A stretch of 40,501 nucleotides of DNA from positions 1-40,501 of the forward strand of contig CAIPWR010000067.1 of assembly GCA_903868795.1 (NCBI GenBank). The letters are read 5' to 3'. Under the pieces are notes generated by a model. It was given only the letters and a program-made list of their open reading frames with translations, had not been told where the DNA came from and made no database searches. The translations under genes were made by a program, and so were the position numbers. Positions 1 to 40,501 of the stretch are shown piece by piece. Positions within the stretch are counted from its first letter, which is position 1. Each line of letters opens with the position of its first letter. The stretch is from an uncultured Spartobacteria bacterium. Lineage in GTDB: Bacteria; Verrucomicrobiota; Verrucomicrobiia; Chthoniobacterales; UBA6821.

Positions 1-79
1 AATGCAAAATCTGGGTTTAACGATTTTAACTCCTCGGGATTCCGACTGGATGGTTGCTAATGCAAATTTTGGGTTCAAC
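1..79. repeat. Pair of imperfect 21-bp direct repeats
   Basis: Two copies of a 21-base unit beginning AATGCAAA and ending in AAC lie at 1-21 and 59-79. They match at 18 of 21 positions and are 58 bases apart start to start. The first copy sits at the window edge, so an array could continue outside. The region 1-132 has no credible coding sequence. The function is unknown. Confidence 0.4.
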
Positions 80-113
80 CCATTCCCAATGACCGATCCC
101 CAAGATCCGATGA

Positions 114-131
114 ACTGATTAAAAAATCAGT
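114..131 (-). terminator. Hairpin after the cytochrome b562-like gene
   Basis: A perfect 7-bp inverted repeat (ACTGATT, loop AAAA, AATCAGT) lies directly after the stop codon of the minus-strand gene at 133-549. The uridine-rich stretch is in the stem and loop rather than after it. It is therefore only a weak candidate for an intrinsic terminator. Confidence 0.3.
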
Positions 132-132
132 C

Positions 133-549
133 CTAGTCCTGCTTGAACTTGGAGTGCCCCTCTTTCTTGATTGATCCCACTGTCGCGAGCTGAGCTTTTG
201 CCTGATCGTATTTGCCGGCCTTGAGAGCCTCTTCGATCTGATTAAAGGCTTCGGAAAGTTTGTCCATCTGGGCCTTGTAGTCTGTCAGAAATTTTTCCCG
301 GTTCGCTTGAGGAATCGAGACTGTCTTGCGTGGGTCCAATCCTTTGGAGTCGGAAGCGGCCTTCTTGAGCGTCTCGAGCAGGGTGATGCTCTCCTGCTGC
401 TTGGTGGAGTCAGCGATCTGCTGCGAGAGCTGCTTCATGCTCCGGGCCATGATCTGCATCTGCTTCTCAAGCGGTGTGTCTGCGTCGGCACGGAGGGAGA
501 AAACGGAGGCAATCAGGCAACAGGTAAGGAGGAGAGTGCGGAATTTCAT
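133..549 (-). CDS. Cytochrome b562-like periplasmic protein
   Basis: The product is a 138-residue exported protein. Residues 1 to about 22 form a signal peptide: a Lys/Arg start, a hydrophobic core with Cys10 and Cys11, and a likely cut near ADA. The rest is a small, helical, charged protein. It resembles the four-helix cytochrome b562 family. An LEKQM stretch ending at Met31 matches the LEDNM haem-Met segment of E. coli b562, and GHSKF near the C-terminus (His132) matches the AYHQKY haem-His segment. If the fold is right, Met31 and His132 would bind haem b non-covalently in the periplasm. The similarity is weak and the haem role is inferred; a haem-free helical bundle is the alternative. The gene appears to stand alone, about 40 bp after the end of leuS in the same direction. 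Confidence 0.6.
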   Translation of the reverse strand: MKFRTLLLTCCLIASVFSLRADADTPLEKQMQIMARSMKQLSQQIADSTKQQESITLLETLKKAASDSKGLDPRKTVSIPQANREKFLTDYKAQMDKLSEAFNQIEEALKAGKYDQAKAQLATVGSIKKEGHSKFKQD

Positions 550-590
550 AGGATGATGTGCTGGGAATGAGTGAGAGAAGTGTCAGTTAA

Positions 591-3149
591 TCAGGCTACC
601 ACGATATTCACGAGGCGTCCCGGGACGACGATCACTTTTTTGACTTCCTTTCCCAATAGATGCTCCGCGAGCGCAGGATCGGTAAATGCAGCCTTCTCCA
701 CGCTCTCTTTATCTGCGCCCGTGGGTACCGTGAGGTGACCTCGAACCTTGCCGTTGATCTGCACCGCATAAGAGATCTCATCGACGATCAGATATTCCTC
801 ATTCCAGGCTGGCCACGCCGACTGAGAAGCGAGTCCTTCGAATCCGGGAAACTTTGCCGAGAGGTGGAACCAGATTTCCTCTACCAGATGGGGAGCGAAG
901 GGGCTCAGCAGCGGGAGGAAGAGACGGAGAGCCTCCAGTGGGCGAGGCTTTGCATTGGTGAATTCGTTAGTGAAAATCATCATCTGTGAGATCGCCGTAT
1001 TGAAACTGAGGGACTCGATGTCCTGAGTCACCTTCTTGATCGTGGCGTGAAGGACGCGTCGTTGGCCTGCTGTCAGTTCCTGTTCCGCGAGATCCTCGGA
1101 GAGGACCCAATTCCCCTCCTGATTCTCCATCATCACCATGCGCCAGACGCGGGCAAGGAATCGGTAGACTCCCTCGACACCCGTCATGCTCCAGGGCTTC
1201 CCATGTTCCAAGGGGCCCATGAACATCTCATAGAGTCGGAGCGCGTCGGCACCGTATTCCGCGACGACCGCATCGGGGTTGACCACATTGCCGCGGCTTT
1301 TCGACATTTTCTGGCCGTCATCGCCCAGGATCATTCCTTGGTTGACCAGTCTCTGGAATGGCTCCGGAGTCGTCAGGTGTCCGAGATCGAAGAGCACCTT
1401 GTGCCAGAAACGGGCATAGAGCAGATGCAGCACAGCGTGCTCGGTGCCTCCCACATAGAGATCAACTCCTCCGGGAGCTCCCGTTCCGCCCATCCAGTAT
1501 TGCTCGGCCTCCTTGCTGATAAAGCGCTCCGGATTCTTTGGATCGCAGAAACGCAGGTAGTACCAGCAGGAGCCTGCCCATTGAGGCATCGTGTTCAGCT
1601 CGCGACGAGCAGTCTCGGAATATCGAACCCAGTCCACGGCCTTGGAGAGAGGCGGCTCTGCGGTGCCGGTCGGCTTGAAGTCATCCATTGCGGGAGGTTC
1701 CACGGGAAGCTCGCTTGAATCGAGAGGCCGGTGAGTCCCGTCTTCCCAGATAATTGGAAAAGGTTCCCCCCAGTAGCGCTGACGGGAGAAGAGCCAGTCG
1801 CGAAGCTTGTAAGTGATAGTGCCTTTTCCGGAGTTTTGCTCCTCAAGCCAAGTGATCATCTTCCGCTTGGCTTCCGGCGTACGCAGCCCCTCCAGCGGAC
1901 CCGAATTCACGGCGATTCCCTCGCCGCTAAAACAGCCCGATTTTTCGCTCGGGGATTCCTCGGGACGAACCACTTCTCGGATGGGAAGTCCGAAGGTGAC
2001 GGCGAATTCATGATCGCGTTCATCATGGGCTGGAACGGCCATAATGGCTCCAGTCCCGTAGCCGGTGAGAACATAGTCTGCGATCCAGACGGGGATCTTC
2101 TCGCCATTGACCGGATTGATGGCGGAGATGCCCAGGGCTACGCCGGTCTTCTCCTTTGCTAGATCGGTGCGCTCCAGATCGCTCTTGGCGGAACATGCTT
2201 TCTTATAGGCTGCGACGGCGTCCGCCTCGGTTGATGAGGTGATCGTCTCAACCAACGGATGCTCCGGAGCGAGAACCAAGTAGGTGGCCCCAAAAAGTGT
2301 GTCGGGACGCGTGGTGAAGACCGTTACGGTATCCTCAAAACCTTCGAGGGCGAATCGTACCTCGGCACCTTCGCTCCGACCGATCCAGTTGCGCTGGAGA
2401 AGCTTGATCGATTCGGGCCAATCTAGGCCGTCAAGATCGGCGATCAGACGCTCGGTGTAGGCTGTGATCCGGAGCATCCATTGGCGCATCGGGCGACGCT
2501 CCACAGGGAATCCCCCCACCTCGCTTTTGCCATCCACGACCTCCTCATTGGCCAGCACGGTTCCGAGTTCAGGGCACCAGTTGACAGGCTTGTCAGAGAC
2601 AAAGGCCAAGCGAACGCTATCAGGATCATTGCCCGTGTAGGTGGAGATAGGTTCCGCACGGTTTGTGGCCGGATTCACCCAGGCATTGTAGAGCTGGAGA
2701 AAGATCCATTGGGTCCAGCGGAAGTACTCCGGATCGGTTGTGCTGATCTCTCTCGACCAGTCGTAGCTGAAGCCGAGCGACTGGAGTTGGGTGCGGAAGT
2801 TATCGATATTCCGCTGGGTCGTGATCCGGGGGTGCTGTCCCGTCTTGATCGCATACTGTTCAGCGGGAAGGCCGAAAGCATCCCAGCCCATGGGGTGAAG
2901 GACATTATCACCCTTCAGTCGGTGATAGCGGGCGAGAATATCGGTCGCCGTGTATCCCTCGACATGGCCCACATGCAGGCCGTCGCCGCTAGGGTAGGGG
3001 AACATATCGAGAACAAAGTATTTCTTGGCCCCAGCACGGAAATCAGGATCTCCTGGATTGGCGGCTCTGAAGGCTCCGGACTCCAGCCAATGCTTCTGCC
3101 AGCGGGTTTCGAATTCGGGAAAAGGATAATTCTTGCGGGTAACGGACAT
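591..3149 (-). CDS. leuS: Leucyl-tRNA synthetase
   Basis: This class Ia synthetase charges tRNA-Leu with leucine in the cytoplasm. The ATG at 3149 gives 852 residues, the usual length for bacterial LeuRS. The HIGH-type signature reads HVGH, just after PYPSGDGL near residue 55. The large CP1 editing domain follows and includes [12 protein letters not shown]. The second signature, KMSKS, is preceded by DDGQ. The C-terminal part has the expected anticodon-binding helical domain and a final domain ending in the NGKVRG and [12 protein letters not shown] type of sequence. The reading frame stays open upstream to 3194, but that extension would run into rdgB on the other strand and lacks family similarity. 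leuS and rdgB are divergent, with only about 20 bp between start codons. Confidence 0.97.
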
Positions 3150-3172
3150 CTGGTTCGAAGTGGTAAGTGTCC

Positions 3173-3808
3173 ATGGAAACCGAAAACAACCCATCCGCCA
3201 AGCCGAGTCAGCACGAAAAACCAGAGATTCTTCTGGCCACCCGCAACAAGCACAAGACCCGCGAGATCCAGACCATGCTCGGAGAGGGAGTGCTTGTGAC
3301 CGACGCTACCCAGCATGAACACCTTCCTGAGATTGAGGAGACGGGTACTACTTTTGAAGAGAACTCCAAACTCAAGGCCGAGGGGATTTCACTCCATGTC
3401 TCCGGAATCGTCCTGGCCGATGACTCGGGTCTTGAAGTCGACGCGCTGGGGAAAGAGCCCGGAGTTTACTCCGCCCGCTATGCCGGGCCCGGATGTACCG
3501 ATGAGGAGAACACGGCTCTGGTGCTCAAAAGGATGAAAGGCTTTCCTGACGAGGTCCGCACGGCGCGCTTTCGATGCGTGCTGGCAGTTGCCGAAAACGG
3601 CGTGACCCTTGCGACCTTCGACGGCACTGTGGAGGGAATTCTCGCCCATGAGGTGAGGGGAGTGGGTGGATTCGGCTACGACCCCATTTTCATGCCGATA
3701 GGTTACAAAGAGTCCTTTGGGGAGCTTTCATCCGAGATCAAACACAGCATGAGCCATCGGAGCAGGGCGCTTGCCCAGTTCCGGGAATGGTGGGCATCCC
3801 GCGGTTGA
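3173..3808 (+). CDS. rdgB: RdgB/HAM1 non-canonical purine NTP pyrophosphatase
   Basis: The enzyme hydrolyses dITP, XTP and similar deaminated purine nucleotides to the monophosphate and pyrophosphate, so keeping them out of DNA and RNA. The family signatures are present in order: [13 protein letters not shown] (nucleotide loop), [33 protein letters not shown] as one block, GFGYDPIF, and a C-terminal SHRSRA segment. The ATG at 3173 gives 211 residues; a GTG two codons upstream (3167) is also possible. The N-terminus is about 20 residues longer than the E. coli protein. The gene is divergent from leuS and convergent with the acetyltransferase that ends at 3818. Confidence 0.95.
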
Positions 3809-3817
3809 TTTTCGAGA

Positions 3818-4516
3818 TCAGCTGTTTTTCTTCGGGATCCTGCTGATGTCGAACTCCGGGGGTGGGGTGCACTCCTGATTGATCCACTGGATCACCGCGG
3901 CCCAGCCGGCGCTCTCTTCGTCGTGAGGAAGGTATCCTCTGATTGCCGAGACCACTTCCCACCCATCATGGAGATGAGCCGTTAGCACGGGATCGACCAA
4001 TTCGGTTTTTTTGACTTTGGCGATGTAGTCATCGGGCGCGATCTCCTTGGAGACCTTTCCATAACCAGGCATTCTGCTCCCTCCCACCATCCTCCAGAGT
4101 TTCTGCCTTGCCACCAGATCCCTTGTGGCATTCGTCAACATCTTGGCAAGACCATGATGCTGGTGCTTCGGATGAACGAAGAGGTCTGCTCCGTAAAGTG
4201 TGTGACCCGAGGGATCGTGATCGGAAAACGTTCCCTGCGCGGTGAGTGTCTCCCAGTCGTCATCAAGGTGAAAGTGTGATAAATGAAGCAATAGTGTGAA
4301 ATGGGCACCTGCTACCTCCTTGCTTTCCTCATGAACGACCACAAATTGTCCTTCGGGGAAGAGGCTATGGTGAGCTGCCAAATCCTCGTCGGAATAAGGG
4401 CGCTCCGTGGGATAGACCATTTCGCAGATCCTCGAAATCTCGGCGAAATGCTCGGAGCTCATGAGTTGTATTGAATATCCCTCCGGGGGATGGTTCCTGT
4501 TCTCCATTAAAAACAA
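3818..4516 (-). CDS. GNAT-family N-acetyltransferase
   Basis: The product is a cytoplasmic GNAT-fold protein expected to transfer an acetyl group from acetyl-CoA to an unknown amine. The acetyl-CoA-binding motif A region reads LFVHPKHQHHGLAKML, a version of the usual strand followed by R/Q-x-x-G. Length is about 232 residues, with a C-terminal part after the GNAT core (roughly residue 165 on). The start is of interest: a TTG at 4516 lies 8 bases after a perfect AGGAGG, while the in-frame ATG at 4507 lies 17 bases after it. The TTG is therefore the more likely start in a region where Shine-Dalgarno sequences are rare. A GTG at 4555 is less likely. The gene is divergent from the DUF1622 gene. 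The substrate cannot be told. Confidence 0.85.
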   Translation of the reverse strand: MFLMENRNHPPEGYSIQLMSSEHFAEISRICEMVYPTERPYSDEDLAAHHSLFPEGQFVVVHEESKEVAGAHFTLLLHLSHFHLDDDWETLTAQGTFSDHDPSGHTLYGADLFVHPKHQHHGLAKMLTNATRDLVARQKLWRMVGGSRMPGYGKVSKEIAPDDYIAKVKKTELVDPVLTAHLHDGWEVVSAIRGYLPHDEESAGWAAVIQWINQECTPPPEFDISRIPKKNS

Positions 4517-4518
4517 GG

Positions 4519-4530
4519 ATATAGCCTCCT
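4519..4530 (-). promoter_or_regulatory. Strong Shine-Dalgarno favouring a TTG start
   Basis: On the minus strand a perfect AGGAGG (4525-4530) is followed after 8 bases by an in-frame TTG at 4516-4514. The first in-frame ATG is three codons further. The spacing favours TTG initiation for the acetyltransferase. Confidence 0.55.
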
Positions 4531-4605
4531 GAGTCACAAAAAAAGGCTGAACCACCAGGCTTGGAAAAGTCTTCCTTCAAAACCCCATCATTCTACGCTC
4601 GCACC

Positions 4606-5013
4606 ATGGAAGCACCCGACTCCTACTCGAAAGCCCTGGGACTGATCGTGCATCTCGCCGACGGGATCGGTGTGGCAGTACTCGTGGCGGGACTGATTTT
4701 GGCGGCAATCCTTGCCCTGCGCACTTGGTACAGGACGGGTGATGGGTCCAAGGCCTACTCCGTGCTACGGCGTACGCTCGGCGGAGGAATTCTGGCCGGG
4801 TTGGAGGTCCTGGTTGCCGGGGACCTCATTCGCACCGTGGCGGTTGATCCGACTATGAACAATGTGATCATCCTCGGTGTGATCGTCCTGATCCGAACAT
4901 TCCTCTCCTTCTCTCTGGAGATCGAGATCGAGGGGACGCTCCCTTGGAAGCGCGCCCTCACTCAATCGGGAGTCTCCGTGATCGCCGATGCGGTAAAGAA
5001 GTCGGGAGAGTAA
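4606..5013 (+). CDS. DUF1622 family membrane protein
   Basis: The product is a 135-residue inner-membrane protein with two or three hydrophobic helices. The first is at about residues 12-38, the second is a glycine-rich segment ending VLVAGDLIRTV, and the third is VIILGVIVLIRTFLSF. The pattern of a basic loop (LRTWYR), the AGDLIRT segment and the following SLEIEIEG matches the DUF1622 family of small membrane proteins, whose function is unknown. The ATG at 4606 is preferred to a TTG at 4561 because the family begins just before the first helix. The downstream toxin gene ends at 5017 on the other strand, leaving only three bases between stop codons. Confidence 0.8.
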   Translation: MEAPDSYSKALGLIVHLADGIGVAVLVAGLILAAILALRTWYRTGDGSKAYSVLRRTLGGGILAGLEVLVAGDLIRTVAVDPTMNNVIILGVIVLIRTFLSFSLEIEIEGTLPWKRALTQSGVSVIADAVKKSGE

Positions 5014-5016
5014 GGG

Positions 5017-5457
5017 TTAGGGAAAGACTTTCATTCCGGCTGCCTGAGCCAAACCGCGCTGCCGCTTGTCAAAGGTGAGAAAGGTCTTTGCTCCGCTCTC
5101 CAGGGCGACAGCCACATGGAGCAGATCGATCGTCCGTTGCCCATCTTCGGAGGAATATCTTTCGCTCAGTTCATCTGCTCCTCGGAGCACATCCGTCCAG
5201 TCGATGGGTGAGTGAACCAGCAATCCCTCCTTAAGATCCTCCTCAATGCGTCGGAAGGCCCCTTTGCGCTCCTCCTGATTGATAAGGTCTCGTGCAGCTA
5301 TATTCCGGAGGGCATTTCTGACCTCGATTCGGTGAAGAGACGTGAAAACAAGCGGACTTGCCAACCTGCTCATGATGGAACATGCCTCGGAACTATTTGA
5401 ATCATTGCAGACCAGTGACACTAGGAAACTGGAATCGGGATAGTAGGCCGATGCCAA
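5017..5457 (-). CDS. PIN-domain ribonuclease toxin, VapC type
   Basis: This 146-residue protein has the PIN nuclease fold. The acidic metal-binding residues are visible: Asp8 in YPDSSFL, Glu45 in HRIEVRNAL, Asp111 in TIDLLHVAVAL and Asp130 in FLTFDKRQ. The family cuts RNA, often tRNA or rRNA, in the cytoplasm and is held inactive by a partner antitoxin. Here the partner is the Phd/YefM-like gene directly upstream; the antitoxin stop and toxin start are five bases apart, so translation is probably coupled. All four acidic residues are intact, so the nuclease should be active. The RNA target is unknown. Confidence 0.92.
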   Translation of the reverse strand: MASAYYPDSSFLVSLVCNDSNSSEACSIMSRLASPLVFTSLHRIEVRNALRNIAARDLINQEERKGAFRRIEEDLKEGLLVHSPIDWTDVLRGADELSERYSSEDGQRTIDLLHVAVALESGAKTFLTFDKRQRGLAQAAGMKVFP

Positions 5458-5462
5458 GGCCT

Positions 5463-5702
5463 TCAGTCCCTGAGATCAGACCAGATTTCCGAGGTTTTGC
5501 GTATTGAGATACCTTTTCCCAGAGGGGGGTGATCCTTGAAACGGGCGTTCCAATCAGCAGTAAGGCGCTTTTTAGGCGCGGCTGGAGAGAGAGTGGCAAA
5601 GACTGATCCATGACGTGTGATGGAAACCAATTCTCCATCCGCGATCCACTTCGCCACATCGGCGAAGTGATTTCTGAGGTCACGAACGGAAGCTGTTTTC
5701 AT
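5463..5702 (-). CDS. Phd/YefM-type antitoxin
   Basis: This 79-residue protein should bind DNA with its N-terminal half and neutralise the PIN toxin with its C-terminal tail. The start, MKTASVRDLRNHFADV, and the following GELVSITRHGSVFATLSP segment are typical of the Phd/YefM fold: a first helix and strand, then the V-x-I-T-R-x-G strand. The C-terminal residues from about 45 on are charged and probably fold only on the toxin. A 19-bp operator-like dyad abuts the start codon, which fits autoregulation by the antitoxin or the complex. Confidence 0.92.
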   Translation of the reverse strand: MKTASVRDLRNHFADVAKWIADGELVSITRHGSVFATLSPAAPKKRLTADWNARFKDHPPLGKGISIRKTSEIWSDLRD

Positions 5703-5721
5703 GTGATACAGATTGTATCAC
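5703..5721 (-). promoter_or_regulatory. Antitoxin operator: perfect 8-bp dyad
   Basis: GTGATACA, a 3-base spacer and TGTATCAC form a perfect inverted repeat. It ends one base before the antitoxin start codon at 5702. Position and symmetry fit a dimeric Phd/YefM-type repressor site. The dyad also overlaps the likely -10 element of the promoter, which gives a simple repression mechanism. Confidence 0.7.
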
Positions 5722-5739
5722 GCGATAAATGAAATGCAA
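5713..5739 (-). promoter_or_regulatory. Candidate promoter of the toxin-antitoxin operon
   Basis: On the minus strand TTGCAT (5739-5734) and TACAAT (5718-5713) stand 15 bases apart. The -10 lies inside the operator dyad. Transcription would begin near 5704-5707, so the antitoxin mRNA would have almost no leader. The short spacer lowers confidence. Confidence 0.45.
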
Positions 5740-5769
5740 GGTTGGGAGAAGAGGGTAGGATTTGAACAC

Positions 5770-6258
5770 ATGAGACGATTGATCGACTTTTGGGCGCTGA
5801 TTTCGGTGATGATCGTCTTTGGAGGTGCTCTCATCTCTCTTTTGAGGCGACTTGATCAGGGTGGAAAAACACTTCTCAGCAAGAAGAAAGCCCTGCTCTC
5901 CGAATTCCGTGATCAGTTGGAGAAGAATCCGGCAATCGGTCGTGCGGTGGCTTTTCTCAAGGAATCCGATTGCGGGCAGAGGCTGGAACCCCTTCTTGCA
6001 CCCGAGGCGATTTTCATCCCGGATGCAGAAACCGCCATCAAGCAGGACCTTGATATGTATTTCGGATTGCTCAACCGCATCGCCAAAGCCGTCTCCATCA
6101 CCAAGATCCTGACCCGTGAAGAGACTGAGATCTTTAGCTGGTACTTCCGGTTACTTCAGCACCACCCGATCCTCAGCCAGTACTTCTACAACTCTGGCTT
6201 CCTCGATCTCTGGGACTTCGCTCAGTCCTTTCTCGAGAAAGATGAAGTGGAAGTTTAA
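5770..6258 (+). CDS. Unknown membrane-anchored protein
   Basis: I do not recognise this 162-residue protein. It has one N-terminal membrane helix (about residues 5-23, FWALISVMIVFGGALISLL) followed by a basic, mostly helical cytoplasmic domain. That domain contains a hydrophobic, aromatic C-terminal part (SWYFRLLQHHPILSQYFYNSGF) and an acidic tail. The ATG at 5770 is chosen because AGGA lies nine bases upstream; an ATG at 5734 and a TTG at 5713 are in frame, but they fall in the antitoxin promoter. The gene is divergent from the toxin-antitoxin pair and ends three bases from the prfB stop. No catalytic motif is visible. Confidence 0.7.
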   Translation: MRRLIDFWALISVMIVFGGALISLLRRLDQGGKTLLSKKKALLSEFRDQLEKNPAIGRAVAFLKESDCGQRLEPLLAPEAIFIPDAETAIKQDLDMYFGLLNRIAKAVSITKILTREETEIFSWYFRLLQHHPILSQYFYNSGFLDLWDFAQSFLEKDEVEV

Positions 6259-6261
6259 TGG

Positions 6262-7408
6262 CTAGAGATCGTCGTCGTCGGATGAGGAACCCTTCTTCAC
6301 GCCACGCAGCTTGGCTTCGATAAAGGCATCGATATCGCCATCCATGACCTCCTGGACATTGCCGGTCTGAACGCCGGTCCGGTGATCCTTGACCATCTGG
6401 TAGGGCTGGAAGACATAGGATCTGATCTGGCTGCCCCAGGCGATTTCGCCCTTCTCCCCGTACTGCCTGTCGATCTCGGCACGCTTCTTATCGGCCTCGA
6501 GTTGGTAAATCTTGGCCTTGAGCAACTGGAGAGCCTGTTCGCCGTTCTTTCCCTGACTTCGCTGGGCCTGACAGGCAACGACAATTCCGGTGGGGATGTG
6601 GCGAAGGCGAACGGCGGTTTCCACCTTATTGACGTTCTGACCTCCCTTACCCCCGGAGCGGAAGGTGGAACGCTCAATGTCAGCGGGATTGATCTCGATC
6701 GGGGCGTCGATGATCTCCGGTGTCACGTCGATACTGGCGAAAGAGGTATGGCGGCGCTTTGCTGAATCGAAGGGAGAGATACGGACGAGACGATGCACGC
6801 CACGCTCGGCCTGGAGATAGCCATAGGCAAAGTCACCCTTCACCTCGATCGTGACGGACTTGATTCCTGCTTCCTCTCCCTCCTGGATATCCATCACCTC
6901 AGCAGTGAATCCGCTTCGCTCGATCCAGCGCTTGTACATGCGCATCAGCATGTCGGCCCAGTCACATGACTCGGTGCCTCCTGCCCCCGAGTTGATCGTG
7001 AGGTAGGCGTTGCTCTTGTCGAAGTCTCCGGAGAGGAGTTGCTGGAGCTCGAACTTCTCAATCTCGCCAGTCAACGCATGGAACTCCTTCAAGACTTCAC
7101 CCGCAGCCTGGGCCTTGGCGGCGGGGTCGGGATCCTCCATGGCCATTTCCTTGAGAATTTCAAGATCACCGACACGCAACTCCAACTGCGCAAGCGGACC
7201 GAGTTTCGCCTTGATGGACGAGACCTTCCCCATGTCTTTCTGGGCTGACTCACGGTTATCCCAGAAGCCGGGTTCCGCCATGCGGCCCTCGATGGCCTCG
7301 AGTTCCGCAGCTAATCCTGGAGCGTCAAAGAAACCTCCTGAGCGAGCCGAGTCGGTCGGCAAGCCCGGAGGCATCCAGGGTGGTTAGGTCTATTTGTTGT
7401 TCAGACAT
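6262..7408 (-). CDS. prfB: Peptide chain release factor 2, with programmed +1 frameshift
   Basis: RF2 reads UGA and UAA stop codons on the ribosome and releases the peptide. The SPF anticodon tripeptide is in RISPFDS and the catalytic GGQ is in [10 protein letters not shown]. The product is made from two frames. Translation starts at ATG 7408 and runs 27 codons to CTT (7330-7328). An in-frame TGA follows at 7327-7325. After a +1 slip it continues with GAC at 7326, giving about 381 residues. The slip site CTT-TGA-C is preceded by AGGAGG three bases before the CTT, as in the E. coli prfB autoregulatory signal. A frame-2 start near 7374 is an artefact of ignoring the slip. There is no Shine-Dalgarno before ATG 7408. 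It is the last gene of the long minus-strand block, separated from ftsB by an unusual 428-bp region. Confidence 0.96.
7325..7339 (-). promoter_or_regulatory. RF2 programmed +1 frameshift signal
   Basis: On the minus strand AGGAGG (7339-7334), TTT and then CTT TGA C make the standard RF2 recoding signal. The internal SD-like hexamer pairs with 16S rRNA and promotes slippage of peptidyl-tRNA from CUU to UUU when RF2 is scarce. Confidence 0.95.
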
Positions 7409-7446
7409 GGAATCACTAAAATTTAAGGCGAGATCAGGGAATCAGC

Positions 7447-7473
7447 GAAAAGAAAAGGCGCGCAGGGGCGCGG
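7447..7473 (-). terminator. Terminator-like hairpin upstream of prfB
   Basis: On the minus strand CGCGC, loop CCCT and GCGCG (7473-7460) are followed by CC and a TTTTCTTTT tract. This is a small GC-rich stem with a U-rich run, about 40 bases before the prfB start. It could terminate or attenuate transcription entering prfB from upstream. Confidence 0.5.
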
Positions 7474-7482
7474 CTTAGTCAT

Positions 7483-7548
7483 TCTAGGCTATGGCCTAGA
7501 AGTCCGAGGAGCAGTAGCTCCGAGAATGCCTGATCCGGGAGGATCGGC
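7483..7548. repeat. Row of three small hairpins
   Basis: Three short perfect inverted repeats follow one another: TCTAGGC/GCCTAGA at about 7483-7502, GGAGC/GCTCC near 7508-7521, and GATCC/GGATC near 7532-7545. Loops are about four bases. They lie between the duplicated prfB leader and the terminator-like stem. Coordinates may be off by one or two bases. Confidence 0.45.
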
Positions 7549-7633
7549 AGACAAACCTCCTGAGCGAGCCGAGACGGTCGGCAAGCCCGGAGGCATCCAG
7601 GGTGGTTAGGTCGATTTGGGTTTCGGAAGACAT
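7490..7633 (-). pseudogene. Duplicated, diverged 5' end of prfB (short ORF)
   Basis: An ATG at 7633 opens a reading frame of about 45 codons whose first 27 residues closely match the prfB N-terminus. The block from the ATA/ATC codon to AGGAGGTTT spans about 65 bases with only two differences from prfB, and both are synonymous (ATA to ATC, CGA to CGT). The start differs slightly: MSSETQIDL against MSEQQIDL. After AGGAGGTTT the recoding site CTTTGAC is replaced by GTCTGCC, so the UGA is gone. The frame continues about 18 unrelated residues to a TAG inside the first hairpin. It is either a remnant of a tandem duplication or a leader ORF. Nothing downstream encodes the rest of RF2 in this frame. 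Confidence 0.7.
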
Positions 7634-7653
7634 GGCGTTAGAATCCAAGAAAA

Positions 7654-7799
7654 TAATATGGAACTCAGGAACTCAGGAATAGAATCTTGAAGTGGGATAC
7701 TGAAAATCACGAGAGATAGGTTTTTTTGCGATGAGATGGATGAGTCTCACTGAGACGGAAAGTCCCACAATTTTTTGTGAGTTCCTGAGTTCCATATTA
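7654..7799. repeat. 146-bp element with perfect 22-bp terminal inverted repeats
   Basis: The arms at 7654-7675 and 7778-7799 are exact reverse complements over 22 bases. They contain the tandem octamer GAACTCAG twice in a row. Inside, GTGGGA (7692-7697) pairs with TCCCAC (7763-7768), and GTCTCA (7744-7749) with TGAGAC (7751-7756), so a long branched stem can form. No ORF is present. It may be a small non-autonomous mobile element or a structured RNA. Confidence 0.65.
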
Positions 7800-7818
7800 A
7801 AACTCCTGCTGGAGGAGT
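7797..7818 (-). terminator. Short terminator after the ftsB-like gene
   Basis: On the minus strand ACTCCT, loop CCAGC and AGGAGT (7818-7802) are followed by TTTAAT. The hairpin lies about 18 bases after the ftsB-like stop codon and would end the greA-eno-ftsB transcript. Its tail overlaps the end of the 22-bp inverted repeat. Confidence 0.5.
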
Positions 7819-7836
7819 CTTTGTTTCCCGAGGCAA

Positions 7837-8184
7837 TCAAGAGCGCGGTTTGGCGCTGCTCAGGCGGAAGATCGTCTCACCATTCTTCATGAGATCGAGG
7901 CGATCACGGGCAATCATCTCAAGATACTCTTTGTCGGTTTGGAGGAGGTGGGCCTCCTGCTCATGATCGGCGGTTGATTTCTTCAGCTCTTCGAGATGCG
8001 CTGTCTGGACGGCGAGATCCTTTTTCATCTCGGAGAGTCGGACCCACTGAGGATAGAAGGTGAACCCCGCTATCAGCAGAGCACAGGCACCAATCAGACC
8101 CAGGACGACACGCATCGCGGTCGGAAGGAACTCCGACTGCGAGCGGCGACTTGAATTCGTATGGGCAACGTGACTGCCGGTCAT
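7837..8184 (-). CDS. FtsB/DivIC-type septum formation protein
   Basis: This 115-residue single-pass protein should act in the divisome at the inner membrane. A short basic cytoplasmic tail (residues 1-24) precedes a membrane helix (about 25-44, VVLGLIGACALLIAGFTF). A periplasmic coiled coil follows (about 50-85, rich in Leu, Glu and Lys). The closing segment YLEMIARDRLDLMKNGETIFRL is the hallmark of the FtsB/DivIC family. The family bridges FtsL and FtsQ and helps activate septal peptidoglycan synthesis. It starts ten bases after the eno stop; the eno-ftsB order is common in many bacteria and supports the call. Confidence 0.9.
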   Translation of the reverse strand: MTGSHVAHTNSSRRSQSEFLPTAMRVVLGLIGACALLIAGFTFYPQWVRLSEMKKDLAVQTAHLEELKKSTADHEQEAHLLQTDKEYLEMIARDRLDLMKNGETIFRLSSAKPRS

Positions 8185-8194
8185 CTCGTTTTTA

Positions 8195-11418
<3,224 letters not shown>

Positions 11419-11469
11419 GAGTGCGCGGATTCTAGTCGCACTCTTCTTTCAAAAGAAGGAAATTAAAAT

Positions 11470-12114
11470 TTAACTGATCACGGACTTCGCCAAATACTCG
11501 CAAAGAGTGGATCGATCGGGCAGATGATCGCGTCGTCCCGAGCGATCCAGAAAGCCGAAACCCTCGCCGTAGGAGGGGCCATTCACCACGCACGAATCGG
11601 TATGATATTTTTGCATTTGGGCGAGCCCTGCTTCGAGGGCAGATTCCTTCGTGCCCCCGGCTTCGAATTTCCATCCGGTGATTCGGGCCTCGGGAAACCA
11701 ACCGCGCATCAGGGGGAGAAGTTTTGGGGTTGGTTCCAAGGTGAGATTAAGAGTTCCCTCGGATGTCGGGATTTTTCCCGATCCAGCACTTGGTAAATAA
11801 AAGTCACTCACGGCTGCCGTATGGAAGACACCAATAATGGGGAGGAGCTCGGCTGAAAGATTCTCCAAGGCAGCTTTTAGATCGGCGGTGCAGGCAAAAG
11901 GAATGACCTGTTCGCAGTGTCGTATCAATTCGGCAGAGTCTGCCGTCGAACCGCTTCCCCGAAGCGCAATAACGGAATGTCCGGAATGAATGAGTTTTAG
12001 TGCCAGCATGGTGCCAAGTTCTCCGGTGGAGCGGTTACTGATCAGTCGCATCGCATCGAGGGGCTCCTGGGTCGGGCCCAACGTAACAAGGAGAGTTGGC
12101 TTAAGAGGTTTCAT
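11470..12114 (-). CDS. coaB: Phosphopantothenate-cysteine ligase (CoaB), standalone
   Basis: The protein matches the CoaB half of the usual CoaBC fusion, which joins 4'-phosphopantothenate to cysteine in coenzyme A synthesis. The family signature GPTQEPLDAMRLISNRSTGELG is split over residues 13-34 and marks the nucleotide-binding site. HTAAVSDFYLP and the following GSGKIPTSE match the AAVADF and Lys-rich segments, and ITGWKFEAG the later GFAAET-type motif. About 214 residues is right for CoaB alone; no CoaC flavoprotein domain is present and none lies in the window. An upstream GTG at 12147 would overlap the hydrolase stop codon by eight bases and is the alternative start. It is the last gene of the rluD-to-coaB run. 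Confidence 0.87.
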   Translation of the reverse strand: MKPLKPTLLVTLGPTQEPLDAMRLISNRSTGELGTMLALKLIHSGHSVIALRGSGSTADSAELIRHCEQVIPFACTADLKAALENLSAELLPIIGVFHTAAVSDFYLPSAGSGKIPTSEGTLNLTLEPTPKLLPLMRGWFPEARITGWKFEAGGTKESALEAGLAQMQKYHTDSCVVNGPSYGEGFGFLDRSGRRDHLPDRSTLCEYLAKSVIS

Positions 12115-12139
12115 TACAGGGATTCGGACATCAAGAATG

Positions 12140-13141
12140 TTAATCACATTGCCGGTTTTGCATATACTGCTCTGCTTCCTGAAGTGCGCAGTTCATGGCA
12201 TCGTAGCCGAAGTGTCCTTGGTCGACTTCAAGGTATCTGGCACCTCCCCAGGAAGCACAGAGACTCTTAAGGGACTCTGAAGGAGATAGTCGGTCATACT
12301 TTCCTCCAATAATCGTGATCCTAGCCGGTGGTGTGAGAGGAGTCAGTCGATCCGGCGAACTTAGGTGAGCATGTCGATCGAGTGCTTCGGGGTGAACTCC
12401 ATTACGCTTCAGATAACTGGCCATCATGCGGCTGGCTGGACTTCCGAATGTGGCATGTTTTACGTCGGCAACGGGCTGCAATAGAACACTAAAATCGGTC
12501 TTCTCCAAAGCGAGTGCTATAGAGGCTACCCAGGCGCCGTAACTTGTAGCGAGCAGTGCGATCCTCTTTGATCCGCGCTGCCTGCACCAAGCGATGAGTT
12601 GACGTAATTCGATGACCGATTGCCTGAGAGCCTCTGCATTTCTGATCAGGTCAGAAGTAATACTCAAGGCACCATTGGCATACCCGCGCGGGATCCGGCT
12701 GTAATGGTAGGGCAAATGTGGAAACAGGACATTCCAGCCCTGTTTATTAAAGCGTGCCGCAATACGGCGGTAGCCGTAGTCACTGGCGGACATGAGCGCA
12801 TGCAAGAGAATGATCGTCGGCGCTCCAGGAGATACATTTGGGGTTGTCGTTTCAAAGAGGTGGGCGCTGACAGTATTATTCTCAGGATGGATTCCAGGAA
12901 GCGGAGAATTCCACGAAAGACGGTGACCATCCCTCCTCCAATCTGGAGATGGTAATGTACGATCTTCTTCTGGAGTGGCATAATAGCTCCGATAATCATG
13001 CACCTGGCACTCCAGCAGATATTCCTCCAGGCGGTCCCTTGTGACGGCGTGATGGCGCAGTCGCCACTGAGCGGTATTCATCATGGCGCACATGATGGCA
13101 TCCATTCCAGCATGGGCCGTTCGGTTGATCAGGGATCTCAT
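12140..13141 (-). CDS. Alpha/beta hydrolase
   Basis: This 333-residue protein has the alpha/beta hydrolase fold. The likely nucleophile is the Ser of ATSYGAW, where Ala replaces the first Gly of the usual GxSxG. The acid is probably the Asp in GGKYDRLSP and the base the His in DQGHFGYD, all in the expected order. HALMSASDYGYR would supply the oxyanion region. The first about 80 residues are an extra N-terminal part with many Arg and His. There is no signal peptide, so it should be cytoplasmic. Its start overlaps the stop of the acyltransferase gene by four bases, so the two are probably co-translated and may share a lipid-related role. The substrate is unknown. Confidence 0.85.
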   Translation of the reverse strand: MRSLINRTAHAGMDAIMCAMMNTAQWRLRHHAVTRDRLEEYLLECQVHDYRSYYATPEEDRTLPSPDWRRDGHRLSWNSPLPGIHPENNTVSAHLFETTTPNVSPGAPTIILLHALMSASDYGYRRIAARFNKQGWNVLFPHLPYHYSRIPRGYANGALSITSDLIRNAEALRQSVIELRQLIAWCRQRGSKRIALLATSYGAWVASIALALEKTDFSVLLQPVADVKHATFGSPASRMMASYLKRNGVHPEALDRHAHLSSPDRLTPLTPPARITIIGGKYDRLSPSESLKSLCASWGGARYLEVDQGHFGYDAMNCALQEAEQYMQNRQCD

Positions 13142-13884
13142 GGATGGATACCTTTTCTAGCTTGAGGGGTCTGGGGTAGATCTTCCGCTGAGAGATGAAA
13201 GCGAGCCATGGCCTCCTCCTTGAGTGAAATAAAAGCCTGAGAGAGATCCTCCGCAAAGCGTTCCCGGGCCCCTGATTGACGGGCATCTTCTTTAGGGGGT
13301 TCAATGGCATCGCCGATGATGAGATAAAGGGAGATTCGTTGGAGCCAGTTGTCCGGTTTGTAAAGACGATCACTCCCAATCAACACGCAGGGAATGATGG
13401 GAACTCCCGAATGGATGCTAAGCATGGTAAGGCCCGGCTTCATCGCTGCCCCGTTGATAATCGACCATTCAGCAGCTCGGAGCCCTCCCTCGGGGAAGAT
13501 CCCTATGACCCGCTCGTCGTCAAGTCGGTGGAAGGCCTGCCGGAGAGCTGTGCGGTCTGCTCCACTCCGGTCGACGGGAATACAGTTCAACCAAGTGAAA
13601 GCCCGCTCCGACCAACCGGCTTGAAAGAGTTCCTTCATGGCCAGCCAATCAAGCCGTCTCGGAAAAAATCCACTCAGGATGGGGGGATCAAAGTGGCTGA
13701 TGTGATTCGAGGCCATGATCAAGGCCCCTTTACGGGGAACAGGAGCCAGCTCCACCACATGAACCTTACAAGTGAGGGTATAGAGAATTCTGCATCCGGT
13801 GATGACAATCCAGTGGAAGGCTGTCCGTAGGATTCTCTCTGGCAGTGAGCCGCACGAGTGAGGATGTGTCGGAGTTGCTTTCAA
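13138..13884 (-). CDS. PlsC-type 1-acyl-glycerol-3-phosphate acyltransferase family protein
   Basis: The protein carries the PlsC/LPLAT acyltransferase motifs: NHISHFDPP (HxxxxD catalytic pair), IPVDRSG as the second block, IFPEGG (glycerophosphate binding) and VPIIPC. The family transfers an acyl chain from acyl-ACP or acyl-CoA to lysophosphatidic acid or a related lipid at the inner membrane. The open frame extends to 14133, but the first 70 or so codons overlap the uracil-DNA glycosylase gene in another frame and look like noise. No ATG lies between there and the HxxxxD motif. A TTG at 13884 giving 248 residues is the best guess and leaves 40 bp after the glycosylase stop. The start is uncertain; the family is not. 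Confidence 0.85.
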   Translation of the reverse strand: MKATPTHPHSCGSLPERILRTAFHWIVITGCRILYTLTCKVHVVELAPVPRKGALIMASNHISHFDPPILSGFFPRRLDWLAMKELFQAGWSERAFTWLNCIPVDRSGADRTALRQAFHRLDDERVIGIFPEGGLRAAEWSIINGAAMKPGLTMLSIHSGVPIIPCVLIGSDRLYKPDNWLQRISLYLIIGDAIEPPKEDARQSGARERFAEDLSQAFISLKEEAMARFHLSAEDLPQTPQARKGIHP

Positions 13885-13924
13885 CGAGGAAATGAGGGAA
13901 CGAACCCGTGAGAAGCTAGGGTCC

Positions 13925-14788
13925 CTAGGCTTTTTCCAAAAAGTAGCCGCGCTGCTTGGCGCTAATGGGGCGGCCGAGTTTTTCAAGCACGAGAAGCATG
14001 TCATCCCAGACTTTCCTTTTCTCGGCGAGCGTCTGATTCCGCAAGAGGTAGGCGGGATGATAAGTCGGCATGAGAGGCACACCGTGATATTCGAGCCATT
14101 TGCCACGGACATCACGCATCGTGTGGGGTTCACCCAGCAACCCCTCCACGGCAGTCAGGCCGAGAGCGACGATGACCTTCGGTTTGATGAGCTCGATCTG
14201 TTGAGTGAGCCATGGAAGGCATGTGGCCATCTCTGCGGGCTTTGGCTTGCGGTTCCCAGACTCTCCCTCAGGCATGTCGGGGCGGCACTTCAGGACATTG
14301 GCGATGAAGATCTCCTCACGGGTGTACTCCATCGCGCTGATGATTTTGGTAAGAAGTTGGCCAGCCTTGCCGATGAAGGGTTCACCGCGGAGATCCTCCT
14401 CCTCGCCCGGTGCCTCTCCGACAAAGAGCAGTTCTGCGAAGGGATTGCCAACGCCATAGACCACCTGAGTACGGCTGGTCACGAGATGGGGGCAACGCGT
14501 GCAGGAAAGAATACTTTTTTTGAGGACTTCCAGCTTGGCCAGTCGCCCATCGTCGTTGCCAGAAGCGACGGGAGAAGTGGGTTTTAATTGTTCTGACGAC
14601 TCTGCCGACTTGATCGGTTCCTCGCTCGGTCCCGTCGATTTTTCAAAGGAAGGAGGGAGTGAGGCTTTGAGATTTTCAAGGCTGGTCCGGGTGGCTTTCG
14701 GTTTGGCGCGCAGATTCTTGGTCATGGACTGAAGAATGGGAAGCGTTGCGTCTAAGGCTTCCTGAAAATCGTCTGGTGTCGTGCTCAT
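13925..14788 (-). CDS. Family 4 uracil-DNA glycosylase (Fe-S type)
   Basis: This enzyme removes uracil from DNA, the first step of base-excision repair after cytosine deamination. The core spans about residues 85-275 of 287. Four cysteines for a 4Fe-4S cluster are seen in CTRC, NVLKCRP and the EMATCLPW segment. Active-site motif A is GEAPGEEED and the second motif is PTYHPAYLLR. The N-terminal 80 residues are a low-complexity Ser/Lys/Glu/Pro linker, probably disordered, as in many proteins of the family. The start ATG overlaps the rluD-like stop by four bases, which supports co-translation. Confidence 0.93.
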   Translation of the reverse strand: MSTTPDDFQEALDATLPILQSMTKNLRAKPKATRTSLENLKASLPPSFEKSTGPSEEPIKSAESSEQLKPTSPVASGNDDGRLAKLEVLKKSILSCTRCPHLVTSRTQVVYGVGNPFAELLFVGEAPGEEEDLRGEPFIGKAGQLLTKIISAMEYTREEIFIANVLKCRPDMPEGESGNRKPKPAEMATCLPWLTQQIELIKPKVIVALGLTAVEGLLGEPHTMRDVRGKWLEYHGVPLMPTYHPAYLLRNQTLAEKRKVWDDMLLVLEKLGRPISAKQRGYFLEKA

Positions 14789-15717
14789 GCACGGGATGGT
14801 GGCTTTGATGTGGGCAGGGGGACGAGTGCAAAATCCGCGGGTAGGGGGGCTTCACAGCAAAGGGGTTCGCCGGTGCGTGGGTGCTGGAACTCTAACTTCC
14901 AGGCATGGAGCAGGTGACGTTCGAAGCGGTCGCGCTTTCCGTAGAGGGGGTCCCCTGCGATCGGGTGTCCCAGGCTCTGAAGATGGACGCGGATCTGGTG
15001 GGTGCGTCCTGTGCGGGGCATGCAGGCAATGAGTGTCCAGCCATCACGGGTGGAGAGAAGTTCGTAGTCAGTCACGGCGTCGCGTCCCGAGGGGGCACGC
15101 CGGGGGGTCATTTTCTGGCGCTGGACCGGATGACGGCCGATGGCGAGATCGATGGTTCCTTTGGCATGACGAGGCCTTCCCCTGATGATGGCGAGATAGG
15201 TTTTCTTGACCTGGCGATCCGCGAAGGCTTGGGAGAGCGCTGCGTGAGTCTGATCGTTCTTCGCAACGACGATGCAGCCACTCGTTTCCTTATCAAGTCG
15301 ATGGACGATGCCGGGACGATGCTCCTCGGAGCCCGCCGAGAGTGAGGCCCCGTGATGCAGGAGGGCATTGACCAGAGTTCCTTCCTCGTGGCCCGCTCCG
15401 ATATGCACGACCATGCCAGCCGGCTTGTTGACGACGAGCAGATCATCATCCTCGTGCAGGATTTCCAAGGGAATGTCCTCGGCTCTGGCTCCGGTCGGTG
15501 GCTTTGGCGGCTCCTCCTCGATACGGAAGAGATCTCCCGACTTCACCTCTTCATTGTTTTTGACTAGCTCTCCTCGCAGGGTGACTCTTCCGGATTTCAC
15601 TAGGGCCTGGATCTTGGAACGCGAAAGATGGGGGAGATAACGAACGAGAACCATGTCGACCCTCTGGCGGCTATCCTCCTCGGAGGCGGTGATTTCGTGG
15701 ACTGTGGGTTCGGTCAT
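14785..15717 (-). CDS. rluD: RluA-family 23S rRNA pseudouridine synthase
   Basis: The protein isomerises uridine to pseudouridine in RNA. An N-terminal S4 RNA-binding domain (about residues 15-70, RVDMVLVRYLPHLSRSKIQALVKSGRV in part) is followed by the catalytic domain. The catalytic Asp is in HRLDKETSG and further family motifs are VVNKPAGMVVH, KTYLA, RTGRTHQIRVHL and GHPIAGDPLYG. The S4 domain and a length of 310 point to the RluD type, which modifies helix 69 of 23S rRNA; RluC-like specificity cannot be excluded. It is the first gene of the minus-strand block and is divergent from the kinase gene. Confidence 0.9.
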   Translation of the reverse strand: MTEPTVHEITASEEDSRQRVDMVLVRYLPHLSRSKIQALVKSGRVTLRGELVKNNEEVKSGDLFRIEEEPPKPPTGARAEDIPLEILHEDDDLLVVNKPAGMVVHIGAGHEEGTLVNALLHHGASLSAGSEEHRPGIVHRLDKETSGCIVVAKNDQTHAALSQAFADRQVKKTYLAIIRGRPRHAKGTIDLAIGRHPVQRQKMTPRRAPSGRDAVTDYELLSTRDGWTLIACMPRTGRTHQIRVHLQSLGHPIAGDPLYGKRDRFERHLLHAWKLEFQHPRTGEPLCCEAPLPADFALVPLPTSKPPSRA

Positions 15718-15769
15718 GGGAAGTGAGTTCTCGTTCTCGGCTGCGTTTCCTGATCCGAGTCGCTTGAAG

Positions 15770-15788
15770 AATGGTGGTTTCCGCCATT
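15770..15788 (+). other. Hairpin just before the kinase start
   Basis: AATGGTGG, loop TTT and CCGCCATT form an 8-bp stem with one G-U pair on the plus strand. It ends 12 bases before the kinase ATG at 15800 and could affect translation initiation. No Shine-Dalgarno is seen in the region. Confidence 0.3.
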
Positions 15789-15799
15789 AGGGTCAATGG

Positions 15800-16834
15800 A
15801 TGTCATCAGTCACCCCAGATCTCTCCGAGGAGCCATGTTCCTCTTGCGGGGTGATGCTGGACACAGCGAGGGAGCCTTTTTTCTCGATGGTTCGTTGCCC
15901 GCGCTGCCGCTCCGAGGTCAGGGTTAGGGGAAGGATCGGCCCTTATGAGCTTCTCGAAATCGCGGGTCAGGGTGGGAGCGGACGCGTTTTCCGGGCGCGG
16001 TACACGACGCAGGATGGGTCTGTCTCTGAGGTGGCGCTCAAGGTCTTGGAAAAATCATTTCCTGATTACGAGGAACATTTGATGCTTCTGCGGAATGAGT
16101 CGGTCTTTGCCCAGTTGGTGGATCACCCCTCGGTGGTGAAGGTTCTTGCTCTGGAGGAGGATGAGCATGGAGCTCGCCTGATGATGGAATTCATGGAAGG
16201 GGGATCTCTCCATGAGCGGATTGTCTCTCCGGATTCCCAGGCTAATCACCGTGATCACCTCGATCGCCTCGATGAGCGGAGCGTCCTAAGGGTCGGGATG
16301 GAAATCCTCGATGCTCTTGGGGCGGCGGAGGCGCGTGGGATCGTGCACCGTGACCTGAAGCCCGCCAATATTCTCTTCGCCCGAGGAGGAAGGGCCAAGT
16401 TGGGGGATTTCGGACTCGCCCGCAGTAAAGCAGCAGAAGCCGTCGACCAGTCTCATCTCTTTGCCACCCCTGACTATGTGGCTCCCGAGATGCTGGAAGG
16501 GTTTCCCGGTGATTTTCGGTCCGATCTCTATGGACTGGGATGCTGTCTCTACCATGCGCTGGCCTCCGCCTCTCCCTATCAAACGGAGGGGCTCTCGATA
16601 CCTGAGTTATTGGCGCTGAAGTTGCGGCCGGTCTCCCTCTTGGGGGTGACGGCCTCTCCTGCAACAAGAGAACTTCTGGCTCGGATGACGGATCCTGATC
16701 CGAGAAAACGCTTCGCTTCCTATGAACAGGCGCGGAGTGCGATCCTCGTCACGATCGATTCGCTAGAAAGCAAGAAAACGGGCTTCGGTGCGTTGATGAA
16801 GAACCTTCTCAAGGGAAAGATCCGTAATCGTTGA
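15800..16834 (+). CDS. Hanks-type serine/threonine protein kinase with N-terminal zinc ribbon
   Basis: The protein phosphorylates Ser/Thr residues on unknown targets. Four cysteines in two CxxC pairs (Cys13, Cys16, Cys33, Cys36) form a probable zinc ribbon. The kinase domain runs from about 48 to 320: Gly-rich loop GQGGSGRVF (56-64), ATP-binding Lys81 in VALK, catalytic HRDLKPAN (183-190), DFG (203-205) and APEML. All residues needed for catalysis are present. There is no transmembrane helix or PASTA repeat; the last 30 residues are basic and may contact the membrane or nucleic acid. The cyclase-like gene follows after 96 bp in the same direction, so the two may form a signalling pair. Such kinases are abundant in Planctomycetes and Verrucomicrobia. 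Confidence 0.92.
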   Translation: MSSVTPDLSEEPCSSCGVMLDTAREPFFSMVRCPRCRSEVRVRGRIGPYELLEIAGQGGSGRVFRARYTTQDGSVSEVALKVLEKSFPDYEEHLMLLRNESVFAQLVDHPSVVKVLALEEDEHGARLMMEFMEGGSLHERIVSPDSQANHRDHLDRLDERSVLRVGMEILDALGAAEARGIVHRDLKPANILFARGGRAKLGDFGLARSKAAEAVDQSHLFATPDYVAPEMLEGFPGDFRSDLYGLGCCLYHALASASPYQTEGLSIPELLALKLRPVSLLGVTASPATRELLARMTDPDPRKRFASYEQARSAILVTIDSLESKKTGFGALMKNLLKGKIRNR

Positions 16835-16930
16835 CGCGTTTCCCTTGATTCCCCCTGATGTTGCTGAAAATCTAGCTCTCCGTGGGCAATTATCCCTCTC
16901 CATCACAACGACAAGTCTAACAAGATTGAA

Positions 16931-18199
16931 ATGAGGCTGCTGAAATCATTCCTGATCCTCCTGATCGTCTCGGTGACGTCCCTTGTCGTTCTTCAACTTG
17001 TGGGGGCTTTTGCCGGAGTGGGGAGCGCATGGCAAAATCTGATTCATGCAACCGCGCTTCATGCCGCCGCGCATGGCCTGCCACTGGTGCTGGCATTGAT
17101 CCTTATTCCGTTCTCCCTCTGGGTTGGTCTTGGGGCCAGCTTGCGGGAAATGCTGGTGCTGGCACTTGCCTCCTTGCTGCTCATGCTCGGGGGATCGCTG
17201 GTCGTCACTCTTTACAACACTTATCTCAATCCCGCGCCCGGTATTGCGGCCCTCCTTCTCTCCGTGATTGTGATCACTCTCTTCCGCAGGACCGAGGCTG
17301 GATCAAGGGAGCCTGTGTTGAGGCGTCTTTTCGGTCAGCGTCTTCGACCCGAGATCTTCCGCCAGTTGGTCGACGGGGAATTGCCCGTTGATTTTCCCGG
17401 CGAGATGCATGAGGCCTCGGTGCTCGTCTGCTCGGTGCATAACCATGTTGAACTCATGGAGGTGCTGAAGCCTGCAGACTATGTCTCCCTCATGAATCTC
17501 TATCTCCGCACGGCCTCCGACTTCCTGGTCGATGTCGGTGGTTATCTTGACGAATGTTCCGGTGAAAGTATCCGGGTTATCTTCGGGGTTCCGCTGGCGC
17601 CTCAGGGAGTTCTCAACCATGCGGCCAAGGCCGCCCGTGCGGCAATCGATCTGGTGGCTCGCCTCGAGGAGCTCAACCGTGAATGTGACAATCGCTGGCA
17701 GCAGCGTCTCGATTTCCGCATCGGGGTGAACTCGGGCCCCATGATTGCCGCCGCCTACGGCGGTACCCGGCTGGGACGGTACAGCGTCTCGGGACCCGTC
17801 GTTGATTTTACTCGTCATCTTTCCGCTGCTTGTGCCCAGTATGGTTGCCGGATCCTGAGTGGGCCTTTATCGTATGAAATGGCTTCCGAAACCGTGGAAG
17901 GACGTCCCATCGATCTTCTCCAGCGCGCCGGCAGTCGCCGCCGTGTCGAACTCTACGAGTTCCTAGCACCGAAGAACTCCCTCTCACCGGAGCGGGAGCG
18001 TAGCCGCGACCAGTTCTGGAAAGGGGTGATTCTTTTCCGTGAGCGTAAGTGGGAGGAGGCCATCAAGGCCTTTGCTTCAGCACGGATCGCGGGTATTCCC
18101 GACAGGGTGCTCGATCATTATCTGGAGCGTGTAGAGAGGGCGCGCCGAGGAGAGGATGAACTGACGCCCGAGCAGGCGTTGCTTGCCGAGGCAGTCTGA
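16931..18199 (+). CDS. Membrane protein with degenerate class III nucleotidyl cyclase domain
   Basis: The N-terminus has about four hydrophobic segments (residues 5-30, 47-68, 73-96, 102-118). A cyclase-like domain (about 160-335) and a TPR-like helical segment (about 360-405, WKGVILFRERKWEEAIKAF) follow. Order and spacing match the class III cyclase fold, but key residues are changed. The first metal Asp is Ser168, the purine-specifying Lys position is Glu208, the second metal Asp is Glu212, and the Asp-x-x-Asn and Arg region (GDTVNLAARL in active enzymes) reads GPVVDFTRHL at 288-297. Catalysis is unlikely by these criteria. It may be a nucleotide sensor or scaffold for the kinase encoded upstream. 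Confidence 0.85.
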   Translation: MRLLKSFLILLIVSVTSLVVLQLVGAFAGVGSAWQNLIHATALHAAAHGLPLVLALILIPFSLWVGLGASLREMLVLALASLLLMLGGSLVVTLYNTYLNPAPGIAALLLSVIVITLFRRTEAGSREPVLRRLFGQRLRPEIFRQLVDGELPVDFPGEMHEASVLVCSVHNHVELMEVLKPADYVSLMNLYLRTASDFLVDVGGYLDECSGESIRVIFGVPLAPQGVLNHAAKAARAAIDLVARLEELNRECDNRWQQRLDFRIGVNSGPMIAAAYGGTRLGRYSVSGPVVDFTRHLSAACAQYGCRILSGPLSYEMASETVEGRPIDLLQRAGSRRRVELYEFLAPKNSLSPERERSRDQFWKGVILFRERKWEEAIKAFASARIAGIPDRVLDHYLERVERARRGEDELTPEQALLAEAV

Positions 18200-18202
18200 T
18201 TT

Positions 18203-18224
18203 TCCCGACTAGTGATCGTCGGGA
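18203..18224. terminator. Inverted repeat between convergent genes
   Basis: TCCCGAC and GTCGGGA form a perfect 7-bp inverted repeat with an 8-base loop. It spans the stop codon of the minus-strand gene ending at 18209 and lies four bases after the cyclase-like gene. There is no U-tract on either strand, so a role in termination is only possible. Confidence 0.3.
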
Positions 18225-18808
18225 TCGACGGTGCCGATGGTCCTCATTCCTTTTTTGGAAAGTTCAAACAGTTCCGTGGAGACAGGCTGAGGTGAGATCA
18301 GGTAGTCGTCTCGAATTGTCCGGATCATTTCGGGGAGCCTGTTTGCGAGTTTGGGGAAGACATAGATTTTCGTTCGTGAAGGAATGGCCACGATCAGCTC
18401 TGGACCGAAGATCGCACTGAAGCGGCGGAGAAATCCCGGGTTTAGAATGCACGAGGCCAGTTTCGGGTCCTCCGAACTTATCACTGCCGCCTGGATCACT
18501 TGATGGTTGTCACGCACCATGAGGGGGTTGATGGTGGCCATTAAGAGGGACGTATCCTCACGAGACCCCTTCACAAAGCCATCCCAGTCTTTGGGGGACA
18601 TCCTGACATCCGATCCGAGGGGAATTATTTCGCCATGGCTGCTGATATGGCCCGGAAAAAGCAGTGTTCTTTTCGATCCGGGAAGGAATCGATGAACAGG
18701 TGGACGTTCAAAGTACCCTCCGAAGAGCAATGCCGAAGCCTCCTTTTCATCGCTTCCTTGGAGACGGGTCCACGCCCCCAAGGAGAGCAGAGTGCACAGC
18801 AGAATCAT
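18209..18808 (-). CDS. Unknown secreted protein
   Basis: I do not recognise this 199-residue protein. The ATG at 18808 opens a typical signal peptide (MILLCTLLSLGAW), with a likely cut near LQGSDEKEAS, so it should be periplasmic or outer-membrane associated. The mature part is mixed alpha/beta, with segments such as LLFPGHISSHGEIIPLG, ELIVAIPSRTKIYVFPKLA and a C-terminal ELSKKGMRTIGTVDP. The frame is open to 18946, but the upstream part covers the ruvA start on the other strand and carries no signal. It is divergent from ruvA and convergent with the cyclase-like gene. No catalytic motif is visible. Confidence 0.7.
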   Translation of the reverse strand: MILLCTLLSLGAWTRLQGSDEKEASALLFGGYFERPPVHRFLPGSKRTLLFPGHISSHGEIIPLGSDVRMSPKDWDGFVKGSREDTSLLMATINPLMVRDNHQVIQAAVISSEDPKLASCILNPGFLRRFSAIFGPELIVAIPSRTKIYVFPKLANRLPEMIRTIRDDYLISPQPVSTELFELSKKGMRTIGTVDPDDH

Positions 18809-18875
18809 TGGAATTCGGATCGAGCACGACAACCTCTGGTCTTTACCGCTCAAGATGGGTAGAAAAATGGGTGTC

Positions 18876-19484
18876 ATGATCACTTTTGTCGAAGGGATAC
18901 TGGAAGATGTGCTTCCAAACCAGATCGTCGTCAATGCCGGCGGCATCGGCTACCAGATTCTCATTCCGCTCTCGAGTTACAATAAGTTCTCGAACCCCGG
19001 GGTAAAAGTCAGGGTGCTGACTCATCACCATGTGCGTGAGGATGCGCAGATCCTTTACGGTTTTTCTTCCTCGGAGGAGCGCGACCTCTTCCGCCTGCTC
19101 ATGGCCCATGTCTCCGGTGTCGGACCAAAACTCGCCTTGGCCATCCTGAGCGGGATGGAAGTCGGGCATTTCAAATCAGCCGTGGTTACTTCCGATATCG
19201 CGGCGATTTCAAAGATCTCCGGGGTCGGCAAGAAGACCGCTGAACGCGTCGTTCTGGAACTCAAGGACAAGCTCGGTGTGGCTGCGGAGTGGGAGGCGGC
19301 AAGCCGCGAAAATGCGCCTTCCGGAATTGAACGTCATCTCCACGATGCGGTTCTTGCCCTCATATCGCTTGGTTACAAACAGGTCGATGCCCACAAAGCC
19401 GTGAAGGCCGTCATGCCGAAGCTTTCCCCTGATTCCTCGGCAGAGGATGTGGTGCGTGAGTCACTCAGAAATCTGCTCTCATGA
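18876..19484 (+). CDS. ruvA: Holliday junction branch migration protein RuvA
   Basis: RuvA binds Holliday junctions as a tetramer and loads the RuvB helicase during recombination and repair. The ATG at 18876 gives 203 residues, the usual size. The OB-fold N-terminal domain starts MITFVEGILEDV and includes the GGIGYQILIPLSS strand. Two helix-hairpin-helix motifs are seen in HVSGVGPKLALAIL and KISGVGKKTAERVVLELKDKL. The C-terminal UBA-like domain, which contacts RuvB, covers the last about 50 residues. Upstream in-frame ATGs at 18855 and 18867 are possible. Neither ruvB nor ruvC is in the window. The next gene overlaps its stop codon by four bases. Confidence 0.95.
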   Translation: MITFVEGILEDVLPNQIVVNAGGIGYQILIPLSSYNKFSNPGVKVRVLTHHHVREDAQILYGFSSSEERDLFRLLMAHVSGVGPKLALAILSGMEVGHFKSAVVTSDIAAISKISGVGKKTAERVVLELKDKLGVAAEWEAASRENAPSGIERHLHDAVLALISLGYKQVDAHKAVKAVMPKLSPDSSAEDVVRESLRNLLS

Positions 19485-20797
19485 TGCCAAGCAACTCCGC
19501 GACACCGGCTCCCGTGCCGCTTGAAGAGCTGCGTCGACGCATTCCTGAGGGGGAACTCTTCGCGGGCAAGGAATGGCTCTGGTCTCCTTCCCCCTACATT
19601 CTGGATGCAAAGCTCGCCCGAGAGCTTGAGTCCATGGGTCATCGGCTGCTTCAGTTCGCTCAGGCCTGCGATTTGCTCTACCGGCAAAGCGTCGACGGGC
19701 GTCAACCCTCTTGGATCGCGGAGCTTCTTGATCAAGGAAAGCCACCGGAGGTTGTGGCGCTCGGCAGGGATTCCGCCTTCCGTGGACAGATTGCCCGGGT
19801 GATCCGTCCCGATCTTATCGTGACGGAGGATGGATTCTCGATCTGCGAACTCGATCAGATTCCGGGAGGTATCGGTCTTACCGCTTGGTTAAACGAAACC
19901 TACGCCTCCTTTGGTTTTGATGTGCTCGGCGGTTCCCAGGGAATGCTCGAAGGGTTTTCGTCGGTGCTGCCTCATGGCGAGATCGTTGTATCCGAGGAGG
20001 CCTCGACCTACCGGCCTGAGATGGAATGGCTTGCCTCCCGCCTATCCCAGCGCAAGGGGAGCCCCGATTGGAAGGTCACGGATGCCTCTTCGCGCGAGGG
20101 ATGGAACGGGAATGTCTACCGATTCTTCGAGATGTTCGACCTTCCTCAAGTGCCGTGTGCCGAAGGGCTTTTTCACGATGCTTTCGAGGGACGCGTCTCC
20201 ATGACTCCTCCTCCCAAGGCACAGCTTGAGGAGAAGCTCTGGATGGCTCTTTTCTGGATGGCTCCGCTCCGTGATTTTTGGATCCGTCAGCTTGGTGAGC
20301 GCGGCATGCATTCCCTGCAAAAGTGGATCCCCTACACCTGGGTTCTCGATCCGACCCCGCTTCCTCATCATGCGGTCTATCCACGTCTTGATATTCAGAA
20401 TTGGAGGGAGCTTGGAACATTCAGTCAGAAGGCCCGTGATCTGATCATTAAAATCAGCGGCTTCGATGGTCGTGCGTGGGGTGCCAGAGGTGTTTCCTTG
20501 GGCTCTGATCTCTCCCGTGTGGAGTGGGAGAGTGCCATTGAACGTGCGTTAGATGAGTTCCCGGAACATCCCTATATCCTCCAGGTCTTCCGCCATTCCA
20601 TCCTGACGGATCAATCTTACTACGATGCGGAGGGGCAGGTCACCGTGATGAAGGGACGCGCGCGCCTGAGTCCCTATTTCTTTGTCAATGAGGGCAAGAC
20701 ATCACTCGGTGGTCTCCTTGCCACAGTCTGTCCTGCTGATAAAAAAATCCTCCATGGCATGAGCGATGCCGTGATGGTGCCGGCAATCGCCGAGTAA
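19481..20797 (+). CDS. Unknown conserved protein, possible ATP-grasp-like fold
   Basis: I cannot name this 438-residue cytoplasmic protein with confidence. It has no signal peptide or membrane helix and is rich in Trp and Tyr. Two parts look enzyme-like. One is ICELDQIPGGIGLTAWLNETY at about 120-140, given here as a region, which resembles acidic-substrate loops. The other is the C-terminal GRARLSPYFF and KTSLGGLLATVCP region, which could be the metal-binding end of an ATP-grasp domain such as in glutathionylspermidine synthase relatives. This assignment is only a guess. The ATG overlaps the ruvA stop codon by four bases (ATGA), so the two are co-translated. The gene ends 25 bp from the convergent lpxK. 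Confidence 0.7.
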   Translation: MMPSNSATPAPVPLEELRRRIPEGELFAGKEWLWSPSPYILDAKLARELESMGHRLLQFAQACDLLYRQSVDGRQPSWIAELLDQGKPPEVVALGRDSAFRGQIARVIRPDLIVTEDGFSICELDQIPGGIGLTAWLNETYASFGFDVLGGSQGMLEGFSSVLPHGEIVVSEEASTYRPEMEWLASRLSQRKGSPDWKVTDASSREGWNGNVYRFFEMFDLPQVPCAEGLFHDAFEGRVSMTPPPKAQLEEKLWMALFWMAPLRDFWIRQLGERGMHSLQKWIPYTWVLDPTPLPHHAVYPRLDIQNWRELGTFSQKARDLIIKISGFDGRAWGARGVSLGSDLSRVEWESAIERALDEFPEHPYILQVFRHSILTDQSYYDAEGQVTVMKGRARLSPYFFVNEGKTSLGGLLATVCPADKKILHGMSDAVMVPAIAE

Positions 20798-20822
20798 AAA
20801 AAATTCAGAGAAGAGCCCGATC

Positions 20823-22019
20823 TCAGGCGATGGATGCCTGACGAAGTTCTTCTTCACATGTCTCGGAATCCTTGATGACGGGATGCGGGTGGTGGAGAAG
20901 TTGATTAAGCATTTTGTCCCAATGCTCCTGGCCCTTGATGATCTCAATTTCAATTCTCAAGTAACGGATGGGAATCTCTTGATTGAGCAGGCGGGGCATC
21001 CGCACCGCATCCTTCTCCGTGGTAAGAATGCAGGAGACACCGCGTCGGGTGCAGCGCTTGATGAAGCGGTCGAGCTCCCTCTTCGAGTAGCGGTGATGAT
21101 CCGCAAAGCTCTGGGTCAGTTCCAGCGAGACGCCCAGACGCTGGAGTCCCTGCTCAAAACTCTCCGGTGAGGCGATGGCCGAGAGGGCCCCCGCCTTCAG
21201 TCTCTGGAGGCTTGAGAGAGGGAGTTGCTCTCCGGTGGAGAAATCCTGAAGTTCCACGGGGCGGTGCCGGCATTCGATGATGGGAGCAGTTCGATTGTAG
21301 AGCCGGATGCGTTGATAAAGATCCGAGAGATCGCTCCCATCGCATTTGGTGATCAGGATGTGTGTGGCGCGCCGTAGGTGCGACGGGGGCTCACGCAAGG
21401 TGCCGCGGGGAAGGATATATTCATTCCCGAAGGGTGCCTCCCGGTCGATCAGAACGAGGTCGAATCGGCGGTGCAGGCGGAGGTATTGGAGTCCGTCATC
21501 AAGAATGAGCAGATCGCTGCTGAGTTTTGAGATGGCGTGGCGTCCACACTCAACCCTGTCCTTATCGACCACAACAGCAACTCCGCGAAGGTTCTTGGCC
21601 AGCATGAAGGGCTCGTCCCCGGCATTCTTGGAATCAAGAAGTAGGGCACCACCTTCGGAGACAACACGGACGGGGGAAAAATCATTTCCGGGAATCCTTC
21701 GCCGGGTACTTTTGTACCCCCGGCTCAAGATGGCAACCTTTCTACCTCGCAATGAGAGCTCACGTGCGAGTTTTTCGACAACGGGAGTCTTTCCCGTGCC
21801 GCCTACCGTAAGATTGCCGATGCTGACCACAGGGCATCCGATCTGGTGTGACCTTAGGATATTCGAGCCATAAAGCTTAATTCTGAAGGAGACGATGGAG
21901 AGGTAGAGGTAGGAAAGTGCTCTGAGCACCATTCGGAGCAGGCCTGCTCTTTTGCCTCCTCTCCTTTCCAGGATGACATCGACCGCAAACTGCTCGAGTC
22001 TATCAAAGAACTGCCGCAT
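20823..22019 (-). CDS. lpxK: Tetraacyldisaccharide 4'-kinase (lipid A synthesis)
   Basis: LpxK phosphorylates the 4' position of the lipid A precursor on the inner face of the inner membrane. The Walker A loop is in GNLTVGGTGKTP (about residues 67-78). DDGLQ, the Walker B-type motif typical of LpxK, lies near 173. SRGYKS and GDEPFMLA are further family motifs. A hydrophobic N-terminal helix (about 28-45) would anchor it to the membrane. Length is 398, slightly longer than the roughly 330 of E. coli, mainly at the ends. The gene follows thrB with a seven-base gap, an unusual partner. It is the best evidence here for a Gram-negative envelope with LPS. Confidence 0.95.
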   Translation of the reverse strand: MRQFFDRLEQFAVDVILERRGGKRAGLLRMVLRALSYLYLSIVSFRIKLYGSNILRSHQIGCPVVSIGNLTVGGTGKTPVVEKLARELSLRGRKVAILSRGYKSTRRRIPGNDFSPVRVVSEGGALLLDSKNAGDEPFMLAKNLRGVAVVVDKDRVECGRHAISKLSSDLLILDDGLQYLRLHRRFDLVLIDREAPFGNEYILPRGTLREPPSHLRRATHILITKCDGSDLSDLYQRIRLYNRTAPIIECRHRPVELQDFSTGEQLPLSSLQRLKAGALSAIASPESFEQGLQRLGVSLELTQSFADHHRYSKRELDRFIKRCTRRGVSCILTTEKDAVRMPRLLNQEIPIRYLRIEIEIIKGQEHWDKMLNQLLHHPHPVIKDSETCEEELRQASIA

Positions 22020-22026
22020 CAGGGCA

Positions 22027-22923
22027 TCAGGATTTTAGGACTCTGGCGCCGATATTATCGGCGGCGATAATGACTATCCGGGAACCTTTCGGTGCGGCGG
22101 AACGCATTGAGGCGGAGATTTTTTTTGCAGAAACGACATCAGGTGCAAGGCAGCAGATGGTCGATCCCGATCCGCTGAGCCATCCTCCGGTGGCACCCGC
22201 CTGCTCTCCTGCGGTAATGACCTCTCCTAGGAAAGGGACCAGTCGGGAACGATATGGTTGGTGGAGGCGGTCGCAGAACGCTCCCCGTAGCAGTTCGTAT
22301 TTTTTGGTGGCGAAAGCCGTTGCGATCACTGCGGCATCAGCCGCATTGGCTGCGGCATCAGCAACGCTGATCGACTTCGGCATGACCTTGCGCGCGTCGG
22401 GAGTCGCAACTTCGAAGTCCGGGATGAGGAGAACGAAACGTAGTTTTGCCTCAACTGGCAGACGGATCGGATCGAGATGAGATCGTGCAATGGTGAATCC
22501 GCCGAACATGGCCGGAGCTGCATTGTCCGGATGGCCCTCCAGTTCCGCGCAGAGACGGTAGATCCCATGGCGAGAGAGAGGATTGCCGCACAGGGCATTC
22601 AATCCCAAGAGTGTGCCGAGTCGTACGGTGACGCTGCTACCTAGACCCCGTGCCTGGGGAACGCTCCCCTTGATCTTCCAGGAAAAGGGAAACGGGGTCA
22701 GTCCGCTTCCGATGAAGAAGCTCCTGCCCGTGGCCTCGACCATGGAAGGGAGAGGGGGCTCCTTGCTCGTCGTTGTAATCGTGACAAGGTTAGCCACATC
22801 GAGAGCAAGTCCAAAGGAATCGAATCCAGGGCCCAGATTCGCCGTGGTTCCGGGAACGGAGACCGTGACGGATGTGGCAGATTTTTTCTGGGTGGTCACC
22901 TTGCGGATTTTTTCAACATTCAT
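22027..22923 (-). CDS. thrB: Homoserine kinase
   Basis: ThrB phosphorylates homoserine to O-phosphohomoserine in threonine synthesis. It is a GHMP kinase: motif 1 is VSVPGTTANLGPGFDSFGLAL near residue 20 (given as two adjoining parts, VSVPGTTANLG and PGFDSFGLAL), motif 2 is ARGLGSSVTV near 95, and motif 3 is GGWLSGSGST near 255. The ATG at 22923 gives 298 residues, the usual length. The frame continues upstream into the tRNA-Ser gene, which rules out the longer version. AAGG-type sequence lies before the start. The tRNA ends only about 25 bases upstream, so the tRNA and thrB may share a transcript. lpxK follows. Confidence 0.94.
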   Translation of the reverse strand: MNVEKIRKVTTQKKSATSVTVSVPGTTANLGPGFDSFGLALDVANLVTITTTSKEPPLPSMVEATGRSFFIGSGLTPFPFSWKIKGSVPQARGLGSSVTVRLGTLLGLNALCGNPLSRHGIYRLCAELEGHPDNAAPAMFGGFTIARSHLDPIRLPVEAKLRFVLLIPDFEVATPDARKVMPKSISVADAAANAADAAVIATAFATKKYELLRGAFCDRLHQPYRSRLVPFLGEVITAGEQAGATGGWLSGSGSTICCLAPDVVSAKKISASMRSAAPKGSRIVIIAADNIGARVLKS

Positions 22924-22948
22924 CCTTTTGCCTTCATCCTTTCGGTAA

Positions 22949-23039
22949 TGGCGGTGAGGGAGGGATTCGAACCCTCGGTACCCTTTTGGAGTACGGCGCT
23001 TTAGCAAAGCGCTGCTTTCGACCACTCAGCCACCTCACC
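22949..23039 (-). tRNA. tRNA-Ser (anticodon GCT)
   Basis: The minus strand folds as a class II tRNA with a long variable arm. The acceptor stem is GGTGAGG pairing with CCTCACC, then discriminator G and an encoded CCA (22951-22949). The anticodon stem GCGCT/AGCGC holds the loop TTGCTAA with anticodon GCT, which reads AGC and AGU serine codons. The T arm contains GGTTCGAATCCC. Length is 88 nucleotides without CCA. Confidence 0.97.
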
Positions 23040-23077
23040 TGATAAATTGGGTTGCTAGATTGCTTTAGCAAAGCGCT
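22998..23077. repeat. 16-bp repeat of the tRNA-Ser anticodon arm
   Basis: GCTTTAGCAAAGCGCT occurs at 22998-23013, inside the anticodon arm of tRNA-Ser, and again exactly at 23062-23077, upstream of the tRNA gene. The flanks differ. Anticodon arms are frequent integrase attachment cores, so the second copy may be an old att site. No integrase gene is in the window. The second copy also lies in the promoter region of the tRNA. Confidence 0.6.
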
Positions 23078-23085
23078 CTGGTCAA
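23057..23085 (-). promoter_or_regulatory. Possible tRNA-Ser promoter
   Basis: On the minus strand TTGACC (23085-23080) is a good -35 box. A poor -10, CAATCT (23062-23057), follows after 17 bases, and the tRNA begins 18 bases later. The spacer consists almost wholly of the extra anticodon-arm copy. Confidence 0.35.
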
Positions 23086-23108
23086 CCGGAAAGGTTCGGG
23101 TGATTGGA

Positions 23109-23137
23109 TTGGCAAACCGAGTGTGATACTTTAAAAT
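23109..23137 (+). promoter_or_regulatory. Sigma70-type promoter for the gene at 23266
   Basis: TTGGCA (23109-23114) and TAAAAT (23132-23137) stand exactly 17 bases apart. Transcription would start near 23144 and give a leader of about 120 bases to the ATG at 23266. The region 23040-23265 has no other gene. Confidence 0.65.
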
Positions 23138-23265
23138 AAATTTATAACTTATCAACCTGATCCGAGCCCTTTGCGGCATGCGGGCGGTCTTATCCAACAA
23201 CTTTGAATACGCATTCTACTTTCCAGACTATAGCCTCCCATGAAAGTGCCGGGAAACTCCCCTGG

Positions 23266-24474
23266 ATGAATTGGATTGCAACAAAGAAGCGGCAGTTCCT
23301 GTTCTTGATTCTTTCAGTGGTTGCGGCGGTCTCGGCGACTCATTTTTTTGATAAAATGCGGGAGCATGCCACAAGGGGATCTGCTCCTCTCATCCGCTCC
23401 GGTGCTTGGGGTGATTTGCAGGAGTGGGATATCAGGCTCGAGCAACCGTTGGAGTATGCGGGTTTCGAGAAGGTAACCTCCACCGGGCCGTTTTGGATCT
23501 TCGGAACACTCTCTCCACAGGCCGTGCATGACCTTCTTGTGAATTGTGGATGCAGTGATGCCCAAGTAAACGGGTTTCTCAATTCCAGGATTCAGGGAAC
23601 GGGTAGTATCCTGATCCTGAAGCCCGATCCCGATGCGTTACTCTCTCTGTCACCGGAGGTTCGCTCGAAGCTTTATCTTGCGCTTTCACAGAATCCCGCC
23701 AACCGATTTCAAGCAACCCCCTACTTCATTCCCAACGGCGATGTGGATGCCATGTTCAGCGATTCCCATGAATCCGACCGCATAGCCGCTTCTCTGGTGA
23801 AAAAACTCCTCTACGTGAGGAATGGCTTCACGTACTTTAGTGATCCGGAAGTTGTGATCAAGGAGTTGAAGACGGACTCCCTTAGGGCTGACTTTCTCAA
23901 GACACTGACAAGTCAGAATGCCGTGTTGGCGCGTCTTCTGATAGGGCGACACACCGATATCGACAAGCCTTTGAACTACTGGGCCCTTTCATTGCACGGC
24001 GTGCTGATGAAGAATCTGAGGCCTTTGATGGAGGCCGAGCAGCGTCTTCCTGAGGGTGGTTCCCTGAGTTTGGTGTATCTTCTCCCACCTCTGGCGCGTG
24101 ACAGGCTCTTCACCACGCCGCTTCCTCCCAAGGAGGGTGAGTCCGTGCTTCCCGACTGTCACTGGACGGCTCTCAACTTCTTCAGCGCAACGCCCGATCC
24201 CCGGATGAGCGACAATGATTTCGCCTCAAAATACATCATGGAAAACTTCTATGAAATATCGGCCCCCGGTATTGCAGGTGATCTTGTCCTGTTGCTGAAT
24301 CAGAATAACAGGGTGGTTCATTCTTCTGTCTATCTGGCGGATGATCTGGTCTTCACCAAGAATGGAATTAATTATGCCCAACCTTGGATCCTTATGCGCA
24401 TCAAGGATATGACGGGTAACTTTTCTGCCCTTGAGCCGATGAAGGTCGCCTACTTCCGGCGAAAAGGAATTTAG
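23266..24474 (+). CDS. Membrane-anchored protein, possible NlpC/P60-like C-terminus
   Basis: The ATG at 23266 gives 402 residues; a TTG at 23203 would add 21. A single N-terminal membrane helix (about residues 9-26, RQFLFLILSVVAAVSATHF in part) is followed by a large domain that should face the periplasm. The first 270 residues are unfamiliar to me. The last third has the layout of a papain-like NlpC/P60 or CHAP domain. Cys298 stands in DCHWTALNF, an intervening GDLVLLL strand follows, and His352 stands in VVHSSVYLADDLVFTKNG, the usual place of the catalytic His before a strand and turn. If correct, it would cleave or amidate peptidoglycan peptides. The fold is inferred from motif order only. 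It stands alone, after tRNA-Ser and convergent with dgkA. Confidence 0.72.
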   Translation: MNWIATKKRQFLFLILSVVAAVSATHFFDKMREHATRGSAPLIRSGAWGDLQEWDIRLEQPLEYAGFEKVTSTGPFWIFGTLSPQAVHDLLVNCGCSDAQVNGFLNSRIQGTGSILILKPDPDALLSLSPEVRSKLYLALSQNPANRFQATPYFIPNGDVDAMFSDSHESDRIAASLVKKLLYVRNGFTYFSDPEVVIKELKTDSLRADFLKTLTSQNAVLARLLIGRHTDIDKPLNYWALSLHGVLMKNLRPLMEAEQRLPEGGSLSLVYLLPPLARDRLFTTPLPPKEGESVLPDCHWTALNFFSATPDPRMSDNDFASKYIMENFYEISAPGIAGDLVLLLNQNNRVVHSSVYLADDLVFTKNGINYAQPWILMRIKDMTGNFSALEPMKVAYFRRKGI

Positions 24475-24502
24475 GACCGTCGCGTCCCCAGCCTCCTGAC
24501 AT

Positions 24503-24868
24503 TCAAGGGCGCAGGTGTTGCCAAAAAACCAAGACTGCGACGACAACCGAGATCATCGCGGTGATCAGGACTCCACCGGCAGCCACATCCTTTGCCTTGC
24601 CGATGCGCTCTCTCTTCTCGAGGGAGACCTCGTCGGCCAGGAACTCCAAGGCCGTGTTGAGCGCCTCAGCCATCCAGACCATGCCGATGCAGAGCAAGAT
24701 TGCTACCCATTCCCAGCGTCGTAGCTGGAGTGCTGTTCCGAGTGTAAGAACCGCAATTGTTGAGAGCGCGTGAAGGCGGGCATGCGGTTGCGTCAGCAAA
24801 AGAACCTTCAAGCCATTGAACGCGTAACCAAAGCTTTTGACTCGAGCTTGGAGGTATCGGGCAATCAT
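24503..24868 (-). CDS. dgkA: Diacylglycerol or undecaprenol kinase (DgkA family)
   Basis: This small integral membrane kinase has 121 residues and three membrane helices (about 35-52, 54-72 and 98-116). The family signature EALNTALEFLADEV, with the catalytic Glu and the Asn of ALNTAIE, is followed by KAKDVAAGGVL. The family phosphorylates diacylglycerol or undecaprenol, recycling lipids released in envelope synthesis. Which substrate is used cannot be read from the sequence; undecaprenol kinases of this length are common outside the proteobacteria. It follows the ABC-F gene by 21 bp in the same direction and is probably co-transcribed with it. Confidence 0.92.
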   Translation of the reverse strand: MIARYLQARVKSFGYAFNGLKVLLLTQPHARLHALSTIAVLTLGTALQLRRWEWVAILLCIGMVWMAEALNTALEFLADEVSLEKRERIGKAKDVAAGGVLITAMISVVVAVLVFWQHLRP

Positions 24869-24889
24869 TTACGGGAAGGTTTTAAAATC

Positions 24890-26833
24890 CTAGCTCTCTC
24901 CTGCAGTTTTCTCTTCCGCGGAGGGAAGTGATGCCGAGAGTTTCTCCCACTCCTCCATCACCGAACTAAGACGTTCCTGAAGTTCGGCTAGTTCGCGATT
25001 GAGTTCAAAGGCTTTTCCTCCTGAGTTTTCGAGCTGCAAGATCAGTTCCCGCTGACGGGCCTCCAATCTCATGATATCCTCTTCTGCTGCTTTGAGACGG
25101 GCCTGTTGTTCACGGATGATTTTATTGGCCGCCTTCCTGGCCTCGGCTTCAGCGCGGCGCTGTTCCTTGATCTCCTTGAGGCCCATCTTCACGCGAGGTG
25201 CAGTCTCCTGAGTTCCTGAGGTCTCGGGGCGGTAATCCCCCGGAGCGACAAGTGCCGCACGCTCGGAGAGCGATCCAGACTTATCTAGGTAATACTGATA
25301 ATCGCCGGCGTAGGGAGTAAGCTTGCCTGCGCTGATATGCAGGACCGTGGTGGCAAGGGCCCTGATGAAGTGAACATCGTGACTGACGAAGAGGAGTGTT
25401 CCCTCGTACTGGCTTAGTGCTCCGATCAGGGCATCGATACTCGGCATATCGAGGTGAGTTGTCGGCTCGTCCAGGAGCAGAAGGTTGGGTGGGTTGAGGA
25501 GCAGTTTCACCAGTGCCAGACGGCTCTTCTCTCCTCCGCTGAGGACACCCACCGGTTTGAAAACATCATCCCCACGGAACAGGAACGATCCAAGAATGGT
25601 CCGGACGGTCTGTTCGGGAACGGGAGTCTGTGTCTCCATCGCCTCGGCAAGGACGGTTCTCTTCACGTCCAGCATTTCGGTTCGATGCTGGGCGAAGTAA
25701 CCGATCGAGAGATTGTGGCCCGGAGTGACTGTTCCGGCTTCCAGCGGGAGCATTCCTGCCAGGATCTTAAGCATGGTCGATTTTCCGGCGCCATTCGGTC
25801 CCACAAGAACAGTCCGCTGACCCTTCTCCACTTCCAGATCGAGGTGGGAGTAGACCACATGGGATCCGTAGGCCTGCTTGACTCCCTCCAGAGTGATCAC
25901 CCGCTGACCGCTGCGCTTGGGTTGGGGAAATGAGAAATGCACCGTGGCCTCATCGCGCTCGGGAGGTTCGATTTTCACCATGCGATCGAGTTGCTTGATG
26001 CGATCCTGCGCTTGGGAAGCCTTGCTGGCCTTGGCACGGAAACGATCGATGAAGCGCTGGAGTTCCGCGATCTCTCGCTGCTGGTTTTTGTAGGCGGCCC
26101 ACTGTTGTTCCTCGCGGGCTGCCTTCTGGGCCAGATAGTCGTCGTAGTTGCCCCTGTAGCGGTTCAGCTTGCGATTGCGGATTTCGAGGATGCCGACGCA
26201 GATTGCATTCAGGAACTCGCGGTCGTGGGAGATGGCAAGAATGGCGCCGGAATACTTCGAGAGATAGCTCTGAAACCAACCCAGTGATTCAAGATCGAGA
26301 TGATTAGTCGGCTCATCGAGCATCAGGATATCGGGCTCCATCACCAAAAGTCGGGCCAGATGCGCGCGCATGATCCAACCTCCGCTGAGCGTGCGTGCTG
26401 GTTTGTTCACATCCCCCTCGCGGAAGGCCAAGCCGCTCAGGATTCGTTTTGCCTTCACCTGAAGGGAGTGGCCGTCGAGTTCGGCAAAACGTCCCGCTCC
26501 CTCATGGTGCAGGGGATCCTCTTCGGAGTGCTCCCTCATCTGTCGCTGGGCCTCCTCCATGTCGGTGGAAATATTGGTCGCCAGTTCCAGGACGGTTTCG
26601 TCTCCGGAGGGTGCGCTCTCCTGAGGGAGAAAGCCGATCGTGATACTCCTCTCCAGGGCGACGGTTCCGGAGTCCGGGGAGGCCTCTTTGAGGATCAGGG
26701 AGAAAAGTGTCGATTTGCCCGCTCCATTGGCACCGATGAGTCCAATGCGGTCTCCGCGGTTAATCTGGAGCGAGGCCTCCTCGAAGAGGGCTCGCCCGCC
26801 GTAGGATTTGGAAAGACCGGAAGCTGTCAGCAT
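24890..26833 (-). CDS. ABC-F family ATPase (ribosome-associated type)
   Basis: The protein has two ABC ATPase domains and no membrane segment, so it is ABC-F rather than a transporter. Domain 1 has Walker A GANGAGKST (about residues 33-41), signature LSGGW and Walker B MLDEPTNHLD. The interdomain linker (about 240-310) is helical and charged. Domain 2 has Walker A GPNGAGKST, signature LSGGEKSRLA and Walker B LLDEPTTHLD. A long coiled coil (about 550-635, rich in Glu, Lys and Arg) ends the 647-residue protein, as in Uup and YheS. Members act at the ribosomal E site to help stalled translation; antibiotic resistance is not indicated. dgkA follows it. It is divergent from the TauE gene. Confidence 0.93.
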   Translation of the reverse strand: MLTASGLSKSYGGRALFEEASLQINRGDRIGLIGANGAGKSTLFSLILKEASPDSGTVALERSITIGFLPQESAPSGDETVLELATNISTDMEEAQRQMREHSEEDPLHHEGAGRFAELDGHSLQVKAKRILSGLAFREGDVNKPARTLSGGWIMRAHLARLLVMEPDILMLDEPTNHLDLESLGWFQSYLSKYSGAILAISHDREFLNAICVGILEIRNRKLNRYRGNYDDYLAQKAAREEQQWAAYKNQQREIAELQRFIDRFRAKASKASQAQDRIKQLDRMVKIEPPERDEATVHFSFPQPKRSGQRVITLEGVKQAYGSHVVYSHLDLEVEKGQRTVLVGPNGAGKSTMLKILAGMLPLEAGTVTPGHNLSIGYFAQHRTEMLDVKRTVLAEAMETQTPVPEQTVRTILGSFLFRGDDVFKPVGVLSGGEKSRLALVKLLLNPPNLLLLDEPTTHLDMPSIDALIGALSQYEGTLLFVSHDVHFIRALATTVLHISAGKLTPYAGDYQYYLDKSGSLSERAALVAPGDYRPETSGTQETAPRVKMGLKEIKEQRRAEAEARKAANKIIREQQARLKAAEEDIMRLEARQRELILQLENSGGKAFELNRELAELQERLSSVMEEWEKLSASLPSAEEKTAGES

Positions 26834-26957
26834 GATGTTGAAATAAAATAGGGGGCGAAACGATGGCCTCAGATTGCTTGGATCAAAAGAAGATTCGTTG
26901 GGTGAAAGTAGGGATATCGGGTCGCCACGGCTTCCCGATTTCTGCTAGATTTGGCAA

Positions 26958-27746
26958 ATGTCTTGGTTTGAAATGATTTCCCTGCTGGCTTCTGCCTGCG
27001 CGGCGGGAATGATCAATGCGGTTGCCGGGGGAGGCACGCTCATTACGTTTCCGATCCTGATCCTCTTCGGCATGAATCCCGTGGAGGCGAATGCCACGAG
27101 CACCCTCTCTCTCGTGATCGGCACCTCGGGTAGTATTTATGGATTCAGGAAGCACCTTGCCGAGGTTAAGCCCTGGCTCACCTCCTTTATCCCTGTGAGT
27201 ATTGCCGGCGGCTTGCTTGGCAGTTTTCTGCTGACATTCGGAAGTGAAAGCTCCTTTGCCCGGATGGTTCCTTATCTGGTGCTCTTTGCCACCGTGCTCT
27301 TTATGATTCAGGGAGTGGTCAGGAGGAGGGTCTCCCATCAACTCATGATGGAGGGAACGGGCTTGCAAGCTGTTCCCTCAGGAAGATGGCACCTGATGAG
27401 TGCCATGGCATTTCAATTTCTGGTTTCCGTCTATGGGGGATACTTTGGGGCCGGAATCGGGATTCTGATGTTGGCGGCGCTCGGATTCCTTGGTTTTTCC
27501 AACATTCATCAAATGAATACGCTCAAAAATGTCCTGGGTTCCCTGATTAATCTGGTTGCTGCGATCTGGTTCACGGTTCATGGATTGATCGACTGGCCGC
27601 GGATGGCGGTGATGACGGTCGGGGCTGTCGCCGGATATTATGTCGGCGCCACCTATTCCCAGAGACTTTCCCAGGAGAAGGTACGTTATCTCATTACGAC
27701 CATTGGTCTGATCATTACCGTCGCGATGTTCTGGAAGTTACGTTAA
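26958..27746 (+). CDS. TauE/SafE-family sulfite or anion exporter
   Basis: This 262-residue inner-membrane protein has about seven to eight hydrophobic helices and the family signature near the start: AGMINAVAGGGTLITFPILI, followed by GMNPVEANATST. A second copy of the motif lies in the C-terminal half (GYFGAGIGILMLAALGFLG, then MNTLKNVLGSLINLVAAI). The repeat is the usual two-fold TauE/SafE layout. The family exports small anions such as sulfite, sulfoacetate or related organosulfur compounds. No sulfur-metabolism gene lies nearby, so the substrate is unknown. It is divergent from the ABC-F gene and convergent with the DUF1361 gene. Confidence 0.92.
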   Translation: MSWFEMISLLASACAAGMINAVAGGGTLITFPILILFGMNPVEANATSTLSLVIGTSGSIYGFRKHLAEVKPWLTSFIPVSIAGGLLGSFLLTFGSESSFARMVPYLVLFATVLFMIQGVVRRRVSHQLMMEGTGLQAVPSGRWHLMSAMAFQFLVSVYGGYFGAGIGILMLAALGFLGFSNIHQMNTLKNVLGSLINLVAAIWFTVHGLIDWPRMAVMTVGAVAGYYVGATYSQRLSQEKVRYLITTIGLIITVAMFWKLR

Positions 27747-27754
27747 GTAACCCC

Positions 27755-28435
27755 TCAGGCAACGGCCTGAGTCTCATGACTCACTAAGAGTCCTGCGATC
27801 AGGCTATTGAACGACTTGATCAGGTAGTAGAGCACGAGAACGGCAACAAAAAAGAGAAGGGTCATCTCTTCCGGTTTCAATGCGAGGGCATCATGAAGAG
27901 ATTGATTCACGAGGCGTTCCGGATCGGTGACAACATTCCAGCTGTTGAGTCTGTCAATGCGCCCAAGATAAATTCCAAAAGCACTGAGTGAAACAATCAG
28001 TAGTTCCAGTGGAATGATGAGCCTGCCTAGGTGATGTCGCCGAAGAGTCTTTTCCCAGAGCATCAACGGAATCACAAAGCACTCCATTCCGATGAGAAAA
28101 TAGAAAAAGTATTCAACGAGAAGGAGACTCATCGCCCAGATCGGTAGAGGTGGCGTGACGCGAACCTTGGCGACGAAATGGATCACATCCGTCAAGACAT
28201 AGGGTGCGTTCGGCAGGAAGAGAATCATGATGCCCAGTAGCGGCCACCAAAACAGCGCAGGAATTCTGCTTTTCTCACGGAAGATTAGCAACGCAATCAC
28301 CAGGGGAATGATCGCAAGCACGAGATCAAGCCCCATATGGAAATTGGGGCGAACGATGGCAACTGCCTGCTCGAATGTCTGCTGCAGCAGAGAGTCGGCT
28401 TTGTGGAGTGGCAAAGGGAAGGAGTCGGGTGTCAT
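27755..28435 (-). CDS. DUF1361 family membrane protein
   Basis: The product is a 226-residue integral membrane protein with about six hydrophobic helices. FLPNAPYVLTDVIHF near residue 85 and GIYLGRIDRLNSWNV near 170 match the conserved segments of DUF1361 proteins, whose function is unknown. The ATG at 28435 is preferred; a TTG two codons earlier is in frame. The gene follows the CHAD gene by 26 bp in the same direction and may belong to the CYTH-homospermidine synthase-CHAD transcript. A 7-bp hairpin (CTCAGGC/GCCTGAG, 27754-27771) overlaps its 3' end. There is no evidence for transport of a particular compound. Confidence 0.85.
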   Translation of the reverse strand: MTPDSFPLPLHKADSLLQQTFEQAVAIVRPNFHMGLDLVLAIIPLVIALLIFREKSRIPALFWWPLLGIMILFLPNAPYVLTDVIHFVAKVRVTPPLPIWAMSLLLVEYFFYFLIGMECFVIPLMLWEKTLRRHHLGRLIIPLELLIVSLSAFGIYLGRIDRLNSWNVVTDPERLVNQSLHDALALKPEEMTLLFFVAVLVLYYLIKSFNSLIAGLLVSHETQAVA

Positions 28436-28461
28436 ACCCAACGAGAGTAATGGCGGAGGTT

Positions 28462-29388
28462 TTAGAGATCCAGGTGTTCCACAAAGGACTTGGGTCTCTG
28501 ATCGTAGAACGCCGTGGCTGACGTCAGTGTAGCCTGTCTCAATTTAGGAAGTTCACTCTCCAGCATCGCAATCAAGCGCTGAGATGCTTTGTTTACTGGG
28601 CCGAGACGGAGTGTTTCAGCAAGAAGGCTGAAATCGCGTTCCTTGCCGGCCAGTTCACCCATCAGGCCGAGTTCTTGGATGAGATCCACTCCCTCCTCAG
28701 GCCAGAATCGCGAGGTGATACGAATCGAGTACCAGAGTTGTTTGACTGTTTTGCGGAAGGTATGAAATTCGTCTTGATCATCGCTGACCTGACAGAGTTC
28801 GAGCAGGGATCTTCCTCTTCGGTAGATGCGTCGGATACGGCGATTTACATCTTTCCCTTGGAGTGGTTCCAGTGGCCAGGCTTTCACTGCTCTGAGAGCC
28901 TCCTCAAGGAATCCCCTTACTCTCGGGATCTGGCGGATATCATTTGCCCGGCGCTGCTTCGCGATATCGGCAAGTCCACTTCTCAGGGAGGAGAAATCCC
29001 CCGGCATTAGCCCATCTGCTTCAAGGATGTGATCCAGTGTCTCGACCTGCACCTCCGAGTCCCTCAAGGGAGCAAGTCGCATCGCCGCATCATGGAGGAG
29101 CTCTGAGATCAGATTCCGGCGAACGCTTCCTAGGGCAGGGGAGGCGAGTTGGATGACAGCGCGTACTTTTTTGATCGATGTCCGTGCCTCATGGACAGGC
29201 TCCGGAGAGACATTGTTCCCGGAAAGTTCGTCGAGGGCCTTTTCAAGGTGGAGCCGTGCGATGGTTTTGAGTTCCTCCCCGATCGGTTCTCCACGCCTGA
29301 GGTGAAAACGCGGTTTCCCCACCTTCAGGAGCGCTGAGACCTTTGAGGAACTCTTCCGCGATCGGGGAGTTTTTTTTACTGAACTCAT
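28462..29388 (-). CDS. CHAD domain protein
   Basis: CHAD domains are helical, rich in conserved His and basic residues, and bind polyphosphate; they often accompany CYTH triphosphatases. Here the domain occupies about residues 40-300 of 308. It shows the expected pattern: EPVHEARTSIKKVRAVIQL, LRDSEVQ, and a second repeat with DEFHTFRKTVKQLWYSI. The first 30 residues are very basic (many Lys, Arg and Ser). There is no signal peptide or membrane segment, so it should be cytoplasmic. The ATG at 29388 is preferred to an upstream alternative at 29418. The gene follows homospermidine synthase by 49 bp, with a CYTH gene further upstream, so the CYTH and CHAD parts are encoded separately but near each other. 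Confidence 0.9.
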   Translation of the reverse strand: MSSVKKTPRSRKSSSKVSALLKVGKPRFHLRRGEPIGEELKTIARLHLEKALDELSGNNVSPEPVHEARTSIKKVRAVIQLASPALGSVRRNLISELLHDAAMRLAPLRDSEVQVETLDHILEADGLMPGDFSSLRSGLADIAKQRRANDIRQIPRVRGFLEEALRAVKAWPLEPLQGKDVNRRIRRIYRRGRSLLELCQVSDDQDEFHTFRKTVKQLWYSIRITSRFWPEEGVDLIQELGLMGELAGKERDFSLLAETLRLGPVNKASQRLIAMLESELPKLRQATLTSATAFYDQRPKSFVEHLDL

Positions 29389-29437
29389 GGTGCGGTTTCC
29401 TTGTCGCGAAACTGCCAAGTTCCCCGGTTGAGGGGAA

Positions 29438-30907
29438 TCAATCCCCGTCGCTGATCAGGAAGTTCTTGAACTGCCAAGGATCCTCATGATCGAGCTTCGG
29501 ATCATTGTATCCCGGGAAGGCGTTTTTGTAATGCTTGAGCGGTGTCCAGTCCGAGGGCAGGGAGAGGAAGTCTCCAAGCCACGGCTTCGCTATGCCGAGC
29601 ACATACTCGTGAGGAAGATCGTCGGGGAGAAGGACTCCCTTGTCGGGATTTTCAATCATGTACATGCAGGCCGCGACGACCGAAATGGCAACCTGGATCG
29701 TCGTCGCATTCTGATGGGGAACGAGGCGGCGTGATTCTTCGATCGACATGTCCGAACCGCACCACCAGGCACCGAGCGGATGCCCCATGAGGAAGGCACC
29801 TAAAATGTCGGCACCGCTGATGATCTCATCCGTCATGATCCGAATACGCGACTGGAGCTGGTAGTCGGTTCCGCGCAGTTCGTGAAGGCTGGCGATCGCC
29901 GAATCGCAAGGGCAGTAGGCGTAGTGGACGGTCGGGCGGTAGATGGTCTTGTCTCCCTCGCGCACCGTGAGTTTCTCAGTGATGCTGAAGGCCTCTCCGT
30001 GGCGGACCACCATGCCGACGATCCGGTGATTAGGCGGCACCCAGCTGTTCACAAAGGTGTTCATCCCCATGCGGGCTAGGCAAATCTGGCTCTGTGTTCC
30101 ATCGGTGTGCTCGATCGCAAAGGGTGGGAGCTCCTTCTCGTGGGTTCCCCAGCCCAGCTCCGCCGTGGTTGTTCCCTCTTCGCGGAATCCTTCGACACTC
30201 CAGGTGTTGACGAACTCGTCGACCTCCTTCGGTTTGTTGGTGATCTGCGTGTCGCGTTCACTGCAATGGATGGCCTTCACCCCGAGTTCGTGTGCCAGGT
30301 GGTTAAAGCTCTGGTTGCGAACATGCGTGCTGATGCGCTCAGCGGCTTCGCCCGTGAATTTCTTCTCCTCAAGGCAGCGGGCCGCAATGTCCAGCAGGCC
30401 CTGCTTGGTGAAGTGACTGATGAGGCCGGGGTTCGCTCCATGCTCAAGGACAGCCGTAGGTCCCGGTTGAGACCAAGCGGCCTTCATCTTACGAAGATTC
30501 ATGTGACGCCAGTAGAGAGTGAGTTCCGTGGGGTGAGCCCCCTTGGAGTGCTCGTAGGGATCCCAGAGTTCTACCGAGGTGTTCACATAGAGGACCCCGT
30601 GATCGTGGCACCAGGAGACGATCTCGCAGCAGTCGATATTCCAGGCGAGATCGATCAGGAGATCCCCCGGTGAGAGATGCTCCCCAAGTACTGATGAGAG
30701 ATTATCCGGGGTGATCCGGATGTTTTGGAAGCGGACTCCCTGAGACGTCCAAGGCTTCAGCTCCTCCTCGTTGGGATCAAAGTCGAGAATCGTGATCTTC
30801 TCGAGAGGCACCTCGAGATGCTTGAGGAGCACAGGAATGGTGCAGCGAGCGACTGCGCCGAAGCCAAGAAAAACGATACGGTTGGTGAAAGGGAGTCTGT
30901 TTTGCAT
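29438..30907 (-). CDS. hss: Homospermidine synthase
   Basis: This NAD-dependent enzyme makes the polyamine sym-homospermidine from two putrescines (or putrescine and spermidine). At 489 residues it has the length of bacterial Hss. The N-terminal Rossmann motif is FLGFGAVARC (about 13-22), with an acidic strand end at ILDFDP. HGANPGLISHF near residue 160 and the GTHEKELPP and ILGAFLMGHPLGAWWCGS regions match the saccharopine dehydrogenase-like fold of the family. The product is a common polyamine in some Verrucomicrobia and alpha-proteobacteria. It lies between CYTH and CHAD genes in the same direction. A promoter candidate precedes it, so it may be transcribed on its own as well as from the CYTH gene. 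Confidence 0.94.
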   Translation of the reverse strand: MQNRLPFTNRIVFLGFGAVARCTIPVLLKHLEVPLEKITILDFDPNEEELKPWTSQGVRFQNIRITPDNLSSVLGEHLSPGDLLIDLAWNIDCCEIVSWCHDHGVLYVNTSVELWDPYEHSKGAHPTELTLYWRHMNLRKMKAAWSQPGPTAVLEHGANPGLISHFTKQGLLDIAARCLEEKKFTGEAAERISTHVRNQSFNHLAHELGVKAIHCSERDTQITNKPKEVDEFVNTWSVEGFREEGTTTAELGWGTHEKELPPFAIEHTDGTQSQICLARMGMNTFVNSWVPPNHRIVGMVVRHGEAFSITEKLTVREGDKTIYRPTVHYAYCPCDSAIASLHELRGTDYQLQSRIRIMTDEIISGADILGAFLMGHPLGAWWCGSDMSIEESRRLVPHQNATTIQVAISVVAACMYMIENPDKGVLLPDDLPHEYVLGIAKPWLGDFLSLPSDWTPLKHYKNAFPGYNDPKLDHEDPWQFKNFLISDGD

Positions 30908-30928
30908 TTTGTTGTCTATTGAATCGTT

Positions 30929-30957
30929 AAAGTAAGCTGTGTTTTCGGAAAGTCCAA
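30929..30957 (-). promoter_or_regulatory. Candidate promoter of homospermidine synthase
   Basis: On the minus strand TTGGAC (30957-30952) and TACTTT (30934-30929) stand 17 bases apart. Transcription would start about 15 bases before the hss ATG at 30907. The -10 box matches the consensus at only three positions. Confidence 0.4.
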
Positions 30958-30979
30958 CGGCATGAGCATGACGATTTCG

Positions 30980-31471
30980 TCATCTGGCTTGGATGCCGTC
31001 TTTCCACTCCCGGTAGGGATGTCGTGAGAGGGAGGAGTTGTAGTAACGGGGATCGCCCGTCACCTCGTCACCCGCCCATTCCGGGATGGGAACGTGCTGC
31101 CCTTCGTCCTTGAGTTCGATTTCAGCGACTGTCAGGCCTTCGTTGTCGCCGTGGAACACATCGACCTCCCAGACATGACCTTCGTGCGGAATGAGGTGAC
31201 GCGTTTTCTCGACGAGTGGTCCGTCGCATAACGGGAGCATGGCTCGTGCATCCTCCATCGGGATGGCATATTCAAATTCCGCACGGGAGATTCCCTGCAC
31301 CTCTCCCTTGATGGTGATATAGGCTTTCGGCCCCGCAATCCGGACGCGTACTGTACGCCCGCGGTCTCTGGAGAGGTATCCCTGCACATAGGGTGTGCCG
31401 ATTACGTCGCCTCGCCATTGATTGTCGGAACCATCCCGAATGAGGAACTTCCGTTCGATTTCAATACCCAT
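30980..31471 (-). CDS. CYTH domain protein (probable inorganic triphosphatase)
   Basis: The ATG at 31471 gives 163 residues, a single CYTH/triphosphate tunnel domain. The ExExK signature is in GIEIERKFLI at residues 2-11. Basic and acidic residues of the eight-strand tunnel follow in YVQGYLSR, RTVRVRIAGPKAYITIKG, EFEYAIP and WEVDVFHG, with EIELKDE near residue 125. Such proteins hydrolyse inorganic triphosphate or, less often, act as class IV adenylate cyclases. The length fits the bacterial NeTuTase-like triphosphatases. It heads the CYTH-hss-CHAD-DUF1361 run. The start of the EamA-like gene lies 115 bp away in the opposite direction. Confidence 0.91.
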   Translation of the reverse strand: MGIEIERKFLIRDGSDNQWRGDVIGTPYVQGYLSRDRGRTVRVRIAGPKAYITIKGEVQGISRAEFEYAIPMEDARAMLPLCDGPLVEKTRHLIPHEGHVWEVDVFHGDNEGLTVAEIELKDEGQHVPIPEWAGDEVTGDPRYYNSSLSRHPYREWKDGIQAR

Positions 31472-31586
31472 ATGGCTAGACTTGCCCCTTTTGGGCAGAA
31501 AAGGCAAGGGGGAGAGGTGTCTTGGCGAGTTACCGTTTGAGGAATGGATGGTTCGGTGCCATCGTTTTCCTTCTTTTATTCATACC

Positions 31587-32024
31587 ATGTGGATTATCTA
31601 CGCCGTTGCTGCCTCCGTCTGCTGGGGCATGAGTTATGCCGCTAGTTCTGAGATCCTAAGAAAGGGGTTCAGTCCCCTGCTTTTTTTCTTTGGCTATTCG
31701 CTCTTCTGCACCTTGGGCGCATCGGCCGCCCTACTCTCCTCAGGAACTCTCCCCAATATCTGGAAGCATGCCGATATCGACCGATCAGACATGGGATGGT
31801 TCCTATTCTCCATCGGCATCGGAGCGCTCGGTGCCTATCTCACTTATGCCGCGATGTCTGCGAAGAACCCCACGCTGGCCTCCCTGATCGAGATCTCCTA
31901 CCCGTTCTTCGTGGTGCTCTTCACCTGGGTCTTCTTCCGTCAGTGCCAGCTCACGTTTACCACCATGATCGGCGGTTTGCTGCTTCTGGCCGGTGTCACC
32001 ATCATCATTCTGGGGGAGCGCTGA
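31587..32024 (+). CDS. Half-size EamA-like membrane protein
   Basis: The ATG at 31587 gives 145 residues with four to five hydrophobic helices and the WGMSYAASSEIL start typical of drug/metabolite transporter (EamA) repeats. The C-terminal half has the usual AMSAKNPTLASLIEISYPFFVVLFTWVFF pattern (given in part) and ends GLLLLAGVTIIILGER. Full EamA transporters have two such repeats (about 300 residues); this is one, so it would have to act as a dimer, as SMR proteins do. It may export a small metabolite. The ORF is open upstream into the CYTH gene, but that part is a shadow. It precedes the amino-acid ABC genes with a strong dyad between them. Confidence 0.8.
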   Translation: MWIIYAVAASVCWGMSYAASSEILRKGFSPLLFFFGYSLFCTLGASAALLSSGTLPNIWKHADIDRSDMGWFLFSIGIGALGAYLTYAAMSAKNPTLASLIEISYPFFVVLFTWVFFRQCQLTFTTMIGGLLLLAGVTIIILGER

Positions 32025-32030
32025 TGCTCT

Positions 32031-32048
32031 TGTGACGGAACCGTCACA
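32031..32048. promoter_or_regulatory. Perfect dyad upstream of the ABC transporter genes
   Basis: TGTGACGG, two bases AA, and CCGTCACA form an 18-base perfect inverted repeat, 7 bases after the EamA-like stop codon and about 60 before glnQ. It resembles a CRP-type site (TGTGA/TCACA) but with eight bases between half-sites instead of six. It may be an operator or an RNA hairpin. No U-tract follows. Confidence 0.5.
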
Positions 32049-32106
32049 TGGCTACTCCCACCTTATTCTGGATTTCGGTATTGGTTTTGGAGCAACATGA
32101 TCGCTC

Positions 32107-32874
32107 ATGTCTGAAGAATCGATTGTTCATGTCAGTGATCTCCGTAAGAGCTTCGGTGATGTCCAGATCCTGAAAGGGGTTGGCTTCGACATGGAGGAAG
32201 GGGATCTGGTCTCCATCATCGGGCCCAGCGGATGCGGGAAGTCGACCCTCCTCCGCTGTCTCAATGCCCTCGAGACTATGGACTCCGGGATCATTTCGAT
32301 GGCCGGCGTAACCTTGAAGCGCTCCGAGGGTGAGACGCGTGTGGATTCGAGATTTCATGATCTCGCCCATGAACTCCGACAGCGCGTCGGCATGGTCTTC
32401 CAGCAGTTTAATCTTTTTCCCAACAAGACCATCCTGGAAAACGTGATGCTGGCTCCGTTGGTGGTGAAGGAGGAGCCACGCGAGGTAGCTGAGGAAAATG
32501 CCCTGCGGCAGCTGGAGAAGGTTGGGTTGGCCGGGTTTGCCAAGCGCTTCCCTGCTCAGCTTTCCGGAGGCCAGCAACAGCGCGCCGCAATCGCCCGCGC
32601 CCTGGCGATGAACCCCAAGGTCATGCTTTACGACGAGCCGACCTCGGCCCTCGATCCGATGCTTGTCGATGAGGTGCTCGCAGTCATGAAGACCCTCGAC
32701 GCCGAGGGGATGACCCAGATCGTCGTGACCCATGAGATCCGCTACGCTCGGGATGCCTCCGACTACATCATCTATATGGAAGCCGGCGAGATCGTGGAGA
32801 TCTCCGATGAGGACGAGATCTTCACCAACCCCAAGGATGAGCGCACCCGTCGCTTCCTGCATCGCTTCCTCTAA
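32107..32874 (+). CDS. Amino-acid ABC transporter ATP-binding protein
   Basis: This cytoplasmic ATPase powers uptake of a polar amino acid. All motifs are in place: Walker A GPSGCGKST (about residues 39-47), Q-loop VFQQFNLFP, signature LSGGQQQRAAIARAL and Walker B LYDEPTSALDP, then the switch His in VTHEIRYA. Length is 255, typical of GlnQ/HisP-type proteins. A short insertion after the first strands (KRSEGETRVDSRFHD) is also seen in some homologues. Its stop codon overlaps the start of the fused permease gene (TAATG), so the two are translationally coupled. The amino acid cannot be read from the ATPase. Confidence 0.95.
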   Translation: MSEESIVHVSDLRKSFGDVQILKGVGFDMEEGDLVSIIGPSGCGKSTLLRCLNALETMDSGIISMAGVTLKRSEGETRVDSRFHDLAHELRQRVGMVFQQFNLFPNKTILENVMLAPLVVKEEPREVAEENALRQLEKVGLAGFAKRFPAQLSGGQQQRAAIARALAMNPKVMLYDEPTSALDPMLVDEVLAVMKTLDAEGMTQIVVTHEIRYARDASDYIIYMEAGEIVEISDEDEIFTNPKDERTRRFLHRFL

Positions 32875-34430
32875 TGAAACCACGGATGAAGACTCGTTTT
32901 TTAGCCCTGCTGTTGTGCCTTGCTCCCTCCCTTCTGGTGGGGGCCGAGAAGCCCGATTCAGCCAATGCTCCGCTTTTACGCTGGGCCTCCCAGATCACCA
33001 GTAATGCTCCTTTTTCCTTCTATGACAGGAACAACAGGCTGACTGGATTTGAGTACGAGATCATCTGTGGAATTGCCCGCCATATGGGGCGTGAGCCCAA
33101 GCTCGTCCAGAACAGCTGGGATGGTCTTATTCCGGGACTTGGGCGCGGACTCTACGATTGCGTGATCTGCGGTATCGAGATCACCGCTGACAAGGGGCAG
33201 GAGGTTCTTTTCAGTAATCCTTATTACACCACCTTCGAGCAGCTTGTGGTGGCCAAGGGAACTCCACCCGTGGAGTCCCTCAATGAACTTTCCGGCCGCA
33301 AGATCGGGACCATCGATCAGACGGCTGCTCTCAAGATGCTTCAGTCCACGCCAAATGTCATCGTCAAGACCTACATCGATGAGGTCCATGCCTATGATGA
33401 TGTGGTGAACGGACGCAATTATGGTGTCCTGCTTGATTTCCCGATCGCGAAGTATTACGCCGCACCGAATCCCAAGCTCGAATTCACGGGTCCTCCTTTC
33501 GGGAAGATCACTTACGGAATCGCGGTCTCCCGAAGCCGTCCCGAACTGGTGCAGCAGATCAATGTGGCACTCAAGGAAATGATCGACTCCGGAGAGATGC
33601 GCGACATCCTTTCCCGTTGGGGGCTCTGGACTCCCGTGATGGCCTCAGCCTACAACCAGTCCTCCGAACCCTCCCTTCCCGATACGGAATACAAGGCCTT
33701 TGCTGCCCAATTTGATGCTCAAAGCGGGATTGTGGCTCGTTTCCAGCGCATCTTGAACTACTGGCCCATCCTCTTGCAGGGCTCGATACTGACGCTTGAG
33801 ATTTCCATCCTCGGCATGGTGATCGCCATCGTTCTGGGCTTCCTGCTTGCACTCATGAGGGTCTACGGCCCCTTTCCCTTCAGGCAGATCTCCACTCTCT
33901 ATATCGAGGTGATCCGTGGAACTCCGCTTCTGATCCAGCTTTTTATCATCTTCTACGGACTTCCGAATATCGGCATCAAACTCCAGCCGTTCATCGCCGG
34001 ACTTCTCGGGTTGGGACTGAACTACGCTGCCTATGAGGCAGAGAACTACCGTGCCGGACTGCTTGCTATTCCCAAGGGACAGATGGAAGCCGCCCGAGCA
34101 CTTGGAATGACGCACCATCAGGGACTCAGGCATGTCATCATTCCACAGGCGTTTCGGCTTGTGCTGCCGCCGGTTACCAATGATTTCATCTCCCTGCTCA
34201 AAGACTCATCCCTTGTATCCGCCGTGACGCTGATCGATCTGACTGGGGCCTACAACCGGATCTCCACTCAGACGTTTGATTATTTCGGCACGGGTATCAC
34301 GGTTGCGGCTCTTTACCTCTTGATCGGACTCCCGTTTGTGCGATTGGCAGGGATGATGGAATCGCGACTCACAACCGACAAGCGCACCCCCGAACAGAAA
34401 CCTTCGTTCTGGCTCGGGCTTGGCGCCTGA
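32874..34430 (+). CDS. Fused amino-acid binding protein and ABC permease
   Basis: One 518-residue protein holds both the solute-binding domain and the permease. A signal sequence (residues 5-24) leads into a type II binding domain (about 35-270): NAPFSFYDRNNRLTGFEYEI in part, GLIPGLGRGLYD, YGIAVS. A short linker (about 270-300) joins a permease of the HisM/GlnP type, with about five helices from 305 on. The ABC-ATPase contact (EAA) loop reads EAARALGMTHHQGLRHVIIPQA. Such fusions keep the binding domain tethered to the membrane. The substrate is probably a polar or acidic amino acid; it cannot be fixed from sequence alone. Its ATPase is encoded just upstream. Confidence 0.93.
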   Translation: MKPRMKTRFLALLLCLAPSLLVGAEKPDSANAPLLRWASQITSNAPFSFYDRNNRLTGFEYEIICGIARHMGREPKLVQNSWDGLIPGLGRGLYDCVICGIEITADKGQEVLFSNPYYTTFEQLVVAKGTPPVESLNELSGRKIGTIDQTAALKMLQSTPNVIVKTYIDEVHAYDDVVNGRNYGVLLDFPIAKYYAAPNPKLEFTGPPFGKITYGIAVSRSRPELVQQINVALKEMIDSGEMRDILSRWGLWTPVMASAYNQSSEPSLPDTEYKAFAAQFDAQSGIVARFQRILNYWPILLQGSILTLEISILGMVIAIVLGFLLALMRVYGPFPFRQISTLYIEVIRGTPLLIQLFIIFYGLPNIGIKLQPFIAGLLGLGLNYAAYEAENYRAGLLAIPKGQMEAARALGMTHHQGLRHVIIPQAFRLVLPPVTNDFISLLKDSSLVSAVTLIDLTGAYNRISTQTFDYFGTGITVAALYLLIGLPFVRLAGMMESRLTTDKRTPEQKPSFWLGLGA

Positions 34431-34431
34431 T

Positions 34432-35427
34432 ATGTCTTCCAAAGATCAGTTGCCGGTCTGGAGTAGGCGGGACTTCGTTACAGGACTCGGTGCTTTCTTT
34501 GCCTCACAGATTCTGCTGCCAAAGGCTCTCAGTGGAGTGGAGCTTCCGTCCGGATTAAAGCCGATTCGACTCGGCTTTCTCACGGACTGCCATGCCATGG
34601 ATGAGCATGATGCCCCGGCATGGCTGGATCGAACGGCGGAACTAATGAATTCCCTTAAACCGGATCTCATCATCGGAGGAGGTGATTTTGTTCACGGGGG
34701 ATTTCAGTCACCTGGAAAGGAGATGGAGCATCGTTGGGGGCTGGCTGACACCTTCCTTAAGAAACTTAAGACAAGACTAGAGCCGCTGATCGGCAATCAT
34801 GACTTCTACGAACCACTCTTGGCTGACAAAACCCCTTCACCGGGAGATCCCCGCTGGAGATGGCGTCAGTATTTTGGATTAGAGCATACCTATCGCTCCT
34901 TTCCTTGGAATGGGTACCGATTTCTCATGCTCGACTCGGTCAAGGTGGTCGGTGGCAAGGAGCCTTATCAGGGATGGATTGATGAGGAGCAGTTGGCCTG
35001 GCTCGAGCATGAGTTAGCGACCATGCCGCTCAACGAGCCGATCATCCTCTGCACACATATTCCTTTTCACACGTTGGTTTCCGGAGCCTTAGGGGGGCTT
35101 GTTGGCCCCTCGCCGGGACGGGTTAGTGTTCTGAATGCGAACCTAGTGATGGAAAAACTTCGCAATCGTCCCGTCGCGGCAATCCTCCAAGGGCATGTCC
35201 ACATGAATGAGCGCCTGGAGTTGAACGGCGTTCCCTGCATCACCGGAGGCGCTGTTTGCGGAAAGTGGTGGCAGGGCCCGAATATGAATACCTATCCGGG
35301 TGTTGGAGTCATTGAGATCATGCCTATTGATTCTCAACTCCAAAAAGGGGGCACGAGTCAGAATGTTGTTTGGTCTTATAGCAATACTCCGGTTCCCGAG
35401 AGAGTTGCTACCAAGGTAACCATGTAG
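34432..35427 (+). CDS. Tat-exported calcineurin-like metallophosphoesterase
   Basis: The ATG at 34432, one base after the transporter stop, gives 331 residues. The N-terminus has a twin-arginine signal (SRRDFVTGLGAFF, then a hydrophobic stretch to SQILLPKAL), so the folded enzyme should be exported to the periplasm. The metallophosphoesterase motifs are present: the first metal site reads TDCH (usual DxH), then GGGDFVHGG (GDxx), GNHDFY, CTHIPFH and GHVHMNE. A di-metal centre is expected. It probably hydrolyses a phosphodiester or phosphomonoester in the periplasm. Position suggests it may release a nutrient taken up by the transporter upstream, an inference only. Confidence 0.92.
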   Translation: MSSKDQLPVWSRRDFVTGLGAFFASQILLPKALSGVELPSGLKPIRLGFLTDCHAMDEHDAPAWLDRTAELMNSLKPDLIIGGGDFVHGGFQSPGKEMEHRWGLADTFLKKLKTRLEPLIGNHDFYEPLLADKTPSPGDPRWRWRQYFGLEHTYRSFPWNGYRFLMLDSVKVVGGKEPYQGWIDEEQLAWLEHELATMPLNEPIILCTHIPFHTLVSGALGGLVGPSPGRVSVLNANLVMEKLRNRPVAAILQGHVHMNERLELNGVPCITGGAVCGKWWQGPNMNTYPGVGVIEIMPIDSQLQKGGTSQNVVWSYSNTPVPERVATKVTM

Positions 35428-35431
35428 CAAC
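35404..35431. terminator. Hairpin between convergent genes
   Basis: GTTGCTAC and GTAGCAAC form a perfect 8-bp inverted repeat with a 12-base loop that spans the phosphoesterase stop codon. A second small hairpin, GTTTG/CAAAC, follows directly. No clear U-tract is present; a role in ending both transcripts is possible. Confidence 0.35.
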
Positions 35432-35440
35432 CTCGTTTGT

Positions 35441-36562
35441 TCAAACAGTGTGATGCAGTAGGGCGATCGCAATCTCGATCACGATCAATACGACGATAGC
35501 GACTTCGAGAAGCTCTCCGCGGGAACCTGAGGCCTCGGCGTAGAGGGCTGCGTAGGTATCCCTGACAATGGAGAGTTTTCGATCCACGGCGGCGCTTACT
35601 GTCGGCACGCGAAAAATCTCCAAGGCAGCCAAATAGATGCGCGCGAGATACACATCCTCGGTGACCTGGAGAACATTATCGGCCTTCTCCGTGAGTTCCG
35701 TGACCTCTGCAACGAGTGTGTAGAGCTTGCGGGCAAGGTCAGCAAAGCGGCGGGGGGCCAGAAGATTCGTGGCACGACGGGCCTGCTTTACGAGTTCGTA
35801 CATGCGGGGAAGTTCGTCATCCAGCAGCTCATCGTAGTAGCGGAACTCCAGTAACTGGGCATTGGCTACCTCGAGGATGTCGGAGACATCGGAATCGCTA
35901 CGGGATTCGTAGATGAAGGCTCTGTCCCAAGTTACCACTACAAGATCATCCTCGTAGTAGGAGAAGCGCTGTTTCAGGAGATCCTTGCGGGCTTTCTCTG
36001 AGAGGGGGCGGTTCTCGCCGGAGAGGATCGGCACGAGGTCGATGAGTTCGGGAAGTTCAGCTCCGATGACCGGCTTATCCCATTTCTGAACAATGGCGAC
36101 AAGGTGGTCCTCCTCCAGAGTCGAGTTATTGGGGCGAAGCATTGCCGGGAGAAGTGATGATTTGATCTGATCCAGTAACTCCTTCCAAAGAGCGCTCTCG
36201 GCCTTTGGACCAATGGCTTGGTCCACCGCATCGCAGAGGCCTGAGTATTCCTTCCAGCTCAGATTCGTGGCTGGAACCCGTACGGAGAGGGCAACGACGC
36301 CGAAGTCGTACAGGCGTGCCGAGACCGAAGCCTGATAACGGGCCCCTGCGATCTCCAGTGTCACGGGATTCATCGTGAGCAGAACGGGAGGTACATCGAA
36401 GGTCAGCGCCTTGGGAGGCGTTGAGCTGAGTCGGCTACGACTGGAGGATCGTCCATCCCCTTGTGACCAGAGATCCTCGACCCTTTTCAGGTCGATGGAA
36501 TAGGCGATATCAAAAAGCCGAAGAGCAATGACGGCGCCGGATTGTACCCTAAGTTCGGTCAT
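35441..36562 (-). CDS. RMD1/YagE (DUF155) family protein
   Basis: The family is known from yeast Rmd1/Rmd8 and mitochondrial RMND1, the last linked to mitochondrial translation; the bacterial role is unknown. This 373-residue protein shows the family features in the second half: EDDLVVVTWDRAFIYES, then LEVANAQLLEFRYYDELLD. A long helical region and a C-terminal membrane helix (about 347-366, LLEVAIVVLIVIEIAIAL) follow. An extra Ser/Arg-rich loop lies near residue 40. The ATG at 36562 is chosen; a GTG at 36604 is the alternative. It lies downstream of gltA in the same direction and is convergent with the phosphoesterase. Confidence 0.85.
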   Translation of the reverse strand: MTELRVQSGAVIALRLFDIAYSIDLKRVEDLWSQGDGRSSSRSRLSSTPPKALTFDVPPVLLTMNPVTLEIAGARYQASVSARLYDFGVVALSVRVPATNLSWKEYSGLCDAVDQAIGPKAESALWKELLDQIKSSLLPAMLRPNNSTLEEDHLVAIVQKWDKPVIGAELPELIDLVPILSGENRPLSEKARKDLLKQRFSYYEDDLVVVTWDRAFIYESRSDSDVSDILEVANAQLLEFRYYDELLDDELPRMYELVKQARRATNLLAPRRFADLARKLYTLVAEVTELTEKADNVLQVTEDVYLARIYLAALEIFRVPTVSAAVDRKLSIVRDTYAALYAEASGSRGELLEVAIVVLIVIEIAIALLHHTV

Positions 36563-36641
36563 CTCCAGAGGATAACCGCGCTCAAGCCATCCGGCAACAC
36601 TCACGGATCTGTTCCGGGAGTGTCAGGAGCTAAAACCGAGA

Positions 36642-37772
36642 TTAGGCCCTCTGATCGAGAGGGGTCACGATCTTGCCAACGGCCGGCCCCACATACTCGC
36701 TCAGCGGGCGATAGAGGCGGTTGTCGACGAGTTGCTCAAGGATGTGAGCCGTCCAGCCCGAAGTGCGTGAGATCGCGAAGATCGGTGTGAACATATCGGT
36801 CGGCAGTCCGAGGGAATAATAAACGGTGGCCGAGTAGAAATCGACATTGGCGTTCAGACCCTTGCGCTCCCGCATGAGCTCGGCAATGCGCTCGGACATG
36901 CGGATCCACTTACCTTCACCAAGCTGCTCGCAGAGTTGTACGGCCATGGAGCGGAGATGAGGGGCGCGTGGATCAAGGGTTTTGTAGACGCGGTGACCGA
37001 TGCCCATGACCTTTTTCTTGGTGGCGAGTGCCTCCTCGACCCAGCCATCAACCTTGGTCTCGTCGCCGATCTCCTGGAGCATATGAATGACACCCTCGTT
37101 CGCACCGCCATGGAGAGGACCCTTGAGAGTTCCGATAGCCGAGGTGACAGCGGAGTAGATATCGCTGAGGGTAGCGATCGTGACACGAGCGGAGAAGGTC
37201 GAGGCATTCATGCCATGGTCGGCATGAAGGACGTAGGCCACGTCGAGGGTCTTGGCGGCCTCGGCGGTCGGTTCGACGCCATTGAGCAGGTAGAGGAAGT
37301 GGGCAGCCTCGCCGAGATCCTTGCGAACAGGAGGAAGATCCTGCCCCAGACGGGCCCTGTGGTAATAGGCGGCGATCACACCAACCTTGGCGGTGATCGA
37401 GGCGGCGCGATGACGGTTCCTGGAGGGGTCGATATCGCCGTTCGGGACTTTGTCATAGAGGCCAAGCATGGAGACACCCGTGCGGATCACATCCATGGGA
37501 TTGGCATCCTTCGGGGCGGACTTGATGAAGTCGATGACTCCTTGAGGGAGTTCACGCAGTGATCCCAGCTCCTCGTGAAGGCCTGCCAGTTGTGTCTTGT
37601 TCGGGAGTTCGCCGTACCATAGCAGGTAGACAACCTCTTCATAGCTGACCTTGCCCGCCAGTTCATCGATGTTGTAACCGGCGTAGATGAGGATGCCTTC
37701 CTCACCCCGCACATCACTGAGTGCAGTGGAGTTGGCGACGATACCTTCGAGTCCTTTGGCGATGACAGGCAT
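36642..37772 (-). CDS. gltA: Citrate synthase
   Basis: The enzyme condenses acetyl-CoA with oxaloacetate at the entry of the TCA cycle. The catalytic residues are seen: the first His in LHADHGMNAST, the second in GIGHRVYKTLDPRAP, and the Asp in NANVDFYSA. At 376 residues and without the longer N-terminal domain of the E. coli enzyme, it is of the short dimeric type (similar to archaeal and Gram-positive enzymes, and to 2-methylcitrate synthase). The start ATG is at 37772. It sits 48 bp after sucD, so sucC-sucD-gltA form one TCA group. A pair of 12-bp direct repeats lies in the gap. No Shine-Dalgarno is visible. Confidence 0.95.
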   Translation of the reverse strand: MPVIAKGLEGIVANSTALSDVRGEEGILIYAGYNIDELAGKVSYEEVVYLLWYGELPNKTQLAGLHEELGSLRELPQGVIDFIKSAPKDANPMDVIRTGVSMLGLYDKVPNGDIDPSRNRHRAASITAKVGVIAAYYHRARLGQDLPPVRKDLGEAAHFLYLLNGVEPTAEAAKTLDVAYVLHADHGMNASTFSARVTIATLSDIYSAVTSAIGTLKGPLHGGANEGVIHMLQEIGDETKVDGWVEEALATKKKVMGIGHRVYKTLDPRAPHLRSMAVQLCEQLGEGKWIRMSERIAELMRERKGLNANVDFYSATVYYSLGLPTDMFTPIFAISRTSGWTAHILEQLVDNRLYRPLSEYVGPAVGKIVTPLDQRA

Positions 37773-37784
37773 AAGAGTGGGCTT

Positions 37785-37811
37785 TTGGGTGTTGGATGAT
37801 TGGGTGTTGGA
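37785..37811. repeat. Two 12-bp direct repeats upstream of gltA
   Basis: TTGGGTGTTGGA occurs at 37785-37796 and again exactly at 37800-37811, a 15-base period. The pair fills most of the gap between the sucD stop and the gltA start. It could be a tandem binding site for a regulator. Confidence 0.45.
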
Positions 37812-37820
37812 AAGTGACTT

Positions 37821-38717
37821 TTAGCGCTTCATCCGTCGGATGAGGGCATCTGCCATATCGGAAGGAGTTTCCGCAATCTCGATACCAGCGGCACGCAGTG
37901 CGGCAATCTTGCCGGCGGCGGTTCCTTGACCTCCGCTGACGATGGCTCCTGCATGACCCATGCGGCGTCCTTCGGGAGCGGTCGCTCCGGCAATGAATCC
38001 GGCGATCGGCTTGGTGCAATGTTGGGCGGCCCAAGCAGCGGCCTCTTCTTCGGCAGTTCCGCCGATTTCACCGATCATGATGATCGCCTCGGTCTCGGGG
38101 TCCTCGTTGAACATCTTCAGGATATCGAGGTGAGAGGTGCCATTGATCGGATCGCCACCGATGCCGACGCAGGTGCTCTGTCCGTAGCCGCGGGTCGTGA
38201 GTTGCCAGACGGCCTCATAGGTGAGGGTTCCGGAACGGGAGACAACACCGACATTGCCCTTCTTATGGATGTAGCCGGGGGCGATACCGATGCGGCAACC
38301 GCCATGGGACTTCTCACCAGTGCCTGGGGTGACGAGACCGGGGCAGTTCGGGCCGATAAGACGGGTCTTGGAGCCCTTCATGGCTTCCTTAACTTTCATC
38401 ATATCAATGACAGGAATTCCTTCGGTGATCGCTACGACGAGGTCGAGTCCGGCGGCAACACCTTCCAGGATGGCATCCGCCGCGAAAGGTGGGGGAACGA
38501 AGATCGCGGAGACCGTGGCTCCCGTTTCGCGGACGGCCTGATCCACCGTGTCGAAGATAGGCACCTGACTCTCGAAGAGTTGGCCTCCTTTACCCGGAGT
38601 AACGCCTGCAACGACTTTCGTGCCGTACTCGAGGCTGAGCTTGGCATGACGCGCGCCGAAGCTGCCGGTGATGCCCTGAATGAGAACCTTGGTTTCGGGA
38701 GTGACGAGAATGGACAT
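37821..38717 (-). CDS. sucD: Succinyl-CoA ligase alpha subunit
   Basis: With SucC this makes succinate and a nucleoside triphosphate from succinyl-CoA in the TCA cycle. The 298-residue protein starts with the CoA-binding Rossmann domain ([36 protein letters not shown] in part, residues 10-45), with the CIVITEGIP-type region at VVAITEGIP and GPNCPG further on. The phosphorylated His is in [10 protein letters not shown], near residue 249. The sucC stop lies 36 bases upstream in the same direction. All catalytic features are intact; ATP or GTP preference is set by the beta subunit. Confidence 0.97.
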
Positions 38718-38753
38718 GGGAAAATGAAGTAAAAGTGGAAGTTGGGGCTAAAA

Positions 38754-39944
<1,191 letters not shown>

Positions 39945-40050
39945 ATGGGAAAAGGGATAAGTCCGACTAATACACAGCGTTCCATGGAAGGAAAAGAACT
40001 CCCTGTCCGAAGCGTGAAAAAAATATCAGGAAGGCATTTTTTTGAGAAAA

Positions 40051-40074
40051 CCCAAAAACCCATTCCCGATTCCC
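40051..40074 (-). other. Potential G-quadruplex motif
   Basis: On the minus strand four GGG runs are separated by 4, 3 and 5 bases, meeting the usual G3-loop pattern. It lies just after the penicillin-binding protein gene and a hairpin. In RNA it could pause polymerase or protect the 3' end. Folding is not shown by sequence alone. Confidence 0.45.
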
Positions 40075-40080
40075 AGTCAC

Positions 40081-40100
40081 TTAAGGAAGCACTTCCTTAA
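40081..40100. terminator. Perfect 9-bp hairpin at the penicillin-binding protein stop
   Basis: TTAAGGAAG, two bases and CTTCCTTAA form an exact 9-bp inverted repeat. It contains the stop codon of the minus-strand gene (TAA, 40099-40097). There is no U-tract; a G-rich stretch follows instead. It could be a terminator or a 3' end stabiliser. Confidence 0.45.
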
Positions 40101-40501
40101 AGCAGCGGTCCCGCCGCGAAGTGATCCGCCGCTCGGGATTTCATCACATCCACCCAGATCGGTAGTGCCAGTTCCGCCCCATAGCCACCATGCATAATGG
40201 TCTTCGGGCGATCAAAACCCACCCAGACGCCGCACGTCAGTCCCCGAGTGTATCCTAAAAACCAAGCATCGACAAAGTGGTCTGTCGTTCCCGTCTTCCC
40301 GGCGGCCGGTTTATTGAGTCCTAAGGCTGAAGATGATGCTGCGGTACCACGGGTCATTACCTCGGTGAGGATGGTTGTGGTGGTTCGTGTTGCTGTGGGA
40401 TCAAGCACGGAGATCCGTCCATGCGTGGCCCGATAGAGAACGGCTCCCTCCGAGTCGGTGACTTGTTCAATCAAGTGGGGTTGAAGTTTTTTCCCTCCGG
40501 T
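40097..40501 (-). CDS. Class A penicillin-binding protein, C-terminal part (partial)
   Basis: The gene runs off the window end; only the last 134 or so codons are seen. The visible part is the end of a transpeptidase domain of a bifunctional peptidoglycan synthase of the PBP1A type. KTGTT (the KTG box) lies in AAGKTGTTDHFVDAWFLGYT, and GVWVGFDRPKTI follows, as in that family. The incoming frame starts TGGKKLQPHLIEQV, matching the usual GG-x-x-x-x-P-x-x-I stretch. The enzyme crosslinks murein peptides in the periplasm. The transglycosylase domain and the active Ser would lie outside. The stop codon is inside a perfect hairpin. sucC follows 150 bp downstream in the same direction. Confidence 0.92.
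   Translation of the reverse strand, partial: TGGKKLQPHLIEQVTDSEGAVLYRATHGRISVLDPTATRTTTTILTEVMTRGTAASSSALGLNKPAAGKTGTTDHFVDAWFLGYTRGLTCGVWVGFDRPKTIMHGGYGAELALPIWVDVMKSRAADHFAAGPLL

Follow-up and report, generated by a model that had tools for sequence, protein, structure and literature searches.

SXT/R391 ICEs insert in the 5' end of prfC in such a way that the old 5' end of the gene is left behind and a new 5' end, together with a new 5'UTR, is supplied. On a smaller scale, several families of interspersed bacterial repeats with RNA structure have been described, namely ERIC/RU-1, Correia/NEMIS, BOX and RUP (reviewed in PMC2229807). As for the release factor gene prfB, a stable hairpin placed upstream of CUUUGA stimulated +1 frameshifting in vitro, with 70S ribosomes and in the absence of RF2, mimicking the internal Shine-Dalgarno (SD) duplex (PMC6321510). 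Flavobacterium johnsoniae, a low-frameshifting bacterium that rarely uses SD, keeps the prfB motif, according to a survey in whose text, as far as prfB is concerned, hairpins, secondary structure, leaders and duplications all go unmentioned (PMC12421855).

The window analyzed here, that is, the whole stretch of 40,501 nt, contains a prfB gene that is preceded by a second copy of its own 5' end and by a structured repeat; all features discussed below are on the minus strand. This arrangement is probably the relic of a junction formed by insertion or illegitimate recombination involving the structured repeat, as opposed to a leader peptide with a role in regulation, and a hairpin encoded at the frameshift site is the reason why the duplicated segment looks frozen.

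The duplicated prfB 5' end and the repeat at its junction

The gene for RF2, prfB, occupies positions 6262..7408 (ATG at 7408-7406), and an 87-bp direct repeat with 89% identity (7319-7405 and 7541-7627) is found at its 5' end and upstream of it. The second 5' end reported in an earlier note on this DNA is thus real: an ATG at 7633 opens a 27-residue copy of the prfB N-terminus, upstream of prfB's own ATG at 7408. This relic copy (7553..7633, 27 codons) is joined to the repeat at a TTT; in the 63 nt that precede the junction, it differs from prfB at two positions, both synonymous, precisely the near-identity that had been noticed. The open frame that starts at 7633 (7496..7633) comprises 45 codons followed by a TAG (7498-7496) located within a hairpin, again in agreement with the earlier observation. 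The next gene upstream (7837..8184), septum-formation or DivIC-like and named by resemblance alone, serves as a syntenic landmark. Between divIC and the relic lies a MITE-like element (7654..7799) with perfect 22-bp terminal inverted repeats and a GGAACTCAGGAACTC core; there are tens of related matches in each genome of the genus, and the element is present at the same locus in G005 and G012.

The downstream gene retains AGGAGGTTTCTTTGAC, with the +1 frameshift at CTT TGA C (7330-7324), and shows the organization of a programmed frameshift, that is, an SD-like sequence followed by 3 nt and CTTTGA C, with RF2 open in the +1 frame. Judging by this intact site, RF2 would still be made from the ATG at 7408 via the usual frameshift. 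The slippery stop is absent from the relic copy, as had been pointed out, but the explanation offered, namely, a diverged copy in which CTTTGAC mutated to GTCTGCC, does not hold. The segment 7555-7453 is a full-length member of a dispersed repeat (116.6 bits), so that the difference represents a junction, TTT|GTCTGCC, at which prfB is joined to the repeat, and not a mutation; a diverged prfB running through the slippery site was rejected because the sequence after TTT is the dispersed repeat.

The repeat member in question (model R1; 7453..7555, E 1.2e-23) is 103 nt long and consists of four hairpins. In a search of 58 relatives, all genomes of the genus had matches to the segment 7555-7452 at numerous unrelated loci, and 34 copies could be aligned without difficulty. 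The consensus is a closing stem that encloses three hairpins, followed by a fourth, terminator-like hairpin and T's. In this alignment, 96% of the stem cells are paired, compared with 27-44% for slid structures used as a control, and 20 of the 33 pairs show changes on both sides (compensatory), with none of 500 shuffles reaching as high. In the window, the core of the repeat's 3' hairpin with its T run (7459..7472) is terminator-like by a consensus scan only; its stem covaries in the family. A covariance model yielded 133 matches in 16 of 16 genomes of the uncultured Chthoniobacterales genus to which this DNA belongs, and in a class-wide sample, matches came from one of 122 genera, with none in the other genera sampled. 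The dispersed repeat is, then, specific to this genus among those sampled, and it combines two properties of ERIC-like repeats, occurrence at many unrelated loci in one lineage and conserved secondary structure. A known RNA family was rejected for the region: Rfam holds none for the repeat, producing only a tRNA at the gathering score and nothing credible below it. The repeat search reported no terminal inverted repeats for 7453-7555, unlike the adjoining 7654-7799 element.

Among the other repeat copies inspected, flanking duplications never exceed 12 nt, so duplication is not the habit of the repeat, and the possibility that it makes target-site-type duplications everywhere was rejected. At one locus, G003 and G012 carry the repeat in place of the left half of a MITE that is intact in G009 and G001, and this replacement involved no target duplication; a search for an empty site at a repeat locus of G005 found no orthologous locus. 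A preference of the repeat for sites right after a hairpin and T run is suggestive only (Mann-Whitney p 0.003, with a small effect and non-independent sites).

The repeat occurs in tandem and in subfamilies. Locus L173 (G014:C6:76985-77295) contains three head-to-tail copies with a 103-nt period, and L174 contains two copies spaced by 179 nt. At L050 (G001:C8:81648-81750) and L054 (G012:C22), the repeat lies at the end of a Lys/Ala-rich gene resembling a histone tail, and a new C-terminus and stop (KKVPGKAA*) seem to come from the 3' hairpin of the repeat, read on the opposite strand. A variant with an extra segment, ATCGACGAAGGAGAGGCAAGCAA, before the fourth hairpin is found at L191, L044 and L047 (in G012, G011 and G007, respectively), where it lies within a larger repeat with ends of the AGGCTTGG type.

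The hairpin at the prfB frameshift site

The near-identity of the two 5' ends had been taken as a hint at selection on the encoded peptide or at a recent copy. Near-identity alone, however, is no sign of peptide selection: the same 42-nt block is synonymously conserved to an unusual degree in single-copy prfB throughout the clade, and both copies encode an mRNA hairpin. In a ten-genome clade, the fraction of identical synonymous codons is 0.87 in the 14 codons before AGGAGG compared with 0.60 in the body of RF2, and this excess is present with or without the duplication; for four further members of the genus and for other genera, it is small or missing. The block folds into the hairpin CCUCC...GGAGG (7334..7371), in which GCC TCC (CCUCC) pairs with the SD-like GGAGG, and this fold is stabler than those of synonymous-codon shuffles. 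The frameshift site places CUU in the P site and UGA in the A site, and the hairpin adjoins its E-site codon. Given that the direct repeat has an offset of 222 nt, the same hairpin is predicted at 7556..7593 in the relic copy.

A pattern that combines the hairpin pairing with the slippery site matches prfB in 37 of the 50 sampled Chthoniobacterales genomes, the matches being spread over seven families, and outside the order it matches essentially only unrelated sites, with a single match, in G170, that could be prfB. All 41 distinct hairpin sequences fold (the order-wide loci include L223-L251), the outer stem being fixed by the search pattern, so that the test on the inner stem alone is free of such selection. 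The inner stems differ, for example, ACTGA/TCAGT, AGGCC/GGCCT, GCGTC/GACGC and CGGCC/GGCCG. A consensus fold with fixed columns does not work, the register of the inner stem being different from lineage to lineage, and synonymous-codon shuffles were used instead: the outer stem was left unchanged, and the nine inner codons alone were shuffled among the synonyms of the genome concerned. The natural sequences exceed the shuffled ones in stability (mean z -2.3 for 29 sequences, not all of which are independent), and with one representative per lineage group, the combined p is 7e-9. The picture that emerges is that of a stable and conserved hairpin placed immediately before the E-site codon, and this hairpin, to judge from these codon-level comparisons, is maintained by synonymous codon choice. 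The hairpin is encoded just before CUUUGA, which is why the copied prfB stretch looks frozen.

By analogy with the internal SD:anti-SD duplex, the hairpin probably promotes +1 frameshifting, a fair alternative being that it masks the SD-like site from initiating ribosomes. A broader proposal, which we put forward tentatively and rate at slightly less than an even chance, is that the order-wide hairpin, with GGAGG as its 3' strand and abutting the E-site codon, would be a cis-encoded substitute for, or partner of, the SD:anti-SD duplex in the autoregulation of RF2, the lineage being apparently SD-poor, and that in one genus, a mobile structured repeat would have rearranged with exactly the segment that comprises the hairpin and TTT. 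In a crude scan, an SD-like core was detected upstream of the first ATG in five of the 36 long ORFs of the window, although the 16S anti-SD is intact; together with the in vitro result on CUUUGA and the case of F. johnsoniae, this makes a cis-encoded duplex in prfB plausible. An altered anti-SD was rejected as the reason for the hairpin: the 3' end of 16S keeps CACCTCC wherever the 16S pattern was found, including G000, the pattern itself requiring CACCTCC so that genomes without a match are uninformative. The open-access literature searched, which does not cover everything, yielded no prior description of a prfB leader or hairpin, and a leader copy goes unmentioned in recent surveys of prfB; as far as could be found, the hairpin is previously undescribed, and the statement in the earlier note that no prfB leader of this kind had been described stands within the same coverage.

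Distribution and origin of the insert

The prfB locus was compared among 15 genomes of the genus that have RF2, 14 of which are readable in this region. The copy, the repeat and prfB are found together in G000, G001, G009 and G010, and G006 has the repeat with the copy cut after nine codons, so that carriers account for five of the 15 prfB loci. A single prfB start without a copy is found in nine of the 14 readable loci (G003, G005, G007, G012, G014, G004, G013, G015 and G008), among them the nearest relative, G005, with 99% RF2 identity. In G002, where contigs are broken at the prfB 5' region, the insert motif is absent, and elsewhere in Verrucomicrobiota, no 5'-end copy was detected in 75 prfB loci.

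The motif is a 17-nt sequence in the 5'UTR, CCTGATCTCGCCTTAAA (7422..7438), that precedes the real prfB start and is specific to the insert. In a search of 16 genomes of the genus, exact but for C/T and C/A being allowed at two positions, it was found only at prfB of the five carriers, G000, G001, G009, G010 and G006. Given this confinement to the insert-bearing loci, a single origin of the insert is most likely. In a small tree of RF2 and the DivIC-like protein, the carriers are scattered, which implies frequent loss or exchange, and in a tree of the short repeat, the prfB copies are split between two positions, G000/G001/G009 and G006/G010.

The repeat lies between the first prfB 5' end, which is truncated, and the complete gene, so that the two prfB 5' ends flank an insert that consists of the repeat and a 44-nt 5'UTR. 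The left junction is at a TTT present both in prfB, as AGGAGG-TTT, and in the repeat, as TTT-GTCTGCC. G006 likewise has its left junction at TTT, with the sequence GACC-TTT, which could have formed independently or through a subsequent deletion at TTT. Under the relic interpretation, donor prfB DNA with the repeat already upstream of the start would have recombined into a prfB without the repeat, using homology on the prfB side and TTT microhomology on the other side. The first 27 codons of the recipient would have been stranded upstream, with prfB given a new 5'UTR and start, and later gene conversion, interspecies exchange and excision between the direct repeats would have produced the patchy distribution and the similarity of the copies within a genome. 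A donor-type locus (repeat, 5'UTR and prfB, without the copy) was not found among the genomes compared, so that this recombination path is one that we infer. A derivation of the 44-nt 5'UTR (from the repeat to the ATG) from the right half of the GGAACTC MITE was considered and not established (shuffle p from 0.01 to 0.47).

The divergence of the copies can be followed over 63 nt. The copies within a genome differ by 1, 1, 2 and 8 nt, and the leaders differ by 1 to 10 between genomes; the likeness within genomes fits homogenization by recombination between direct repeats. Over these 63 nt, the leader of G009 resembles prfB of the sister genome G003, where the gene start is single-copy (2 differences), and the real prfB start of G009 resembles those of G012 (1 difference) and G005 (2), as would be expected if the insert arrived later.

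Alternative readings and relation to known systems

The observation that weighs most against a relic is that the insert is conserved well above the fourfold sites of RF2, which could mean function instead of a relic combined with exchange. The identity of the insert compared with the RF2 fourfold sites is 0.925 versus 0.534 for G000-G001, 0.898 versus 0.573 for G000-G009 and 0.779 versus 0.385 for G000-G010. The entire insert might accordingly be a functional regulatory region of prfB, in which the repeat would end eno-divIC transcription and the 5'UTR would carry a prfB promoter or translation control element. The occurrence of the 17-nt motif in five divergent species, the terminator-like CGCGCCCCTGCGCG with its T run and the strong fold (z -3.05, for RNA) all favor such a role. 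However, nine of the 14 readable prfB loci of the genus, that of the 99% relative included, do without the insert, the repeat is present at many unrelated loci, and a consensus scan revealed no sigma-70-like promoter, a result that says little in this phylum. The conservation, furthermore, could stem from recent exchange, and exchange and function would both do as its explanation. We therefore regard a regulatory insert as possible, with perhaps one chance in three, and note that it does not exclude the leader copy inside being a relic. In either case, prfB now stands behind an insert-borne 5'UTR that may matter to its expression. Whereas the structure of the repeat is conserved in every copy, the 5'UTR motif lies outside the repeat and is the best candidate for the working part, whether in promoter function or in translation.

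The earlier note had also considered a decaying or chance duplication. A relic does fit, but ‘chance’ is too simple because the copy goes together with a structured repeat, is found in five species and shares the downstream 5'UTR motif, with the insert far above fourfold-site identity. The layout of an old 5' end, an insert and a new 5' end with a new 5'UTR, along with the flanking direct repeats and the patchy distribution, could further suggest an integrative element with site specificity for the prfB 5' end, which it would replace with one of its own, the present insert being a deletion remnant. This is unlikely given that the five inserts are just 147-224 nt long with no integrase or cargo at any of the loci, that the same repeat is found at many non-prfB loci without flanking duplications and that there are two different left junctions, AGGAGG|TTT and, in G006, GACC|TTT.

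The leader ORF that the earlier note gave as one of two options, a 45-codon frame from 7633 with a stop read by RF1 that would control prfB by sensing the release factor balance, is largely refuted and, in our estimate, very improbable, even though the frame is open from the ancestral start and the peptide is nearly identical to the RF2 N-terminus. G000 and G001 use TAG as the stop and G009, G010 and G006 use TGA, the lengths of the frames vary among the five carriers, G001 has a Gly-to-Val change at a position otherwise constant among the leaders, and only nine prfB codons remain in G006. The nucleotide conservation is common to single-copy prfB and is explained by the hairpin. Comparison with related genomes was the check named beforehand, and the leader reading fails it, with the copy missing in the nearest relative and the frame disrupted in others; neither a conserved leader frame and stop nor presence in close relatives, as expected of a prfB attenuator, was found. 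Finally, an assembly artefact at a repeat, conceivable inasmuch as the genomes are MAGs or fragmented assemblies and G002 breaks exactly here, is barely credible considering that the same architecture, with species-specific substitutions, is seen in five independent genomes.

If the junction-relic interpretation is correct, a small repeat can leave the former start of a gene behind while providing that gene, here an essential and autoregulated one, with a new 5' region, and such relics should not be read as leader peptides. If the order-wide hairpin at the best-studied bacterial frameshift site is genuine, the stimulatory duplex can be encoded in the mRNA, which bears on how SD-poor lineages maintain RF2 autoregulation. 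No cultured strain was seen among the close relatives, so experiments are limited to heterologous reporters.

Compared with the known systems, the R1 repeat resembles ERIC/NEMIS-type repeats in being about 100-130 nt long, non-coding, dispersed and strongly folded and in being able to bring open frames into neighboring genes. It differs from them in sequence, in the four-hairpin junction structure and in having no terminal inverted repeats or TA ends seen, as well as in having replaced half a MITE at one locus without a clean target-site duplication and in lacking an Rfam match; it is a family separate from ERIC and NEMIS. Like SXT/R391 at prfC, the prfB insert strands the old 5' end and brings a new 5' end with a 5'UTR, but it affects a different gene and is a 150-nt segment without integrase or cargo. 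The downstream gene has the standard prfB motif, AGGAGG TTT CTT TGA C, in which, unlike in the standard case, the SD-like sequence doubles as the 3' strand of a conserved mRNA hairpin. As in the engineered hairpins (PMC6321510), a stable hairpin abuts the E-site codon upstream of CUUUGA; unlike in those designed constructs, the hairpin here is predicted from the natural sequence of a bacterial order, and its own 3' strand is the SD-like element.
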